Part shown: positions 1 to 64,000 of the stretch, piece after piece
How the letters are laid out: the number at the start of each line of letters is the position of its first letter
Numbering within the stretch: position 1 is the first letter of the stretch
Source of the DNA: Firmicutes bacterium HGW-Firmicutes-2
Lineage (GTDB): Bacteria > Bacillota > Clostridia > Lachnospirales > Vallitaleaceae
Length of the DNA: 64,000 nucleotides
Assembly (NCBI GenBank): GCA_002841495.1
Contig: PGZV01000016.1
Location: 1-64,000, forward strand
Reading direction: 5' to 3'
Made by a program: the position numbers and the translations under genes
The notes under the pieces: generated by a model
The model's database searches: none
What the model was told of the DNA's origin: nothing
What the model saw: only the letters and a program-made list of their open reading frames with translations

Positions 1-29
1 GACGAATAAGAAACTAAGGAGGAATACCA

Positions 30-1679
30 GTGACTACTTATAACATATCACCTAAGACATTGAAAAGTATGTTTATTGCTGGTGCAAAATATTTAGAGTC
101 AAAAAAGAAATACGTAGACGAACTTAATGTTTTTCCGGTACCTGACGGCGATACGGGAACAAATATGACACTAACAATTTTAGCGGCAGTACGAGATGTT
201 CAAAAAGTGGATTCAGATGATCTACAAGGTCTGGCAAAAGCCATTTCATCCGGTTCATTAAGAGGCGCAAGAGGGAACTCGGGCGTTATATTATCACAGC
301 TTTTTAGAGGGTTTTGTAAGGAAATTGCAAGTCATGATGTCTTAGACGCAGTCGTTTTAGCCAATGCTTTGCAAAGAGGTTCTGAAACCGCCTATAAGGC
401 AGTTATGAAGCCAAAGGAAGGTACCATCTTAACTGTGGCGAGAGAGGCGGCTGAGAAGGCCGTAGAGCTTGCACGTGTTAATGATGATATCATTGATATC
501 TTGAAAAAAGTCATCATTCATGCAGAAGCAACCCTTCAGTATACACCTGAATTATTACCCGTTTTAAAACAGGCAGGTGTGGTGGATTCAGGTGGTCAAG
601 GTCTTATGTATATTTTAAGAGGCGCATTGATGGCTCTTGAAGCCGGTGATGATTACGTTGTAGAATTTGAGGTGGATGATACTCATCCCGAGGTAGAGTT
701 GATTTATGATCACAGTGGTGAAGCAATCAAATTCGGCTATTGTACAGAGTTTATTATCAATGTACGTAATGATAAGGAAAGCGATAGAGAAGCCATTGCC
801 TTAAGGAATTATCTTGAAACCATAGGTGATTCAATTGTAGCAGTTTCTGACGAGGATATTATTAAAATTCATGTACATACCAATGATCCCGGTCTTGCAC
901 TTCAAAAAGGTCTTTCCATAGGTGAACTTAGTAATTTGAAAATTGACAACATGCGTGAAGAACATGCCAATCGACTCATTGCTCAGGAAGAGCTGGATAA
1001 GCTCCACCCGACAGAATTAAAAGAAAACGGTTTTGTGGTTATTTCGATTGGAGACGGATTGAGTGAGATTTTCAAAGGTCTGGGTGCCGATTATATTGTT
1101 GAAGGGGGTCAGACTATGAACCCATCAACTGAGGACATACTGAACGCTGTTTCAAAAGTGAATGCGAAAAACGTGTTTATCTTGCCTAATAATAAGAATA
1201 TTATTTTGGCAGCTGAGCAAGTGAAAGATATTGTTGAGGATAAGCATATTGTCGTTATTCCGACTAAGACCATCCCAGAAGGTATCAGTGCCTTAATTAA
1301 TTTTGAAGAGGGCAAAGCTCCAGAAGAAAACGAAACAGTTATGACTCAAACCATTGATGAAGTGGTCTCAGGACAAGTCACATATGCCATTAGGGATACA
1401 GTTGTAGATGAGAAAGTTATCAACGAAGGTGATTTTCTTGGCATCGGCAATGGTAAAATCAATGTAGTTGAGACAGATGTTGAAACAACGGTCCGAAAGC
1501 TTTTTGAATCTTTGATAGACGAAGACAGCGAATTAATTTCCGTTTACTATGGGCAAGACATAGATAAGGAAATCGCTGATCAGTTATCCACGGATCTGGA
1601 AAATACGTATCCGGATTGCGAGATAGAAGTACATTATGGTGGTCAACCACTGTATTATTACATTTTATCTGTTGAATAA
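30..1679 (+). CDS. fakA: Fatty acid kinase FakA/YloV family (DAK2/DhaL domain protein)
   Basis: Predicted ATP-dependent kinase subunit that phosphorylates fatty acids carried by a DegV-type FakB partner; cytoplasmic. The N-terminal DhaL domain (about residues 8-200) shows the metal/nucleotide motif DGDTGTNM at residues 39-46 and glycine-rich stretches (RGARGNSG, DSGGQG). The rest matches the long middle and C-terminal part of YloV proteins, and 549 aa is the usual length. The start is GTG, with TAAGGAGG just upstream. The first nine bases end in a stop (GAC GAA TAA), probably the last codons of an Asp23/Gls24-type neighbour, but too little is present to name it. Its position directly before recG is typical for Firmicutes. 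Confidence 0.88.
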   Translation: MTTYNISPKTLKSMFIAGAKYLESKKKYVDELNVFPVPDGDTGTNMTLTILAAVRDVQKVDSDDLQGLAKAISSGSLRGARGNSGVILSQLFRGFCKEIASHDVLDAVVLANALQRGSETAYKAVMKPKEGTILTVAREAAEKAVELARVNDDIIDILKKVIIHAEATLQYTPELLPVLKQAGVVDSGGQGLMYILRGALMALEAGDDYVVEFEVDDTHPEVELIYDHSGEAIKFGYCTEFIINVRNDKESDREAIALRNYLETIGDSIVAVSDEDIIKIHVHTNDPGLALQKGLSIGELSNLKIDNMREEHANRLIAQEELDKLHPTELKENGFVVISIGDGLSEIFKGLGADYIVEGGQTMNPSTEDILNAVSKVNAKNVFILPNNKNIILAAEQVKDIVEDKHIVVIPTKTIPEGISALINFEEGKAPEENETVMTQTIDEVVSGQVTYAIRDTVVDEKVINEGDFLGIGNGKINVVETDVETTVRKLFESLIDEDSELISVYYGQDIDKEIADQLSTDLENTYPDCEIEVHYGGQPLYYYILSVE

Positions 1680-1710
1680 AAGTAAAAATAAAAGTAAAAG
1701 TATAATTTCA

Positions 1711-1760
1711 GGCTCTCCTAATAACAGTTTAATATGGCTGTTACGTAGGAGAGCTTTTTT
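1711..1760 (+). terminator. Rho-independent terminator after fakA
   Basis: GGCTCTCCTA at 1711-1720 pairs with TAGGAGAGC at 1746-1754, with an inner AACAG/CTGTT pairing, and is followed by TTTTTT. It separates fakA from recG. Confidence 0.85.
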
Positions 1761-1826
1761 GCTTTTAAAGGAGAATAAATTATGGTATTATTACCCTAAA
1801 TGATTTACAGAAATAAGGTGATCTTA

Positions 1827-3884
1827 ATGGAAATAAGTAGACCGATTACTGAATTGAGTGGTATTGGAGAAAAGAAAGCCCAATTGTTTAAAAAGATTGG
1901 CATAAAAAGCTTGATGGACTTGGTGACCTATTATCCAATTACTTACGAAAGAGGAATTGGGTTGTCAAAAATACAAGATATTAAGCCGAATGGAACTTAT
2001 CTTATAGCAGGTAAAATCCTTGTATCACCTATTTCTAAAAGGGCCGGACACATTATTTTGACATCCACAAAATTAAAAGATGATACTGGTGAACTAAGCT
2101 TAACGTGGTTTAATCAACCTTATCTTCAAAAGCAATTAAAAGAAGGACAAACCATTACTGTAATGGGGAAAGCGTCCTATAAATATGATAAATTGCAATT
2201 GACTTCGCCCAAAATTATTACAAAGTCGGATTTGGCATATTTTGAAGACAAAGGCATCATTCCTATATATCCTTTGACAAAAGGTCTTAGTCAGAAAGTC
2301 ATTCGATTGACTGTTGCTTTGGCACTAGATGTGATTAACAAACCAATTGAGGATCATATTCCGGCCACTATAAGAGAAACATACGAACTTGAAAACTTTG
2401 AGGACGCTATTTATCAGATCCACTATCCAAAAAATGAAAAAGCATTAAATCATGCTAGAAAAAGACTGGTTTTTGATGAGTTTCTTTTTTTTCAATTAGG
2501 CTTGATGCTGCTGAAAGAGGAACAAGTTAGAATTAAAAATCAATACAGTTTTAAGTCCTTTAAATGGTATGAACATACCCTTAAAAGCCTACCTTTTACA
2601 TTAACAAACGCTCAAAATAGTGTCTTAGATGCAATCATGAAGGACATGAATGGTCCCTACAATATGAATCGACTGATTCAAGGGGATGTAGGTTCAGGAA
2701 AAACTGTGGTCGCAGCACTTGCAATTATTTTGGCAGCAGAAAATGGTTATCAAAGTGTTTTAATGGCACCTACAGAAGTACTGGCAAAGCAACACCTCCA
2801 ATCTATAGAAGAGATGTTTTTGAGTGTAGATCTTAAAGTAGGATTATTGGTAGGGTCAATGACAAAAAAAGAAAAAATGGATATGTATCAGAAAATCGAA
2901 GCAGGTTTAATAGATGTGATTATCGGTACCCATGCGGTCATTCAAGAAGGCGTTGTTTTTAAAGACTTAGCTTTGGTGATAACTGATGAGCAACATCGAT
3001 TCGGTGTTTTACAAAGAGAAATGTTAGCAGGAAAAGGGCATTATCCTCATGTACTTGTCATGAGTGGAACACCAATACCAAGAACTTTAGGCCTTATTCT
3101 TTATGGAGATATGGATGTATCTGTTATTGATGAATTACCACCTGGTAGAAAAAGTATAGAAACTTTCTCTGTTAACGCTACATATAGGAATAGGGTTCAG
3201 GCTTTCATTCTAAAAGAAATTGATGCAGGTCGGCAATGTTACATTGTATGTCCTATGGTAGAAGAAAATGAAGAAAATGAACTGATAGATGTACTTAGTT
3301 ATACTGAAAAACTGCGTGTAAAATTGCCGCCTCATATACGGATTGAATATTTACATGGTCAAATGCGTCCCAAATTAAAAAATGAAACAATGGAACGATT
3401 TGCAAAGGGTGAGTTAGATATTCTTGTATCAACAACGGTGATTGAAGTCGGCATCAATGTACCCAATGCATCCCTTATGGTCATAGAAGATGCCCATCGA
3501 TTTGGATTGGCTCAACTTCATCAGCTAAGAGGTCGAGTTGGTAGAGGTGGTAATCAGTCTTATTGCATTTTGATTTCAGACTCCAAATCAATGCTTGCCA
3601 AAAAACGTATGGCTATTATGACTGAGTCTCAGGACGGTTTTTATATCGCTCAAAAGGACTTGGAGATTAGAGGTCATGGAGATTTGCTAGGACTTCGTCA
3701 AAGCGGCATGCCGACCTTTAAAATCGCCAATATTGTTGAGGATCTAGAGATTCTTAAACAAGCCAATATTGTAGCAAAGACAATTAGTGAAAAACGTGAT
3801 ATACTGCAAGAAGCAACTTACGAAAATTTTAGAAAAAAATTAGAAAACTATATAGAGACCAATATGTCTTATATAGCTTTATAG
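1827..3884 (+). CDS. recG: ATP-dependent DNA helicase RecG
   Basis: Branch-migrating helicase that remodels stalled forks and Holliday junctions. The order is N-terminal wedge/OB region, then helicase motifs: Walker A GDVGSGKT near residue 287, the RecG form of motif II DEQHRFGV near residue 386, SGTPIPRT, and the C-terminal RGRVGRG motif. The frame is open from 1800, but the ATG at 1827 is preferred because AAGGTGATC precedes it by a normal distance and the protein then begins MEISRPITEL, as in relatives. The length of 685 aa is standard. rsmD follows after 10 bp. Confidence 0.95.
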   Translation: MEISRPITELSGIGEKKAQLFKKIGIKSLMDLVTYYPITYERGIGLSKIQDIKPNGTYLIAGKILVSPISKRAGHIILTSTKLKDDTGELSLTWFNQPYLQKQLKEGQTITVMGKASYKYDKLQLTSPKIITKSDLAYFEDKGIIPIYPLTKGLSQKVIRLTVALALDVINKPIEDHIPATIRETYELENFEDAIYQIHYPKNEKALNHARKRLVFDEFLFFQLGLMLLKEEQVRIKNQYSFKSFKWYEHTLKSLPFTLTNAQNSVLDAIMKDMNGPYNMNRLIQGDVGSGKTVVAALAIILAAENGYQSVLMAPTEVLAKQHLQSIEEMFLSVDLKVGLLVGSMTKKEKMDMYQKIEAGLIDVIIGTHAVIQEGVVFKDLALVITDEQHRFGVLQREMLAGKGHYPHVLVMSGTPIPRTLGLILYGDMDVSVIDELPPGRKSIETFSVNATYRNRVQAFILKEIDAGRQCYIVCPMVEENEENELIDVLSYTEKLRVKLPPHIRIEYLHGQMRPKLKNETMERFAKGELDILVSTTVIEVGINVPNASLMVIEDAHRFGLAQLHQLRGRVGRGGNQSYCILISDSKSMLAKKRMAIMTESQDGFYIAQKDLEIRGHGDLLGLRQSGMPTFKIANIVEDLEILKQANIVAKTISEKRDILQEATYENFRKKLENYIETNMSYIAL

Positions 3885-3894
3885 GAGTTATACT

Positions 3895-4461
3895 ATGCGT
3901 GTGATAGCAGGAAGTGTTAGATCCCTACCCTTAAGTGTTCCGGAGGGTAAGGATATAAGGCCTACAACCGATCGTTATAAAGAAACTGTTTTTAATATTA
4001 TCCGTCCTTATATAGTAGGATCAAACGTACTGGATTTATTTAGCGGAACCGGTAGTATTGGAATAGAAGCATTAAGCAGAGGTGCGGCAAGATGTGTATT
4101 TGTAGAAAATCATAAAACAGCCATTATTTGTATCGAGAAAAATCTGAATTTTACAAAACTATTTGAAAAAGCAGAGATTATGAAGTATGATTATAGCAAA
4201 GCTTTGATGGATTTAGGTAATCATGGTATTCAATTTGATTTGATATATCTGGACCCGCCATTTGACCAAGGGTTGGAAGAAGTGACGATTTCACAAATCC
4301 ATGGATATGATTTATTAAAAGATGATGGTATAATGGTATGCGAAAGCAGTTTGAAAACCGATATGTCTTTCCTTGAAGGTCTTAAAACCTATGAAATCAT
4401 TAAAGAACGTAGCTATAATACATGTAAATTCAGCTTTATAAGTAAAACTAAGACAATGTAA
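3895..4461 (+). CDS. rsmD: 16S rRNA (guanine966-N2)-methyltransferase RsmD
   Basis: SAM-dependent methylation of G966 in the small-subunit rRNA. The Rossmann SAM-binding motif DLFSGTGSIGIEALSRG lies at about residues 47-63, and the catalytic DPPF motif of amino-group methyltransferases lies at about 119-122. The N-terminal VIAGSVRSLPL and RPTTDRYKETVFN stretch is characteristic of RsmD. It sits in the usual recG-rsmD-coaD order, 12 bp before coaD, and is likely co-transcribed with it. Confidence 0.95.
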   Translation: MRVIAGSVRSLPLSVPEGKDIRPTTDRYKETVFNIIRPYIVGSNVLDLFSGTGSIGIEALSRGAARCVFVENHKTAIICIEKNLNFTKLFEKAEIMKYDYSKALMDLGNHGIQFDLIYLDPPFDQGLEEVTISQIHGYDLLKDDGIMVCESSLKTDMSFLEGLKTYEIIKERSYNTCKFSFISKTKTM

Positions 4462-4473
4462 GGATGTGACATA

Positions 4474-4962
4474 ATGAAAACAGCGGTATATCCCGGAAGT
4501 TTTGATCCGGCCACCAATGGACATTTAGACATCATTAAAAGAAGTGCATGTCAAGTCGAGCATTTGATTGTAGGTGTGCTCAACAATGTCAATAAATCCA
4601 GTCTTTTCACCATTGAAGAACGCGTCAAATTATTAGAGGCGTTGACCATGGATCTTCCCAATGTGGAAATTAGATCTTTTTCAGGACTTTTGGTGGATTT
4701 CATGGATAAAGTATCGGCAAATCTTATTATTAGAGGATTTAGAGCTGTATCTGACTTTGAATTTGAAATACAGTTAGCACAGACAAATCATAGCTTGAAT
4801 CCGAACATTGAGACCATATTTTTTGTAACAAAGAATGAGTATTCTTTTTTAAGTTCCAGTGTTGTAAGAGAAGTTGCTATGTATGGTGGCGATGTTAGTC
4901 AGATGGTTCATCCAATAACCGTTACCTATTTAAAAGATAAATATGAGAGTATGGAGGTATGA
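4474..4962 (+). CDS. coaD: Pantetheine-phosphate adenylyltransferase CoaD
   Basis: Fourth step of coenzyme A synthesis: transfers AMP from ATP to 4'-phosphopantetheine. The nucleotidyltransferase signature GSFDPATNGHLDII (residues 7-20, with the H-x-G-H-type TNGH) and the conserved RGFRAVSDFEFE and SSSVVREV segments are visible. At 162 aa it is normal for the family. The stop codon overlaps the first possible start of the next gene. Confidence 0.96.
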   Translation: MKTAVYPGSFDPATNGHLDIIKRSACQVEHLIVGVLNNVNKSSLFTIEERVKLLEALTMDLPNVEIRSFSGLLVDFMDKVSANLIIRGFRAVSDFEFEIQLAQTNHSLNPNIETIFFVTKNEYSFLSSSVVREVAMYGGDVSQMVHPITVTYLKDKYESMEV

Positions 4963-4964
4963 GT

Positions 4965-5483
4965 ATGAGTGATGTATTTAATTTAATTGACGAAATGGAA
5001 GGTTATTTTGAAGAATGTAAGACAATGCCTTTTTCCAATAAAATCATAGTGGATATGGAAGTGGTATATGAATTTATGACAGATTTAAGATTAAAACTTC
5101 CGGAAGAAATCAAACGCTCACAAAGAATTCTTGAAGAAAAAGAAAGAATTATCGAAGATTCTAGAAAAGAAGCAGATCATGCATTGAATAAAGCTTCAGC
5201 AAGGGTCAATGAACTGGTTGATGACCATGAAATTAGTAAAAAAGCTGAAAAGAGAGCACAAGAGATTATTGAAGCTGCCAATCAGACCGCTAAAGAGATT
5301 AAAGTCGGAGCCTATGAATATGTAGAAGAATTGGTTGAGCAGATGGAATACGCTATGAGGGATACGGTAGAACAGACCAATATCCATTATGGTAAGTTTG
5401 AGAATTACATTACCCAACAAGTTAAAGTTATGGCGAATAATAGAGAAGAGTTAGTTATGAGTAAAAATAAGCTAGATGATTAA
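4965..5483 (+). CDS. Coiled-coil protein of unknown function downstream of coaD
   Basis: No enzyme motif seen. About 172 aa with a strongly charged, heptad-like central region (about residues 45-130: runs of E, K and R with alternating A, L and I) and no membrane segment or signal peptide. The region resembles the long helices of ATP synthase b-subunit or DivIVA-like proteins; proteins of this kind are often found after coaD in Clostridia and labelled ATPase without evidence. ATG 4965 is chosen over ATG 4959 because GGAGGT ends immediately before 4959. The stop codon lies in the left arm of an inverted-repeat element. Confidence 0.7.
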   Translation: MSDVFNLIDEMEGYFEECKTMPFSNKIIVDMEVVYEFMTDLRLKLPEEIKRSQRILEEKERIIEDSRKEADHALNKASARVNELVDDHEISKKAEKRAQEIIEAANQTAKEIKVGAYEYVEELVEQMEYAMRDTVEQTNIHYGKFENYITQQVKVMANNREELVMSKNKLDD

Positions 5484-5563
5484 AGGGTCAATAGGTACGT
5501 TAACCATTAGATGCGTAAATAAGAACCTTATATCATAATTTATAAATATACTATTGACATATA
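5480..5563. repeat. Short inverted-repeat element E1 (GTCAA-ended family)
   Basis: GTCAATAG at 5487-5494 is matched by CTATTGAC at 5551-5558. The left end (TTAAAGGGTCAA) is identical to the inner end of the element at 43413-43537 and similar to that at 59048-59107. The left end includes the stop codon of the preceding gene, and the right end contains the -35 box of the next promoter. No coding capacity; resembles a MITE. Confidence 0.5.
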
Positions 5564-5582
5564 CATCTTTATATTGTAATAT
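5554..5582 (+). promoter_or_regulatory. Sigma-A-type promoter for the rhodanese gene
   Basis: TTGACA at 5554-5559, 17-bp spacer, TAATAT at 5577-5582, about 50 bp before the start codon. The -35 hexamer lies within the right arm of element E1. Confidence 0.75.
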
Positions 5583-5635
5583 ATGAATATAAAATAAACC
5601 TGTTTTGATCAGGTAAACAAATATAGAGGTGTATT

Positions 5636-5950
5636 ATGAATTTTTTAAAGAAAAGTTATCAGAATATTTCATCAGACGAAGTTAACAAGATTATGAAGGA
5701 CAAGGATGTTCAGATTATTGATGTGAGAGAACAATACGAGTTTGCTGCAGGACATATTGAAACAGCCAAACTCATCCCTTTGTCAACGATACCAAGCCGC
5801 ATCAATGAGATTGATAAAAATAAGAAAATCATTGTTGTCTGTGCCAGTGGTGGAAGAAGTACCAGTGCTTCTAAGTTCCTAGGTAAAGAAGGTTATGATA
5901 CGTATAACATGGTTGGTGGTATGATGGGATGGCGTTATAAAACAAAATAG
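5636..5950 (+). CDS. Single-domain rhodanese-like sulfurtransferase
   Basis: One rhodanese domain of 104 aa: the DVREQYEFAAGHI motif near the start and the active-site loop CASGGRS around residues 74-80, with the catalytic cysteine present. Likely moves sulfane sulfur to thiols; the physiological acceptor cannot be told. There is no signal peptide. It is monocistronic, with its own promoter and a terminator-like hairpin. Confidence 0.88.
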   Translation: MNFLKKSYQNISSDEVNKIMKDKDVQIIDVREQYEFAAGHIETAKLIPLSTIPSRINEIDKNKKIIVVCASGGRSTSASKFLGKEGYDTYNMVGGMMGWRYKTK

Positions 5951-5958
5951 TATTGGAA

Positions 5959-5994
5959 AAGCTGTCTCAGAATGTTGAGTCAGCTTTAATTTTG
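5959..5994 (+). terminator. Terminator-like hairpin after the rhodanese gene
   Basis: AAGCTGTCTCA (5959-5969, approximate) pairs with TGAGTCAGCTT with one mismatch around a 6-nt loop, followed by TAATTTTG. The T-tract is weak. Confidence 0.6.
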
Positions 5995-6041
5995 TGTTGA
6001 TATGTTGTTTAAGCGCATAAGAATAATTTTTGGTAATAATC

Positions 6042-6239
6042 GTAGATATGATACACACTTTTTCCTTGCCTTACACTTCGTACGGTCATCGGAAAAACTG
6101 TGTATCACATCTACTCGGTAATAGATCGTCATTTCGTCAAGAATAAGCACTACTCAATCATCCTTCTTTTTTACATCCATGTAAAAAGGAAGGACGTTCT
6201 ACATCCATGTAGAACTGTGATTGATCCGTGCTTATTCTT
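6042..6239. repeat. Structured palindromic element A with two CATCCATG hairpins
   Basis: Non-coding. First stem: 24-nt arms at 6042-6065 and 6091-6114 with two mismatches. Second module: outer arms AAGAATAAGCAC (6139-6150) and GTGCTTATTCTT (6228-6239), inner TCAATCA (6154-6160) with TGATTGA (6218-6224), enclosing two hairpins at 6162-6193 (15-bp stem, one mismatch) and 6196-6215 (9-bp stem). Both hairpins are capped by ACATCCATGT. The plan matches elements B and C, although stem sequences differ. No ORF in the 5951-6680 interval could be supported; apart from elements A and B and the flanking terminators it is AT-rich filler. Confidence 0.75.
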
Positions 6240-6392
6240 TCCTTATTCGGTTCCGCAAAAGTTTAATTTCAAGACTTAAATTTAAATATCCCACATAATG
6301 CACTTTGTTCTGCGTAAGATGGTACTTTTTATGCTTATATGATTCTTTTAAACTAAATTATTATATACAGATATACTAAAAACCATTTTTTC

Positions 6393-6542
6393 TTTAGCCA
6401 ACTCCGACCATGAAGTTCCTGGAAGCAGTGTGTGTGATGGAGTCAGTCAGCATGGATGCTGACCGTCGACTTTTGGTGCATGGATGCACCAATTGGAGAC
6501 CGTAATCATACATACTGTGGAAGGGTTTTCATGGGACCCACC
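6393..6542 (-). repeat. Structured repeat element B (inverted copy of element C)
   Basis: Read on the minus strand, this 150-bp stretch aligns nearly end to end with 53086-53234. It contains CCATGAA/TTCATGG outer arms, a 13-bp stem, and two hairpins capped by GCATCCATGC on the minus strand (GCATGGATGC at about 6450-6459 and 6478-6487 on the plus strand). The middle stem is 3-4 bp longer than in C on both arms, so pairing is kept. Non-coding. Confidence 0.85.
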
Positions 6543-6595
6543 TTAAAATCACACTCAAAGAACCCACAGTTTTATATGGGGATTAAAGAGAATCA

Positions 6596-6630
6596 TAAAA
6601 AAAGTCTCTAAGCTTTACCACCTAGAGACC
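6596..6630 (-). terminator. Rho-independent terminator of the rubredoxin-like gene
   Basis: On the minus strand, GTCTCTA pairs with TAGAGAC and is followed by a run of T (plus strand 6597-6603). It lies about 50 bp after the gene's stop codon. The hairpin resembles the terminator before element C. Confidence 0.85.
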
Positions 6631-6680
6631 TCGCTGATTCTTATTTTTGTTAACAAAGAGCTTTAATTCATAGAGAAAGA

Positions 6681-7013
6681 CTACCATTTACCTTTGTTCA
6701 TGTGGATGCCAAGTTCTGCTTTTGCAAGATTCTTGATTTCCCATGCCATTTTGATGGTTTTCTCAAATACATCAATACAACCTGGATCTAGGCCGATTTC
6801 GATACCGGCTTCGCTTAAGTCAATCATTGTAGCAGCAAGATTTACCAATTCCATATGAAGATCATTGGATTCATCAGAAGCATAAATCTTGTTCGCGTCT
6901 TCCTCAGATAAAACAACGTGTTTTTCTTTAGGTGCACCACATTTTGGGCAAAAATCCAAAGCTTCATCTGCCTCATATACGTAGCCACATCCTGTACATT
7001 TAAATAGATTCAT
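6681..7013 (-). CDS. Rubredoxin-like metal-binding protein with helical tail
   Basis: 110 aa. The N-terminus has a rubredoxin/zinc-ribbon knuckle pair, CTGCGYVYE at residues 6-14 and CPKCGAPKE at 22-30. A predicted all-helical acidic region follows (LHMELVNLAATMIDLSEAGI and onwards). Such proteins occur in anaerobic Clostridia and are sometimes grouped with rubrerythrins, but I see no diiron E-x-x-H motifs, so peroxidase activity is not supported. A strong AAGGAGGT precedes ATG. Probably an electron-transfer or redox-sensing role (inference). Confidence 0.7.
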   Translation of the reverse strand: MNLFKCTGCGYVYEADEALDFCPKCGAPKEKHVVLSEEDANKIYASDESNDLHMELVNLAATMIDLSEAGIEIGLDPGCIDVFEKTIKMAWEIKNLAKAELGIHMNKGKW

Positions 7014-7108
7014 TTAGTTACCTCCTTATTATTCATGTTTAACAATTACTTATTGTTTGCATCAATTTATTATATCACATATGAAAAAAATAGGTAGACC
7101 ATTATTTA

Positions 7109-8362
7109 TTAGGGTAATCGAATAATAGGTGTTTCATATTCATTTTTCATCATGGTACCATAATTAAAATGAATAAGATGATTATATTGTAGCGTACTAT
7201 TTAAATCAGCTTTATAGGAAAGCAGTTGTAGATCATCTAATTGCTTACATCCTTGGCGTATATTGACGATGATTGGTAGATCCTCATCATATTTTTTAAT
7301 GGATTTTAGCATCTTCTGACCGTTAGCATTGAAGCCTAGTACTTTCAAATAAGGTTTCATATCTGTGTTTAACAATTCAAATGTTTTTTGCTCATGACCG
7401 AGATAAATGTGCAAGAGTGCTCTTGCAACTTTGGTTCTAGTGTAACGTTTAGATAAGATATTTTCCACCAAACCATCATAATTATAAGCATGTAAAGCCG
7501 CTTCAATAATTTTGTATTCAAGCCCTTCATTTACATCTTGATAAGTAGCCAATATATCAGGCGTACTTGCCAATATTTTATACTTTAGAAAAGGGAAAAT
7601 CATATCATAAAAAATCGGACCTTCACCGGAATGGATAGCATTTTCTAATGTATTAAAAGAGTATATCGGAAGCTTTTCTGACAAAGGGGCATGCCTGTCA
7701 TGCTCACGTAAGTACTTCCTTATCGCTGTAGCAGAAGGAATGGTTGTTCTACTGTTGTCATCATGGTACGCCGATCCAATACGCTTGATCGTTGTTGGTA
7801 TAATTTTGCTGTAATGTCTTTTTAAAGCTTTTATATATTCAATACCCAAAATATTATTTGGAGTTTTAATGGCTGCAGCTGTTTCAACAGACATTAAATG
7901 ATGATTATAGACGTATTCGAAAAAAGCTTTTTCTCTTGCTTTAGGAAAAGCATCTCCCGTGCTAAGATATTCATTTAAAAGGTATCTAAACCCAATAGGT
8001 TCATTTTGAAGGATATCTGCGATTTGAATAAGGTCATCAACGGATCCGGATTCACTTCCGAAATTCAAATGTGTTGTGATACCCGTAGCGTTTAAGAGTT
8101 TGATTGCCATATGAGAAAAATATTCAGCACTGGCAGTGGCAAAGTAAGTGGGTAGTTCAAGAACTAAGTCTACACCGGTATGAAGCGCTGCCTGGGTTCT
8201 TGCATATTTATTAATCACAGCCGGCTCACCGCGCTGTACGAAGTTGCCACTCATAATTAGGATAATGCCTTGAGCTTTTGTAGTCGTTCTTGCGGCTTCA
8301 ATTTGGTATGCATGGCCCAAATGAAGAGGGTTATACTCGGTCACAATGCCACATATGTTCAT
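7109..8362 (-). CDS. tmcAL: tRNA(Met) cytidine acetate ligase TmcAL (YlbM family)
   Basis: Uses acetate and ATP to make N4-acetylcytidine in elongator tRNA-Met. The N-terminal nucleotidyltransferase motif GIVTEYNPLHLGHAYQI carries the HLGH signature, followed by SGNFVQRGEPA and FGSESGS motifs typical of the family. The start is taken at ATG 8362 (MNICGIVTEY), because AAGGATGG sits at the right distance; the upstream in-frame ATG at 8371 overlaps that site. Divergent from pta, in the order seen in many Clostridia. Confidence 0.9.
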   Translation of the reverse strand: MNICGIVTEYNPLHLGHAYQIEAARTTTKAQGIILIMSGNFVQRGEPAVINKYARTQAALHTGVDLVLELPTYFATASAEYFSHMAIKLLNATGITTHLNFGSESGSVDDLIQIADILQNEPIGFRYLLNEYLSTGDAFPKAREKAFFEYVYNHHLMSVETAAAIKTPNNILGIEYIKALKRHYSKIIPTTIKRIGSAYHDDNSRTTIPSATAIRKYLREHDRHAPLSEKLPIYSFNTLENAIHSGEGPIFYDMIFPFLKYKILASTPDILATYQDVNEGLEYKIIEAALHAYNYDGLVENILSKRYTRTKVARALLHIYLGHEQKTFELLNTDMKPYLKVLGFNANGQKMLKSIKKYDEDLPIIVNIRQGCKQLDDLQLLSYKADLNSTLQYNHLIHFNYGTMMKNEYETPIIRLP

Positions 8363-8484
8363 AATTACCATCCTTTTTCTGTTCTCTAGAAAAGTATATC
8401 ATAGTCAAGACTTATATGGCTATATAGTTTAACCCATTAACCTCACGATGTTTATAAAAAAAACAACAAAAACCCAAAAAAGCA

Positions 8485-8513
8485 TTGTATACAATGAACA
8501 CAAAGTATATAAT
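8485..8513 (+). promoter_or_regulatory. Promoter with palindromic operator-like site before pta
   Basis: TTGTAT at 8485-8490, 17-bp spacer, TATAAT at 8508-8513. The -35 region is embedded in the perfect palindrome CATTGTATACAATG (8483-8496), a candidate operator. Confidence 0.65.
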
Positions 8514-8526
8514 AATCATATATAAA

Positions 8527-8573
8527 CAATGATCATTGACTGTAAGCAACAATTTATGTGCTTAGAGTCAATG
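8527..8573 (+). promoter_or_regulatory. Hairpin-rich 5' leader of pta-ackA
   Basis: The perfect palindrome CAATGATCATTG (8527-8538) overlaps a longer hairpin: CATTGACT (8534-8541) with AGTCAATG (8566-8573) and TAAGCA (8543-8548) with TGCTTA (8559-8564). The two folds share bases and cannot coexist. No U-tract follows, so a simple terminator is unlikely. Confidence 0.5.
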
Positions 8574-8624
8574 GTCTTTGCAAATTATAACGTAATAAAT
8601 GAGCCAATCTGAAAGGGGCAAAAA

Positions 8625-9614
8625 ATGAGTTTTATTGAAACAATTAAGGACAGAGCAAGACAATTCAGAAAAACAATTGTATTACCTGAAAGTATGGAAT
8701 TAAGAACACTTGAGGCTACAGCCCAAATATTAAGTGAAGATATTTGTGATGTCATTCTAATCGGTAATGAGGATGAAATTAAAAAAGTAGGCATGAATTT
8801 TGACATCTCACGTGCAACCATTATAGATCCAAATTCTTTCGAGCAAATGGATGCCTTTGTTGCCAAGTTGGTAGAACTTAGAGAAAAAAAAGGCATGACT
8901 TTGGAAAAAGCTCAGGAAATCTTAAAAACTGATGCCTTGTTCTTAGGTGTTATGATGGTGAAAATGGGGTTTGCTGACGGTATGGTAGCAGGTGCAGTCA
9001 ATTCAACAGCCAATGTACTAAGACCATCTCTTCAGATCTTAAAAACAGCACCCAACACAAAACTTGTTTCTTCATTCTTTGTCATGGTTGTTCCAAATTG
9101 TGAATTTGGACATCAAGGCATTTTTGTTTACTCAGATTGTGGATTGGTTCAAAACCCTAATGCAGAGGAGCTGGCAGCAATAGCCGGTAGTTCGGCAAAA
9201 TCATTTAAAAGTCTTGTAGGCGCTGAACCTATCGTAGCTATGTTGTCACATTCTACAAAGGGAAGTGCAGCACATCCTGATGTAGATAAGGTTGTAGAAG
9301 CTACTAAAATCGCAAAGTCACTTTATTCTGAGTATAAAATTGACGGAGAATTTCAATCAGATGCAGCTATTGTTCCAAGTATAGGTGCGGCAAAGGCACC
9401 TGGCAATGAGATTGCAGGACATGCCAATGTATTGGTATTCCCGGATCTTGATGCAGGTAACATCTGTTATAAGCTGACTGAAAGACTTGCTAAAGCAGAT
9501 GCATATGGACCTATAACACAAGGAATCGCCAAACCTGTCAATGATTTATCAAGAGGCTGTACAGCCGAAGATATTGTCGGTGTCGTTGCAATAACAGCGG
9601 TACAGGCCCAATAA
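8625..9614 (+). CDS. pta: Phosphate acetyltransferase
   Basis: Converts acetyl-CoA and phosphate to acetyl phosphate and CoA, the first step of acetate production. The 329-aa protein is a single PTA_PTB domain (short Clostridium-type enzyme without the N-terminal DRTGG/P-loop extension of long Pta). Conserved segments include VLPES near the N-terminus, MVKMGFADGMVAGA, SHSTKGSA and GEFQSDAAI. Followed 27 bp later by ackA, giving the ATP-yielding acetate pathway expected of a fermenting anaerobe. Confidence 0.95.
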   Translation: MSFIETIKDRARQFRKTIVLPESMELRTLEATAQILSEDICDVILIGNEDEIKKVGMNFDISRATIIDPNSFEQMDAFVAKLVELREKKGMTLEKAQEILKTDALFLGVMMVKMGFADGMVAGAVNSTANVLRPSLQILKTAPNTKLVSSFFVMVVPNCEFGHQGIFVYSDCGLVQNPNAEELAAIAGSSAKSFKSLVGAEPIVAMLSHSTKGSAAHPDVDKVVEATKIAKSLYSEYKIDGEFQSDAAIVPSIGAAKAPGNEIAGHANVLVFPDLDAGNICYKLTERLAKADAYGPITQGIAKPVNDLSRGCTAEDIVGVVAITAVQAQ

Positions 9615-9641
9615 TATGACGAAGGAAAAGGGAGTAAAGAA

Positions 9642-10841
9642 ATGAATATTTTAGTTTTGAATTGTGGAAGTTCATCAGTTAAGTATCAATTGATTAACAT
9701 GGAAAATGAGGATGTATTAGCTATAGGTATATGTGATCGTATTGGTTTTGAGGGTTCATTTATGGGACATAAACCAAAGGGACATGATAAGATGAAATTG
9801 CAAATACCTATGAAAGACCACAAAGAAGCTGTAAAAGCAGTTCTTGCGACTTTAACAGATCCTGCCCATGGCGTTATTGATTCAATGGATGAAATTGCCG
9901 CTGTAGGTCATAGAGTTGTACATGGTGGTGAAGCGTTTTCAGCTTCGATTATTATTACAGAAGAAGTAAAAGATGCGATCAAAGCATGTAGTGACTTAGC
10001 ACCTTTGCATAATCCTGCCAATCTTGTTGGTATTAATGCTTGTGAAGTACTTATGCCTAATACGAAGCAAGTTGCGGTATTTGATACGGCTTTTCATCAG
10101 ACGATGGAGCCAAAATCATACCTCTATGGTCTTCCATACAAATATTATACCAAGCATAAAATCAGAAGATATGGTTTCCATGGTACCTCCCACAAATATG
10201 TTGCTTATAGAACAGCTGAGTTTTTAGGACGTAATATTGAAGACATGAAAATTGTTGTTTGTCATTTGGGTAACGGTGCAAGTGTGTGTGCTGTAAATAA
10301 AGGCAAATCTGTAGATACTAGCATGGGCTTAACACCTCTTGAAGGTCTTGTAATGGGGACTCGCAGTGGTGATATTGACCCTGCAATCGTTCAGTTTATT
10401 GCAGATAAAGAAGGTTTAACGTTAGATGAAGTTATAAATGTATTAAATAAAGAGTCCGGTATTAAGGGACTATCACAATTCTCAAGTGATTTTAGGGATA
10501 TTGAAGACGCAATTGCAGATGGTAACCAACAAGCAGCGTTAGCGATGGATGTATATCATCTTAAAGTAGCTAAGTATATTGGTGCTTATGCAGCTGCTAT
10601 GAACGGTATTGATGCTGTTGTCTTTACGGCAGGACTTGGCGAAAATAACCACGAAGTGCGTAAAGAAGTTTGTGATTATTTAGGTTATTTAGGTGTTAAA
10701 GTAGATGACGAATTAAATCATGTGCGTTCTATGGAACGTGACTTCTCAGCAGAAGGTGCTACTGTTAGATCTCTTGTTATTCCTACGAATGAGGAATTGG
10801 CTATCGCTAGAGAAACGAAGCAACTCATCCAAAAAAAATAA
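9642..10841 (+). CDS. ackA: Acetate kinase
   Basis: Makes ATP and acetate from acetyl phosphate. The ASKHA-fold signatures are visible: N-terminal NCGSSSVKYQL, FDTAFHQTM, the RRYGFHGTSHKYV segment, GNGASVCAV and the C-terminal FTAGLGEN phosphate/adenosine motif. At 399 aa it has the usual length. Second gene of the pta-ackA operon, followed by a strong terminator. Confidence 0.97.
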   Translation: MNILVLNCGSSSVKYQLINMENEDVLAIGICDRIGFEGSFMGHKPKGHDKMKLQIPMKDHKEAVKAVLATLTDPAHGVIDSMDEIAAVGHRVVHGGEAFSASIIITEEVKDAIKACSDLAPLHNPANLVGINACEVLMPNTKQVAVFDTAFHQTMEPKSYLYGLPYKYYTKHKIRRYGFHGTSHKYVAYRTAEFLGRNIEDMKIVVCHLGNGASVCAVNKGKSVDTSMGLTPLEGLVMGTRSGDIDPAIVQFIADKEGLTLDEVINVLNKESGIKGLSQFSSDFRDIEDAIADGNQQAALAMDVYHLKVAKYIGAYAAAMNGIDAVVFTAGLGENNHEVRKEVCDYLGYLGVKVDDELNHVRSMERDFSAEGATVRSLVIPTNEELAIARETKQLIQKK

Positions 10842-10865
10842 TCTGTAAAATTAAAATTTGATATC

Positions 10866-10906
10866 ATATAAAGGCAATGGCTCATGTTGTTGCCTTTATA
10901 TTATTG
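10866..10906 (+). terminator. Terminator after ackA
   Basis: ATATAAAGGCAA (10866-10877) pairs with TTGCCTTTATAT (10890-10901), followed by TATT. The near-symmetric flanks could also serve the opposite direction. Confidence 0.8.
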
Positions 10907-10946
10907 ATATCAAGATATGGCTTACTGCTCGTTATAATATTTACCC

Positions 10947-10975
10947 TTGACAAAATATTTAGGCATATGTATAAT
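10947..10975 (+). promoter_or_regulatory. Consensus sigma-A promoter for yceD-rpmF
   Basis: TTGACA at 10947-10952, 17-bp spacer, TATAAT at 10970-10975: a perfect consensus match about 60 bp before the yceD start. Confidence 0.85.
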
Positions 10976-11036
10976 TACATGTGGTTATTATTCGAGGTAT
11001 AAAGCGGTTTTGCTTTACAGCTAAAGGAGTGGTATC

Positions 11037-11558
11037 ATGCATATTAATTTAACAGAACTGTTTTCACAAACGGTTAAAGATGTTACTATCCGGCGAACCT
11101 TGGACATGGATCAACTTGAATTTGGTGGTGAGCATTTCCAAATCAGTAAGCCCATCAATATCGAATTTGAAGTTACCCAATTAGGTGTAGGCGAATATTT
11201 GACCCAAGGCAAGGTTGAAGCAGAGTTGGTAATGTACTGCAATCGTTGTATGAATGAAGTCATATCAATAGTTGAAGGTCAGTTCACAAAAGAATTAAAT
11301 GAGCATGTTGATGATCCCGAAAGTGATGATATGATGGATTATTATAAAAACTCAGTTCTGAATGTAGAGAAATTGGCTTTAGACGAAATCTATATGAATG
11401 TGCCTATGAAAGTTCTTTGCAAGGAATCATGTCAAGGTATTTGCAAGGTATGTGGTGCAAACCTTAACCAAGAAACATGTAATTGCGAAGATGACAATGT
11501 AGATCCCAGACTTGCTGGACTAAAAGATTTATTTAATGAAAGATTTAAGGAGGTGTAG
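11037..11558 (+). CDS. yceD: YceD/DUF177 family protein (23S rRNA accumulation protein)
   Basis: 173 aa, DUF177 family, linked in bacteria to 23S rRNA maturation and almost always encoded just before rpmF. Two cysteine pairs are seen: CNRC near residue 65, and a C-terminal cluster CKESCQGICKVCGANL followed by CNC around residues 135-155, suggesting bound metal. The gene ends 3 bp before rpmF, and its last codons contain the rpmF ribosome binding site. Confidence 0.9.
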   Translation: MHINLTELFSQTVKDVTIRRTLDMDQLEFGGEHFQISKPINIEFEVTQLGVGEYLTQGKVEAELVMYCNRCMNEVISIVEGQFTKELNEHVDDPESDDMMDYYKNSVLNVEKLALDEIYMNVPMKVLCKESCQGICKVCGANLNQETCNCEDDNVDPRLAGLKDLFNERFKEV

Positions 11559-11561
11559 ACC

Positions 11562-11738
11562 ATGGCAGTACCAAAACGTAAAGTATCCAAAGCTAGAAGA
11601 AACAGCAGAAGAGCCAATTGGAAGTTAACGGCTCCAAATTTGTCCACTTGTACGAAGTGTGGCGAACTCGTAATGTCTCACAGAGCTTGTAAAAAATGTG
11701 GCACATATAAGAGCAAAGTAGTATTAGAAGTAAAATAA
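11562..11738 (+). CDS. rpmF: 50S ribosomal protein L32
   Basis: 58 aa, reading MAVPKRKVSKARRNSRR at the start as in L32. It carries a zinc knuckle: CTKC (residues 30-33) and CKKC (43-46), so it is the zinc-binding C+ form. AAGGAGGTG lies 7-12 bp upstream. The pairing with yceD and plsX is the conserved arrangement. Confidence 0.95.
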   Translation: MAVPKRKVSKARRNSRRANWKLTAPNLSTCTKCGELVMSHRACKKCGTYKSKVVLEVK

Positions 11739-11764
11739 TCTACACTTATCCAATGAATATAAAC

Positions 11765-11791
11765 AGCGTAACCATAATGGTTACGCTATTT
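11765..11791 (+). terminator. Hairpin after rpmF, possible terminator
   Basis: AGCGTAACC and GGTTACGCT (11765-11787) form a strong stem with a 5-nt loop, followed by only ATTTT. Partial read-through into plsX is plausible. Confidence 0.65.
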
Positions 11792-11827
11792 TAGTATACT
11801 ATCTTCATAGGAAAGAGGAGGCGGAAT

Positions 11828-12826
11828 ATGGAATTAACGAAGATTGTAATTGATGCCATGGGTGGTGACGATGCACCTAAAGCCATGGTTGAGGGTGCCG
11901 TATGGGCACTGAACTCATCTGAAGACATATATTTAATACTAACGGGTGATGAACATAAGATTAATGAAATATTAAAAGATAAAACCTATGATAAGAAAAG
12001 AATAGAAATCATCCATACAACAGAAGTGATCACCAATGATGAATCTCCTGTACTTGCTATAAGAAGGAAAAAAGATGCTTCATTAGTTAGGGCCTTATAC
12101 CTTGTGAAGGATAAAAAAGCGGATGCATTGGTATCAGCTGGGAGCACCGGCGCGGTATTAGCAGGGGGAACTTTAGTTATTGGGCGCATGAAGGGCATAG
12201 AACGTCCTGCACTAGGCTCTTTGCTTCCAGGTGAAAAAGGCATGACCTTACTCATTGATTGTGGTGCCAATGTAGATAGTAAACCCCAATTTTTACATCA
12301 ATTTGCTAAGATGGGATCCATTTACTATGAAAATATATTAGATATAAAGAACCCTAAAGTCGCTTTGGTTAATATTGGTTCAGAGGACAATAAAGGTAAC
12401 GCGTTGGTTAAGGATACTTTTCCATTATTAAAAAATGATCTTTCTTTGAATTTTATAGGTAGTCTTGAAGCTAGGGATATTCCTACAGGTGGGGCACATG
12501 TAGTTGTATGTGATGGCTTTGTTGGCAATGTCATTTTGAAATTGACGGAAGGTCTGGCTTCATCTTTGCTTGGTATGGTCAAAGAATCGATTATGTCCAC
12601 GACCATAAGTAAAATTGGCGGTCTACTTATTAAAAAATCCATGAAGTCTATGAAAAAAAGACTGGATTATACCGAGTATGGAGGGGCACCTTTACTGGGG
12701 CTTGAAGCTTTAGTGGTTAAAGCACATGGTAGTTCTAATGCAAAAGCCTTTAAAAATGCGATTTTACAATGTAAGACTTTTATTGATCATAAAGTGAATG
12801 ATAAAATTAAACAACAATTATTGTAA
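11828..12826 (+). CDS. plsX: Phosphate acyltransferase PlsX
   Basis: Makes acyl phosphate from acyl-ACP for phosphatidic acid synthesis, feeding PlsY (encoded at 33122 here). The N-terminus IDAMGGDDAPKAMVEG is the family signature. Also seen are SAGSTGAVLAGG, DCGANVDSKP and CDGFVGNVILK. At 332 aa it is normal. AGAGGAGG precedes ATG. No FapR-type operator was recognised upstream. Confidence 0.95.
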   Translation: MELTKIVIDAMGGDDAPKAMVEGAVWALNSSEDIYLILTGDEHKINEILKDKTYDKKRIEIIHTTEVITNDESPVLAIRRKKDASLVRALYLVKDKKADALVSAGSTGAVLAGGTLVIGRMKGIERPALGSLLPGEKGMTLLIDCGANVDSKPQFLHQFAKMGSIYYENILDIKNPKVALVNIGSEDNKGNALVKDTFPLLKNDLSLNFIGSLEARDIPTGGAHVVVCDGFVGNVILKLTEGLASSLLGMVKESIMSTTISKIGGLLIKKSMKSMKKRLDYTEYGGAPLLGLEALVVKAHGSSNAKAFKNAILQCKTFIDHKVNDKIKQQLL

Positions 12827-12977
12827 GTCAACGGTTGATTATGTTATAAAATTATAGTAAGATGGTCTTAATATATCAAGGTTAGAGTGTAAAAATCACG
12901 AAGTTGAATTTGGTTTTGGCACATTAACCATATCAGGCAGGTTCTTAGTAAAGAACTCAATGAGAAAGGAGCTTATT

Positions 12978-13202
12978 ATGGATGAAAGCAAATTATTAGA
13001 AATCATAGCAGAATTCACAACGTATGGGCCGGAAGAACTGAAAGAAAATATGAACTTTTCTGATGACCTTGGTATTGATTCCCTTGATTTGGCACAAATC
13101 ATTATGGCAGTTGAAGATGCCTATGATGTTGAATTAGATGAGGAAGCCTTAGACAGTATTCAGACTGTTGGGGATGCGATCAATATGGTAAAAAATAACT
13201 AA
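12978..13202 (+). CDS. acpP: Acyl carrier protein
   Basis: 74 aa; carries acyl chains on a phosphopantetheine arm (made through CoaD upstream). The attachment serine lies in GIDSLDLAQ at about residue 35. Strongly acidic, as expected. ATG 12978 is preferred to the in-frame start at 12960 because AAAGGAGC is 5-6 bp upstream of it. The 150 bp between plsX and this gene show no clear promoter. Confidence 0.93.
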   Translation: MDESKLLEIIAEFTTYGPEELKENMNFSDDLGIDSLDLAQIIMAVEDAYDVELDEEALDSIQTVGDAINMVKNN

Positions 13203-13232
13203 TAGATGTTATTGAATAAATGATATAGGAAA

Positions 13233-13261
13233 AGAGGTTTCAGAAATGAAGCTTCTTTTTT
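13233..13261 (+). terminator. Terminator after acpP
   Basis: AGAGGTTTCA and TGAAGCTTCT form a stem with two G-T pairs and a GAAA loop, followed by a T-run. Confidence 0.75.
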
Positions 13262-13356
13262 GTTATAGAATGATAAGCCGTTATTTAATAGAAAATTAAA
13301 TAAGTTTATGATATAATATTTAACTGTGATTACTATTTAAGAAAGTGAGAATAGAT

Positions 13357-14043
13357 ATGTCCCTAGTAAAAGATATTGAAGAATTTCAAGATATTATTGG
13401 GTATCAATTTGTTGATTTGAGGCTTCTTGAAAGGGCTCTAACCCATAGTTCTTATGCGAATGAGCATCGACTAAGTAAGTTTGAGAACAATGAGAGACTG
13501 GAATTTTTGGGTGATGCGGTTCTTGAGATTATTACATCAGAATTCTTATTTCGCAAATACCATGAGATGTTAGAAGGGGAGTTGACCAAATTTAGAGCCA
13601 GCATTGTTTGTGAACCGACACTGGCTAATTTTTCTAGAGAGATTAATCTTGGTGATTATTTGTTGCTCGGAAAAGGCGAAGATAATTCAGGTGGTAGATT
13701 AAGGTCTTCTGTTTTATCAGATGCAGTAGAAGCACTGATAGGTGCCATTTATTTAGATGGTGGCCTTGAAGAAGCAAGGATTTTTGTCGAATCTACATTG
13801 TTAAAGGATGTAGAAAAGAGAAAGCTTTTTGTTGACAGCAAAACCCATCTTCAGGAAATTATTCAAAAAAATAGTGACCAATCCGTTGAATATCTTATTG
13901 TAAGTGAAAAAGGTCCAGACCATTCCAAGCTTTTTGAAGTCATAGCGGTGCATATGGGTGAAACCATTGGTCATGGATTTGGGAGAAGCAAAAAATCAGC
14001 AGAACAAGAAGCTGCTTTTGATGCTATCAAAAAGATCGTGTAA
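13357..14043 (+). CDS. rnc: Ribonuclease III
   Basis: Double-strand-specific endonuclease for rRNA and mRNA processing. The catalytic signature NERLEFLGDAVLE lies near residue 40, and the second metal-binding region SDAVEALIGAIYLD near residue 116. A C-terminal dsRNA-binding domain runs from about residue 155 (THLQEIIQK to the KKSAEQEAA end). ATG 13357 is favoured; the GTG at 13345 would place the AAGTGAG site inside the gene. It lies directly before smc, as in most Clostridia. Confidence 0.94.
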   Translation: MSLVKDIEEFQDIIGYQFVDLRLLERALTHSSYANEHRLSKFENNERLEFLGDAVLEIITSEFLFRKYHEMLEGELTKFRASIVCEPTLANFSREINLGDYLLLGKGEDNSGGRLRSSVLSDAVEALIGAIYLDGGLEEARIFVESTLLKDVEKRKLFVDSKTHLQEIIQKNSDQSVEYLIVSEKGPDHSKLFEVIAVHMGETIGHGFGRSKKSAEQEAAFDAIKKIV

Positions 14044-14180
14044 CAATAATTTCTGAACAATTTATAAATGCATTATAAGTTGTCCAATTTTTATTGAAGG
14101 ATTACGCGTGCAAGGTACAATCGAATCGAATTCAGTGTAAAATATCGTGATGTTTACAATCACATTTTGGAGAGATTAGC

Positions 14181-17100
14181 ATGCATTTAAAAAGCATAGA
14201 GTTATACGGTTTTAAGTCTTTTGCCAATAAAATGGTATTTAAGTTTGAGAAAGGTATTACAGCCATTGTTGGTCCTAATGGTAGTGGTAAAAGTAATGTA
14301 GCAGATGCGGTAAGATGGGTACTGGGTGAACAAAGTGCCAAACAATTACGTGGTAGCAAAATGCAGGATGTCATTTTTGCCGGTACAGAAGCTAGAAAAC
14401 CTCTCGGCTATTGTCAAGTTGATTTGACCATTGACAACCATGATATGAAAATCCCCATCTCATACTCCGAAGTTACAGTATCCAGAAGGGTTTACCGTTC
14501 CGGTGAAGGTGAATACTTTATTAATGGTACAAGTTGCCGGATGCGAGATGTTCTAGAGCTTTTTATGGATACTGGTATTGGTCAAGAAGGCTATTCTATT
14601 ATCGGTCAAGGTCAGATTGAAAAGATACTGTCTAATAAACCTGAAGAGAGAAGGGCTTTATTTGATGAGGCAGTCGGTATTGTAAAGTTCAAAAAGCGTA
14701 AGGAAAGCGCAGAAAAAAAATTAGATGAAGAGAAACAAAATCTTTATCGAATTAATGATATCATCACAGAATTAGCCCTTCAAAAAGAAACCTTAACAGA
14801 GCAAGCCACAAGAGCAAAAGCCTATCTCAAGTATAAAGAAGAATTAAAAACCCATGAGATGAGTAGCTTTGTTATGGAAATAAAAAAAATCGATGATCAA
14901 TTAGGTGACCATGAAGCTAAGGTTAAAATAATTGAAGAAAACATCATTCAAGTACGTGCAAATTACCAACTTAACAAGACAAAACATGGCGAATTTGTTA
15001 AAGAACTTGAAACCCTTGAAGGTGAAATTGATGTCATCAGGAATCAGTCAACACAACTGACGGTACTAAAAGAAAAAAAGGAAAGTGAAATCAAATTAAC
15101 AGAGGAACAGATTACACATCTGACCAGTAATATAAAAAGATTTGAATCGGATATTGACCTTCTAAAGCAAAAAAAAGAAAAAATTGAGAAAGCCTTAAAA
15201 CAGTACCAATTGGATATGGCTTCTCTTTTTGAAACCAGTGAAAAAAGTGAATATGATTTAAAAGAACAAGAAGCAAAACTTAAAGAAATCAATGAGAAGA
15301 TCCTTAAAGATGAAGATGCTGTCGGAATCATTCAAACCAATATGATAGAGCGTCTTAATGAGATATCCAATATCAGAACTAAAATGCAACGGTATCATAC
15401 AATGACAGAGAATTCCCTGTCTAGAAAAGAAAGTCTTGAAGCTAGGCAACGCATTCTTTCTAAATCTTTAGAAACATTAAAATTGAACTTAAAAGACGAG
15501 ACAGATTTAAGAGAGGGATATCAAGCTGAGATTCACAGACTTGAAGAAGAAAAAAATAGTCTAAGCGCCTTATTAGAAGACATCCAAAAATCCATGAAAA
15601 GCGTGGAAGATAAACGCAACGCCATAGTTTCAGAGCTGCAGAATCTAAAATCTAAACATAAAGCTTTAACTGAAATTACGGATCAATATGAAGGTTATAA
15701 CCTTAGTATTAAAAAAGTTATGTCGCAAAGACATCTACCCGCATATGAGAATAAGATATGTGGTGTTGTCGCTGACATCCTTAAAGTAGAAAAGAGCTAT
15801 GAGAAAGCTATTGAAATTGCTCTTGGTGGCAATTATCAGAATGTAATAACGGAAGACGAGACAACTGCAAAAGCGCTCATCGAGTATTTGAAAACTCAAA
15901 AAGCGGGTCGTGCTACTTTTTTACCAATTCCAAACATTAAGCCTAATGTACAAAAAAATGCTGCGATTCGAATGGAAAAAGGTTTTGTAGGGTATGGTGA
16001 TGAATTGGTTGAAGCAGCGGATAAATACTCGGATATTTTGTCTTTTTTACTTGGCCGCACTATTATTGTTAAAGACATTAATGATGCCATCGCTATGGGT
16101 AAAAAATACAAAAACACGCTTAGGATTGTTACTTTAACCGGTGACATGGTCAATCCTGGTGGATCTTTAACAGGTGGGGCGTATAAAAACGACAATACGC
16201 AGTTCTTGTCAAGAAAAAGGGATCTTGAGTCCTTAAAAGTACGCATTCAAGATATGGACCAACAACTTAGTGAAACTGAGCTGGCTTATCAGGTACAACA
16301 AAAAGAAAAGAATATAATAGATGAAAGATTAGAGAACATACTCTCAAGACTTCAATCGGTCTCCATTGAATTAAATGGTAAAAACATTCAAATGCATCAA
16401 TTGAGCAGTGATGTTGCCAAAAGTGATGATGAACTAAATGAATTAAAAATAGAAGCAGACCAGATTATGGTCCAAGAACAAGAGTTGACTCAACAGTTAA
16501 ATGAGCTTGAGAAAAGTCTTATTGAGAATGAAGTCAATAAAGAAGAGGCAGAATCTACTGTTAAAAAAATAATTGAAAAAACCGTAGACCTTAAAAATGA
16601 AAAGGAAAATCTACTGGAAACCATCACAAACATTCGTCTAGAACATGCATCTTTAAATGAACAACGCCAGAATGCCCAAAGTAATCTGAGCCGTATGAAA
16701 GAAGAAATTAAAGAATTAACAAACGATATAATAAGAATAGAGTCGGATATTTTGTCCGCAACCTCCAATCAAGAATCTAAAATAGAGCTTCTAAAGACCT
16801 ATAGTTGTGAAACGGCATCTTTTGAGACGCGTATTTTAGAAGTTCAGAATCAAATTCAACAAAAAAGCTTAGAGAAACAACGACTTAGTAAAGAACAAGA
16901 ACAATTGTATCATCAACAAGAAGCGTTGTCAGAAAACATAACATTACTTGAAAAAGATGCCTTAAGAATTCAGAATACCATATCAAAAATGGAGACTCAG
17001 AAAGAAAGCTTCATGGAATATATGTGGAATGAATATGAGTTGACTTATAATCATATTATGACCCAAGAACAAGTTCAACTTGGCAGCATGTCATCCATAA

Positions 17101-17747
17101 AAAAATCTATAGAGGTCCTTAAAACGCAGATTAAAGAGCTGGGTGATGTGAATGTTAATGCGATTACGGAGTATAAAACTGTTGACGAACGGCATCAATT
17201 TTTATCGGAGCAAAAAGAAGATTTAATTGAAGCTGAAAAACAACTTAGAGAAGTCATTATAGAGTTAGAAGAAAAAATGCAGACTCAGTTTAGAGAACAG
17301 TTTAATGCTATAAACCTTAAGTTTCAGCAGGTTTTCAAAGATCTTTTTGGTGGCGGTAAGGCTTTTTTAAGACTTTCTGATGAAGAACAGGTATTAGATG
17401 CAGGCATACATATTAATGTACAACCACCAGGAAAAAAACTCCAAAGTATGATGCTTCTATCAGGTGGTGAGCGTGCTTTTACAGCCATTGCACTTCTTTT
17501 TGCTATACAAAGCCTAAAACCATCACCATTTTGTGTTCTAGATGAGATTGAAGCAGCTCTTGATGATGCTAATGTTGAAAGATTTGCTAAATACTTAAAA
17601 AAACTCACAGCAAACACACAATTTATCATTATTACCCATAGAAGAGGTACCATGGAAGTGAGTGATGCGTTGTATGGCATTACCATGCAGGAAAAAGGCA
17701 TATCAACACAGGTGTCTGTGAAACTACTTGAAGATATATTGGAATAA
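14181..17747 (+). CDS. smc: Chromosome segregation protein SMC
   Basis: 1188 aa condensin ATPase. N-terminal Walker A GPNGSGKS at residues 31-38; two long coiled-coil arms (about 170-500 and 680-1020) flank a hinge domain around 510-660 containing GGNYQNVITED and NPGGSLTGGAYK. The C-terminal ABC signature LLSGGERAF is near residue 1092, followed by Walker B CVLDEIEAALDDANV. Complete, with no frameshift. It binds and loops DNA with ScpA/ScpB (not in the window). ftsY follows after 21 bp. Confidence 0.97.
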   Translation: MHLKSIELYGFKSFANKMVFKFEKGITAIVGPNGSGKSNVADAVRWVLGEQSAKQLRGSKMQDVIFAGTEARKPLGYCQVDLTIDNHDMKIPISYSEVTVSRRVYRSGEGEYFINGTSCRMRDVLELFMDTGIGQEGYSIIGQGQIEKILSNKPEERRALFDEAVGIVKFKKRKESAEKKLDEEKQNLYRINDIITELALQKETLTEQATRAKAYLKYKEELKTHEMSSFVMEIKKIDDQLGDHEAKVKIIEENIIQVRANYQLNKTKHGEFVKELETLEGEIDVIRNQSTQLTVLKEKKESEIKLTEEQITHLTSNIKRFESDIDLLKQKKEKIEKALKQYQLDMASLFETSEKSEYDLKEQEAKLKEINEKILKDEDAVGIIQTNMIERLNEISNIRTKMQRYHTMTENSLSRKESLEARQRILSKSLETLKLNLKDETDLREGYQAEIHRLEEEKNSLSALLEDIQKSMKSVEDKRNAIVSELQNLKSKHKALTEITDQYEGYNLSIKKVMSQRHLPAYENKICGVVADILKVEKSYEKAIEIALGGNYQNVITEDETTAKALIEYLKTQKAGRATFLPIPNIKPNVQKNAAIRMEKGFVGYGDELVEAADKYSDILSFLLGRTIIVKDINDAIAMGKKYKNTLRIVTLTGDMVNPGGSLTGGAYKNDNTQFLSRKRDLESLKVRIQDMDQQLSETELAYQVQQKEKNIIDERLENILSRLQSVSIELNGKNIQMHQLSSDVAKSDDELNELKIEADQIMVQEQELTQQLNELEKSLIENEVNKEEAESTVKKIIEKTVDLKNEKENLLETITNIRLEHASLNEQRQNAQSNLSRMKEEIKELTNDIIRIESDILSATSNQESKIELLKTYSCETASFETRILEVQNQIQQKSLEKQRLSKEQEQLYHQQEALSENITLLEKDALRIQNTISKMETQKESFMEYMWNEYELTYNHIMTQEQVQLGSMSSIKKSIEVLKTQIKELGDVNVNAITEYKTVDERHQFLSEQKEDLIEAEKQLREVIIELEEKMQTQFREQFNAINLKFQQVFKDLFGGGKAFLRLSDEEQVLDAGIHINVQPPGKKLQSMMLLSGGERAFTAIALLFAIQSLKPSPFCVLDEIEAALDDANVERFAKYLKKLTANTQFIIITHRRGTMEVSDALYGITMQEKGISTQVSVKLLEDILE

Positions 17748-17768
17748 ATTCCGGAAAGATAGGTTATT

Positions 17769-18698
17769 ATGTTAGAAAATAAGAAAAGAGGTTTCTTCGG
17801 TAAGTTGGTAGAAGGCCTTACAAAAACAAGAGACAATATATTAGGTGGTGTCGATCAGGTTTTAAGTGGGTTTTCAAGTATTGATGAAGATTTCTATGAA
17901 GAACTGGAAGAAGCCCTGATTATGGCGGACTTTGGTGTCCATACGGCCCTTAGAATTCTATCGGACATAAAGATTAAAGTAAAAGAACAATATATAAAAG
18001 ATCCTTTGGAAGTAAAAAATCTACTAAAACAAGAATTAATGGAAATCATGTGTTTATCCGATGATGCTTATGTTTTCGAAGAAAAAAAATCCGTTATTTT
18101 AATCATAGGTGTTAATGGCGTTGGAAAAACCACCACCATAGGAAAATTAGCTATGCGCTACAAAGCTCAAGGCAAGAAAGTGGTCCTTGCAGCAGCGGAT
18201 ACTTTTCGTGCGGCTGCAATTGAGCAATTAACCGAATGGTCTAACCGTGCCAATGTAGACATCATTGCCGGTCAAGCCAACTCGGATCCGGGAGCTATTG
18301 TTTATGATGCCGTTTATGCAGCCAAAGCCAGAAAAGCTGATATGCTTATTTGTGACACTGCAGGTCGTCTTCATAACAAGAAAAATCTTATGGATGAGCT
18401 GGGAAAAATCAACAAAATTATTGATCGCGAGTATCCTGAAGCTCATAAGGAAGTATTGTTGGTCCTTGACAGTACAACAGGGCAAAACGCCTTACAACAA
18501 GCCAAGCAGTTTAAAGAAGTGGCAAACATTACCGGTATCATTCTTACCAAACTAGATGGAACAGCAAAAGGTGGTATTGCCATCGCCATACAGTCAGAAT
18601 TGAATCTATCGGTTAAATTTATCGGCGTTGGAGAAGGCATTGATGATCTACAAGACTTTGACCCGGAAGAATTTGTTGAAGCTCTATTCAATCAATAA
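17769..18698 (+). CDS. ftsY: Signal recognition particle receptor FtsY
   Basis: SRP receptor GTPase that docks ribosome-SRP complexes at the membrane. The NG domain is complete: GVNGVGKTTTIGKLA (about residues 115-129), [27 protein letters not shown] and TKLDGTAKGG. At 309 aa it lacks the long acidic A domain of E. coli FtsY and starts with a short basic segment (KKRGFFGKLVEGL), the common form in Firmicutes. The partner Ffh is encoded at 20726. Confidence 0.96.
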   Translation: MLENKKRGFFGKLVEGLTKTRDNILGGVDQVLSGFSSIDEDFYEELEEALIMADFGVHTALRILSDIKIKVKEQYIKDPLEVKNLLKQELMEIMCLSDDAYVFEEKKSVILIIGVNGVGKTTTIGKLAMRYKAQGKKVVLAAADTFRAAAIEQLTEWSNRANVDIIAGQANSDPGAIVYDAVYAAKARKADMLICDTAGRLHNKKNLMDELGKINKIIDREYPEAHKEVLLVLDSTTGQNALQQAKQFKEVANITGIILTKLDGTAKGGIAIAIQSELNLSVKFIGVGEGIDDLQDFDPEEFVEALFNQ

Positions 18699-18765
18699 GG
18701 ATAAACTTGGACACGATGAATTGTGTTTGATGTATCCCTTCACAAAATGAACCTTAAGGAGAATT

Positions 18766-19788
18766 ATGAAATATACCATATTAATGCGTCCAAACTATAA
18801 CGTTGCCTACCATGAGGCTTATATCAACATGTGTCAAGTAGAACTAAAATCCTTACTGATGGCTTATAATTTCATAGAAAGTGACCCTACTGTACAAGGG
18901 GTTAATAAAGCCACTTATATGACATTTGAATCAGAAGTCCCGCTTAATGCAAATGTGTTAAAATCCATATGTAGACTATCTTTTTTTTATGCCTTGTTTC
19001 AAATCATAGAGAAAGATCTTTATAAGCCTATTCTTATTGAATATGCACCGGATTTTGAAGAAGATCTGAGTATTCGACTTAAATACAACGGTAAAACCAA
19101 TGAAGTTATTACGCGTATGATGATGAACCTAGCCTTATACCATTCAGACTACTTTGATGAGCCTCATCTTAAGCTTCTTGATCCATTGTGCGGTAAAGGC
19201 ACAACGCTGTTTGAAGCCATGATTAATGGTTATGATGCTTATGGTGTGGAAAAAGATAAAAAACATGTAGCGGATCTTGGAACTTACATAACGCGTTATA
19301 TAAAAGATGCCCGATTCAAACACACCAATCAAAGAGGTAAATTAACTCACAATCGTAAAATCATAGGTGAAACCTTTGAGTTACAATATGCAAAGGATAA
19401 AGACCAATACAAGGCAGGTGATCTCCGTGAATTAAAAGTCTTAAGAGCCGATACAACGTATTTCGAAGGTGCTTTTCGCCATAACTCGATGCATTTGATT
19501 GTAACGGATCTGCCATATGGTGTACAACACAGTGGTAAAGAAAAAGGAGAAAAAACCATTGGACTTAGTGGTCTTTTAGATCAAGGTTTAACTTCTTGGG
19601 ATCCATATTTGAAAAAAGGTGGTGCCATCGCTATATCTTGGAACATCTATACAGATACACGAGAAAGCCTTATTCAGATTTTTGAAGACCATGGTTACAT
19701 TGTTATGAAAGATATGGAAATGTCCAAATTAGAACACCGTGTATCTCAAGCGATTACAAGAGACATTATTATTGCATATAAAGGTTAG
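18766..19788 (+). CDS. TRM11/UPF0020-type RNA methyltransferase
   Basis: 340 aa SAM-dependent methyltransferase. Motif I is LLDPLCGKGTTLFEA (about residues 138-152) and motif IV is VTDLPYG (about residue 247), a variant of D/N-P-P-Y seen in tRNA guanine N2-methyltransferases of the Trm11/TrmN class. There is no clear THUMP domain; the N-terminal 120 residues are unassigned. The exact target base is unknown. It lies between ftsY and ylxM, where many relatives have nothing. Confidence 0.7.
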   Translation: MKYTILMRPNYNVAYHEAYINMCQVELKSLLMAYNFIESDPTVQGVNKATYMTFESEVPLNANVLKSICRLSFFYALFQIIEKDLYKPILIEYAPDFEEDLSIRLKYNGKTNEVITRMMMNLALYHSDYFDEPHLKLLDPLCGKGTTLFEAMINGYDAYGVEKDKKHVADLGTYITRYIKDARFKHTNQRGKLTHNRKIIGETFELQYAKDKDQYKAGDLRELKVLRADTTYFEGAFRHNSMHLIVTDLPYGVQHSGKEKGEKTIGLSGLLDQGLTSWDPYLKKGGAIAISWNIYTDTRESLIQIFEDHGYIVMKDMEMSKLEHRVSQAITRDIIIAYKG

Positions 19789-19861
19789 TCTTAAGAATTT
19801 TGAATTTTGACTGTTATTGGGTTATGATAGGGATAGAATCTAATTCATTTGTATATGAAAA

Positions 19862-20263
19862 GTGGGTGTTGAATTGAAAATCAATCATGTTGCTATATGG
19901 ACCAACCAACTTGAAGCGATGAAGACTTTTTATTGTCAATATTTTAAAGGTAAAGCCGGTCACAAGTATCACAATAAGAGGAAAGAATTTGAATCCTATT
20001 TCATTTCTTTTGATGAAGGTGCTCGAATTGAGCTGATGACCATGCCAGACATTGTCGAGCTTGAAGCCCATCAGCTCCTATCTTGCTTAGGTTTAGCTCA
20101 TTTTGCCTTATCCGTTGGAAGTGAAATGGAAGTTATTAGAATCACGGAAAAATTAAGAAGTGATGGCTATGTCATTGCCAGTGAACCCAGAGTCACCGGG
20201 GACAATTACTATGAAAGTGTTGTTTTAGATCCAGATGGAAACTGTGTTGAAATAACTGTGTAG
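19862..20263 (+). CDS. VOC family protein (glyoxalase/dioxygenase fold)
   Basis: About 130 aa with the paired beta-alpha-beta-beta-beta units of the vicinal oxygen chelate fold. N-terminal metal-ligand candidate is H in KINHVAIWTNQLEAMK; others are ELMT near the middle, LAHFALSV, and the C-terminal VLDPDGNCVEI with its glutamate. This resembles lactoylglutathione lyase-like proteins, but the substrate cannot be inferred. The start is uncertain: GTG 19862 opens the frame, but TTG 19874 (protein beginning KINHVAIW) fits the family better. Confidence 0.75.
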   Translation: MGVELKINHVAIWTNQLEAMKTFYCQYFKGKAGHKYHNKRKEFESYFISFDEGARIELMTMPDIVELEAHQLLSCLGLAHFALSVGSEMEVIRITEKLRSDGYVIASEPRVTGDNYYESVVLDPDGNCVEITV

Positions 20264-20295
20264 TTTTGTCACGATTACGATATTGAAAATTGAAC

Positions 20296-20324
20296 TTGAC
20301 ATAAAATCAATATTACTCTATAAT
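20296..20324 (+). promoter_or_regulatory. Perfect consensus promoter for ylxM-ffh
   Basis: TTGACA at 20296-20301, 17-bp spacer, TATAAT at 20319-20324. It lies inside the longest open frame of the next gene, which shows that the true start must be downstream of about 20331. Confidence 0.88.
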
Positions 20325-20357
20325 ACCACTGTAAAGGAAAAGTGCTTAACAGCGGTG

Positions 20358-20708
20358 ATGAAGATGGATCAAGTTTTCGAAAAAACTTTATTGTTTGATT
20401 TTTATGGTGAATTGCTAACCGAACGTCAAAAACAATTGTATCAGCTTTATAATCTTGATGATTTGTCATTGGGTGAGATATCCGAACAGCTGAATATAAG
20501 TAGACAAGGCGTTTTTGATGCACTAAAACGTTGCGACCAACAGTTACATCATTTTGAAAGTAAGCTACAGTTGGTACATCGATTTATTAGAAATAAAAAA
20601 CGTGCCATGATGATTCATGAGCTCATAGCAAAGCTCAAAGAAAGTCATCATGATGATCGTTTGACTGAGATAGAGGCCATCACAGAAGCGATGATGGACG
20701 ATATGTAA
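20358..20708 (+). CDS. ylxM: YlxM family helix-turn-helix protein (SRP-associated)
   Basis: 116 aa. The N-terminal region LFDFYGELLTERQKQLYQLY leads into a sigma-70 region 4-like helix-turn-helix (SLGEISEQLNISRQGVFDAL), the YlxM signature. It is almost always encoded before ffh and thought to modulate SRP assembly or expression. The start is ATG 20358 (or 20364): the promoter at 20296-20324 rules out the longer frame. ffh begins 17 bp downstream. Confidence 0.88.
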   Translation: MKMDQVFEKTLLFDFYGELLTERQKQLYQLYNLDDLSLGEISEQLNISRQGVFDALKRCDQQLHHFESKLQLVHRFIRNKKRAMMIHELIAKLKESHHDDRLTEIEAITEAMMDDM

Positions 20709-20725
20709 AATATTGGAGGCCTTAC

Positions 20726-22075
20726 ATGGCATTTGAGAGTTTATCTGACAAATTTCAAAATATATTTAATAACTTAAAGAAAAAAGGGAAGTTAAGTGAG
20801 GCGGATGTCAAAGCCGCTATGCGTGAAGTTAAAATGGCACTTCTTGAAGCAGATGTTAATTTTAAGGTTGTTAAAGACTTTGTTAATACAGTAAAAGAGC
20901 GGGCTATCGGGGACGAGGTTATGGAAAGCCTAACACCCGGGCAGCACGTTATAAAGATTGTGAATGAAGAGATGGTTGCTCTTATGGGTTCGGAAGAATC
21001 CGAACTGACATTCACAACAGGTGGTGGACCAACAATTTATATGATGGTTGGTCTGCAAGGTGCCGGTAAAACGACGACTTCAGCTAAACTGGCTGGGTTG
21101 TTAAAGAAAAAAGGTAAAAAACCACTTTTAGTAGCTTGCGATATATATCGTCCGGCAGCGATTAAACAACTTCAAGTTGTCGGTGAACAATTGAGTATAC
21201 CGGTTTTTTCTATGGGCAATCAAAACAAACCCATTGATATAGCAAAAGCAGCCCTTGAACATGGTAGTAAAAATCATCATGATCTTATTATTCTAGATAC
21301 AGCCGGTAGACTTCATATTGACGAGGCCATGATGGATGAGTTAATTGAGCTTAAAGATGTTTTGAAACCTAATGAAACATTGCTGGTTGTTGATGCCATG
21401 ACGGGTCAAGATGCGGTACATGTAGCGGAATTATTTAATGAAAAAATCGGTGTTGACGGTGTTATTTTAACGAAACTAGATGGCGATACCAGAGGTGGTG
21501 CAGCCTTATCTGTTAAGGCGGTAACACAAAAACCTATTAAATTTGCGGGTATGGGTGAAAAGTTATCGGATTTGGAAGTCTTTTATCCGGAACGTATGGC
21601 ATCAAGAATATTAGGTATGGGTGATGTATTAACCCTAATTGAGAAAGCTCAAAGTAATATCGATCAAAAAAAAGCATCTGAAATGGAACGTAAATTCCGA
21701 AAAGCTGAATTTAACTTTGAAGATTTTTTGGATCAGATGCAACAGCTAAAGAGTATGGGTTCTTTATCGGACTTGATGGCTATGATTCCGGGTATGAATG
21801 CTCAGATGAAAAATGTTCAAATAGATGATAAGGAGATGGCTAAAATGGAAGCCATGATTTTATCTATGACCCTAGAAGAACGCAATGATCCTAATGTTAT
21901 AAATGTTTCCAGAAAAAATCGTATTGCAGCAGGCTCGGGAAATAAAATACAGGACGTGAACCGTTTTATTAAGCAATTTGAGCAGTCTAAAAAAATGATG
22001 AAACAAATGAGCGGCATGATGGGAAAAAAAGGACGACGCGGCGGTAAAGGCATGTTTGGTAATCTGCCCTTTTAA
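20726..22075 (+). CDS. ffh: Signal recognition particle protein Ffh
   Basis: SRP GTPase that binds signal peptides and 4.5S/6S RNA. NG domain: [15 protein letters not shown] (about residues 106-120), [27 protein letters not shown] and [10 protein letters not shown]. The methionine-rich M domain fills the last 150 residues ([27 protein letters not shown]). At 449 aa it is normal. AATATTGGAGG lies upstream of ATG. Confidence 0.97.
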
Positions 22076-22155
22076 TTCATGAAAACCTACATATCGGGTA
22101 CAAACCCAAGGTGTGGTTTCTATATACAAACACTAAGCATAAGGAGGTGAAACAC

Positions 22156-22398
22156 ATGGTAAAAATGAGACTTAAAAGATTAGGACAAAAGAAAGCTCCT
22201 TTTTATAGAATCGTAGTTGCAGACTCAAGATCTCCAAGAGATGGTAAGTTTATTGAGCAATTAGGTTACTACGATCCAACAAAAGACCCAATCGATCTTA
22301 AAATCGATGCGGAGATAGCTAAAAAATGGCTTAACACTGGCGCTCAACCAACGACAACTGTAAGCAAACTTTTAAAAATCGCTGGTATCGTTGAATAA
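22156..22398 (+). CDS. rpsP: 30S ribosomal protein S16
   Basis: 80 aa; starts [20 protein letters not shown], the S16 signature. AAGGAGGTGA lies 6 bp before ATG 22156; an in-frame upstream start would place that site inside the gene. A short hairpin (GGGT-ACAA-ACCC near 22095-22106) lies in the leader, of unknown role. First gene of the rpsP-khpA-rimM-trmD-rplS block. Confidence 0.96.
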
Positions 22399-22457
22399 GG
22401 TGGCTTGAGTCCTATCAAGGACACAAGAACACTGTCATTTACGTAGGAGGTCGGCAT

Positions 22458-22685
22458 ATGAAAGAATTAGTAGAAGTAATTGCGAAAGCACTCGTGGATC
22501 ATCCGGAAGCCGTTGTTGTCAACGAAGTTGAAGGTGAACGTTCTACAATTTTGGAATTGAAAGTGGCACCGGATGATATGGGTAAAGTAATCGGCAAACA
22601 AGGTCGTATCGCTAAAGCCATTCGAACGGTCGTCAAAGCAGCTGCAACCAAAGACGATAAGCGTGTGGTTGTAGAAATACTATAA
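22458..22685 (+). CDS. khpA: KH-domain RNA-binding protein KhpA (YlqC)
   Basis: 75 aa single KH domain; the RNA-binding GxxG loop is GKQG in [16 protein letters not shown] (about residues 40-55). In Firmicutes KhpA pairs with KhpB and affects cell division and elongation. The location between rpsP and rimM is conserved. Confidence 0.94.
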
Positions 22686-22732
22686 TTATTTTATGTATGC
22701 TTGTAAAATGGTTGAGTTAAGCTTGATTAATG

Positions 22733-22790
22733 GGCTGTCTAATAAGTGGTACGTTCTGTGAACGGTATTTCTTATTAGGCAGCCTTATTT
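22733..22790 (+). terminator. Strong hairpin between khpA and rimM
   Basis: A 14-nt arm at 22733-22746 pairs with 22771-22784 (one G-T pair), with a second inner stem ACGTTC/GAACGT-like, then TTATTT. Likely a partial terminator inside the operon, since rimM has no clear promoter of its own. Confidence 0.65.
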
Positions 22791-22811
22791 ATAAGAAAAA
22801 AGGGTGGTAAC

Positions 22812-23318
22812 ATGGAATATATGTATATTGGCCGTGTGGCAAATACCCATGGTGTAAAAGGCGTCATTAAAGTCCTTCCGACCACAGATGACCCCAAACG
22901 ATTTGAATTATTAAAAAAATTAACGATAGAAGATGCACGAGGTAAAGAGGCTGACTATACAGTTGTTAAAGTTAAGTACTTACATCAATTTGTCTTACTT
23001 GAATTAAAAGAAGTAACGGATATGAATATGGCTGAAAGCTTAAAACTAGGTATTATCAAGATACCCAAAGAAGAAGCTTTGCCTCTTGAGACAGACGAAT
23101 ATTATGTTCAAGATCTGATCGGGTTAAAAGTTTATGACCATATGGATGCTTATTTAGGTGTCATTAAAGACGTACTTTTTACCGGTAGTAACGAAGTTTA
23201 CGTCGTTGCCCTTGAAACCGGTAAAGAATTGTTATTACCAGCCATAAAGGATTGTATTCTAAATGTTGACATGACAGATCGTAGGATGAAGGTTTATGTC
23301 ATGGAAGGATTGATGTAA
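22812..23318 (+). CDS. rimM: 16S rRNA maturation factor RimM
   Basis: Binds S19 and assists 30S head assembly. The N-terminal barrel has the GRVANTHGVKGVIKV signature; the C-terminal PRC-barrel begins at YYVQDLIGLKVYD (about residue 95). At 168 aa it is complete. The stop overlaps the trmD start (TAATG), indicating translational coupling. Confidence 0.95.
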   Translation: MEYMYIGRVANTHGVKGVIKVLPTTDDPKRFELLKKLTIEDARGKEADYTVVKVKYLHQFVLLELKEVTDMNMAESLKLGIIKIPKEEALPLETDEYYVQDLIGLKVYDHMDAYLGVIKDVLFTGSNEVYVVALETGKELLLPAIKDCILNVDMTDRRMKVYVMEGLM

Positions 23319-24061
23319 TGAAGTTTAATGTTTTGACGCTTTTTCCGGATATGGTTATGAATGGCTTGAATCATAGTATTATTGGTAAAGCCATGGAAAA
23401 AGGCATCATTAAGGTTAATCCTATTAACTTTAGGGATTTTAGTGACTCTAAGCATAACTCAGTAGATGATTACCCATATGGTGGTGGTGCCGGTATGGTG
23501 ATTCAGGCACAGCCTGTACTTGATGCTTATGAGGACCTTGTTAATAGGGAAGGCACTTCCAGATTAATCTATCTGACACCACAGGGTAAAACCTTTAACC
23601 AAGCTATGGCGGAAGAATTTGCCAGGGCGGATCAATTGACTTTTCTTTGTGGTCATTATGAAGGTGTTGATGAGAGAATCATCGACAGTATTGTGACAGA
23701 CGAAGTCTCCATTGGGGATTTTATTCTAACGGGTGGCGAAATGGCGGTCATTCTTATAATTGATGCGGTCGCAAGATTGGTACCGGGCGTTCTTAAGAAT
23801 GATGCTTCTAGTGAACATGAAAGCTTTCATGACTATCTCCTTGAATACCCACAATACTCAAGACCGGAAATCTTTAATGGTATGAAGGTACCGGAAGTCT
23901 TATTATCCGGTCATCATAAACGTATAGAAACCTGGCGCAGGGAGCAATCTCTGTTAAGAACCTATAAAAAAAGACCGGATTTATTACCGATGGCTAAGTT
24001 AACAGACAGCGACAAACAATTCTTGAAAAAATATTGCAATTATGATGTAAATATGCTATAG
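23318..24061 (+). CDS. trmD: tRNA (guanine37-N1)-methyltransferase TrmD
   Basis: Methylates G37 in tRNAs and prevents frameshifting. The SPOUT knot is visible: LTPQGKTF, LCGHYEGVDERI and SIGDFILTGGEMA, with the C-terminal domain at SGHHKRIETWRREQSL. At 247 aa it is standard. Coupled to rimM by start-stop overlap and followed by rplS after a 78-bp leader. Confidence 0.97.
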   Translation: MKFNVLTLFPDMVMNGLNHSIIGKAMEKGIIKVNPINFRDFSDSKHNSVDDYPYGGGAGMVIQAQPVLDAYEDLVNREGTSRLIYLTPQGKTFNQAMAEEFARADQLTFLCGHYEGVDERIIDSIVTDEVSIGDFILTGGEMAVILIIDAVARLVPGVLKNDASSEHESFHDYLLEYPQYSRPEIFNGMKVPEVLLSGHHKRIETWRREQSLLRTYKKRPDLLPMAKLTDSDKQFLKKYCNYDVNML

Positions 24062-24079
24062 TAATAAACTGTGACTACG

Positions 24080-24116
24080 GATGTTCCGCTTTTATGAAAC
24101 TGATATTATGAACATC
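24080..24116 (+). promoter_or_regulatory. Possible L19-type leader hairpin before rplS
   Basis: GATGTTC (24080-24086) and GAACATC (24110-24116) form a perfect 7-bp stem 24 bp before the rplS start. Short L19 leader structures are known in low-GC Gram-positives; the match here rests only on position and stem, not on a model search. Confidence 0.35.
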
Positions 24117-24139
24117 TAAGATGGAAGGAGGATACTCAA

Positions 24140-24487
24140 ATGAATAACATTATTAGAGGTATTGAGCAAGCTCAATTAAAAGAAAATGTAGAGTCATTTA
24201 ACGTTGGTGATACAGTACGTGTATATGCAAAGGTTAAAGAGGGCAACCGTGAAAGAGTTCAGATGTTCGAAGGAACAGTTCTTAGCAGACAAAACGGTGG
24301 TTCTAAAGAGAACTTTACAGTAAGAAGAATTTCTTACGGTGTTGGTGTTGAAAGGTCATGGCCTGTACATTCACCAAACATTGAAAAAATCGAAGTGATC
24401 AGACGCGGTAAAGTAAGAAGAGCAAAATTAAATTACTTAAGAAACCGTATCGGTAAGAGCGCTAAAGTTAAGGAATTAATTCGATAA
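24140..24487 (+). CDS. rplS: 50S ribosomal protein L19
   Basis: 115 aa; contains the L19 core [26 protein letters not shown] and the [18 protein letters not shown] stretch, ending in a basic tail. GGAGG lies 9 bp before ATG. Last gene of the rpsP block, with a strong terminator after it. Confidence 0.97.
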
Positions 24488-24507
24488 GAGTATCTTATAT
24501 AAGAGTA

Positions 24508-24550
24508 AAAAGGGTAAGGCCAACATTAGGTGCTGCCCTTTTATTTTTTT
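24508..24550 (+). terminator. Terminator after rplS
   Basis: AAAAGGG and CCCTTTT flank a GC-containing inner stem (AAGGCC with GGTGCT, imperfect) and are followed by ATTTTTTT. Confidence 0.85.
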
Positions 24551-24629
24551 GGCTAAATCAATAAAAGTATCATAATCGTAGATAAAAATGTTCCCATCGT
24601 TAAGACTTTATTACATTTTTCAAAATAAC

Positions 24630-24659
24630 TTGAGTTGTTTGGTGAAAAAGGTGTACAAT
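24630..24659 (+). promoter_or_regulatory. Possible promoter for lepB
   Basis: TTGAGT at 24630-24635, 18-bp spacer, TACAAT at 24654-24659, about 35 bp before the first lepB start codon. Confidence 0.45.
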
Positions 24660-24693
24660 GACATAATGAACTATAGATTATAGTTGGACTTTA

Positions 24694-25254
24694 ATGTTAA
24701 AGGCCATGAAAGTAGGTAACGACTTGGAAGAGAATAAGTTAAAAAAAGAACTCATAGGTTGGGCACGAGACCTGACCATTGCATTGCTGGTTGTATTTAT
24801 CATTTTCAACTTTTTGGGACAAAAGACCAATGTTGTCGGAAAGTCTATGGAGCCAACACTCCACGATGGGGATCAATTGGTTGTTGATAAACTCAGTTAC
24901 CGTTTTAGTGAGATAGAACGCTATGATATTATCGTTTTCCCTTATGAACATAAGTTATACTATATAAAACGTGTTATAGCCCTTCCTGGGGAGTCCGTTG
25001 ACATTCAAAACGGAACGCTACTCGTCAATGGTGAAACGATCGATGCTAATTACAACTTTGATATCATAACGGAGTATGGAAACAATTTGCCCATTGTCGT
25101 GCCACCTAATGAATATTTTGTTATGGGTGATAATCGAAATAACAGTTCGGATAGTCGCTATGTGGATGTTGGAACCATTCATAAGAATGATGTCATAGGA
25201 AAAGCAGTGGTAAGGATATGGCCGCTGAAACAAGTGGGAACGCTTGATCAATAA
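24694..25254 (+). CDS. lepB: Type I signal peptidase
   Basis: Membrane serine protease that removes signal peptides. One N-terminal membrane anchor (LTIALLVVFIIFNFL, about residues 28-42). The catalytic serine is in GKSMEPTL (about residue 51), the catalytic lysine in YYIKRVIALPGE (about 93), and the C-terminal MGDNRNNSSDSR motif is present. This is the P-type (Ser/Lys) enzyme. The start is uncertain between ATG 24694, ATG 24706 and TTG 24724, none with an ideal ribosome binding site. Confidence 0.93.
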   Translation: MLKAMKVGNDLEENKLKKELIGWARDLTIALLVVFIIFNFLGQKTNVVGKSMEPTLHDGDQLVVDKLSYRFSEIERYDIIVFPYEHKLYYIKRVIALPGESVDIQNGTLLVNGETIDANYNFDIITEYGNNLPIVVPPNEYFVMGDNRNNSSDSRYVDVGTIHKNDVIGKAVVRIWPLKQVGTLDQ

Positions 25255-25280
25255 CTATTGATGGTTAAGATTAAACTAGG

Positions 25281-25318
25281 AAAGCATAGTGGGTAATCAC
25301 TCATTATGCTTTATATAT
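25281..25318 (+). terminator. Terminator after lepB
   Basis: AAAGCATA (25281-25288) pairs with TATGCTTT (25305-25312), with an inner GTG/CAC pairing, then an A/T run. Confidence 0.7.
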
Positions 25319-25339
25319 GCAGTGAAATAAGGAGCTTAT

Positions 25340-26215
25340 ATGAATATACAATGGTATCCAGGTCATATGACCAAAGCTAAAAGAATGATGGAAGAAAATA
25401 TCAAACTTGTCGATGTTGTCATAGAACTGGTTGATGCTAGAGTACCAGTTAGCAGTCAAAACCCAGATGTGCTTAAACTAGCAAACAACAAACCAAGAAT
25501 TATTGTTTTAAACAAAGTGGATTTAGCCGATGGAAAAGAAACAAAAAAATGGGCAGACTTTTTTTCGGGTCAAGGTTATGTTGTGGTTGAAGTTAACTCA
25601 CAAAATGGAAAAGGTATAAAAAGTGTGTCTGCGGCCATCAATTTGGCTTGTAAAGAAAAGATTGAACGTAACAAAAAACGTGGTTTACTTAACAGACCGA
25701 TGCGTGCTATGGTAGTTGGTATACCCAATGTAGGCAAAAGTACTTTTATAAATAAACTGGTTGGTAAAGCCAGTGCCAAAACCGGTAATAAGCCTGGTGT
25801 TACTAAAGGAAAGCAATGGTTAAAATTGAAAAATGAATTCGAACTACTGGATACTCCTGGTGTACTTTGGCCTAAGTTTGAAGATCAAAATGTAGGTATT
25901 AAGCTGGCTATGATTGGGTCCATTCGAGAAGAAATACTGGATACAGAAGGATTGGCAATGTTAGCCCTTGAGTTCATGAGAGATCGCTATCCGAATCTGC
26001 TAATGGATAAATATCCCATGACAGATGTAGCAGGTAAAAAAGGTCATGAGTTACTTGAAGCAGTAACCATCACAAGACATCTTTTAAAACCGGGCAACGA
26101 ACCGGATGTTTCGAGAATGGCAAAAATGTTTTTGGATGAATTTAGGAATGGTAAAATAGGTAAGATGACATTGGAATCTGTATCAGAGTATAATCAAGTG
26201 GTTAAAGAAAAATAG
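25340..26215 (+). CDS. rbgA: Ribosome biogenesis GTPase RbgA (YlqF)
   Basis: Circularly permuted GTPase needed for late 50S assembly. The N-terminus IQWYPGHMTKAKRMM is diagnostic. The permuted order is seen: G4 NKVDLAD (about residue 58), then G1 GIPNVGKSTFIN (about 127-138), then G3 DTPGVLWP (about 172). A helical C-terminal domain follows. It sits between lepB and rnhB, as in Bacillus. Confidence 0.96.
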   Translation: MNIQWYPGHMTKAKRMMEENIKLVDVVIELVDARVPVSSQNPDVLKLANNKPRIIVLNKVDLADGKETKKWADFFSGQGYVVVEVNSQNGKGIKSVSAAINLACKEKIERNKKRGLLNRPMRAMVVGIPNVGKSTFINKLVGKASAKTGNKPGVTKGKQWLKLKNEFELLDTPGVLWPKFEDQNVGIKLAMIGSIREEILDTEGLAMLALEFMRDRYPNLLMDKYPMTDVAGKKGHELLEAVTITRHLLKPGNEPDVSRMAKMFLDEFRNGKIGKMTLESVSEYNQVVKEK

Positions 26216-26240
26216 GCGCTGTGTTAAGCGCCTATTTTTT
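26213..26240 (+). terminator. Terminator after rbgA
   Basis: TAGGCGCT and AGCGCCTA form a perfect stem around GTGTTA, directly followed by TTTTTT. The stem includes the rbgA stop codon. Confidence 0.88.
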
Positions 26241-26312
26241 ATAATATTAACTTTATCAGAACCTTGTCATACGTTATAATGGAAATAGACTTTATTAAAT
26301 CAAGGGGGTCCT

Positions 26313-27077
26313 ATGGATACTTTACCCATCAATGTCATTAGAAAAATCTATCAAGAGACCGACATTCATGAATTAGAATCTTTTATAAAAATGTTTCTAG
26401 AAGATGAAAGAGCTGGTGTGAAGAAGTTGATTCAACAGTCTATAAAAAGAATAGAAGCTTATAAGACAGAATTAAATCGAACAGCATATATGTCTACTTA
26501 CGAAAGAAAATATGACCATTTAGAATATATTTGCGGCATTGACGAAGTTGGAAGAGGACCATTAGCGGGCCCTGTGGTAACTGCAGCGGTTATACTCAAA
26601 AAAGATACGAAGTTGCTCTACATCAATGATTCAAAAAAACTATCTGAAAAAATGCGAGAAATTCTTTACGAACAGATTATGGAAGAAGCTATAGCGGTGA
26701 GTATCGGTTTAGAAAGCGTTGAGACCATTGATACCATTAATATATTACAGGCTACTTATAAAGCCATGAAAAAGGCAGTTAATGGCCTACAATTCAAGCC
26801 GGACATGCTTCTGGTGGATGCGGTTACAATACCGGATATTGATATCAATCAATTGTCCATCATTAAAGGTGATGAAAAGAGTATTTCTATTGCAGCAGCG
26901 AGTATCATTGCGAAGGTGACAAGAGATAGAATGATGAAGGATTATCATGAGCTTTTTCCGGCCTATGATTTTGATAAAAATAAAGGTTATGGGTCTATGG
27001 CACATATAGAGGCCATAAAAAAAGTAGGACCTTGTTCCATACACCGAAGATCATTTATAAAAAACTTTATTTCATAA
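26313..27077 (+). CDS. rnhB: Ribonuclease HII
   Basis: Removes ribonucleotides from DNA. The catalytic core begins with GIDEVGRGPLAGPVV (about residues 73-87), carrying the first acidic pair; further acidic residues lie in NDSKKLSE and LLVDAVTIPD. The 70-residue N-terminal extension is common in Firmicutes RNase HII. At 254 aa it is complete. GGGGG precedes ATG. Confidence 0.96.
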   Translation: MDTLPINVIRKIYQETDIHELESFIKMFLEDERAGVKKLIQQSIKRIEAYKTELNRTAYMSTYERKYDHLEYICGIDEVGRGPLAGPVVTAAVILKKDTKLLYINDSKKLSEKMREILYEQIMEEAIAVSIGLESVETIDTINILQATYKAMKKAVNGLQFKPDMLLVDAVTIPDIDINQLSIIKGDEKSISIAAASIIAKVTRDRMMKDYHELFPAYDFDKNKGYGSMAHIEAIKKVGPCSIHRRSFIKNFIS

Positions 27078-27108
27078 ACACATTTGAGCACATCAAGAGG
27101 TGATGAAA

Positions 27109-28740
27109 TTGAAAATAGACCCGAACATGATTCATCAGAAATATGGGCAAGTTCAAAATTCAGCAGAAACCAATACTGTAAAAGGCGAGAAATTGACATA
27201 CAAAGAAGGTCAGGTTATCAAAGGTGAAGTTATGGACGCGACTTTAACCGGGGTAAAAATAAAGTTGACAAACGGACAAATATTGGATGCAAAACTTGCT
27301 CAACCGGCTACGTTTTCTATTGGTGATGAAGTTGCCTTTGCCGTTAAAGAAGCCTCTGCAAAACAGGTTTTGCTTTCCACACTCCAACTGGAGCCTCAAT
27401 TGGTTGATGACAAACTAACGACGGTACTTGAAAATGCAAAATTGCCACTTACTGAAGAAAATCATCAAGTGGTGCGTCAATTGGTTGAAAACAATCTGCC
27501 TATCAGTGACCAAAGCCTAAAGCATTTTATTCAATTAACAAAACAGTTCCCTGAAGCGACAGTAAAGCAACTGATTTTTATGGTAAAACATGATATCCCC
27601 GTTACATCTGAGAATATCACGCAACTCACCATGCTGGAAAATAATGAACATGCTTTAATGAAAAGTATTACATCCTTAGCAGATGACATGACATCCGTCA
27701 TCCAATCGGATAAGAGCACAAGCCCTTTAATTACCAAAGGTGCTGTATCAGTGGATCAACCGCAGCTTCCGTTATCCCTTCTTACTAATGATAATAGTAG
27801 TCGTGAATTTTTCGTTCATCTCGATCAAGTTATAAAAGCCACCGCAGATTTAAATAGTGAAACATTACCCTTATCAACATCAAAAGTACCTATTGGAGAT
27901 ATGCTTCTCATAAAAGATGTGGAAAATCTAGTTGGGAATTTAAGACAACAAGTGGTTGAAAATCTAAATAATGTCCGGGAAAATCAACCAATAACCGATA
28001 GTCAAAAACTTTTGATTGAAAAACTTGATTCAGGAAAACAATTGTTTTTAAATGATTTGGTTAATATGACTAAGGAAAAATTGTTACCTGTAGAACAATT
28101 AAGGGATATGCTTATACAGCTAAAAACTGATAGCACTTATACAACGCTTGTCAAGGGTATGCTTATGTCAAAAGATGTGCTAGGCGATATCATACAAGTT
28201 AAAGATTATTTTAAAACGCTGAATTTGAAGATGACTGAGCTCATAAAAAGCACTGAATTAGCTTTGAAAGATGATGGGGGTAATGTTTTAAAGGAAGCAC
28301 AAAATATAAAGTCTTCTGTATCCTTTCTTAATGCGCTTGGTAAAGATTTTAGCTTGATGCATCTACCCATGTTCTTACAAGATCAACTGCAACATTCGGA
28401 GCTCTATGTTCTTGGGGATCGAAAGAAAGGTAAGGACGGAGAGCGACCAATAACAGCACTGATACGTTTAGATCTAGTAAACCTTGGTCATACAGACATT
28501 CATATAAAAAAAACAGGCAAAAATCTAAACATTCAATTTTTCATGACAGATAAAAAACAAATTTCGGTTGTAAATGAGAACCTTTATGGTCTTCACAATT
28601 TACTAAACCGTAAAGGGTTTAATGTGCTGTCCATAACCGTAACACCTTTGGAAAAATCTTTCGATGTTGTAACCGATTTTCTAGACGGTCAAGATGTGAA
28701 AGCCAATGTTAGCCGATATTCATTTGATATGAGAGCGTGA
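27109..28740 (+). CDS. FliK-like protein (YlqG position)
   Basis: About 543 aa. The C-terminal 120 residues (PITALIRLDLVNLGHTDIHI and following) resemble the FliK hook-length control C-domain. The N-terminal 100 residues look like a small beta domain (EGQVIKGEVMDATLTGVKIK), and a long glutamine/asparagine-rich helical linker joins them. It occupies the place of ylqG between rnhB and the FlhB-like ylqH in Bacillus, so a link to a secretion switch is likely but unproven. The start is TTG 27109: AAGAGG is 8 bp upstream, and the earlier GTG and ATG overlap that site. Confidence 0.6.
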   Translation: MKIDPNMIHQKYGQVQNSAETNTVKGEKLTYKEGQVIKGEVMDATLTGVKIKLTNGQILDAKLAQPATFSIGDEVAFAVKEASAKQVLLSTLQLEPQLVDDKLTTVLENAKLPLTEENHQVVRQLVENNLPISDQSLKHFIQLTKQFPEATVKQLIFMVKHDIPVTSENITQLTMLENNEHALMKSITSLADDMTSVIQSDKSTSPLITKGAVSVDQPQLPLSLLTNDNSSREFFVHLDQVIKATADLNSETLPLSTSKVPIGDMLLIKDVENLVGNLRQQVVENLNNVRENQPITDSQKLLIEKLDSGKQLFLNDLVNMTKEKLLPVEQLRDMLIQLKTDSTYTTLVKGMLMSKDVLGDIIQVKDYFKTLNLKMTELIKSTELALKDDGGNVLKEAQNIKSSVSFLNALGKDFSLMHLPMFLQDQLQHSELYVLGDRKKGKDGERPITALIRLDLVNLGHTDIHIKKTGKNLNIQFFMTDKKQISVVNENLYGLHNLLNRKGFNVLSITVTPLEKSFDVVTDFLDGQDVKANVSRYSFDMRA

Positions 28741-28744
28741 TGAT

Positions 28745-29011
28745 ATGAAAGAGAAAAAAAAAGCTGTCGCCATAAAATATAGTGAAGGTGAAGTAGCCCC
28801 TAATTTGGTAGCAAAAGGACAAGGCGTCATCGCAGATAAAATCATAGAAAAGGCTCAAGAGGAAGCGTTGCCTATTTATCAAGATGCCAAGTTAGCGGAT
28901 GAGTTAACTAAATTGGAGATTGGTGATTATATTCCTGAGGAGCTTTATAAAGTGGTGGCGGAAATATTGGTTTTTGTAACGGATCTGGACAAATTACGAG
29001 ATAAAATATAG
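28745..29011 (+). CDS. FlhB C-terminal-domain-like protein (EscU/YscU family, YlqH)
   Basis: 88 aa equivalent to the cytoplasmic domain of FlhB only: AVAIKYSEGEVAPNLVAKGQG, EEALPIYQDAKLADEL and EIGDYIPEELYKVVAEIL match that domain. No membrane part is present, and the self-cleaving NPTH motif is absent because the protein starts after it. It follows the FliK-like gene by 4 bp. FliK and FlhB-C interact in flagellar substrate switching, so these two may form a pair. Confidence 0.85.
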   Translation: MKEKKKAVAIKYSEGEVAPNLVAKGQGVIADKIIEKAQEEALPIYQDAKLADELTKLEIGDYIPEELYKVVAEILVFVTDLDKLRDKI

Positions 29012-29038
29012 AGGGTTTGTTAGATGTAAGGGGGCTTT

Positions 29039-29404
29039 ATGAACAAAAGAGATACAGGCAGGCACTATGAAGAAATGGCAGTCAACCATTTGATTCAGGC
29101 AGGCTATAAAATACTAAAAAGAAATTATTATACTCGGTATGGAGAAATAGATATTATTGCTTTTAAAGCATCCACTTATGTTTTTATAGAAGTAAAATAT
29201 AGAACATCCGATAAAAAAGGCAAACCCTACGAAGCCGTTGGTCATACTAAGAGGCAAAGACTGATGAAATCAAGTTTAAGCTATTGTAAAGTTATGAATT
29301 TGTTTGGTCAGCCTATGCGCTTTGATATTATTGATATTTTGGAAGAAAAGCTGACCCACTACGAAAATGCCTTTGAAATGGATAAAAGGTATGTCAATTA
29401 TTGA
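29039..29404 (+). CDS. YraN family (UPF0102) endonuclease-like protein
   Basis: 121 aa. PD-(D/E)xK-type core: GEIDIIAFKASTYVFIEVKYR (about residues 36-56) with the E-D-ExK pattern; N-terminal GRHYEEMAVNHLIQAGYKIL is typical. The function in the cell is unknown; Holliday-junction-resolvase-like by fold. The stop overlaps the first possible start of pgeF. Confidence 0.88.
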   Translation: MNKRDTGRHYEEMAVNHLIQAGYKILKRNYYTRYGEIDIIAFKASTYVFIEVKYRTSDKKGKPYEAVGHTKRQRLMKSSLSYCKVMNLFGQPMRFDIIDILEEKLTHYENAFEMDKRYVNY

Positions 29405-29415
29405 AAGGAATCAAA

Positions 29416-30258
29416 ATGATACGTTCAAATCATTTATATATCGACAAACATAAAGATGTTATGGTTATAAAACTACCCCATATGGAAGCCACCGGTTTGG
29501 TGAACCATGGGTTCTCAACAAAATACGGCGGTATAAGTAAGGGTGTTTATGAATCTATGAACCTTGGTATAAATAGGGGTGACTCACCCTATAATGTTGA
29601 AGAAAACATCAATCGCTTTTGTGATGCCATTGATGTTTCTGCAGATACTTTAGTTTTTAGTGATCAAATCCATGAATCTGAAGTGCGTGTGGTTCAAAGT
29701 GAGGATAAAGGTAAAGGCTTTTATAGAACATCGGATATTATTGGTATAGATGGTTTAATTACCAATCAAGTGGGTGTAACACTTACCACCTTCTATGCAG
29801 ATTGTGTCCCTTTGTTCTTTTTAGACCCAGTAAAAAAAGTCATAGGTTTATCCCATGCCGGATGGCGAGGGACGGTTAAAGCGATTGGACCTAATACAAT
29901 AAAACTTATGGAAGATACTTATGGTAGCAATCCAAATGATATTCTGGTGGGTATTGGTCCGTCCATAGGGTCCTGTTGCTATGAAGTTAGTACGGATGTC
30001 ATAAAAGAGTTTGAAAAAAATCTAAATCATGATATAATTGTACGGATTGTCTCAAGAATAAATGATGAACACTATAAATTAGACCTGTGGGAAGCCAATC
30101 GGTTATTATTGCTAGATGCAGGTATTGATAATAAAAATATGGTGGTTACGGATTTGTGTACAAAGTGTCATAGTGATTCTTTCTATTCCCACCGATCTAT
30201 GGGAAATCAAAGAGGCAGTCTTGCTGCTATGATTGCGTTAAAGACGACGATAGAGTAA
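29416..30258 (+). CDS. pgeF: Peptidoglycan editing factor PgeF / purine nucleoside phosphorylase-like (YfiH family)
   Basis: Multicopper-oxidoreductase/YfiH-fold protein. Conserved ligands are in FYADCVPLFF and LSHAGWRGTVKAIG, with an early histidine in SDQIHESEV. The family includes polyphenol oxidase-named proteins, peptidoglycan-editing YfiH and adenosine/purine phosphorylases; which activity applies here is open. ATG 29416 is chosen because GAAAGGA precedes it, over TTG 29401 overlapping yraN. Confidence 0.85.
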   Translation: MIRSNHLYIDKHKDVMVIKLPHMEATGLVNHGFSTKYGGISKGVYESMNLGINRGDSPYNVEENINRFCDAIDVSADTLVFSDQIHESEVRVVQSEDKGKGFYRTSDIIGIDGLITNQVGVTLTTFYADCVPLFFLDPVKKVIGLSHAGWRGTVKAIGPNTIKLMEDTYGSNPNDILVGIGPSIGSCCYEVSTDVIKEFEKNLNHDIIVRIVSRINDEHYKLDLWEANRLLLLDAGIDNKNMVVTDLCTKCHSDSFYSHRSMGNQRGSLAAMIALKTTIE

Positions 30259-30292
30259 CACACCGAACAATCATGTTGAAGAAGGTGAAGTA

Positions 30293-31654
30293 TTGGAATT
30301 GAAGCACTATAACAAAGACGAAACCCATTATCACGAGATTCTAGGCGTGGAACAAGGCAGTATTGCCGATGAACTGGGTATTAAAGCAGGGGATAAGCTT
30401 ATAAGTATTAATGGAAAAAAGGTTCAAGATGCTCTAGATTATCATCTTTTTGTTAAAGAGGAATTCATTGATTTGATGATTTATGATTTAGTACATGCTG
30501 AACCATGGCTTTATGAAATCGAAAAAGACGAAGAAGAAGATCTTGGACTTATTTTTGATAATAACTTGATGGATGAATACCGTTCATGTAGAAATAAATG
30601 TGTATTCTGTTTTATCGACCAGTTGCCTGAAGGTATGCGTGAAACCTTATATTTTAAGGATGATGATGCTAGACTTTCATTTTTACAGGGTAATTACATT
30701 ACCTTAACGAATATGACAGGAAGAGAAGTGGATAGAATTATAGAGTACCATCTATCTCCTATTAATATATCCATTCATACCATGAACTTAGAGTTACGAC
30801 AGAAGATGTTAAAAAACAAAAATTCCGGTAAGATTGTCGCCTATATGGATCAACTGTACAAAGCCGGAATTACCATGAATGGACAAATTGTACTTTGCAA
30901 GGGTTTAAATGATAGGGATGAGTTGGCTTATTCTATTGAGGCTCTTAGTCAATACATGCCTCATCTACAATCCGTATCGGTTGTTCCCGTTGGTTTATCC
31001 AAGCATAGAGACGGATTATATCCTTTGGAACCGTTCACAAAAGAGGATTGTATAGAAGTTGTCAAACTTGTAGAAGCTTATCAACAACAATATATGACGA
31101 TTCATAGTAGCCATTTCATTCATTTAGGTGATGAGTTCTACATCATGGCCGGCTTGGAACTACCTTCTGAAGACACATATGACGGATACTTACAACTGGA
31201 AAATGGTGTGGGCATGACCCGAATGTTTGTAGATGATCTATCAAGAGACATTAAAGCGCTGGATCCTGTCATTATTCAACCAACCAAAATCTCTTTAATC
31301 ACCGGAAAGTTATTTGAACCTATATTAAGAAACCTTATGATTATGTTGGAGGGTAAAGTTCAGAATCTGGAACTCCAAGTTATAGGTGTTGAAAATATTT
31401 TTTTCGGTCCAAAGATTACAGTTTCGGGATTATTGACAGGTAAAGACATCCTGCATCAAGTTAAGGATCTAGATCTTGGTCATTATCTTTATTTACCGGA
31501 TAATGTTCTAAGAAATGGTGAAAACGTACTGCTTGATGATATAATGGTTTCAGACATGGAGAAGGCTATAGGCGTGCCTATGGCATTTATAGATTGTTTC
31601 GGTAGCAATCTGATCCAATCGATACTAAACCATATAGAACCATTTAGAACATAA
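30293..31654 (+). CDS. DUF512 radical-SAM-like PDZ protein
   Basis: 453 aa. The N-terminal PDZ-like domain (VEQGSIADELGIKAGDKLISI, about residues 20-40) leads into a radical-SAM-type cluster CRNKCVFCFIDQLPEGMRE (about residues 100-118, C-x3-C-x2-C), followed by a DUF512 domain with the ILTGK/LITGKLFEP region. Found beside der in many Clostridia. Substrate unknown. The start is TTG with GAAGGTGA upstream. Confidence 0.85.
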   Translation: MELKHYNKDETHYHEILGVEQGSIADELGIKAGDKLISINGKKVQDALDYHLFVKEEFIDLMIYDLVHAEPWLYEIEKDEEEDLGLIFDNNLMDEYRSCRNKCVFCFIDQLPEGMRETLYFKDDDARLSFLQGNYITLTNMTGREVDRIIEYHLSPINISIHTMNLELRQKMLKNKNSGKIVAYMDQLYKAGITMNGQIVLCKGLNDRDELAYSIEALSQYMPHLQSVSVVPVGLSKHRDGLYPLEPFTKEDCIEVVKLVEAYQQQYMTIHSSHFIHLGDEFYIMAGLELPSEDTYDGYLQLENGVGMTRMFVDDLSRDIKALDPVIIQPTKISLITGKLFEPILRNLMIMLEGKVQNLELQVIGVENIFFGPKITVSGLLTGKDILHQVKDLDLGHYLYLPDNVLRNGENVLLDDIMVSDMEKAIGVPMAFIDCFGSNLIQSILNHIEPFRT

Positions 31655-31768
31655 AATTATTAACTTAACTTAACAAAATCGGAAGATTTAATTAAAGTAG
31701 ATCAACTGAATAATCATGTAGAGTAGGTAAGTTATATCATATACCCACTTACATATAAGGAGAATGAA

Positions 31769-33094
31769 ATGAGTAGAAAACCCATAGTCGCAGTTGTAGG
31801 GCGACCCAATGTCGGCAAATCGACCATCTTTAATATGATGGCGGGCGAAAAAATCGCTATTGTACAGAACACACCCGGAGTCACAAGAGACCGAATTTAT
31901 GCCGATGTAGATTGGTTAAATCACAATTTTACAATTATCGACACAGGTGGTATTGAACCGGATTCTAAAGATATTATATTATCACAAATGCGTTATCAAG
32001 CAGAAACAGCTATTGAAACGGCTGATGTGATTATGTTTGTCGTAGATGTTTTGACCGGTGTTACCGATACAGATAACAAAGTTGCAGATATGTTAAGAAA
32101 GAGTAAAAAACCTATTGTACTATGCGTTAATAAGGTAGATAACTTTGATAAGCTTCAGTATGATGTATTAGAATTCTATAATTTGGGACTTGGAGAACCA
32201 ATGCCATTATCTGCAGTAAACAAGATAGGCATGGGTGATCTTCTTGATGAAATCGTTAAGCACTTTTACGAACGGGTTGAAGCAGATGAAGAAGAGGAAA
32301 TAACCAAAATCGCTATCATAGGAAAACCAAATGTCGGCAAATCTTCTTTAATCAATAAAATCTTGGGAGAAGAACGTCATATCGTAAGTGAATTGGCAGG
32401 TACAACAAGAGATGCTATTGACTCAAGGGTTGTATTTGATGATAAGGAATATATTTTCATCGATACGGCAGGACTTAGACGTAAAAATAAAATCAAGGAA
32501 GAGATTGAAAAGTACAGCATTATACGTGCAGTAGCTGCAATTGAAAAAGCAGATATTGTCGTACTTATGATCGATGCGGTAGAAGGTATAACTGAACAAG
32601 ATGCAAAAATTGCAGGCATCGCTCATGATCGCGGTAAAGGTGCTATAATAGCGGTTAATAAATGGGATGCGATAGAAAAAAACGATAAAACCATGTACCG
32701 TTTCTTAGATACGATACAAGTCACTTTAGCCTATATGACTTATGCGCCTATTGTCTTCATTTCCGCACAAACAGGTCTTAGAATCAATAAGCTATTTGAA
32801 ACCATTGAGATGGTCGTACAAAATCAGACTCTTAGAGTACAGACCGGTGTCATAAATGATGTTCTTTATGATGCCATGGCTATGAACCAACCACCATCTG
32901 ACAAAGGAAAACGTCTAAAAATCTATTATATGACACAAGTTGCTATTAAACCCCCTACTTTTGTCCTATTTGTCAATGATAAGGAGTTGGCACATTTTTC
33001 ATATATAAGGTACATAGAGAATAAACTAAGAGATGCCTTTGGCTTTAAAGGGACGCCTCTGAAAATGTTGATTCGTGAAAGAAAAGAAGATTAA
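31769..33094 (+). CDS. der: Ribosome-associated GTPase Der (EngA)
   Basis: Tandem GTPase for 50S assembly. First G domain: [12 protein letters not shown] (about residues 10-21), DTGGI, NKVD. Second: [12 protein letters not shown] (about 182-193), [14 protein letters not shown]-terminal KH-like domain follows ([16 protein letters not shown]). At 441 aa it is complete. Preceded by AAGGAG. Confidence 0.97.
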
Positions 33095-33121
33095 TAACTC
33101 AGCTTAGAAAGGAAAGGTGCT

Positions 33122-33724
33122 ATGTCTTATTTAATCAGTATTATTATGGGATATTTTTTAGGATGCTTTCAAACAGCGTATATTGTTGCCAAAAGAACAA
33201 AGCATATTGACATCAGAGATCATGGAAGCGGAAATTCCGGTACAACCAATGCCATTAGAGTTTTAGGGTGGAAGTTGGGAATGTTGACTTTTGTTGGTGA
33301 TATTCTTAAGGCTGTTTTAGCCGTCGTCATTGCTAGAACACTATTTGATTCACAACTTGCTGGACTTTATGCCGGTGCAGGTGTTATCATTGGTCATAAT
33401 TGGCCCTTTGTACTGAATTTCAAAGGTGGAAAAGGTATTGCCTCAACTCTTGGTATGCTACTTGCATTTGATTGGCGTATTGGTCTGGTTGCTTGGGCTG
33501 TTGCATCTTTGGCAATTTATTTGACCAGATACGTATCTCTTGGTTCCATTCTATTAGTAACCATAATGCCTATTGGTGTTTTTATACTTTATCCCGGCGG
33601 AACTCAAGAACTGATTATAACATCCATTCTAGCTATCGTTGCCATATATAGACACAAGGCTAATATCGGACGTCTTATTCGAGGTGAAGAGAATAAGTTA
33701 GGCGCAAAAAAACAAGCAACTTAG
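33122..33724 (+). CDS. plsY: Glycerol-3-phosphate acyltransferase PlsY
   Basis: Integral membrane acyltransferase using acyl phosphate from PlsX (11828 here). About five hydrophobic segments. Conserved loops: GSGNSGTTNAIRVLG (about residues 36-50), IGHNWPFVLNFKGGKGIA (about 93-110) and a C-terminal YRHKANIGRLIRGEENK. Followed 10 bp later by gpsA, which makes its glycerol-3-phosphate substrate. Confidence 0.96.
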   Translation: MSYLISIIMGYFLGCFQTAYIVAKRTKHIDIRDHGSGNSGTTNAIRVLGWKLGMLTFVGDILKAVLAVVIARTLFDSQLAGLYAGAGVIIGHNWPFVLNFKGGKGIASTLGMLLAFDWRIGLVAWAVASLAIYLTRYVSLGSILLVTIMPIGVFILYPGGTQELIITSILAIVAIYRHKANIGRLIRGEENKLGAKKQAT

Positions 33725-33734
33725 GAGGTTCAAG

Positions 33735-34724
33735 ATGAAAATAGGTATATTAGGTGCCGGTAGTTGGGGAATAGCCCTCTCTATTTTGCTGAAAGAAAAC
33801 AACCATGATGTGGTTGTATGGTCGATTGTAGAAGAAGAAGTTCATATGTTGAATCAACATCATGAGCATATAAGAAATCTGCCCGGTATTAAAATAGATG
33901 AGACCATCCTCATCACAAACGATCTAACAAAAGCTATTGTGGGATCAGATATCATTATATTTGCTGTACCTTCAAGATATGTCAGAGATACAGCAGTTAT
34001 GCTCAAGACGCATGTTACGTCTAATCAGATACTTCTTAACGTAGGTAAGGGTTTGGAGGATCAAACACTCTTTACCCTTGCAGAAGTCATTGAAGATGTC
34101 TTAGACACCAATCCCATTGCTGTTCTCTCAGGACCCAGTCATGCAGAAGAAGTTGCCAGAAAGGTTCCGACTTCCGTGGTAGCTGCTTCAAAAGACGAAA
34201 AAATCGTAAAAATTGTACAAGAAGTCTTTATGAACCAATTTTTTAGAGTATATGGAAGTTCAGATGTTTTAGGTGTTGAAATCGGTGGTGCCCTTAAAAA
34301 TGTTATTGCCCTTGCAGCAGGTATTTCAGATGGACTTGGTTTTGGTGATAATACGAAGGCGGCATTAATGACCCGAGGTATAGCAGAGATATCCAGACTT
34401 GGACTTGCCATGGGTGGTGATATCCAGACATTTAATGGGCTTACAGGTATAGGTGATTTAATTGTGACCTGTACAAGTGTGCACAGTCGAAATCGGAAAG
34501 CCGGTATTCTCATTGGTGAAGGAAGTACACTTAAAGAAGCGCAAGAGAAGGTGAGTATGGTTGTTGAAGGCGTTTACGCTGCCCATGCTGCAACAGCGTT
34601 GGCTGCTAAGTTCAAAATAGAGTTGCCAATCATTGAACAAGTTAATGAAGTTCTTTTTAATGATAAAGACCCAAGAGAAGCTGTAACCGAACTTATGTTA
34701 AGAGATCGAAAATTTGAATCATAA
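33735..34724 (+). CDS. gpsA: Glycerol-3-phosphate dehydrogenase [NAD(P)+]
   Basis: Reduces dihydroxyacetone phosphate to glycerol-3-phosphate for phospholipids. N-terminal Rossmann GILGAGSWGIAL (residues 3-14), then LSGPSHAEEVA, the catalytic lysine region EIGGALKNVIALAAGI and GLTGIGDLIVTCTS. At 329 aa it is typical. Forms an operon with plsY. Confidence 0.97.
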   Translation: MKIGILGAGSWGIALSILLKENNHDVVVWSIVEEEVHMLNQHHEHIRNLPGIKIDETILITNDLTKAIVGSDIIIFAVPSRYVRDTAVMLKTHVTSNQILLNVGKGLEDQTLFTLAEVIEDVLDTNPIAVLSGPSHAEEVARKVPTSVVAASKDEKIVKIVQEVFMNQFFRVYGSSDVLGVEIGGALKNVIALAAGISDGLGFGDNTKAALMTRGIAEISRLGLAMGGDIQTFNGLTGIGDLIVTCTSVHSRNRKAGILIGEGSTLKEAQEKVSMVVEGVYAAHAATALAAKFKIELPIIEQVNEVLFNDKDPREAVTELMLRDRKFES

Positions 34725-34828
34725 GTATGGTAATTGCTGTTTTAAAAACAATATGATAAAATAGGACTGTAAGCAACCGTCGATTTTTTTTATGACGGCA
34801 TTCATGTCAAAAATTCTAAGGAGATCCT

Positions 34829-35191
34829 ATGCAAAAGAACTTAATCATAACCTTATTATTTTCAATTTTTATTGCATTGTTCGCGATTCTAAACGCTTCA
34901 GCCGTTCCTATTAATTTTATATTTGCAACGGTGGATATTTCTGTTGCCCTTGTTATTCTAATATCTGCGAGTATAGGTGCCATTATTCTATATTCAATGG
35001 GAGCAATTAGTAAATTAAAAGCGAAAAAAACAATTAAAGAAAAAGATAAAATGATTGAAGCCTTAAATCAAGAGTTAAATGAACTCAAACTAATTAAGGC
35101 CAATATGGAAGTAGAAATGATGCATTCAAAAGAACAACCGACACAATACACGACCCCGATTATAAACCAAGAGGAAGAAATTCATGAATAA
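34829..35191 (+). CDS. LapA/DUF1049-type membrane protein
   Basis: 120 aa with two hydrophobic helices (about residues 6-26 and 35-62) and a cytoplasmic coiled-coil tail rich in K and E (about 70-105). This is the lipopolysaccharide-assembly protein A-domain layout, also found in Gram-positives where its role is unknown. It overlaps the next gene by 8 bp, so they are likely co-expressed. A hairpin CCGTC/GACGG with a T-rich loop lies upstream (34777-34798). Confidence 0.75.
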   Translation: MQKNLIITLLFSIFIALFAILNASAVPINFIFATVDISVALVILISASIGAIILYSMGAISKLKAKKTIKEKDKMIEALNQELNELKLIKANMEVEMMHSKEQPTQYTTPIINQEEEIHE

Positions 35192-35816
35192 ATGCGACAC
35201 CTGTGGTGGCTGCTCCCAAACGAAAAAAAAGAACCTAGAAGGCGATAAGGTTACAATTGATCTGCTTATGGATATTCTTGAAAATAATAACATGTCTATG
35301 AAAAATCATGCCAACCATGTTGGCATCATGTCTAAATGGTTGGCACAGTACTTAGGTATTGATTCTAATTTATGTAATACAATAGAACTTGCAGGAAGAC
35401 TGCATGATATTGGTATGATGAAAATATCTCCATCCTTATTTAATAAGACTGACGCATTGAGCGCTTTGGATTGGAAAGAATTAAAAAAACACTCGGAGTA
35501 CGGGTTTGAGATCTTAAATCAGTATCCGGAATTAAACGAAGCGGCTCAAATTGTCCTAGAACATCATGAACGGTTTGATGGTACGGGCTATCCGAGTGGC
35601 TTATTAGGCAATGAGATACATTTAGGCGCAAGAATTATAGCATTATGTGAAACCATTGATCATATGTCTACAGATAAACCATATAAAAATGCTGTCAGTT
35701 TTAAGTCCATTGAAGAAGAAATCAGGCAAAAATCAGGAACCCAATTTGACCCTTGGTTGGTCATGCATATTAAGGAATTAATGATTGTATGGCAAGAAAC
35801 CTTAGTTTGCGAGTAG
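35184..35816 (+). CDS. HD-GYP domain protein, probable cyclic-di-GMP phosphodiesterase
   Basis: 210 aa. The metal site LHDIGMMKIS (HD pair, about residues 74-83) and the GYP signature HHERFDGTGYPSG (about 130-142) are both intact; further histidines are N-terminal (NHANHVGIM). No receiver or membrane domain; instead the first 12 residues form a cysteine cluster CDTCGGC that could bind metal or a cluster. Translationally coupled to the upstream LapA-like membrane protein. Confidence 0.85.
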   Translation: MNKCDTCGGCSQTKKKNLEGDKVTIDLLMDILENNNMSMKNHANHVGIMSKWLAQYLGIDSNLCNTIELAGRLHDIGMMKISPSLFNKTDALSALDWKELKKHSEYGFEILNQYPELNEAAQIVLEHHERFDGTGYPSGLLGNEIHLGARIIALCETIDHMSTDKPYKNAVSFKSIEEEIRQKSGTQFDPWLVMHIKELMIVWQETLVCE

Positions 35817-35838
35817 ATGTATTATTTTTTCAGAAACC

Positions 35839-35867
35839 TTGTTAAATCAATGTTTTTATGGTATAAT
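35839..35867 (+). promoter_or_regulatory. Extended -10 promoter for the rimP-nusA-infB operon
   Basis: TTGTTA at 35839-35844, 17-bp spacer, TATAAT at 35862-35867 preceded by TGG (extended -10). Confidence 0.8.
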
Positions 35868-35895
35868 GACTTAAAATTAAAGTTGTGATTAAGAT

Positions 35896-35927
35896 AAGAG
35901 TGGGCTTTTGGTCCACTCTTTATATTT
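35896..35927 (+). terminator. Leader hairpin, probable attenuator of the nusA operon
   Basis: AAGAGTGG (35896-35903) pairs with CCACTCTT (35913-35920), followed by the weak, interrupted tract TATATTTG. It lies between the promoter and rimP, so it would stop transcription before the operon unless read through. Confidence 0.65.
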
Positions 35928-35959
35928 GAGCAGTTAATTGTTGGAAAGGATGTGGTCAT

Positions 35960-36424
35960 TTGGCAAACAAAGATCGTATTGAAAAATTAGTAGAAACACT
36001 ACTTGAGCCCATATTAGAAAAAAATGGTGTAACACTGGTAGATGTAGAGTATGTTAGAGAACTGGGACATTTTTATTTGCGTGTGTATATAGATAAAGAA
36101 GGTGGTGTAACCATCAAAGATTGTGAACATGTGAGTAGAGCTTTAGAATTGGTACTGGATGAAAAAGATCCGATTCAAGATCCCTATATATTAGAAGTCA
36201 GTTCTCCGGGACTGGATCGACCTCTAAAAAAGGACAAAGACTTTGAAAGAAGTATCGGTAAAGATGTAGAGATGAAACTCTATAAAGCACTTGATGGTCA
36301 CAAGGAATTTTTGGGAATGCTTGTATCTTATAATAAGACAGAAGTCGTAATAAAAATTGATGGCGAAGAGAAAGTTTTTAACAGAAGCGATATTGCACTT
36401 CTTAGACTTTCTGTCGTGTTCTAA
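35960..36424 (+). CDS. rimP: Ribosome maturation factor RimP
   Basis: Small-subunit maturation protein (YlxS). 154 aa with the two-domain pattern: VDVEYVRELGHFYLRVYIDK and DPIQDPYILEVSSPGLDRPLKK. The start is TTG 35960 (protein begins LANKDRIEKLVE), with AAAGGATGTGG upstream. First gene of the long rimP-nusA-rnpM-ylxQ-infB-rbfA-nrnA-truB-ribF run. Confidence 0.95.
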   Translation: MANKDRIEKLVETLLEPILEKNGVTLVDVEYVRELGHFYLRVYIDKEGGVTIKDCEHVSRALELVLDEKDPIQDPYILEVSSPGLDRPLKKDKDFERSIGKDVEMKLYKALDGHKEFLGMLVSYNKTEVVIKIDGEEKVFNRSDIALLRLSVVF

Positions 36425-36447
36425 TTATATTCAAGGAGGATTAAATA

Positions 36448-37602
36448 ATGAATGCTGAGTTTATTCAGGCATTGGCACAAATTGAAAAAGAAAAAGGCAT
36501 CAGCAAAGAGGTCTTGATAGAAGCAATTGAAAATTCCTTAATTACTGCTTGTAAAAATAATTTTGGTGCATCAACAAATGTAAAAGTTATTATTGATAAA
36601 GAAGATGGTGATGTTTCTGTTTACTCAGAAAAGAAAATCGTAGAAATTGTCGATAATGATCAAATCGAAATTAGTTTAGAAGAAGCGGTTGAATACAATC
36701 CGGATTTTGGAATTGGGGATATTGTTCAAATCGAGATTACACCTAAGAACTTTGGCCGTATTGCTGCACAGAAAGCTAAACAGGTTGTGGTACAAAAAAT
36801 CCGTGAAGCCGAGAGAGATGTGCTTTTTAATCAGTACATATCCAAAGAGAAAGAAGTCGTAACCGGGATTATTCAAAGAGAAAGTAAGGGTAATGTGGTA
36901 ATCAATTTAGGTAAGATTGATGCAATCATGGCAGAAAAGGAATGTATACCAGGTGAAACATATGTCACCAATGAAAGACTTAAAGTCTATGTCGTTGAAG
37001 TTAAGGATTCAACTAAAGGTCCTAAAGTATATGTATCAAGAACCCATCCCGAATTAATAAAGCGTCTTTTTGAACAAGAAGTACCGGAAGTCCACGATGG
37101 TGTTGTGGAAATAAAATCTGTGTCAAGAGAAGCTGGTTCGAGAACGAAAATCGCTGTGCATTCGAACAATACAGATGTAGATCCAGTAGGTTCTTGTGTA
37201 GGCCATAATGGTTCTAGAGTCGGTATTATTGTTCACGAACTCAAAGGGGAAAAAATTGATATTATCCCATGGAGTGAAAAGCCAGAAGAATATATTGCTG
37301 CGGCACTCAGTCCTTCAAAAGTTGTTAAGGTAGTCGTTGATGATAATCATAAAAGCGCAAAAGTTGTTGTACCGGATTATCAATTATCGCTTGCGATTGG
37401 TAAAGAAGGTCAAAATGCAAGGCTTGCTGCAAAGTTGACAGGCTATCGCATCGACATCAAAAGTGAGACTCAAGCAAAAGAAACCAATTTTATGGCACTA
37501 GATGATAAGCCGGTCAATCCTTTTGAACAGTTTTTAGAACAAACCAGTCTGGATAAAGCAGAAGACACCGAATCAGATACAGGTTTGTTTGATGAGGAGT
37601 AG
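36448..37602 (+). CDS. nusA: Transcription termination/antitermination factor NusA
   Basis: 384 aa. N-terminal RNA-polymerase-binding domain (FIQALAQIEKEKGI), S1 domain around residues 130-200 (EVVTGIIQRES), and two KH domains around 230-345, including AIGKEGQNARLAAKLTGYRIDI. The acidic C-terminal tail is short and lacks the extra repeats of E. coli NusA, as in Firmicutes. AAGGAGG lies before ATG. Probably regulates its own operon through the leader hairpin. Confidence 0.97.
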   Translation: MNAEFIQALAQIEKEKGISKEVLIEAIENSLITACKNNFGASTNVKVIIDKEDGDVSVYSEKKIVEIVDNDQIEISLEEAVEYNPDFGIGDIVQIEITPKNFGRIAAQKAKQVVVQKIREAERDVLFNQYISKEKEVVTGIIQRESKGNVVINLGKIDAIMAEKECIPGETYVTNERLKVYVVEVKDSTKGPKVYVSRTHPELIKRLFEQEVPEVHDGVVEIKSVSREAGSRTKIAVHSNNTDVDPVGSCVGHNGSRVGIIVHELKGEKIDIIPWSEKPEEYIAAALSPSKVVKVVVDDNHKSAKVVVPDYQLSLAIGKEGQNARLAAKLTGYRIDIKSETQAKETNFMALDDKPVNPFEQFLEQTSLDKAEDTESDTGLFDEE

Positions 37603-37608
37603 GTGAAA

Positions 37609-37875
37609 ATGGCAAAAAAGTTACCCATGAGAAAATGCTTAGGTTGTCTGGAAATGCAAGAGAAAAAGTCATTGATCAGGGTTGTTCGTTCGAATGAAGG
37701 TATTTATGATGTCGATCTTACCGGGAAAAAAAATGGTCGTGGCGCATATGTTTGTAAAAAAGTGGCCTGTTTCAATCAAGCGGAAAAGTCAAAAGGCTTA
37801 GAGCGTGCTTTTAAGGAAAAAATACCAACAAGCGTTTATGATGCTTTACGTAAGGAGATCGAAGACGTTGAATAA
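37609..37875 (+). CDS. rnpM: RNase P modulator RnpM (YlxR)
   Basis: 88 aa, PF04296 family. The signature PMRKCLGCLEMQEKKSLIRVVR is at the N-terminus and GRGAYVCKK follows, as in YlxR. In Bacillus the protein binds RNase P RNA and modulates its activity. ATG 37609 is preferred, since the GTG at 37603 belongs to the AGGTG site. It overlaps ylxQ by 8 bp. Confidence 0.92.
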   Translation: MAKKLPMRKCLGCLEMQEKKSLIRVVRSNEGIYDVDLTGKKNGRGAYVCKKVACFNQAEKSKGLERAFKEKIPTSVYDALRKEIEDVE

Positions 37876-38101
37876 TATATTTTCAATGATTGGATTAGCT
37901 ATGAAGGCAGCTTCCGACGCCTCGGACAATACAAAGAAAAAATTCACCAATATGTGTGCTTATCGCCAGATCAAAATGATTACGCTGGGTGATAAAACAA
38001 GCTTGGGAAAAGCCATCGGAAAGGAATACCGTGCTACTATCGGTATTGTTGATGAAGGGTTTGCCAACGCCATCTTATCTAAGGTTGGTGAGCAAGCATA
38101 A
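37868..38101 (+). CDS. ylxQ: L7Ae-family protein YlxQ, internally shortened
   Basis: 77 aa, against about 100 in relatives. It starts (TTG 37868 or ATG 37886) with FSMIGLAMKA and goes straight into ASDASDNTKKKFTNMC. In the family a segment of about 24 residues lies between these two blocks (glycine-lysine stretch, first helix and strand that contact RNA). The remainder (KAIGKEYRATIGIVDEGFANAIL) is intact, so this looks like an in-frame deletion with the frame kept. Whether the protein still binds kink-turn RNA is doubtful. Confidence 0.75.
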   Translation: MNNIFSMIGLAMKAASDASDNTKKKFTNMCAYRQIKMITLGDKTSLGKAIGKEYRATIGIVDEGFANAILSKVGEQA

Positions 38102-38122
38102 CAATAAATCGGAGGTAAATGA

Positions 38123-40165
38123 ATGTCGAAAATAAGAGTGTATGAGTTAGCTAAAGAATTGGATGTTACCAATAAAGCTTTAATAGAGGTTCTTAGGAAC
38201 TTGAAAGTGGATATAAAAAATCATATGAGTTCTTTGACCGAAGAGGAATACAATGTGATTCTAGGTCATTATAAAAAAGACAATAAAATAGAGGATGCTT
38301 CAGAGTCAGCAGAAAAAATTGTTGTTGAAGCTGTTGAAGACGAGACTCAGAAGAAAACAAATAAAAAACGACATAAAAATGTTGAAGAAATCATAGATGA
38401 AAAAGAGTTTATTGAATTACCTGAAAGTGTTATGGTCAGTTTATTGGCGGATAAGCTTGAATTACAAGTTTCTGATGTTATTAAGATTCTTATGAATCGT
38501 GGTATTATGGTAACAGCTAATCAAGAGATTCCTTTTGAATTAGCTGAAGAAATAGCTATGGAACATGATATGCTTGTGGTTAGAGAGCCTGAAAAAGATC
38601 TAGTAGAACTCTTTTTTGAAGATAAAAATATGGTGGATCTAGAAGAAGACTTAATAAAACGCTCACCGGTTGTTGTTGTTATGGGGCACGTTGATCATGG
38701 AAAAACATCACTCCTTGACGCCCTTAGAGAGTCAAATGTCACTGAAAAAGAACATGGTGGTATTACTCAGCATATTGGTGCATCTGTTGTATCTCTTGAT
38801 AGTGGAGAAACCATTACATTCCTAGATACTCCAGGACATGAAGCCTTTACAGCTATGCGTTTGCGAGGGGCGATGGCAACAGATATTGCGATTTTAGTTG
38901 TTGCTGCAGATGATGGTGTTATGCCTCAAACCGTTGAAGCTATCAATCATGCTAAAGCTGCCGGTGTTCAAATCATCGTTGCTGTTAACAAAATTGATAA
39001 GCCGGGGGCTAACCCTGACCGTGTGCTTCAAGAACTTGTAGAGTATGGTCTTATTGCAGAAGCATGGGGTGGTGATACCATATGTGTTCAAGTCTCAGCT
39101 CTTGAGCGTACAAATCTTGAAGAGTTATTAGAAATGATTGTACTCGTGGCAGAGGTAGAAGATTATAAAGCCAATCCAAAGAGAAAAGCCAAAGGTACCA
39201 TTATTGAGGCTCAACTAGATAAAGGAAGAGGCCCTGTAGCGACCGTTCTAATTCAAAACGGTACATTATCTGTAGGAGATGCTATTATAGCTGGACCTGC
39301 TTATGGACGTATTAGAGCTATGATCGACGATAAGGGTCGACGTGTCAAATCTGCTGGACCATCAACACCTGTAGAAATCCTTGGATTATCAGAAGTACCT
39401 ACAGCAGGGGATGCTTTTTTTACCGCTAAAGATGAAAAACAAGCAAGACAGTTAGCAAATAAAGTTGTGGATCAATCCAGAGAAAGAATGATACAGACAA
39501 CACCCCAAAAAGTAACACTTGATGATCTCTTCCATCAGATTCAAGTGGGCGAGATGAAAGAATTGAATGTTATTGTAAAAGCGGATGTTCAAGGCTCTGT
39601 AGAAGCTGTCAAACAAAGTCTTATGAAATTATCAAACGAAGAAGTGGTGATTCGTGTCCTACATGGTGGCGTAGGTGCGGTTACGGAAACAGATGTTATG
39701 TTGGCCTCTGCTTCTAATGCTATTATTATAGGTTTTAATGTGCGGCCAGAAGCCAGTGCAAGTGCTGCAGCTGATCATGAGCAGATTGACCTTAGATTAT
39801 ACCGAGTCATCTACAACGCGATTGAAGATATACAAGCAGCTATGACAGGTATGTTGGATCCTATTTTCGAAGAAAAAGTACTGGGTCATATTGAGATTAG
39901 ACAAACTTTCAAAGTCTCCGGAGTCGGTACGATAGGTGGTGGCTTTGTACTTGACGGAAAGGTAGTACGTAATTCAAGTGTACGTTTGGTACGTGATGGC
40001 ATTGTTATTTTTGAAGGATCTTTGGCATCTCTTAAGCGATTTAAGGATGATGTTAAAGAAGTCAATACAGGCTATGAGTGTGGTGTTATGTTGGATAAGT
40101 ACAATGACCTTCGTGAAGGTGACATAGTAGAAGCATTTGCTATGGTGGAAATACCTAGAAAGTAA
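38123..40165 (+). CDS. infB: Translation initiation factor IF-2
   Basis: 680 aa GTPase that places initiator tRNA. N-terminal IF2_N motif ([20 protein letters not shown]), a short charged linker (about residues 50-110), a second IF2_N, and the G domain from about 185: [32 protein letters not shown]. Domains II-IV complete the protein. The linker is much shorter than in E. coli. AATCGGAGG precedes ATG. Confidence 0.97.
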
Positions 40166-40175
40166 AGGTGAAATA

Positions 40176-40601
40176 ATGAAAAAAAACAGTAATAGACTCA
40201 TAAGAATCAATCAAGAGGTTAAACATGATTTGACGACCATTCTAAGAGAAGATATCAAAGATCCTAGAGTGAGTCCATTAACATCCATTGTTAAAGTAGA
40301 TGTTACAGCCGATTTAAAGTTTTGCAAGGTATATGTCAGTGTCATGGGTGATGAATTTGCTCAAAAAGAAACCATTGAAGGCCTAAAGAGTTCTGCAGGA
40401 CATATTCGAAGCGAACTGGCACATAGAACAAACCTTAGAAACACACCACAACTGTCCTTTATATTAGACCATTCCATAGAGTATGGGGTTGAAATATCAG
40501 CACTTATAGACAAAGTCGTACAGACAGACCAACAAAATGAATTGGAAGCAGATTTGGAAGCAGATTTGGAAACAAAAGAAGATAAAGAGGTTCATGAATG
40601 A
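40176..40601 (+). CDS. rbfA: 30S ribosome-binding factor RbfA
   Basis: 141 aa. KH-like core with RLIRINQEVKHDLTTILREDIKDPRV and SPLTSIVKVDVTADLKFCKV. ATG 40176 is used because AAAGGTG is 5-6 bp upstream; the longer frame would overlap infB by 30 bp. The acidic tail contains a tandem LEAD repeat encoded by a 12-bp repeat. The stop overlaps the nrnA start (ATGA). Confidence 0.95.
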   Translation: MKKNSNRLIRINQEVKHDLTTILREDIKDPRVSPLTSIVKVDVTADLKFCKVYVSVMGDEFAQKETIEGLKSSAGHIRSELAHRTNLRNTPQLSFILDHSIEYGVEISALIDKVVQTDQQNELEADLEADLETKEDKEVHE

Positions 40602-41542
40602 AATTAAGTACACTCGTAGATATAGCTAGAGATTACAAAAACATATGCTTGCTTGGACACATTCACCCGGATGGGGATTGTGTTGGTGCCACAATAGGCT
40701 TAGCCATGCTTTTGGAAAAATATGATATAGTATCTACCGTGTTGCTTAAGGATTTGCCGAATCAGTATGATTTTTTACCGATAACACGTTATGTTAGCGA
40801 TCATATGGATGAGCCGGTTGATTTAATTATCTCTCTAGATGCCAGTGATCCTGAAAGATTAGGTACATTTGGGCAACTCCTTCCTAATGGAAAAAAAGTG
40901 ATTAATATTGATCATCACATAAGCAATACCATGTTTGGAGATTATAATTACGTCGATGTAGAAGCAAGTTCAACCAGTGAAATGGTGTTTCAGATGGTAG
41001 AGGACTTTTCTGTTATGGATATACATATTGCAAAGGCGCTCTATACAGGCATCCTATTTGATACCGGAGGTTTTAAGCATAGTAACACAAAACCTTCCAC
41101 TCATTTGGCTGCCGCTAAACTCATATCATATGGGTTTGATTTTTCAGAGCTCATTCACAGATTATTTGATGAGAAACCTTTAAAGGCATTTAAAGCTCAA
41201 GGTTTAGCCTTTGAAAGAGCGCGTACTTACATGAATGAACAGATTCTTGTGTGCTATTTGAATATGGAAGACTATAGCAACTTTGGGATTGAAAAATCGG
41301 ATACCGAAAGCATTGTTCATTATATGAACAATGTTGAAGGCGTAGAAGTAGCCGTTTTTTTCTATGCTATTGATGCGGATACTTATAAAATAAGCCTCCG
41401 TTCAAAAGGTAGAGTTGATGTATGCAAAGTTGCTATGGCCTTTGGCGGTGGCGGCCATCAAAAAGCTTCCGGCGCGAGTATAAAGGCACCACTTGAAGAT
41501 GCTATTTTAGCTGTTACAAATGCAATATCTTTACAGTTATAA
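40598..41542 (+). CDS. nrnA: NanoRNase / pAp phosphatase NrnA (DHH family)
   Basis: Degrades 2-5 nt RNA fragments and dephosphorylates pAp. DHH domain: GHIHPDGDCVGATIG (residues 20-34), SLDASDPERLG and NIDHHISN. DHHA1 domain: FGGGGHQKASGASI near the C-terminus. 314 aa, complete. Translationally coupled to rbfA, followed by truB, as in Bacillus and Clostridia. Confidence 0.95.
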   Translation: MKLSTLVDIARDYKNICLLGHIHPDGDCVGATIGLAMLLEKYDIVSTVLLKDLPNQYDFLPITRYVSDHMDEPVDLIISLDASDPERLGTFGQLLPNGKKVINIDHHISNTMFGDYNYVDVEASSTSEMVFQMVEDFSVMDIHIAKALYTGILFDTGGFKHSNTKPSTHLAAAKLISYGFDFSELIHRLFDEKPLKAFKAQGLAFERARTYMNEQILVCYLNMEDYSNFGIEKSDTESIVHYMNNVEGVEVAVFFYAIDADTYKISLRSKGRVDVCKVAMAFGGGGHQKASGASIKAPLEDAILAVTNAISLQL

Positions 41543-41562
41543 CAGAAGACATGAGGTAAGAC

Positions 41563-42474
41563 ATGTATAATGGCATTATAAACGTTTATAAAGAAAAAGA
41601 TTTTACTTCTCATGATGTTGTTGCTGTTTTGAGAGGTATATTTGGACAAAAGAAAATCGGGCATACCGGTACTTTGGACCCCCAAGCAATTGGTGTATTA
41701 CCAGTTTGTCTTGGTAAGGCGACAAAAGTTGCCGATTTATTGACAAACAAAGACAAAATCTATAAAACAAGATTTAAACTAGGTGAAGAAACGGATACTC
41801 AAGATCATACTGGTGAGGTCATAGACAGAAAACCTTTCTCTGTTGATCATACGACAATCTTTGAAACGATAAAAGGTTTTGTCGGTGAGAACGAACAGTT
41901 ACCGCCTATGTATTCGGCTATTAAAATTGGTGGCAGAAAGCTCTACGATGTGGCTAGGTCAGGTCAGACGATTGAGCGAAAAAAAAGATGGATAACAATT
42001 TATGATATTTATGATATTCACATAGATTTGCCTTATATAGATATGACGGTCCATTGCAAGAAGGGTACATATATTCGCACATTATGTCGTGATATAAGTG
42101 AAGCTCTTGGTACTTGTGGGCATATGGTCGAATTAGAAAGAACGGCTTCAGGTATCTTTACAAAAGAGACTGCTTTAACACTTGAGGAGATTAAGAAACT
42201 TGTTCAAGAAAATAAGATAGCAGAGGCCATTGTCCATGTGGATACTTTATTCAAAGACTATCAACGTCTTGTCATTGATACAGAATACAATCATCTGCTT
42301 TATAATGGAAATAAGTTACCTTTAGAAGCCATTATGAATTACAATAAAAACAAGCTCGTGGACAAGACATATTATAATGTATATAATGATGAAGATGATT
42401 ATATGGGAATCTATGAATGGCTATCCCCAAAAAATCTATTAATACCAGTGAAGTTTTTTTGTATACGTTATTAA
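41563..42474 (+). CDS. truB: tRNA pseudouridine55 synthase TruB
   Basis: Makes the T-loop pseudouridine. Motifs: GHTGTLDPQAIGVLPVCLGKATK (catalytic aspartate in GTLDP, about residue 39), YDVARSGQTIERKKR and CKKGTYIRTLCRDI. The 303-aa length includes a short C-terminal domain. It follows nrnA by 20 bp. Confidence 0.96.
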   Translation: MYNGIINVYKEKDFTSHDVVAVLRGIFGQKKIGHTGTLDPQAIGVLPVCLGKATKVADLLTNKDKIYKTRFKLGEETDTQDHTGEVIDRKPFSVDHTTIFETIKGFVGENEQLPPMYSAIKIGGRKLYDVARSGQTIERKKRWITIYDIYDIHIDLPYIDMTVHCKKGTYIRTLCRDISEALGTCGHMVELERTASGIFTKETALTLEEIKKLVQENKIAEAIVHVDTLFKDYQRLVIDTEYNHLLYNGNKLPLEAIMNYNKNKLVDKTYYNVYNDEDDYMGIYEWLSPKNLLIPVKFFCIRY

Positions 42475-42488
42475 GAGAGGTAATATGA

Positions 42489-43421
42489 ATGAAAACAATT
42501 TTACAAACCAATGTTTTTGAGTTACCACAATGCATCGTTGTTTTTGGTAATTTTGACGGTGTCCACAAAGGCCATCAATTGTTGATACAGGAGGCATTAA
42601 AAAAAAGTAAAGAATTAGATATACCTTCTGCTTTATTTACTTTTAGGCCGCATCCTACATTTGTTATTACTGGAGAGCCGGAAAAAGACATTATTTACAC
42701 ACCAGAAGAAAAAAAGAAAGTTGTTAAAGATCTGGGTGTTGATTACTATATTGAATATCCTTTTACGATGGAGGTAGCCAATATGACTGCAGAATCTTTC
42801 GTGGAAGAGGTCATGTATAAAGAATTACACGCCAAGTATGTGGTTGTTGGCGTAGACTTTAAATTTGGCAAAGGTCGTAGTGGAAGCATACCTTTACTAG
42901 AAGCTTTGGGTAGAGGCTATGGTTTTAATGTTATAGCCTTTGAAAAGCTATGTAATCACCACCGGGTTATAAGCAGTACATGGCTTCGCCAAGAAATCAA
43001 AAAGGGCCATATGGAAGCCTTTAAGGAACTGACGGGCAGACATTTTATTGTCTTAGGTGAAGTGGAACATGGTAGATCTATTGGCAGAACCATTGGATTT
43101 CCAACAGCCAATGTAGCCACATCACCTTCGAAAATATTGCCACCAAATGGCGTTTATGCTTCCTATACGACTGTAAAAGGTATGCGTTATAAAAGTATTA
43201 CTAATGTTGGCCCAAAACCAACCTCAACCTCAGAGGAGATGGTGGTTGAAACCTATATATTGGATTTTGACGAAATGATTTATGGTGAAACGATTCTTAT
43301 TGAAATGACACATTTTTTAAGAAAAGCATATGAGCTGAAATCATTGGATCATTTGAAAGCTCTTATTCAAGATGATCTTAAGGACTTGGATAACTATTTT
43401 GAAACCTTAATAAATGGTTAA
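42489..43421 (+). CDS. ribF: Bifunctional riboflavin kinase / FAD synthetase RibF
   Basis: Makes FMN and FAD. The N-terminal FAD synthetase (nucleotidyltransferase) has FGNFDGVHKGHQLL (residues 18-31) and SSTWLRQEIKKG. The C-terminal kinase has GRTIGFPTANV (about 200-210) and the NGVYASY segment. At 310 aa it is complete. The stop codon lies in the left arm of the 43413-43537 element, and the GAGAGGTAAT site is shared with an out-of-frame ATG at 42485. Confidence 0.96.
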   Translation: MKTILQTNVFELPQCIVVFGNFDGVHKGHQLLIQEALKKSKELDIPSALFTFRPHPTFVITGEPEKDIIYTPEEKKKVVKDLGVDYYIEYPFTMEVANMTAESFVEEVMYKELHAKYVVVGVDFKFGKGRSGSIPLLEALGRGYGFNVIAFEKLCNHHRVISSTWLRQEIKKGHMEAFKELTGRHFIVLGEVEHGRSIGRTIGFPTANVATSPSKILPPNGVYASYTTVKGMRYKSITNVGPKPTSTSEEMVVETYILDFDEMIYGETILIEMTHFLRKAYELKSLDHLKALIQDDLKDLDNYFETLING

Positions 43422-43537
43422 GGTGTCAAAACTATATAGTTGAACTTTTGCATACAATATATAGTTATGAATGCATCAACGTAATCTATATATTATATGT
43501 AAATTTAGTGAAACTTAGTTTTGACCCTTTAACCATT
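43413..43537. repeat. Inverted-repeat element E2 (GTCAA-ended family)
   Basis: 22-bp terminal arms at 43413-43434 and 43516-43537 differ at only two positions. The 80-bp AT-rich interior has secondary pairings (GTTGA/TCAAC and TGCAT/ATGCA). It carries the ribF stop codon in its left arm. The right third aligns with 59048-59080 in inverted orientation. No ORF. Confidence 0.7.
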
Positions 43538-43561
43538 AACATATAAAAGCTTAAAATCTGA

Positions 43562-43590
43562 TTTACAATCAAAAACACTTATGTTATTAT
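43562..43590 (+). promoter_or_regulatory. Extended -10 promoter for rpsO
   Basis: TTTACA at 43562-43567, 17-bp spacer, TATTAT at 43585-43590 with TGT before it. The following 90-nt leader has a small hairpin GAGC-CGTT-GCTC (43604-43615). Confidence 0.65.
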
Positions 43591-43685
43591 GTACTATGTA
43601 CTTGAGCCGTTGCTCGGATATTGGAAACTCCGTCCTTATCTTAGCTTTTGGCGCTTAATATAATTAATCCTATGGAGGTTACAAA

Positions 43686-43961
43686 ATGCAAACAGCAATG
43701 CCTAAAGAAAAAAAATTAGAAATCATCGCAAAATTTGGTAGAACCGAACAAGACACCGGTTCACCAGAAGTTCAAATCGCTCTATTGACGTGGAGAATTA
43801 ATCATTTAACAGATCATTTGAAAATGCATAAAAAAGATCATCACTCAAGAAGAGGTCTTTTGAAAATGGTTGGACAAAGACGAGGTTTGTTAAAATATCT
43901 TTCAAATAAAGATATTGAATCATACCGTAGCTTGATTTTAGAGTTAGGTCTAAGAAGATAA
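43686..43961 (+). CDS. rpsO: 30S ribosomal protein S15
   Basis: 91 aa; contains the S15 signature [32 protein letters not shown] and the early GSPEVQIA block. TGGAGG lies 8 bp before ATG 43686. It is followed by its own terminator, then pnp, the conserved rpsO-pnp pair. Confidence 0.96.
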
Positions 43962-43968
43962 TCAAAAT

Positions 43969-44003
43969 AATAGAGCGGAGATGATTCCGCTCTATTATTT
44001 TTC
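43969..44003 (+). terminator. Terminator after rpsO
   Basis: AATAGAGCGGA and TCCGCTCTATT form a strong stem, followed by ATTTTTC. Confidence 0.88.
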
Positions 44004-44065
44004 TTTCATTACAATGCAAAAAGTGGTACTATAGAAATAGCGAAAAAAAGAAAAACATGAAGAAA

Positions 44066-44154
44066 CCTAGCAAGTATCCTTAGTCATTAGTTTGTGTTGT
44101 TCATCCTCATATCATTATATTGAACAATAGAAACTAAAGACTAAAGGGGCTAGG
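44066..44154 (+). promoter_or_regulatory. Long leader hairpin upstream of pnp
   Basis: CCTAGC (44066-44071) pairs with GCTAGG (44149-44154), CTTAGTC with GACTAAAG (44139-44146), AGTTT with AAACT (44131-44135), TGTTCA (44098-44103) with TGAACA (44121-44126): one long imperfect stem ending 20 bp before the pnp start. Confidence 0.65.
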
Positions 44155-44174
44155 ACAATTGAAAGGAGACATAT

Positions 44175-46274
44175 ATGTCTAGAATTTATTCAATGGAACT
44201 GTCCGGAAGAACACTCAGTGTTGAAATCGGAAAAATGGCGCAACTTGCTAGTGGTGCTTGTTTAATTAGTTACGGTGAGACCGTTGTCTTGTCTACCGCA
44301 ACTGCATCAGAGAAACCAAGAGAAGGTATTGATTTCTTTCCACTTAGTGTGGATTATGAAGAGAAACTATACTCAATAGGGAAGATACCAGGTGGATTTA
44401 TAAAAAGAGAGGGTCGTCCAACGGAGAACTCTATTTTAACCAGTAGAATTATTGATCGACCGATACGTCCTTTATTTCCTAAGGACTATAGAAATGAATG
44501 TACAATCGTGAATACAGTAATGGCAGTTGATCAAGATTGTATGCCGGAAGTCGTGGCTGCAATCGGTACATCTATTGCCTTGTCTATATCCCATATTCCT
44601 TTTATGGGACCAACCGCTTCAACTTATGTAGGTCTTGTAGATGGCGAGTTTGTATTTAATCCGACATCTGCTCAAAGAGAAGCTTCTGATATGGTCTTAA
44701 ATGTTGTATCCACAGAAGAAAAAGTAACCATGATTGAAGCAGAAGCGAATGAAGTATCTGAAGATATTATGATTGAAGCGATTGCAAAAGCACATGCGTT
44801 AAACCAAGAAGTTTGTGCTTGGATAAAAGACATTCAACTTAAAGAAGGTAAGCCGAAGCAAGCTTATACGGATGCATCCGTACCGTCAGAAATTATGACT
44901 GCTCTAAAAGATCATATTGGTGATGCTCGAATTGAGGAAGCTGTATATGTAGAAGATAAAAGTGAGCGTTTTGCACGCATTGATGCTCTTAAAGAAGAAA
45001 TGCTTACCATTATTGAAGAAGATGATACCAAGGCTACATGGAAATCTTGGTTAGATGAAGCTTTTTATCAATATCAGAAGAAAACAGTACGTCGTTTAAT
45101 CTTAAAAGAACATAAACGTCCGGACGGTCGTGGTATAGATGAAATAAGAGCACTGAGTGCTGAAATAGATATTCTTCCTAGGGTTCATGGATCAGCATTA
45201 TTTTCAAGAGGTGAAACACAAGCCCTTACGATTACGACTTTAGCGCCTTTATCAGACCGACAAAGGGTGGATGCCCTTGATGAGTTAACAGAAGATAAAC
45301 GTTATATGCATCATTATAACTTTCCTTCATACTCTGTAGGTGAGAGTAGACCATCAAGAGGTCCCGGACGACGTGAGATTGGTCATGGTGCTTTGGCAGA
45401 AAAAGCATTGTTACCGGTACTACCCTCAGAAAGCGAATTCCCATATGCCATCAGAACGGTTTCAGAGATATTAAGCTCCAACGGTTCTACCTCACAAGCC
45501 AGTATTTGTGCCAGTTCTTTGTCACTTATGGCTGCAGGTGTTCCACTTAAAGCACCGGTTGCAGGTATCTCATGTGGTCTTGTAACAGGTGATGATGAAA
45601 ATGATTTCATATTATTAACAGATATTCAAGGACTTGAAGACTTCTTTGGTGATATGGACTTTAAAGTTGCCGGAACTGAAAAAGGCATTACAGCGATACA
45701 ACTTGACATGAAATTAGTCGGTATATCACAAGCAATTATTGAAGGTGCAATTCATCAAACAAAAAAAGCAAGAATGGTCATCTTAAATGATGTTATGAAC
45801 AAAACCATTAGTGAGGGCAGAACTGAACTTGCACCTACAGCGCCTAAGATTATTCAGACTCAAATCAATCCTGAAAAGATTGGTGAGGTTGTTGGTCCAA
45901 GAGGTAAAGTTATTAACAAAATCATCGAAGACACGGGTGTTTCAATTGATATTGAAGATGATGGTCGCGTATTTATATGTGGTGTGGATATGGAAGCAGC
46001 TAATGAAGCAAAGCGTATTGTTGAAACCATAGCAAACGGCGTTCAAGTTGGTGCGATTTATGAAGGTAAAGTTGTTAGAATCACAACTTTTGGAGCCTTT
46101 GTAGAATTAATCCCTGGTAAAGACGGTTTGGTTCACATATCAAAGATTGCAAAAGAGCGTGTGACTAAGGTAGAAGATGTACTTAGTGAAGGTCAAATTG
46201 TAAAAGTTAAGGTAACGGAAGTGGATGCTCAAGGCAGAATTAACTTGTCAATGAAAGCACTACTCGAAGATTAA
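44175..46274 (+). CDS. pnp: Polyribonucleotide nucleotidyltransferase (PNPase)
   Basis: 3'-5' phosphorolytic exoribonuclease. Two RNase PH domains (about residues 10-140 and 310-540, with GRDIDRPIRPLFP-like IIDRPIRPLFP and FSRGETQALTITTL), a helical linker, a KH domain (VGPRGKVINKIIEDTG, about 575) and an S1 domain (GAIYEGKVVRITTFGAFVEL, about 625). 699 aa, complete. Confidence 0.98.
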   Translation: MSRIYSMELSGRTLSVEIGKMAQLASGACLISYGETVVLSTATASEKPREGIDFFPLSVDYEEKLYSIGKIPGGFIKREGRPTENSILTSRIIDRPIRPLFPKDYRNECTIVNTVMAVDQDCMPEVVAAIGTSIALSISHIPFMGPTASTYVGLVDGEFVFNPTSAQREASDMVLNVVSTEEKVTMIEAEANEVSEDIMIEAIAKAHALNQEVCAWIKDIQLKEGKPKQAYTDASVPSEIMTALKDHIGDARIEEAVYVEDKSERFARIDALKEEMLTIIEEDDTKATWKSWLDEAFYQYQKKTVRRLILKEHKRPDGRGIDEIRALSAEIDILPRVHGSALFSRGETQALTITTLAPLSDRQRVDALDELTEDKRYMHHYNFPSYSVGESRPSRGPGRREIGHGALAEKALLPVLPSESEFPYAIRTVSEILSSNGSTSQASICASSLSLMAAGVPLKAPVAGISCGLVTGDDENDFILLTDIQGLEDFFGDMDFKVAGTEKGITAIQLDMKLVGISQAIIEGAIHQTKKARMVILNDVMNKTISEGRTELAPTAPKIIQTQINPEKIGEVVGPRGKVINKIIEDTGVSIDIEDDGRVFICGVDMEAANEAKRIVETIANGVQVGAIYEGKVVRITTFGAFVELIPGKDGLVHISKIAKERVTKVEDVLSEGQIVKVKVTEVDAQGRINLSMKALLED

Positions 46275-46292
46275 CGTTTAGTAAAAGACTGG

Positions 46293-46326
46293 GACCTTAC
46301 CAATCACAAAGTTGGTAAGGTCTTTT
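46293..46326 (+). terminator. Terminator after pnp
   Basis: GACCTTACCAA (46293-46303) and TTGGTAAGGTC (46312-46322) form an 11-bp perfect stem, followed by TTTT. Confidence 0.88.
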
Positions 46327-46368
46327 AAATTCAAACTTATTATAATAATAATGCACTATGGAGGACAA

Positions 46369-47643
46369 ATGATAAAAACCACTACTTTGGATAACGGCAT
46401 CAAGTTGGTTTATGAATCTTTAGAATTTGTAAAATCCGTTTCTATAGGTATATGGATACGAAATGGATCTATAGATGAGACACCTGAAAATAATGGTATT
46501 TCTCATTTCATAGAACATATGATGTTTAAAGGCTCCGAAAAAAGAAATGCAAAAGAAATTGCGGATGAAATGGCTAGAATCGGCGGGCATATTAATGCTT
46601 TTACAGCTAAAGAATATACTTGCTATTATGCCCATACTTTAGACGAGCATCTAGAAACGGCCATTGACGTGCTTTCGGATATGCTGACGCACCCTGAATT
46701 CAAACTTGAAGAAATCGAGAAAGAAAAAGGTGTCATTTTAGAAGAAATCGCCATGTCGGAAGATGCGCCTGAAGACATGGTCCATGATCAACTGGAAAAT
46801 GAAGTTTTCAAGCCTTCTAGATTATCCATGGATATACTTGGAACCCGGGACAATGTCAAAAGTTTTACCCGCGAAAAGTTATTTGACTATTTGAACTGCC
46901 ATTATGTCGCCGATAATATCGTCATCGCCATTGCAGGCGCTTTTGATGAACAAAAAGTTATAAAACTATTAAACGAGGCATTTAAAGATACTTCGACACA
47001 AGCACCACTGATAAGAAATCTGGACTTTTCAAGAGAAGCCACTTTTATTTTCAAAGAAAAAGATATCGAGCAAATTCATATGGTTATCAATTTTCCAAGT
47101 ATCTCCTATAAGGATGAAGCAATCTTTGTCTTATCTGTCCTAAATACCATTATCGGTGGGGGCATTAATTCGAAGTTGTTTATGGGTATAAGAGAAGATA
47201 AAGGCTTAACCTATTCCATATATTCGTATGATGAATCTTATGAAGCAACGGGGATGTTCAATATTTATGCAGCTTTTAACCCAGTTCAGGCGGATGAAGT
47301 GATTGTAAATACTTTGAAAGAAATCCATACTTTTTTAAAAGAAGGTATTGAAGATGACGAATTGGATAAAATCAAGGAACAAATCAAGTGTAACCTAATT
47401 ATCGGATATGAGAATATGAACAATCGTATGTCCAATTATGGTAAAGCGTTGTTGATGCAGGAACGTATAAAAACTCAGGAAGAAATCGTAGAAGCCATTG
47501 ATGCAGTAACCGTAGGTGCAATCATGACCATGGCCCGAGATATATTCCTGGATCCAAGTATTAGTTTATCGATTGTTGGTCATCTAAAAGATATTGATCA
47601 AGAAAGGATTATAACATTATGCAAAAAATTACAGTATATGTAG
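46369..47643 (+). CDS. M16 family zinc metallopeptidase
   Basis: 424 aa, processing-peptidase-like. The inverted zinc motif [11 protein letters not shown] (HxxEH, about residues 46-56) is present with the downstream glutamate region [14 protein letters not shown]-terminal [16 protein letters not shown] fits the family. It is cytoplasmic, with no signal peptide. ATG 46369 with TGGAGG upstream replaces the longer frame. It overlaps dut by 25 bp. The protein substrate is unknown. Confidence 0.9.
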
Positions 47644-48068
47644 AACAAACCGAAGAAGGAAAAGATTTACCACTACCTAAGTATATGAGTGCACAGGCTG
47701 CAGGTCTTGACTTATTTGCCGCAGTCATTGAAGATGTGGTTTTGAAAAAAGGAGAAATAAAATTGGTTCCAACAGGACTAAAGATTGCACTACCGGACTC
47801 CTATGAGGCACAAATTCGTCCACGAAGTGGTCTGGCTTTTAAACATGGGATTAGTCTTGTTAATACGCCTGGAACCATAGATGCGGATTATAGAGGTGAA
47901 ATCAAGATTATTATGATCAACTTCGGAGAAGAAGACTTTACCATAAAACGAGGTGATCGTATTGCGCAAATGGTTATCAATCGTATTGAACAAATCAATT
48001 GGGAACTCACAGACACTTTAGAAGAAACCACTAGAGGCGCCGGTGGCTTTGGACATACAGGATTGTAG
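47619..48068 (+). CDS. dut: Deoxyuridine 5'-triphosphate nucleotidohydrolase
   Basis: Removes dUTP and supplies dUMP. 149 aa trimeric form with all five motifs: [39 protein letters not shown] and the C-terminal [10 protein letters not shown] (P-loop-like). The start overlaps the end of the M16 peptidase gene. Confidence 0.95.
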
Positions 48069-48098
48069 ATTTGGCTAGGACCAATAGAGGTGAGAATC

Positions 48099-48659
48099 AT
48101 GACTCAAGGTACTCAAGGCTATATTAACCAAAGTAAGCGTATAAGTTTAAAATGGGCTTTAATAGGTGTGCTCTCATTTATGACGGTCTACTTGGTAGGT
48201 ATCTTAATTATGGGCAGTCAAAAAAGCTATTTTACCATAGTTGCAGTGCTTTTAATCCTACCTACGGCTCAAAGAGCATCACAATACTTTGCCTATAGTC
48301 CTTACAAAAGTGTTTCTACCGATTTGGTAGACGCATTAAGCCTAAAAGCATATAAAACATTGTTTGAACTACTCATAATAAGAGCTAAAGCCACCTACTT
48401 TTTGGATGCGGTCCTTATTAGTGATACACATGTTTTGATTTTATGCTGTCCTAACAAAAAATACAAACAAGACCATAATATCATTCGCCAATCGATACAA
48501 CACATGTTAAAAGATAAAGGGATCCAAACAACGGTTTTATCTTATGAAAATACAAGTAGTCTAATGAATGATGTTAAGATGTTTGAAGTGGTATCGGATC
48601 CATCAAATATCAAATATATTGAAAGCATTGAAAGGGCATTATTGCAGAATGGTATGTAA
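48099..48659 (+). CDS. Conserved membrane protein of unknown function
   Basis: 186 aa. Two adjacent hydrophobic helices near the N-terminus (about residues 18-38 and 43-61), then a soluble C-terminal domain of about 115 residues (ALSLKAYKTLFELLIIRAKATY and onwards) with no motif I recognise. ATG 48099 is used, with AGAGGTGA upstream. The stop overlaps the next start (TAATG). Confidence 0.6.
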   Translation: MTQGTQGYINQSKRISLKWALIGVLSFMTVYLVGILIMGSQKSYFTIVAVLLILPTAQRASQYFAYSPYKSVSTDLVDALSLKAYKTLFELLIIRAKATYFLDAVLISDTHVLILCCPNKKYKQDHNIIRQSIQHMLKDKGIQTTVLSYENTSSLMNDVKMFEVVSDPSNIKYIESIERALLQNGM

Positions 48660-49612
48660 TGATTGAAATAAATATTACACCTCAAAATCAATATCAAAGA
48701 ATAGACAAATTCATGCTTAAGATTTTGCCCGGTATGTCAAAGAGCTTTTGCTATAAAATGTTTCGCAAAAAAAATATTACATTGAATAGAAAAAAAATAA
48801 GTGGTCATGAAGTATGCAAGGACGGAGACATAATTCAAATTTACTTCGCGGAGGAAACGTACAATCACTTTGCTACAAGTAAATCGGAAAAAAGCTTTAT
48901 TGATGATGGGGTACTAAGTGTGATTTATGAAGACAATCAACTTATTGTCATTAATAAAGCCGCTGGTATATTATCTCAAGATGATGGTTCCGCTTTGTCA
49001 GTAGTGGATCAAATTCGGTCTCATTATGAGGAAAAAGATCTACAAATGGATACGGGATTCAAGATCGGGGTAAGTAATCGCTTAGATAGAAATACCACAG
49101 GTATTATCCTCTCAGCTAAATCCCTCCCGATGGCTCAAATTATGAATCATAAGATTAAAAATCACGAAGTCATTAAGCTATATAGAAGTATTGTAATGGG
49201 TAAAATTGACAAAGATATAGAGCTGAAAGATTGGATTCGTAAAGATCACAATAATAACAAAGTATCCATAGATTCTGAAGGTGACATTATAATTCACACA
49301 CTCATAAAGCCATTAAGATGGAATGAATCCTTTACAGAAGTTGAAATTGAGATCAAAACAGGTAAGACCCATCAAATACGCATACATTTAGCATCTATTG
49401 GTCATCCAATCGTTGGCGATAATAAATACGGAAATATACCCTTGAATCAAGACTTTAAGCGCAAATATAATTTAAGCCACCAGTTGCTTCATGCTTATAG
49501 TTATCAGTTTATAGAAGGGGAAATCCCTCTTGATAATGAACGTTATTATAAGCCTTTTATAGCTACCTATCCAGACCTATATAATACCATTGCAAAGGCT
49601 GTGTTCAAATGA
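48659..49612 (+). CDS. RluA-family RNA pseudouridine synthase
   Basis: 317 aa: N-terminal S4 domain (RIDKFMLKILPGMSKSFCYKMF) and a pseudouridine synthase domain with the catalytic aspartate in VSNRLDRNTTGIILSAK. The usual histidine before RLD is asparagine here. Also seen are GKTHQIRIHLASIGHPIVGD and the C-terminal LLHAY. The target uridine is unknown. The stop overlaps queG (ATGA). Confidence 0.9.
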   Translation: MIEINITPQNQYQRIDKFMLKILPGMSKSFCYKMFRKKNITLNRKKISGHEVCKDGDIIQIYFAEETYNHFATSKSEKSFIDDGVLSVIYEDNQLIVINKAAGILSQDDGSALSVVDQIRSHYEEKDLQMDTGFKIGVSNRLDRNTTGIILSAKSLPMAQIMNHKIKNHEVIKLYRSIVMGKIDKDIELKDWIRKDHNNNKVSIDSEGDIIIHTLIKPLRWNESFTEVEIEIKTGKTHQIRIHLASIGHPIVGDNKYGNIPLNQDFKRKYNLSHQLLHAYSYQFIEGEIPLDNERYYKPFIATYPDLYNTIAKAVFK

Positions 49613-50634
49613 AGGCTCAGGTCATAAAAGAAAATATTTTGAAGTTTTGTGATTCAATCGGTATTCAAGCGGTTGGCTTCGCCAGTGCTACGCCTTTTAA
49701 TGACCTGAAGGAAGACTATCATGATAGACAAGCCCATCATTTAGATTGCCCTTTTGAAGTTAGGGATTCTGTTTTAGATTTGACGGACCCTAAAAGAATT
49801 ATGGCAGAAGGTAAATCCTTTATTTGCATCCTGGAACCACATCAGCCATATGCGCAGATCAATTCATCAAGTGGTATCGGGCGTATGGCCAGCGGAACGG
49901 CATCTCTTGATTACCATAAAATTCTTGATGAACACCTAGAAAAACTACAAATGTTTTTACGAGAGAACTATAATATCCATGGAATAAAGATTTGTGACAC
50001 ATCCCCTTTATCTGATCGGGCCATTGCTGTACGTGCCGGTTTAGGTGTCTTACGACGTAACAATATGTTCTATCATAAGACCATGGGCAGTTATGTGCAC
50101 ATAGCCTCTTTACTCATCGATTATGACTTGGAGGCTACAGATTATGACAAAGAAGCCATGCCATGTGGTACGTGTCAAATCTGTAAAGTAACCTGTCCAA
50201 CTCAGGCTATTATTGGTGATGGAACCATAAATAGTAATAAATGTATATCTTATTTGACCCAAAAAAAAGAAACTTCGGAATCAGAATCTAAGATGATTGG
50301 GAATATGATTTATGGATGTGACGTATGCCAACTTAGATGTCCTGTTAATAATAAGGTTCAGAACCCTTATTTAGAACTTTTGGTCGACAAGGATGTGGAC
50401 TTGATGACTTTACTTAACATGGATAATGCTACTTTTAAGAACACTTATGGTAAGACTTCTTCAGGATGGCGTGGCAAACGAACTTTACAACGCAACGCTA
50501 TTGCTGCTATTGGTAATTCGTGTGACGAACAGATGATTGATATCCTCTCCAATTATGGGCATGACGATAGAAGTATCATCAAGGCCGAGGTTCAAAGAGC
50601 AATTAGGCGTTTAAAAAACATCGAGGTGAAATGA
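49609..50634 (+). CDS. queG: Epoxyqueuosine reductase QueG
   Basis: Last step of queuosine formation in tRNA; needs cobalamin and two [4Fe-4S] clusters. The cluster cysteines are CGTCQICKVTCPTQAI (about residues 185-200) and CDVCQLRCPVN (about 240-250). A short HEAT-like C-terminal region (NAIAAIGNSCDEQMIDIL) follows. 341 aa. Translationally coupled to the RluA gene, so two tRNA/rRNA modifiers are together. Confidence 0.93.
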   Translation: MKAQVIKENILKFCDSIGIQAVGFASATPFNDLKEDYHDRQAHHLDCPFEVRDSVLDLTDPKRIMAEGKSFICILEPHQPYAQINSSSGIGRMASGTASLDYHKILDEHLEKLQMFLRENYNIHGIKICDTSPLSDRAIAVRAGLGVLRRNNMFYHKTMGSYVHIASLLIDYDLEATDYDKEAMPCGTCQICKVTCPTQAIIGDGTINSNKCISYLTQKKETSESESKMIGNMIYGCDVCQLRCPVNNKVQNPYLELLVDKDVDLMTLLNMDNATFKNTYGKTSSGWRGKRTLQRNAIAAIGNSCDEQMIDILSNYGHDDRSIIKAEVQRAIRRLKNIEVK

Positions 50635-50635
50635 T

Positions 50636-51172
50636 ATGGCGTATTGGGGTTCTAGAGGTTTAAGAGGTAGTACATTAGAAGAGATGGTTAATATAACCAA
50701 TGAACGCTATCTAGAACATGGACTTGCGCTCATTGAAAAAATACCAACACCCATCAAACCCATTACCTTAGGAAAAGAAAGTGGTACTATTACTTTGGCT
50801 TATTTTGAGAAAAAGGGTAGTGTGGACTATATTGGCGTCGTTCAGGGGATACCTATTTGTTTTGATGCTAAGGAAACTTCAAAAGACTATTTTCCACTAA
50901 AAAATATCCATGAACATCAGATTGCCTATATGCAGTCTTTTGAAAAACAAGAAGGTATTGCCTTTATGCTGATTTATTTCTCTAAGCAGAATCGTTATTT
51001 CTTCTTACCTTTTAGAATTATATTGAGCCATTGGCAAGAGGCAAGGCGTGGTGGAAGAAAATCTATACCAATGTCAGCTTTTGATGTTACCCTAGAAATC
51101 AAAAGCAAGTCAGGTTATCTTGTACATTATCTTGAGGCATTAAGCAAATACATTAGTAATAACGGAGAATAA
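50636..51172 (+). CDS. recU: Holliday junction resolvase RecU
   Basis: 178 aa. Starts with YWGSRGLRGSTLEEMVNITN, the RecU signature. The PD-(D/E)xK active site is visible as FDAKETS (about residues 82-88), with an upstream D in the conserved block and the stalk region following. Commonly found beside ponA in Bacillus, but here it follows queG by 1 bp. Confidence 0.9.
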   Translation: MAYWGSRGLRGSTLEEMVNITNERYLEHGLALIEKIPTPIKPITLGKESGTITLAYFEKKGSVDYIGVVQGIPICFDAKETSKDYFPLKNIHEHQIAYMQSFEKQEGIAFMLIYFSKQNRYFFLPFRIILSHWQEARRGGRKSIPMSAFDVTLEIKSKSGYLVHYLEALSKYISNNGE

Positions 51173-51183
51173 TACTAAAAAAC

Positions 51184-51212
51184 TTGCCATTAGGTATTTC
51201 ATACTATATAAT
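51184..51212 (+). promoter_or_regulatory. Promoter for the DEAD-box helicase gene
   Basis: TTGCCA at 51184-51189, 17-bp spacer, TATAAT at 51207-51212, giving a 5' leader of about 110 nt. Confidence 0.72.
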
Positions 51213-51236
51213 TAGCAATTGTGCGATTAAACGTTT

Positions 51237-51302
51237 GGATTCATCAAATGTCGAAATTATGGGATAAACAAATGTTGTTTATGTTACTTTCTTGATGGAT
51301 CC
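51237..51302 (+). promoter_or_regulatory. Nested leader hairpins upstream of cshA
   Basis: Outer arms GGATTCATCAA (51237-51247) and TTGATGGATCC (51292-51302), one mismatch, enclose ATAAACAA (51264-51271) with TTGTTTAT (51275-51282). Confidence 0.55.
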
Positions 51303-51328
51303 ATATGTGCCATTAGAAAGAGGAAAAC

Positions 51329-53026
51329 ATGAATAATATTTCAGAATTAAGTTTATCAGATTCAATTTACAAAGCACTCAAAGACATGAATTTCGAACAG
51401 TTAACAGATATACAAGAATTAGCGATTCCTATACTTCTTGAAGGAAAAGACCTTATTGGCCAATCTCAAACAGGTACAGGAAAAACAGCTGCATTTGCTA
51501 TTCCGCTACTTGAAAAAGTAGACCCTGTGGTTAAGAGCCCTCAAGCAATCATCTTATGTCCAACAAGAGAGTTGGCTGTACAGGTTGCAAATGAGTTTAA
51601 CAAAATCGGGAAATACATGAGAAATGTGAAAACTGTTGCTGTCTATGGTGGTGAGCCCATTTACAGACAGATTACCCAACTCAAAAGAGGGGCGCAAATT
51701 ATTATAGGAACCCCTGGACGTACTATAGACCATATAAACCGAGGCACCATTAAGTTAGATGATATTCATACCATGATTCTTGACGAGGCCGATGAAATGT
51801 TAAAAATGGGCTTTAGAGAAGATATAGAGCAGGTGCTGAGTAATATGGATACGGCCAATGTACAGACGGTCCTTTTCTCTGCAACCATGCCTCAAAGTAT
51901 TATAGATATTACTAAACATTATCAAAAAGACCCTGAACTTATTAAAGTAAAGTCAAAGCTGATTACAGCTGATACGATCACGCAACAATATCTTGAAGTG
52001 AAAAGAAGTCATAAGATTGAGGCTATTTCTAGGATTTTAGAAGTTGACAAGCCAAGTCGTTGTATCGTTTTTTGTAATACAAAGTCATCCGTAAACGATG
52101 TATGTGATGCCTTAATGCTTAGAAACTTTCCATCTGACAAAATTCATGGGGATCTTAAGCAGGAAATGCGTATGGATGTCCTCAAGAAATTTAACAATTC
52201 TCAAATCAATGTTCTTGTTGCAACGGATGTTGCAGCGCGTGGTCTTGACATACAAAATGTAGATGTGGTTATAAACTATGACGTGCCGGACAAAGCGGAC
52301 TATTATGTGCACAGAATCGGTCGAAGTGGGCGAGCAGGTAAAGAAGGTCGTGCTATTACCCTTGTCAGTACCGGTGATCGTCGACTTTTAAGAGACATAA
52401 CAAGTTATACTAAAACGGTTATAGAGAAAATTGCTATACCTACTAATATTGAAGTGAATGCTTCGAAGATTACAGATTTTATAGAAGAGTTAGATGAGAT
52501 TATAAAAGGTGGGGATATGCATGAGTATATGACCATCTTGAATCAAATCGATACGGTTCATCCTCTTGAGGAGATCTGTGCTGCTTTAATTAAGAAGACA
52601 TTGTCCTTAGATGAAAATCATCATGAAAATGATATTAACTTTAAGGTTGGTGATGATACAGGTCGTCAGCGTCAATCCTTCGGTAGTAACAGAGATCGTG
52701 GTAGTCGTGATCAAGGTGCTCGTGGTGAACGTGGCGCCGGTGCACCAAGAAATCGTAAAAGAGATGACAAAGACATGGTTCGTATGTTCTTTAATGTCGG
52801 TAACAAAGATAATCTAAAGCCAAAACATATTCTTGGTGCTATAGCAGGTGAATGTAATGTTAAAGGTAGCCAAATTGGTGCAATTGACATGCTGGATAAG
52901 TTTACTTTTGTAGATGTTCACAAAGATATTGCCAAAATAGTTCTTAAGAAGATGGAAGGCAATAAGATTAATAATAAAAAAGTGTCTGTTGAAATTGCTA
53001 AGACTTCAAAGGATAAAAGTATATAA
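51329..53026 (+). CDS. cshA: DEAD-box ATP-dependent RNA helicase, CshA/DeaD type
   Basis: 565 aa RNA helicase. Q motif FEQLTDIQ, motif I SQTGTGKTAAFAIP (about residues 45-58), DEAD in LDEADEMLKMGF (about 152), SAT, and motif VI HRIGRSGRAGKEG. An RG-rich linker (RGSRDQGARGERGAG) leads to a C-terminal DbpA-type RNA-binding domain. Such helicases act in ribosome assembly and mRNA decay, often in the cold. Monocistronic, with its own promoter and terminator. Confidence 0.93.
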   Translation: MNNISELSLSDSIYKALKDMNFEQLTDIQELAIPILLEGKDLIGQSQTGTGKTAAFAIPLLEKVDPVVKSPQAIILCPTRELAVQVANEFNKIGKYMRNVKTVAVYGGEPIYRQITQLKRGAQIIIGTPGRTIDHINRGTIKLDDIHTMILDEADEMLKMGFREDIEQVLSNMDTANVQTVLFSATMPQSIIDITKHYQKDPELIKVKSKLITADTITQQYLEVKRSHKIEAISRILEVDKPSRCIVFCNTKSSVNDVCDALMLRNFPSDKIHGDLKQEMRMDVLKKFNNSQINVLVATDVAARGLDIQNVDVVINYDVPDKADYYVHRIGRSGRAGKEGRAITLVSTGDRRLLRDITSYTKTVIEKIAIPTNIEVNASKITDFIEELDEIIKGGDMHEYMTILNQIDTVHPLEEICAALIKKTLSLDENHHENDINFKVGDDTGRQRQSFGSNRDRGSRDQGARGERGAGAPRNRKRDDKDMVRMFFNVGNKDNLKPKHILGAIAGECNVKGSQIGAIDMLDKFTFVDVHKDIAKIVLKKMEGNKINNKKVSVEIAKTSKDKSI

Positions 53027-53041
53027 GAAGTAAGTAAGAAG

Positions 53042-53077
53042 GTCTCTAAGGGTAAAAGCTTAGGGGCTTTTTTTTTG
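53042..53077 (+). terminator. Terminator after cshA
   Basis: GTCTCTAAG pairs with CTTAGGGGC (two G-T pairs), followed by nine T. The sequence is similar to the terminator at 6596-6630. Confidence 0.85.
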
Positions 53078-53085
53078 CTATGATA

Positions 53086-53234
53086 GTGGGTCCCATGAAA
53101 ACCCTTCCACCAACTGTATGATTACGGTCTCTAGTTGGTGCATCCATGCACCAAAAGTCGACAGTCAGCATCCATGCTGACGAACTCCATCATACAGTCT
53201 GCCTCCAGGAACTTCATGGTCGGTGTTGGCTAAA
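53086..53234 (+). repeat. Structured repeat element C with two CATCCATG hairpins
   Basis: Outer arms CCATGAA and TTCATGG, then ACTGTATGAT with ATCATACAGT (perfect), enclosing the hairpins TTGGTGCATCCATGCACCAA and GTCAGCATCCATGCTGAC. Aligns with 6393-6542 in inverted orientation. The rest of the 511-bp gap (53235-53537) holds AT-rich sequence, a tandem repeat and the his promoter, with no ORF. Confidence 0.85.
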
Positions 53235-53380
53235 AATAAGCTAAGTTTTAGAATTTCTATGCTAAGCAATTAAGCTCTGAATAACTATATACTGAATCAA
53301 AGAAAGTTCTTTGTTTAGCAAATGTATTAAATCTATTTTTCTATGAATGTTCAGAACTATGATCTAATCTCATGGTTTTC

Positions 53381-53410
53381 TTATGAACTATTAAGAACTA
53401 TTATGAACTA
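53381..53410 (+). repeat. Three tandem 10-bp repeats upstream of the his promoter
   Basis: TTATGAACTA, TTAAGAACTA, TTATGAACTA occur head to tail, ending 36 bp before the -35 box; a looser copy (CAGAACTATG) lies near 53352. The 10-bp period places each unit on the same face of the helix. Confidence 0.7.
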
Positions 53411-53446
53411 TATTTTTGTGTTATTATGAATTCATGGGATTTACGG

Positions 53447-53475
53447 TTGACAGGGGATAGGAATTGTTTTATAAT
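53447..53475 (+). promoter_or_regulatory. Perfect consensus promoter of the his operon
   Basis: TTGACA at 53447-53452, 17-bp spacer, TATAAT at 53470-53475. The leader to hisZ is about 55 nt; no T-box or other histidine riboswitch-like structure was recognised. Confidence 0.88.
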
Positions 53476-53537
53476 AATACTTAATTTAGCGAATTAGCAA
53501 TCTACCACTTTACCATATTAAAGTTTGGGAGGCACAT

Positions 53538-54788
53538 ATGAGAGATAAGCAATTACACACACCAGAAGGTGTTCGAGATATTCATTGTAATGAGGCTTTA
53601 AAGAAGCATGAAATACAAAGACGGATCATGGCGGTATTTCATCATTATGGTTTTTTGGATGTTCAGACACCGACGTTTGAATTTATTGATGTTTTTAGTC
53701 ATGATTCCGGTACGATAGATATTAAGAATATGTATAAGTTTTTTGATTCGGATGGTAATATATTGGTGATGAGACCGGATATCACGCCTTCGGTGGCAAG
53801 AATGATGGCAACGGGCTATCATCATGAAAATACACCTAAAAGATTTTGCTATCTTGGTAATGCTTTTAGAAACATTGAAAGTTATCAATTAAAGCTTAGG
53901 GAATTTACTCAAGCTGGCGTTGAACTCATCGGCATTGATAATGAAGATGCGGATGCAGAGATTATTGCAATGGTCATTCAGTCTTTATTGGCGGTTGGGC
54001 TTAAAGATTTTCAAATCGATATTGGTCAGGCCGGATTTTTTAAAGGGTTACTTGAAGAAGCCGGACTGGATTCAAAATACGAAGAAGAATTACGTATGCT
54101 GATTGATCAGAAAAATTACATCGCAGTTGAAGAATTGTTAGATAGTCTTGAACTGGATGAAGCTCATAAAAAAGTGCTTTTGGATTTACCTAAATTCTTT
54201 GGTGATGTTAAGGTTATAGAGCAAGCCAAATCAACGACAATGAATAAGAAGGCTTTAGCGGCTCTGGATCGACTGGAACATATTTATAGCATCCTGTGCG
54301 ACTATAGAGTTGAACAGTATGTTTCTTTTGATCTTGGAATGGTGAGTCAGCTTAATTATTATACTGGGATTGTTTTTAGAGGTTATACCTTCGGAACAGG
54401 GGTATCTATTGTTGATGGTGGTCGCTACGATACATTACTAGAGGAATTTGGGCATAGTGCACCTGCAGTAGGGTTTGCCATCATTGTGGATGAAGTCATG
54501 AATAGCATTGAAAGACAACATATTGAGATTAATGTACCCAGTACGGATACCTTATTGTTATATAACCGAAAATCCAGAACCATGGCTATATCCGTTGCCG
54601 ATCGTATGCGAAGAGAAGGCATGAGAATTGAGATTGGCATGTTGGACCGCGATTTAGACGAGAACATAAACTATGGAAAAAAGAATAATATTGGTGGTAT
54701 TATGAATTTCTTCTCCTTAGAGGAAGTGGAACTGGTCAATCTGGAAACTGAGGAAAGAAACACAGTGGATGTTAAATCACTTTTCTAA
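53538..54788 (+). CDS. hisZ: ATP phosphoribosyltransferase regulatory subunit HisZ
   Basis: 416 aa histidyl-tRNA-synthetase-like protein that activates short HisG and carries histidine feedback. HisRS-like core: TPEGVRDI (residues 8-15), TPTFEFIDVF, RPDITPSVARM, and RGYTFGTGVSIVDGGRYD. The anticodon-binding-type tail is only partly kept. First gene of hisZGDCBHAF-IE; GGGAGG precedes ATG. Confidence 0.95.
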   Translation: MRDKQLHTPEGVRDIHCNEALKKHEIQRRIMAVFHHYGFLDVQTPTFEFIDVFSHDSGTIDIKNMYKFFDSDGNILVMRPDITPSVARMMATGYHHENTPKRFCYLGNAFRNIESYQLKLREFTQAGVELIGIDNEDADAEIIAMVIQSLLAVGLKDFQIDIGQAGFFKGLLEEAGLDSKYEEELRMLIDQKNYIAVEELLDSLELDEAHKKVLLDLPKFFGDVKVIEQAKSTTMNKKALAALDRLEHIYSILCDYRVEQYVSFDLGMVSQLNYYTGIVFRGYTFGTGVSIVDGGRYDTLLEEFGHSAPAVGFAIIVDEVMNSIERQHIEINVPSTDTLLLYNRKSRTMAISVADRMRREGMRIEIGMLDRDLDENINYGKKNNIGGIMNFFSLEEVELVNLETEERNTVDVKSLF

Positions 54789-54833
54789 GTAATAGAAAAT
54801 GGATTAAAACAAACAGAATGAAAGGTGAAAACT

Positions 54834-55469
54834 ATGAGATATTTAACATTTGCGCTTGCTAAAGGACGACTGGCTAATAAAACGTTAGCATATTTAGAAC
54901 AAGTTGGTATTACATGTGAAGAAATGAAAAGTGATACAAGAAAGCTCATTTTTGTTAATGAAGAACTAAAACTCAAGTTTTTCTTAGCAAAAGCCAGCGA
55001 TGTACCGACCTATGTTGAGTATGGCGCTGCTGATATAGGCGTGGTTGGAAAAGACACCATACTCGAAGAACGTAAGAATTTATATGAAGTTTTTGACTTA
55101 AAACTGGGCATTTGTGATATGGTGGTGGCCGGACCGGAAAGTGCGCGGGAACAGCTTTTGCACAGTTCCTCCATAAGAGTAGCTACAAAATATCCAAATA
55201 TCGCCAAAGATTATTTTTATAATAAAAAGAACCAAAAAGTTGAGATCATCAAACTCAATGGCTCCATTGAATTGGCACCTCTTGTAGGGCTATCTGAAGT
55301 CATTGTTGACATCGTGGAAACCGGTGCTACTTTAAAAGAAAATGGACTTGTGGTTCTTGAAAAAATATGTCCTCTATCTGCCAGAGTCGTAGTCAACCGT
55401 GTCAGTATGAAGATGGAAAATCAGCGTATCAACCGAATTATTGACGGCTTAAGAGATATCATCCAATAA
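54834..55469 (+). CDS. hisG: ATP phosphoribosyltransferase catalytic subunit, short form
   Basis: First step of histidine synthesis (ATP + PRPP). 211 aa, so it lacks the C-terminal allosteric domain of the 290-300 aa long form and depends on HisZ next door. Motifs: [24 protein letters not shown], and the PRPP loop [15 protein letters not shown] (about 160-174). ATG 54834 with AAAGGTG replaces the GTG at 54825. Confidence 0.96.
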
Positions 55470-55481
55470 AGGAGATTAAAT

Positions 55482-56777
55482 ATGAAAGTATACGATTTTA
55501 CAAAAGGTGAAGTCATTGACATTAAAAAGCTTCTAGAAGATCGAGCACCAACTTCATATGGCGAGTACGAAACCATCGTTGCAACGATTATAAAGAATGT
55601 AAAAGCTAAGGGTAATCAAGCTGTTATCGATTATACGACAGAGTTTGATAAAGTAACACTAGATGAAACAACTATGAAAGTCACACCTGAAGAAATTAGA
55701 AATGCCTATGACCTTGTGGATGAAAAGCTTATTAAAGTTATAAAGAAAGCTAAAGATCGGGTATATGCTTTTCATGCCAAACAAAAACAATACAGTTGGT
55801 TCGATACAGAAGAAGACGGCAGCATCATGGGACAAAAAATAACACCCCTTGAGCGGGTAGGTGTCTATGTTCCAGGTGGTAAAGCCGTTTATACATCTTC
55901 AGTAATTATGGATGTGGTTCCAGCACTGGTAGCAGGTGTTAAAGAAATCGTCGTTACCACACCGCCGGATGCTACCGGTAATATCAACCCACAAATATTA
56001 GTAGCTGCCGATATATGCGGTATAGAGACCATTTACAAAATGGGTGGTGCTCAAGCCATTGCAGCTTTAGCTTTTGGAACAGAAACCATTAAAAAGGTCG
56101 ACAAAATCGTTGGACCGGGTAATATCTTTGTTGCGTTAGCAAAAAAAGCGGTTTACGGTCATGTCAGTATCGACTCTATAGCAGGGCCATCTGAGGTATT
56201 GGTTATCGCCGATGAGACATCCAATCCCAAATACATAGCAGCCGATCTCTTATCCCAATCTGAACATGATGAACTGGCTTCATCCGTGCTGATTACAACA
56301 AGTCAAGATATTGCAACGAAGGTGAAAGAGGAGCTCAAGCGACAAACCGCTTATTTGAAGCGTAAGGATATCATTGAAGCCTCACTGAATAATTATGGTG
56401 TCACCATTATTGTCGATACTTTACAAGATGCAGTGTCCATTAGCAATGAGATTGCACCGGAGCATTTGGAAATATGTACGAAGAATCCTTTTGAATTAAT
56501 GCCATATATAAAAAATGCCGGCGCTATTTTCCTTGGGAATTACACACCAGAGCCTCTTGGTGACTATATGGCCGGACCGAATCATGTACTGCCTACCAAT
56601 GCGACGGCAAAGTTCTTTTCACCTTTATCCGTGGATGACTTTATCAAGAAATCCAGCATAACATTTTTTGGACGTGATGCACTGAAAGCACTAAGTGATG
56701 ATGTGATCTACTTTGCAGAGTCAGAAGCACTAGATGCTCATGCGAATTCCATCAAAGTGAGGTTTGAAAATGATTAA
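55482..56777 (+). CDS. hisD: Histidinol dehydrogenase
   Basis: Last two oxidations, histidinol to histidine; zinc enzyme. 431 aa with the signature region [13 protein letters not shown] (about 230-242), followed by [12 protein letters not shown] with metal-ligand residues and GPNHVLPT near the C-terminus. The first 20 residues are as in relatives. Overlaps hisC by 8 bp. Confidence 0.97.
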
Positions 56778-57846
56778 GGATTACATGCGTAAGGACTTAT
56801 TGGATTTTAAACCATATCATGCACCACTTATGAACTATGATATTAAGTTGGACGCCAATGAAAACCCTTATGTTCATAGTCCTTATGTTCTTGAAAAAAT
56901 TAAATCATGGTTAGACGACGATAAAGATCACTTAACCCGTTATCCGGACACCGATGTACATGAACTAAGACAAAAGCTTGGCGCTTATCATGGTATTTCT
57001 GAAAATGAAATCATATGTACAGTGGGTTCGGATCAACTTATTGAACTGATTATAAAAGTTTTTGTAGAACCGGGTGATGGTGTTTTAGTACCAAACCCCT
57101 CATTTAGTATGTATGGCTTATCCACCTTACTCAATCATGGCATGGTCATAAACTATGAGCTTAATGACGCTTTTGATTATGATTATGATTTAATTCTAAA
57201 AGCCTATGAGGTGCATAAGCCTAAGTTGATCTTTATCTGCACACCCAATAACCCTACAGGGAATAAAGCTTCATTTGAAGGTATGAAACGTATTTTAGAC
57301 CATGTAGAATGTCCGGTTATTATTGACGAAGCCTATGAAGAATTTGATGGTGAATCTATGGTTTCCTATATTTCTGATTACAACAATCTTATTGTGTTAA
57401 AGACTTTTTCTAAAGCCTATGGGATTGCAGGGCTTAGAATCGGTTATGGTATTGCAAGTCGTGAGATGATTGAGGTGGTCAATATAGCAAAACCACCTTA
57501 TAATCTATCCGCATTTTCTCAGGCAGTTGCAACCTTCATATTAGACGATCTGGATTACTATAACGATTTAATTCGTAGAATCAACCATGAAAAAGAAAAA
57601 TTGTATCAATTTTTCTTGAGTAGAGATTGTTTTGAAAGCGTCTATCCCTCAAAGGCAAACTTTATTCTTGTTAAAATTAAGAACACAGATTTAATAGACC
57701 ATTTGCAAAGCCATAGCGTCTTAATAAGAGGTTATGGTGTTACAGGTAGACTTGCCTATCATATGCGTGTTACCATAGGAACAGAGGACGAGAACAGACG
57801 TCTCATGGCATTAATAAAGGCTTATGAACCTAAGGAGGAGTTATGA
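56770..57846 (+). CDS. hisC: Histidinol-phosphate aminotransferase
   Basis: PLP-dependent fold-type I enzyme. 358 aa: LDANENPY (about residues 28-35), the PLP-binding region CTPNNPTGN (about 155), VIIDEAYEEF and the Schiff-base lysine in KTFSKAYGIAGLRIGYG (about 217). ATG 56770 is used, since GAGGT lies 7 bp upstream. The stop overlaps the hisB start (ATGA). Confidence 0.96.
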   Translation: MIKDYMRKDLLDFKPYHAPLMNYDIKLDANENPYVHSPYVLEKIKSWLDDDKDHLTRYPDTDVHELRQKLGAYHGISENEIICTVGSDQLIELIIKVFVEPGDGVLVPNPSFSMYGLSTLLNHGMVINYELNDAFDYDYDLILKAYEVHKPKLIFICTPNNPTGNKASFEGMKRILDHVECPVIIDEAYEEFDGESMVSYISDYNNLIVLKTFSKAYGIAGLRIGYGIASREMIEVVNIAKPPYNLSAFSQAVATFILDDLDYYNDLIRRINHEKEKLYQFFLSRDCFESVYPSKANFILVKIKNTDLIDHLQSHSVLIRGYGVTGRLAYHMRVTIGTEDENRRLMALIKAYEPKEEL

Positions 57847-58436
57847 CAAATCGTTTATGCACAATGAATCGAAAGACAAATGAAACAAACATTGAGATGA
57901 AACTCAACATTGACGGATCCGGTCAATCAACTTTGAAGACGGGTATCGGGTTTTTCGATCATATGTTGACCCATATTGCTAAACATGGTTTTTTCGATCT
58001 GGAAGTGACTTGTGAAGGTGACTTAGAAGTAGATTGTCATCATTCAATTGAAGACATAGGCATTGTTCTTGGTAAATGTATCCGTGAAGCCATCGGCGAT
58101 AAAGTCGGCATCAAACGCTACGGGTCATGTATCTTGCCGATGGACGAGACTTTGGTCTTGTGTGCACTTGATTTATCCGGCAGGCCGTACTTGAACTTTG
58201 ATGTGGCTCTGACAGCACTTCGTCTTGGGGATATGGATGTGGAAATGGTTAAGGAATTCTTCATGGCGGTTGCTGTACATGCCGGTATGAACTTACATAT
58301 TAAATTGCTGGATGGTTCTAATAACCATCATATTGTAGAAGGTATTTTTAAAGCCTTTGGTAATGCCCTTGATCAAGCTACCTTATTGGATCCGCGTATC
58401 ATAGGAACCAGATCAACCAAAGGCATGTTGGAATAG
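57843..58436 (+). CDS. hisB: Imidazoleglycerol-phosphate dehydratase
   Basis: 197 aa monofunctional dehydratase with no phosphatase domain. Metal-binding motifs GFFDHMLTHIAKHGFFDL (about residues 39-56) and DCHHSIEDIGI (about 67-77), plus the second set VHAGMNLH and NNHHIVEGIFKAFG. No histidinol-phosphatase gene occurs in this window, so that step is encoded elsewhere. Confidence 0.97.
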   Translation: MTNRLCTMNRKTNETNIEMKLNIDGSGQSTLKTGIGFFDHMLTHIAKHGFFDLEVTCEGDLEVDCHHSIEDIGIVLGKCIREAIGDKVGIKRYGSCILPMDETLVLCALDLSGRPYLNFDVALTALRLGDMDVEMVKEFFMAVAVHAGMNLHIKLLDGSNNHHIVEGIFKAFGNALDQATLLDPRIIGTRSTKGMLE

Positions 58437-58446
58437 AGGTGTTCAT

Positions 58447-59049
58447 ATGATTATAGGTATTATTGATTATGGTATGGGTAATCTGCAAAGTGTAAGCAAC
58501 GCTCTAAAATTTATTGGGGTAAAACATTTCACTTCTTCTGATAAGGAAGTCTTAAAAACTGCAGACAAGCTCATTTTACCCGGCGTAGGTGCTTTTAAAG
58601 ACGCTATAGAACGCCTTCGAGATAAAGGGTTGGATCAAATGCTTATGGAAGTAAAAGCCGAAGGGAAACCGGTTCTGGGTATATGTCTTGGCATGCAATT
58701 ACTCTTTGATACCAGTTCGGAATTTGGCAGTCACGCAGGTCTTGGACTCATTAAAGGAAATATTGTTAAACTGGACGTTGAAAATCTTAAAATTCCTCAT
58801 ATGGGATGGAACGCGCTTCATATACAAAAAAGAGCACCATTATTTGCTGGTTTACCTGAAGAAGCCTATGTCTATTTTGTCCATTCCTATCATTTGGAAA
58901 CGGATGAGGATGTCGTTTCTGCGACGACTTATTACGGTAAAGATATTCAGATTGCTGCTCAACAAGGCAATATATACGGATTACAGTTTCATCCTGAAAA
59001 AAGTGGTGATGTAGGTTTAAAAATCTTGGAGAATTTTGCTTATTTATAA
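58447..59049 (+). CDS. hisH: Imidazole glycerol phosphate synthase, glutaminase subunit
   Basis: Supplies ammonia to HisF. 200 aa: N-terminal IDYGMGNLQSVSNAL, catalytic cysteine in GICLGMQLLFD (about residue 80), and the His-Glu pair in LQFHPEKSG near the C-terminus. The stop codon lies in the left arm of the 59048-59107 element. Confidence 0.96.
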   Translation: MIIGIIDYGMGNLQSVSNALKFIGVKHFTSSDKEVLKTADKLILPGVGAFKDAIERLRDKGLDQMLMEVKAEGKPVLGICLGMQLLFDTSSEFGSHAGLGLIKGNIVKLDVENLKIPHMGWNALHIQKRAPLFAGLPEEAYVYFVHSYHLETDEDVVSATTYYGKDIQIAAQQGNIYGLQFHPEKSGDVGLKILENFAYL

Positions 59050-59107
59050 AATGTCAAAAGTAAGTTTCTCAAATAAACATAAATCATATAGGTTACGTTG
59101 ACATTTT
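59048..59107. repeat. Inverted-repeat element E3 between hisH and hisA (GTCAA-ended family)
   Basis: AAAATGTCAA (59048-59057) and TTGACATTTT (59098-59107) are perfect inverted repeats. GTCAAAAGTAAGTTTC at 59053-59068 matches the inverted right end of E2 with one base different. No ORF. Confidence 0.6.
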
Positions 59108-59129
59108 AACCTTAGAAAAGAGGACAATT

Positions 59130-59852
59130 ATGAGGTTATATCCCGCAATAGATATTATTAACGGTCAGGCAGTACGTCTTGTACAAGGTGACTATAAAAA
59201 AGAAACGGTTTATGATAAGGACCCTGTCCAAGTTGCTAAACAATGGGAAGATGCCGGTGCCGCCTATATTCATGTTGTGGATCTTGATGGTGCACAAGAC
59301 GGCACTTGGAAAAACAAAGAGACCATATCAAACATCGTAAAAAGTATTAACATACCTGTCCAAACAGGTGGCGGTATAAGATCACTTAAAGACATTGAAG
59401 AACGCTTATCTGTTGGGATTACTAGAGTGATTCTAGGTACAGTTGCCATAAAAAATCCCGACCTTGTTCTAGAGGCTGTGAGAAAGTTTGGCAGCGAAGC
59501 CATCGTAGTCGGCATTGATGCCAAAGAGGGTATGGTGGCCATTCATGGGTGGGAACAAGTGAGTGATGTGTCAGCACTTGAGTTATGTTTGAAGGTTAAA
59601 GTCATGGGTGTGACTACCATTATCTACACGGATATTGCTAAAGACGGAATGATGCTAGGTACAAATATTGAACAAACCAGCCAGTTAATTAAGGAAACCG
59701 GTATGGATATCATTGCTTCCGGTGGTGTGTCCTGTTATGAAGACATTCAGAAGGTATCTGAGATAAAAGCTGAGGGTGTCATTATCGGAAAGGCCCTCTA
59801 TACAAAGGCCATAGATCTGAAAACAGCCATCCAACGATTTGAAAGTAGGTGA
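59130..59852 (+). CDS. hisA: ProFAR isomerase HisA
   Basis: (Beta-alpha)8 barrel that opens the ring of ProFAR. 240 aa: [18 protein letters not shown] at the N-terminus, catalytic D8-type aspartate in it, [14 protein letters not shown] and the second catalytic aspartate in [13 protein letters not shown]. Separated from hisH by 80 bp that hold element E3, but still likely in the same transcript. Confidence 0.96.
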
Positions 59853-59856
59853 CCCT

Positions 59857-60618
59857 ATGCTATCCAAAAGAATCATACCTTGCTTAGATGTTGATAAAGG
59901 CAGAGTTGTTAAAGGTGTTCAATTTGTAAACATCATAGATGCTGGTGATCCGGTTGAAGTTGCTAAAGCTTATAACAAGAGTATGGCCGATGAGATTGTT
60001 TTTTTAGATATCACGGCCTCCCATGAAGGCCGTGATACCATTGTGGATGTGGTCAAGAAAACGGCGAAAGAAATATTTATACCTTTAACGGTGGGAGGTG
60101 GCATCCGAACGGTTGAAGATTTTAGAACCATGTTGTTGGCCGGCGCTGACAAAGTTGCCGTCAATTCTGCAGCCGTTAATCGTCCTGAACTTATAAAAGA
60201 AGCCGCTTTAAAATACGGAAGTCAGTGTGTTGTCCTTGCCATGGATGCAAAACGAAATGAAGGACGAAAATCATGGGATGTCTATATTAATGGTGGTAGA
60301 ATCAATAAGCATATAGACGCCATAGAGTGGGCAAAACAAGCCGAAGCTCTTGGCGCAGGGGAAATACTCTTAACCAGTATGGATTGTGATGGCACAAAAG
60401 CCGGTTTTGATGTACAATTGACCAAAGCAGTAAGTGAGGCTGTGGGCATTCCAGTGATTGCATCTGGCGGTGCCGGTACAATGGAACATTTTTCAGACGT
60501 CTTAACAGAGGGTCTGGCAGATGCAGCGCTTGCCGCATCTTTGTTTCACTTTAAAGAAATGGAAATTGTTGATCTGAAAAACTATTTACATGAGCAAAAT
60601 ATACCTGTAAGAAGATAG
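59857..60618 (+). CDS. hisF: Imidazole glycerol phosphate synthase, cyclase subunit
   Basis: Barrel enzyme that uses ammonia from HisH. 253 aa: [19 protein letters not shown] (catalytic aspartate in it), [22 protein letters not shown], and the second aspartate in [15 protein letters not shown] 59857 with TAGGTGA upstream is used; the longer frame would overlap hisA by 14 bp. Confidence 0.97.
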
Positions 60619-60627
60619 GAGAATACT

Positions 60628-61260
60628 ATGAAATTTCATAATTTCAAACTTGGAGAAGACGGACTACTACCGGTTATTGTACAAGATTATATGTCAAACC
60701 AAGTCCTTATGATGGCTTATATGAACGAAGAAGCTTATACGAAAACGATTGAAACCGGTAAAGCCACTTACTATAGCCGTAGCCGAAAGTCCTTATGGAT
60801 CAAAGGTGAAACATCCGGTCATTACCAAACTGTTAAAGAGATCGCTTTGGATTGTGATCAAGATACGTTGCTTCTTAAAGTACACCAAGAAGGTAATGCA
60901 TGCCATACAGGTGCATATTCATGCTTCTATAGATATTTAGATGCAGCAAAGGAAAACTACACGGAAGTAGATACCTTTAAGCAAAAAGATGTCTTAAGTG
61001 GTGTCTTTGATGTGGTCATGGACCGAAAGGTTAATCCAAAAGAGGGCTCTTATACCAATTATCTTTTTGAAAAAGGGATTGATAAGATTTTAAAAAAAGT
61101 CGGAGAAGAAACGGCTGAAATTATCATTGGAGCAAAAAATGAAGGAAAAGAAGAAATGGTCTATGAGATCTCAGACCTGTTATACCATTTAACGGTACTT
61201 ATGGTAGAAAAAGGCGCTAATTGGGAAGATATCTATAAAGAATTAGATAAAAGGCGATAA
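60628..61260 (+). CDS. hisIE: Bifunctional phosphoribosyl-AMP cyclohydrolase / phosphoribosyl-ATP pyrophosphatase
   Basis: Fusion of steps 2 and 3. HisI part (about residues 1-115): [26 protein letters not shown], then the zinc ligands DCDQDTLL and [11 protein letters not shown]. HisE part (about 118-210): [42 protein letters not shown]. Last gene of the his operon; no strong terminator is seen after it. Confidence 0.96.
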
Positions 61261-61302
61261 GTCCTTAAGAGCTTCTTTTCTTGTATAAATCATATAATAA
61301 TC

Positions 61303-61331
61303 TTGACTAATTTGTCCATTAGTTATACAAT
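61303..61331 (+). promoter_or_regulatory. Promoter of the hydrogenase-associated cluster
   Basis: TTGACT at 61303-61308, 17-bp spacer, TACAAT at 61326-61331. Confidence 0.7.
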
Positions 61332-61365
61332 AGTATAAGGAATGGGCAAAACATTCTTTATTAAA

Positions 61366-61380
61366 TGATAATGATTGTTA
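61366..61380 (+). promoter_or_regulatory. Fur-box-like site in the leader of the hydrogenase cluster
   Basis: TGATAAT-G-ATTGTTA follows the Fur 7-1-7 pattern with 5 of 7 matches in the second half; another TGATAAC lies at 61384-61390. It is about 30 nt after the predicted transcription start. Confidence 0.3.
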
Positions 61381-61405
61381 AAATGATAACGATGGAGGTA
61401 ATAGA

Positions 61406-61774
61406 ATGCATCTTACTCAAATTAAAGAGATTCTAGACGCACAAGTCATTGCAGGCAAAGGTGATATGAATCAAGAAATTGATTTCGGTTATGGTTGTGA
61501 TTTAATGAGTGATGTTTTAGCTTATGTACAAAATAACATAGTTCTGTTAACAGGCTTGGTTCATCCGCAAGTTATAAGAACCGCTGAAATGTTAGATATA
61601 AAAGCAATTGTCATAGTAAGAGGTAAAGAACCTGGGTCGGATTTAATTGAGATGGCCAATCGTCGAGACATAGTGATAATGACGACCAAACACTCATTAT
61701 TTACCGCTTCAGGTCTTTTGTTTAAGAACGGCCTTATAGGAGAGGAGATAGCCCATAATGAACTTACATTTTGA
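61406..61774 (+). CDS. DRTGG-domain protein (hydrogenase cluster)
   Basis: 122 aa, one DRTGG-type domain: QIKEILDAQVIAGKGDMNQEI, YGCDLMSDVLAYV, then a beta-rich end (AIVIVRGKEP, RDIVIMTTKHS). Small stand-alone DRTGG proteins recur in [FeFe]-hydrogenase operons of Clostridia and Thermotoga, and may sense a ligand; no activity is known. GGAGGT precedes ATG. It overlaps the next gene by 17 bp. A related protein is encoded at 63565. Confidence 0.8.
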   Translation: MHLTQIKEILDAQVIAGKGDMNQEIDFGYGCDLMSDVLAYVQNNIVLLTGLVHPQVIRTAEMLDIKAIVIVRGKEPGSDLIEMANRRDIVIMTTKHSLFTASGLLFKNGLIGEEIAHNELTF

Positions 61775-62183
61775 TGTTGAAGGTGGTGAGTTTATTTCTG
61801 CGGGTGTGGCTTCCAGTAAGGTGAAAAAAGTCTTAAAGCAACTGGCTATACAACCTGAGATTATTAGGAAGATATCTGTTGCCATGTATGAAGCTGAAAT
61901 CAATATGGTTATTCATGCCCATGGGGGTGTTATAGATGCTGAGATTATGCCCGATCATGTACATGTGGTTCTAAAAGATGAAGGACCCGGTATCGAAAAT
62001 ATTGAGCTGGCTATGAAGGCCGGCTATTCTACAGCATCCAGATTGGCTAGAGAAATGGGATTTGGTGCCGGTATGGGTCTTGCTAACATGAAACGATATG
62101 CCGATATACTTCAGATTGAATCAGAACCCGGTAAAGGAACCACGGTTGAAATTACAGTAAAGCTCTATCCTGAACAAGCTTAA
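61758..62183 (+). CDS. Anti-sigma-like ATP-binding protein (HATPase, RsbW type)
   Basis: 141 aa GHKL ATPase domain: N box YEAEINMVIHAHGG (about residues 43-56), G1 DEGPGI (about 75-80) and G2 GFGAGMGLANM (about 102-112). There is no histidine phosphotransfer region, so it resembles RsbW/SpoIIAB serine kinases. Partner unknown; in this context it could signal from the hydrogenase-like sensor next to it (inference). Confidence 0.82.
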   Translation: MNLHFDVEGGEFISAGVASSKVKKVLKQLAIQPEIIRKISVAMYEAEINMVIHAHGGVIDAEIMPDHVHVVLKDEGPGIENIELAMKAGYSTASRLAREMGFGAGMGLANMKRYADILQIESEPGKGTTVEITVKLYPEQA

Positions 62184-62248
62184 GAAGAAAGATTCGTGTG
62201 CGTTATAGCATCATTATCATATAGAGTTCTATTAGGAGGCATCATGAT

Positions 62249-63568
62249 ATGGGAAATTACCATTCAGTAACCCTTGATAAAAATCGTTGTATAGGTTGTA
62301 CGGATTGTATCAAGCGCTGTCCGACGGAAGCCATTCGTGTCAGGCATTCAAAGGCAGAAATCACAGATGATCTTTGTATCGATTGCGGTATGTGTATTCG
62401 TGTCTGTAAAAGCCATGCAAAACGAGCACTTACCGATTCCTTAGATAAAATCAATAAGTTCAAATATAAAGTTGCCATTCCGGCACCAACCTTATATACC
62501 CAATTCAAAAAGCTAAGAGATCCTAATATCGTGCTTACAGCACTTAAAAAAATTGGATTTGATGAAGTTTTTGAAGTGGCTAAGGCAGCAGAAGTTGTTA
62601 CGGCATATAGCCAAACACTACTAGAAGAAGGTAAGATTAATCGTCCTGTTATTTCTTCTGCTTGTCCTGCCATTGTCAAATTAATTCAAATGCGTTTTCC
62701 TTCATTAATAGACAATGTTATGCCTATTATTTCTCCAAAAGAAGCCATTGCCCGTTATGCAAGACAATATTTGATGAATCAAGGTCTTGAAAGTAAAGAT
62801 ATCGGTATATTCTTTATAACACCATGTGCAGCAAAAGTTACAAACAGCAGACAACCACAGACAATCAAAACATCTGACGTTGATGGTGTTATATCCATGA
62901 AAGACATATACTTGGAGCTGATTCCTGTCATCAATAAACTGCAACCGGAAGATATTGAGACCCTTCAAATGAGTTCCGCTAATGGTATAGGATGGGCAGC
63001 CAGTGGTGGAGAAGGTCTAGCATCAAAAGTCTATAACCTGGTAGCTGTTGACGGCATAGAGAATGTTATTACCATTTTGGAAAGAGTTGAAAATAATAAG
63101 TTGGATGTTGATTTCATTGAGTGTTTGGCTTGTGTAAACGGTTGTCTAGGTGGTCCTTTAACGGTTGAGAACTCTTTTGTCAGTACGAATCGAATGGGTA
63201 AAATAAAAAAGTATGTCAAACAACATGGAAAAACAAGAGACCTTAATATTATAAGTCCCAAAATACGTCTCAAATGGGATTATGCCCTTGAAGTGACACA
63301 TGTAAGGAAATTAGATGATAATATGATGGTTGCTTTAACTAAGATGGAGCAGATTGATGATTTACACAAGACATTGCCGCGAATTGATTGTGGATCATGT
63401 GGTGCACCTACTTGTAAAGCTTTTGCTGAAGATGTTGTTAGAGGCGATGCAATTATAGAAGACTGTATTTTCATGTTAAGAGAAAAGGTGAGGTCTATGG
63501 CAGAGGAAATGATGGCACTAAGTGGCATGTTACCACCTTCCATTGATCAGAATAGGAGGGAATCATGA
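62249..63568 (+). CDS. Sensory-type [FeFe] hydrogenase-like protein (HydS-like)
   Basis: 439 aa. N-terminal two [4Fe-4S] ferredoxin motifs (cysteines 14,17,20,24 and 43,46,49,53). H-cluster domain: ISSACPAIVKL (ligand C139), ITPCAAK (C193) and ECLACVNGCLGGP (C295, C299), so all four cluster ligands are kept. Residue 138 is alanine where catalytic enzymes (TSCCP motif) have the proton-relay cysteine; this is a trait of sensory hydrogenases such as Thermotoga HydS. The C-terminus has a further Fe-S motif (C381, C384, C389, C406) and no PAS domain. AGGAGG lies upstream of ATG. Confidence 0.85.
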   Translation: MGNYHSVTLDKNRCIGCTDCIKRCPTEAIRVRHSKAEITDDLCIDCGMCIRVCKSHAKRALTDSLDKINKFKYKVAIPAPTLYTQFKKLRDPNIVLTALKKIGFDEVFEVAKAAEVVTAYSQTLLEEGKINRPVISSACPAIVKLIQMRFPSLIDNVMPIISPKEAIARYARQYLMNQGLESKDIGIFFITPCAAKVTNSRQPQTIKTSDVDGVISMKDIYLELIPVINKLQPEDIETLQMSSANGIGWAASGGEGLASKVYNLVAVDGIENVITILERVENNKLDVDFIECLACVNGCLGGPLTVENSFVSTNRMGKIKKYVKQHGKTRDLNIISPKIRLKWDYALEVTHVRKLDDNMMVALTKMEQIDDLHKTLPRIDCGSCGAPTCKAFAEDVVRGDAIIEDCIFMLREKVRSMAEEMMALSGMLPPSIDQNRRES

Positions 63569-63900
63569 CCATAAATGATGTACAAACAATACTAAAGGCA
63601 ACGGTTGTAACTCAATCACTTTATGAAAACAATGAAGTTTTATCCGGTTTTGTCGGTGATTTGCTCAGTGTCGTTATGGGCAAAGCCAAAGAACAATGTG
63701 CTTGGATCACCATACAAGGCCATATAAATATCATAGCCGTCGGTACCTTAATCAATGTAGGCTGTATTATAGTTACAGAAGGTTTTAAAGTAGATGAAGA
63801 TGCTATAAAAAAAGCGAATGAAGAAGATATTGTCATCATGACAACACAATTATCTTCCTATGAAGCTGCTGCTTTATTGTCTAGAGACGGTTTGGAGTAG
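63565..63900 (+). CDS. Second DRTGG-domain protein (hydrogenase cluster)
   Basis: 111 aa, similar in layout to the 61406 protein: DVQTILKATVVTQ, then SGFVGDLLSVVMGKAKEQCAWIT and a C-terminal IVIMTTQLSSYEAAALL that matches the first protein's IVIMTTKHSLFTASGLL. It overlaps the hydrogenase-like gene by 4 bp (ATGA). Two divergent copies around the sensor suggest a paired or heteromeric role. Confidence 0.8.
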   Translation: MTINDVQTILKATVVTQSLYENNEVLSGFVGDLLSVVMGKAKEQCAWITIQGHINIIAVGTLINVGCIIVTEGFKVDEDAIKKANEEDIVIMTTQLSSYEAAALLSRDGLE

Positions 63901-63911
63901 GTGATTGTTTT

Positions 63912-64000
63912 ATGAAAGAATTATCCATGCATATATTAGATATTGCAACAAATAGTGTACGAGCCGGTGCAAGTCGAATCCTTATTACGGTTTCAGAAGA
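63912..64000 (+). CDS. Start of an ATP-binding (histidine-kinase-like) protein, truncated by the window end
   Basis: Only about 30 residues are visible: MKELSMHILDIATNSVRAGA, followed by SRILITVSEE. The DIA-NS-AGA stretch is the N box of a GHKL ATPase; such genes come next in hydrogenase operons that go on to nuoE/hydC, hydB and hydA. A frame of this kind fits, but the rest is outside the window. Confidence 0.7.
   Translation, partial: MKELSMHILDIATNSVRAGASRILITVSE

Follow-up and report, generated by a model that had tools for sequence, protein, structure and literature searches.

The window, by which we mean the whole 64,000-nt stretch of DNA that was analysed, carries a minus-strand rubredoxin-like gene near its start, and directly downstream of this gene lies a structured element spanning positions 6040-6538. 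It is made of two halves, A and B, and B occurs a second time, on its own, near the other end of the window (element C). We write A' for the reverse complement of A, which is the minus strand of the window. The features are as follows.

6601-6632, minus strand: intrinsic terminator of the upstream rubredoxin-like gene (minus strand, 6681-7013), with the element directly downstream
6406-6538, minus strand: module B, one half of the composite, with an outer stem, a conserved internal loop and two hairpins; covariance-model score 159 bits; its loops read UCC on the minus strand and GGA on the plus strand
6480-6485, plus strand: B hexaloop AUGGAU, as read on the plus strand
6452-6457, plus strand: the other B hexaloop AUGGAU, as read on the plus strand
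6252-6405, minus strand: spacer between B and A' (LK); a transposase remnant is present here in several other copies and undetected in this one
6115-6251, minus strand: module A1 (A' strand), a multibranched stem with two adjacent hairpins whose tips are ACAUGGAUGU on the minus strand, then a U-rich stretch
6203-6208, minus strand: hexaloop AUGGAU of hairpin a (ANGGAX, CsrA-type)
6175-6180, minus strand: hexaloop AUGGAU of hairpin b (ANGGAX, CsrA-type), 28 nt from hairpin a
6042-6114, minus strand: module A2, the long 3' hairpin of the composite (the separate 24-nt stem of the earlier note), kept in composites and G-U-rich on the minus strand
53089-53221, plus strand: solo module B (element C), past the terminator of a DEAD-box helicase gene and upstream of a histidyl-tRNA synthetase gene

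Folding of positions 6030-6260 gave -84.5 kcal/mol (z = -10.5), a value equalled by none of 200 shuffles. The fold reproduced the one proposed in the earlier note, with a 12-bp outer stem and an inner stem enclosing two adjacent CATCCATG-capped hairpins (6174-6181 and 6202-6209) and a separate long stem beside them (6042-6114). B (minus strand, 6451 and 6479) and C (53141 and 53169) had been described as following the same plan, and indeed both carry a cap identical to that of A and share its 28-nt spacing. Chance was controlled for by shuffling the 64-kb window and by searching the genome with the reversed pattern. A genome-wide count of the paired cap motif gave 26 occurrences, of which 25 lie inside these repeats, and the reversed pattern gave none. 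Within the window, seven hairpins combine an ANGGAX hexaloop with a stem of at least 6 bp, six of which are those of A, B and C; 100 shuffles yielded a mean of 1.4 and a maximum of 6.

Together, A and B make up a single dispersed composite repeat, each forming one half, in the order B, spacer, A'. The window's own Petrocella genome holds about 15 copies of A (BLAST) and 43 of B (covariance model), and many copies of the repeat are partial. At most A loci, B lies upstream and is inverted relative to A as originally read. Module order is fixed across about 75 loci in four genomes (B5, B core, an optional insert, B3, the LK spacer, A1 and A2), which rules out A as an independent repeat, and the order and orientation of the composite were seen at about 30 loci of the four genomes. 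The earlier note had called A an unrelated sequence with the plan of B and C; this proved wrong, the two being parts of one ISL3-linked composite (6040-6538), and the limits given for A (6042-6239) were too short, since the A half covers 6040-6251 and the composite continues into B. Nor is the cap constant in all hairpins: B shows the variants GTCCT, TCCT, TTCCT and GTCCCT, and A shows CATCCCTG and CATCCTG. Finally, the tips of A and B had been taken as alike; they carry CATCCATG on opposite strands and are therefore complementary, not identical, within one transcript.

The B model matches all four Petrocella genomes and has no match in 143 other genomes of the order; named records with repeat matches are Petrocella sp. 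FN5 and the MAG HGW-Firmicutes-3. No match was found in the viral contigs and the plasmid and phage collections searched, and an Rfam search returned nothing above the gathering score, only sub-threshold chance matches. For want of an Rfam match, group I and group II introns, OLE, GOLLD and ROOL were rejected as identities of the repeat. Terminator-like ('TERM') and ISL3-left-end-like sequences were also considered as parts of the composite and were rejected or left as uncertain, both being present at a site free of the element.

Several further repeats are interleaved with these modules. An optional 80-nt hairpin insert occurs in B, AAATTTCATAAGAAAGT...ACTTTCTTATGAGCCT (L002, L012, L019, L021, L085). 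The first ~40 bp of B are often duplicated as a direct repeat 15-40 bp past B (L079, L082, L157, L030, L088), and a few loci have a second copy of them, inverted, after A2. A third repeat family, D (~120 bp), is inserted at few, recurring positions in A1 or A2 (L239:835-945; L044, L147, L148, L207); it is also found upstream of fliW, and a D-like piece lies within the flagellin leader of the G003 genome (L243).

The repeat is a conserved structure, because its paired bases covary. In 56 distinct copies of B, aligned by fitting to the covariance model, 95.9% of the predicted-pair cells are paired and 20 pairs have changed on both sides, compared with 8.9 in shuffles (0 of 500); slid controls collapse, and a smaller MAFFT alignment agrees. 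The strand that acts as RNA can be read from the wobble pairs. Across 22 distinct copies, the A' strand has 110 G-U cells against 2 A-C cells; since G-U so far exceeds A-C, this shows, at the level of sequence, that A' (the minus strand of the window) is the RNA strand. For B the picture is ambiguous: its UCC strand has 41 G-U and 66 A-C cells, which come mostly from one stem and represent few independent positions, and the GGA strand is not clearly favoured.

Read from the complementary strand, the caps become ANGGAX hexaloops, and their stems are closed by C-G. The high-affinity site of CsrA/RsmE is an ANGGAX hexaloop on a stem, and omission of the N lowers affinity (PMC4005645); SELEX for CsrA gave the consensus RUACARGGAUGU with six-nt loops, and a CsrA dimer bridges sites 10-63 nt apart (PMC7652899). 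Ten loop types occur on the GGA strand (AUGGAU, AGGAC, AGGGAC, AAGGAC, AGGAA, AGGA, AGGGAU, ACGGAU, AUGGAA and AGGAU), and about 212 of 217 loops, about 98%, fit A(N)GGA(X), although copies share ancestry and the counts are not independent. By hairpin, with opposite-strand readings of the same hairpins excluded, the fit is 73/75 and 66/68 for hairpins 1 and 2, and 39/40 and 34/34 for hairpins a and b. Loop changes are almost confined to the two positions that CsrA tolerates, the 28 nt between paired A(N)GGA(X) hairpins falls within the bridgeable distance, and copies with hairpin b UACAGGAUGUA come near the SELEX sequence. GGA density in B is 6.2 per 133 nt on the GGA strand versus 1.3 on the opposite strand. 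The stems of the repeat measure 7-8 bp, more than in most SELEX hairpins, and high stability of a stem may be a drawback.

All four Petrocella genomes encode csrA, which adjoins fliW and a flagellin gene; the gene order is flgL-like, fliW, csrA, flagellin. In three of these genomes, including the window's own, the flagellin leader contains the hairpin GCCAGC-AUGGAA-GCUGGC (a one-base stem variant occurs), close to the GUCAGC-AUGGAU-GCUGAC of B.

The position of the repeats relative to genes is strongly biased. Among 60 B copies with an upstream ORF of at least 90 codons, a set that includes the ISL3 copies and related loci in sister species, 58 lie behind a gene of the same sense, 1-374 nt past its stop, and none lies between divergent genes; the sequences directly before B are stop codons or intrinsic terminators. 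Module A1 is present in 17 of 30 convergent and 3 of 23 tandem gene contexts (Fisher 0.0015). Between tandem genes, 20 of 23 copies have B and lack A', so that the sense transcript there bears UCC and not GGA loops. A promoter scan of the element gave no more matches than chance.

Comparison of sites between genomes shows presence and absence. Two sister species, G002 and G003, lack element C, which in G000 and G001 stands right after the T-run of the terminator. At the A/B site, G001 has no element, and G002 carries the composite in the orientation opposite to that in G000 and G003 (L216, G002:C158:5870-6790, set against window 5930-6720), through either inversion or independent insertion past the terminator of the other gene. 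We also observed that terminators of unrelated genes share AAGTCTCTAAG...CTTAGRGACTTTTTT (window 6601-6632 and 53042-53074, and many loci), as if the terminator were itself a repeat; some of these are preceded by ISL3-left-end-like sequence.

A link to insertion sequences comes from G003, a sister-species genome in one closed contig. It contains four copies, at least 99.5% identical, of a 1.69-kb ISL3-family sequence bounded by 8-bp target duplications (TTTAATTC, AAAACTTA, TTTAATCA and AAAATAGA). The element encodes an ISL3 transposase (PF01610, 1.6e-73; NF033550, 4e-97), whose gene is separated from the left end by B. As a side observation, five ISL3 copies can be placed on G003 C1 (293373, 2103083, 2202561, 2728582 and 2763863), and the transposase frame is intact in two of the five and broken near codon 250 in three. 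Several composites have an LK spacer that matches the ISL3 transposase gene at its 3' end (best 84% identity over 68 nt), and for this reason the composites look like internal-deletion derivatives of an ISL3 element. By this account, the composite would descend from an ISL3-family insertion sequence, or be carried by one, and would have lost the transposase gene except for its 3' end. Examined as non-autonomous elements, the composites share B and the transposase remnant with the intact G003 copies and lack a pair of terminal inverted repeats. An ISL3-type left end is present in a few copies only, no right-hand ISL3 terminal repeat was found past A', and an intact element with B and A' together was not seen either. 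Comparison of composite and solo B sites with sister genomes revealed no recognisable target duplication, and the window's own genome contains no ISL3 transposase of the G003 type.

Taken together, we lean, by a modest measure, towards a repeat of ISL3 origin that brings double CsrA-type hairpins to the 3' ends of transcripts and most likely binds CsrA. Transcription of the repeats, their binding of CsrA and any regulatory effect are inferred from sequence; CsrA binding appears to be the best-supported reading for A' and is less certain for B. Because the repeats lie in sense at gene 3' ends, read-through would place them in the 3' ends of mRNAs. The A' RNA would then expose a pair of ANGGAX hexaloop hairpins at a 28-nt spacing, an arrangement that a CsrA dimer binds, and B would offer a matching pair on the opposite strand, available in transcripts that come from the convergent gene or from the transposase. 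Binding could titrate CsrA or alter decay of the host transcript, and the genome may thus hold scattered CsrA binding sites at the ends of dozens of genes. Of the suggestion that the conserved tip is recognised by a protein or an RNA, the idea itself stands, with CsrA as the candidate protein and loop-loop pairing of B with A' as another possibility; the part that took A for an unrelated sequence does not. A more far-reaching version, which we consider speculative and rather improbable, is a dispersed, transposon-spread CsrA sponge across the genus, with CsrA expected to be under FliW control and with B loops masking A' loops so that each copy is a switch. If the loops do bind CsrA, an insertion sequence family would be spreading sites of a global post-transcriptional regulator, whose regulon could be rewired or titrated by transposition, and the repeats would be an RNA counterpart to CsrB-like sponges in a FliW-encoding Firmicute. 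Among the titles listed for papers on CsrA with transposase mRNA or sponges, none mentions mobile CsrA sites.

Conservation of the caps could also arise from mutual pairing and not from reading by a protein: in one sense transcript, the B loops (AUCCAU) would pair with the A' loops (AUGGAU) in a double kissing complex closing the composite. The 6-bp complementarity is perfect in most composites, the strand of A' that acts as RNA is also the sense strand, and loops of unusual sequence tend to have a matching partner (one copy combines GUCCCU with AGGGAU, others combine UUCCU with AGGAU). More specifically, B loops containing CCU are accompanied by A' loops containing AGG in 7/15 versus 1/14 (Fisher 0.035; permutation p 0.019), values uncorrected for shared ancestry. 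We nonetheless think mutual pairing an unlikely cause, as solo B copies without A' retain the same loops, complementarity falls to 3-4 bp in several composites, and both loops independently fit the CsrA consensus. Such pairing could also mask CsrA sites and is in this respect compatible with CsrA binding.

Similarly doubtful is the possibility that the repeats are transposon debris, that is, MITE-like derivatives of ISL3 that insert at gene 3' ends, whose caps have no role and whose structure is retained as protection against read-through or for transposition. The ISL3 linkage, the transposase remnant, the many partial copies, the patchy presence between species and the lack of a G003-type transposase in the window's own genome all agree with it, as does the constant orientation of ISL3 copies relative to the upstream gene. 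It is at odds with base pairs that covary in dozens of copies and with loop changes restricted to CsrA-tolerated positions, and the excess of G-U over A-C in A' implies selection on RNA. Least probable of all is that the repeats are mobile terminators or insulators in which the long stem and U-rich run of A1 stop transcription between convergent genes and the double hairpins are just part of the fold: the enrichment of A1 in convergent contexts speaks for it, and a similar action has been suggested for the BOX and SPRITE repeats of pneumococci (PMC3049150), but an intrinsic terminator already precedes many copies, a scan found no standard terminator from the A1 outer stem, B has no U-run, and the conserved loops are left unexplained.

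The reading we prefer, a transposon-linked repeat with CsrA-type hairpins, can be set beside several known systems. OLE, GOLLD and ROOL are, like the repeat, large multi-domain structured RNAs of bacteria; the repeat differs in having no Rfam match, in its many copies per genome and in its absence from the viral and phage collections searched. Among ISL3 sequences and MITEs, there is an intact relative with B between the left end and the transposase gene and with 8-bp duplications, and the composite spacer is a transposase-gene remnant in several copies; unlike these elements, the composites have no recognisable terminal repeat pair and consist of large conserved structured modules. BOX elements of Streptococcus pneumoniae (PMC3049150) resemble the repeat in being modular, with a predicted RNA fold, many copies, variable modules and a link to insertion sequences, and both are restricted to one genus or a few species. 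There is no known sequence relation between the two, and the repeat stands apart in its nearly strict sense orientation at gene 3' ends, in caps that fit a known protein site and in its ISL3 link. The CsrA/RsmE-binding RNAs (CsrB/CsrC, RsmX/Y/Z and flagellin leaders) likewise have paired A(N)GGA(X) hairpins at a spacing that a CsrA dimer can bridge and a high GGA density on that strand; compared with these RNAs, the repeat is dispersed, transposon-linked and placed at gene 3' ends in a FliW-encoding genome.
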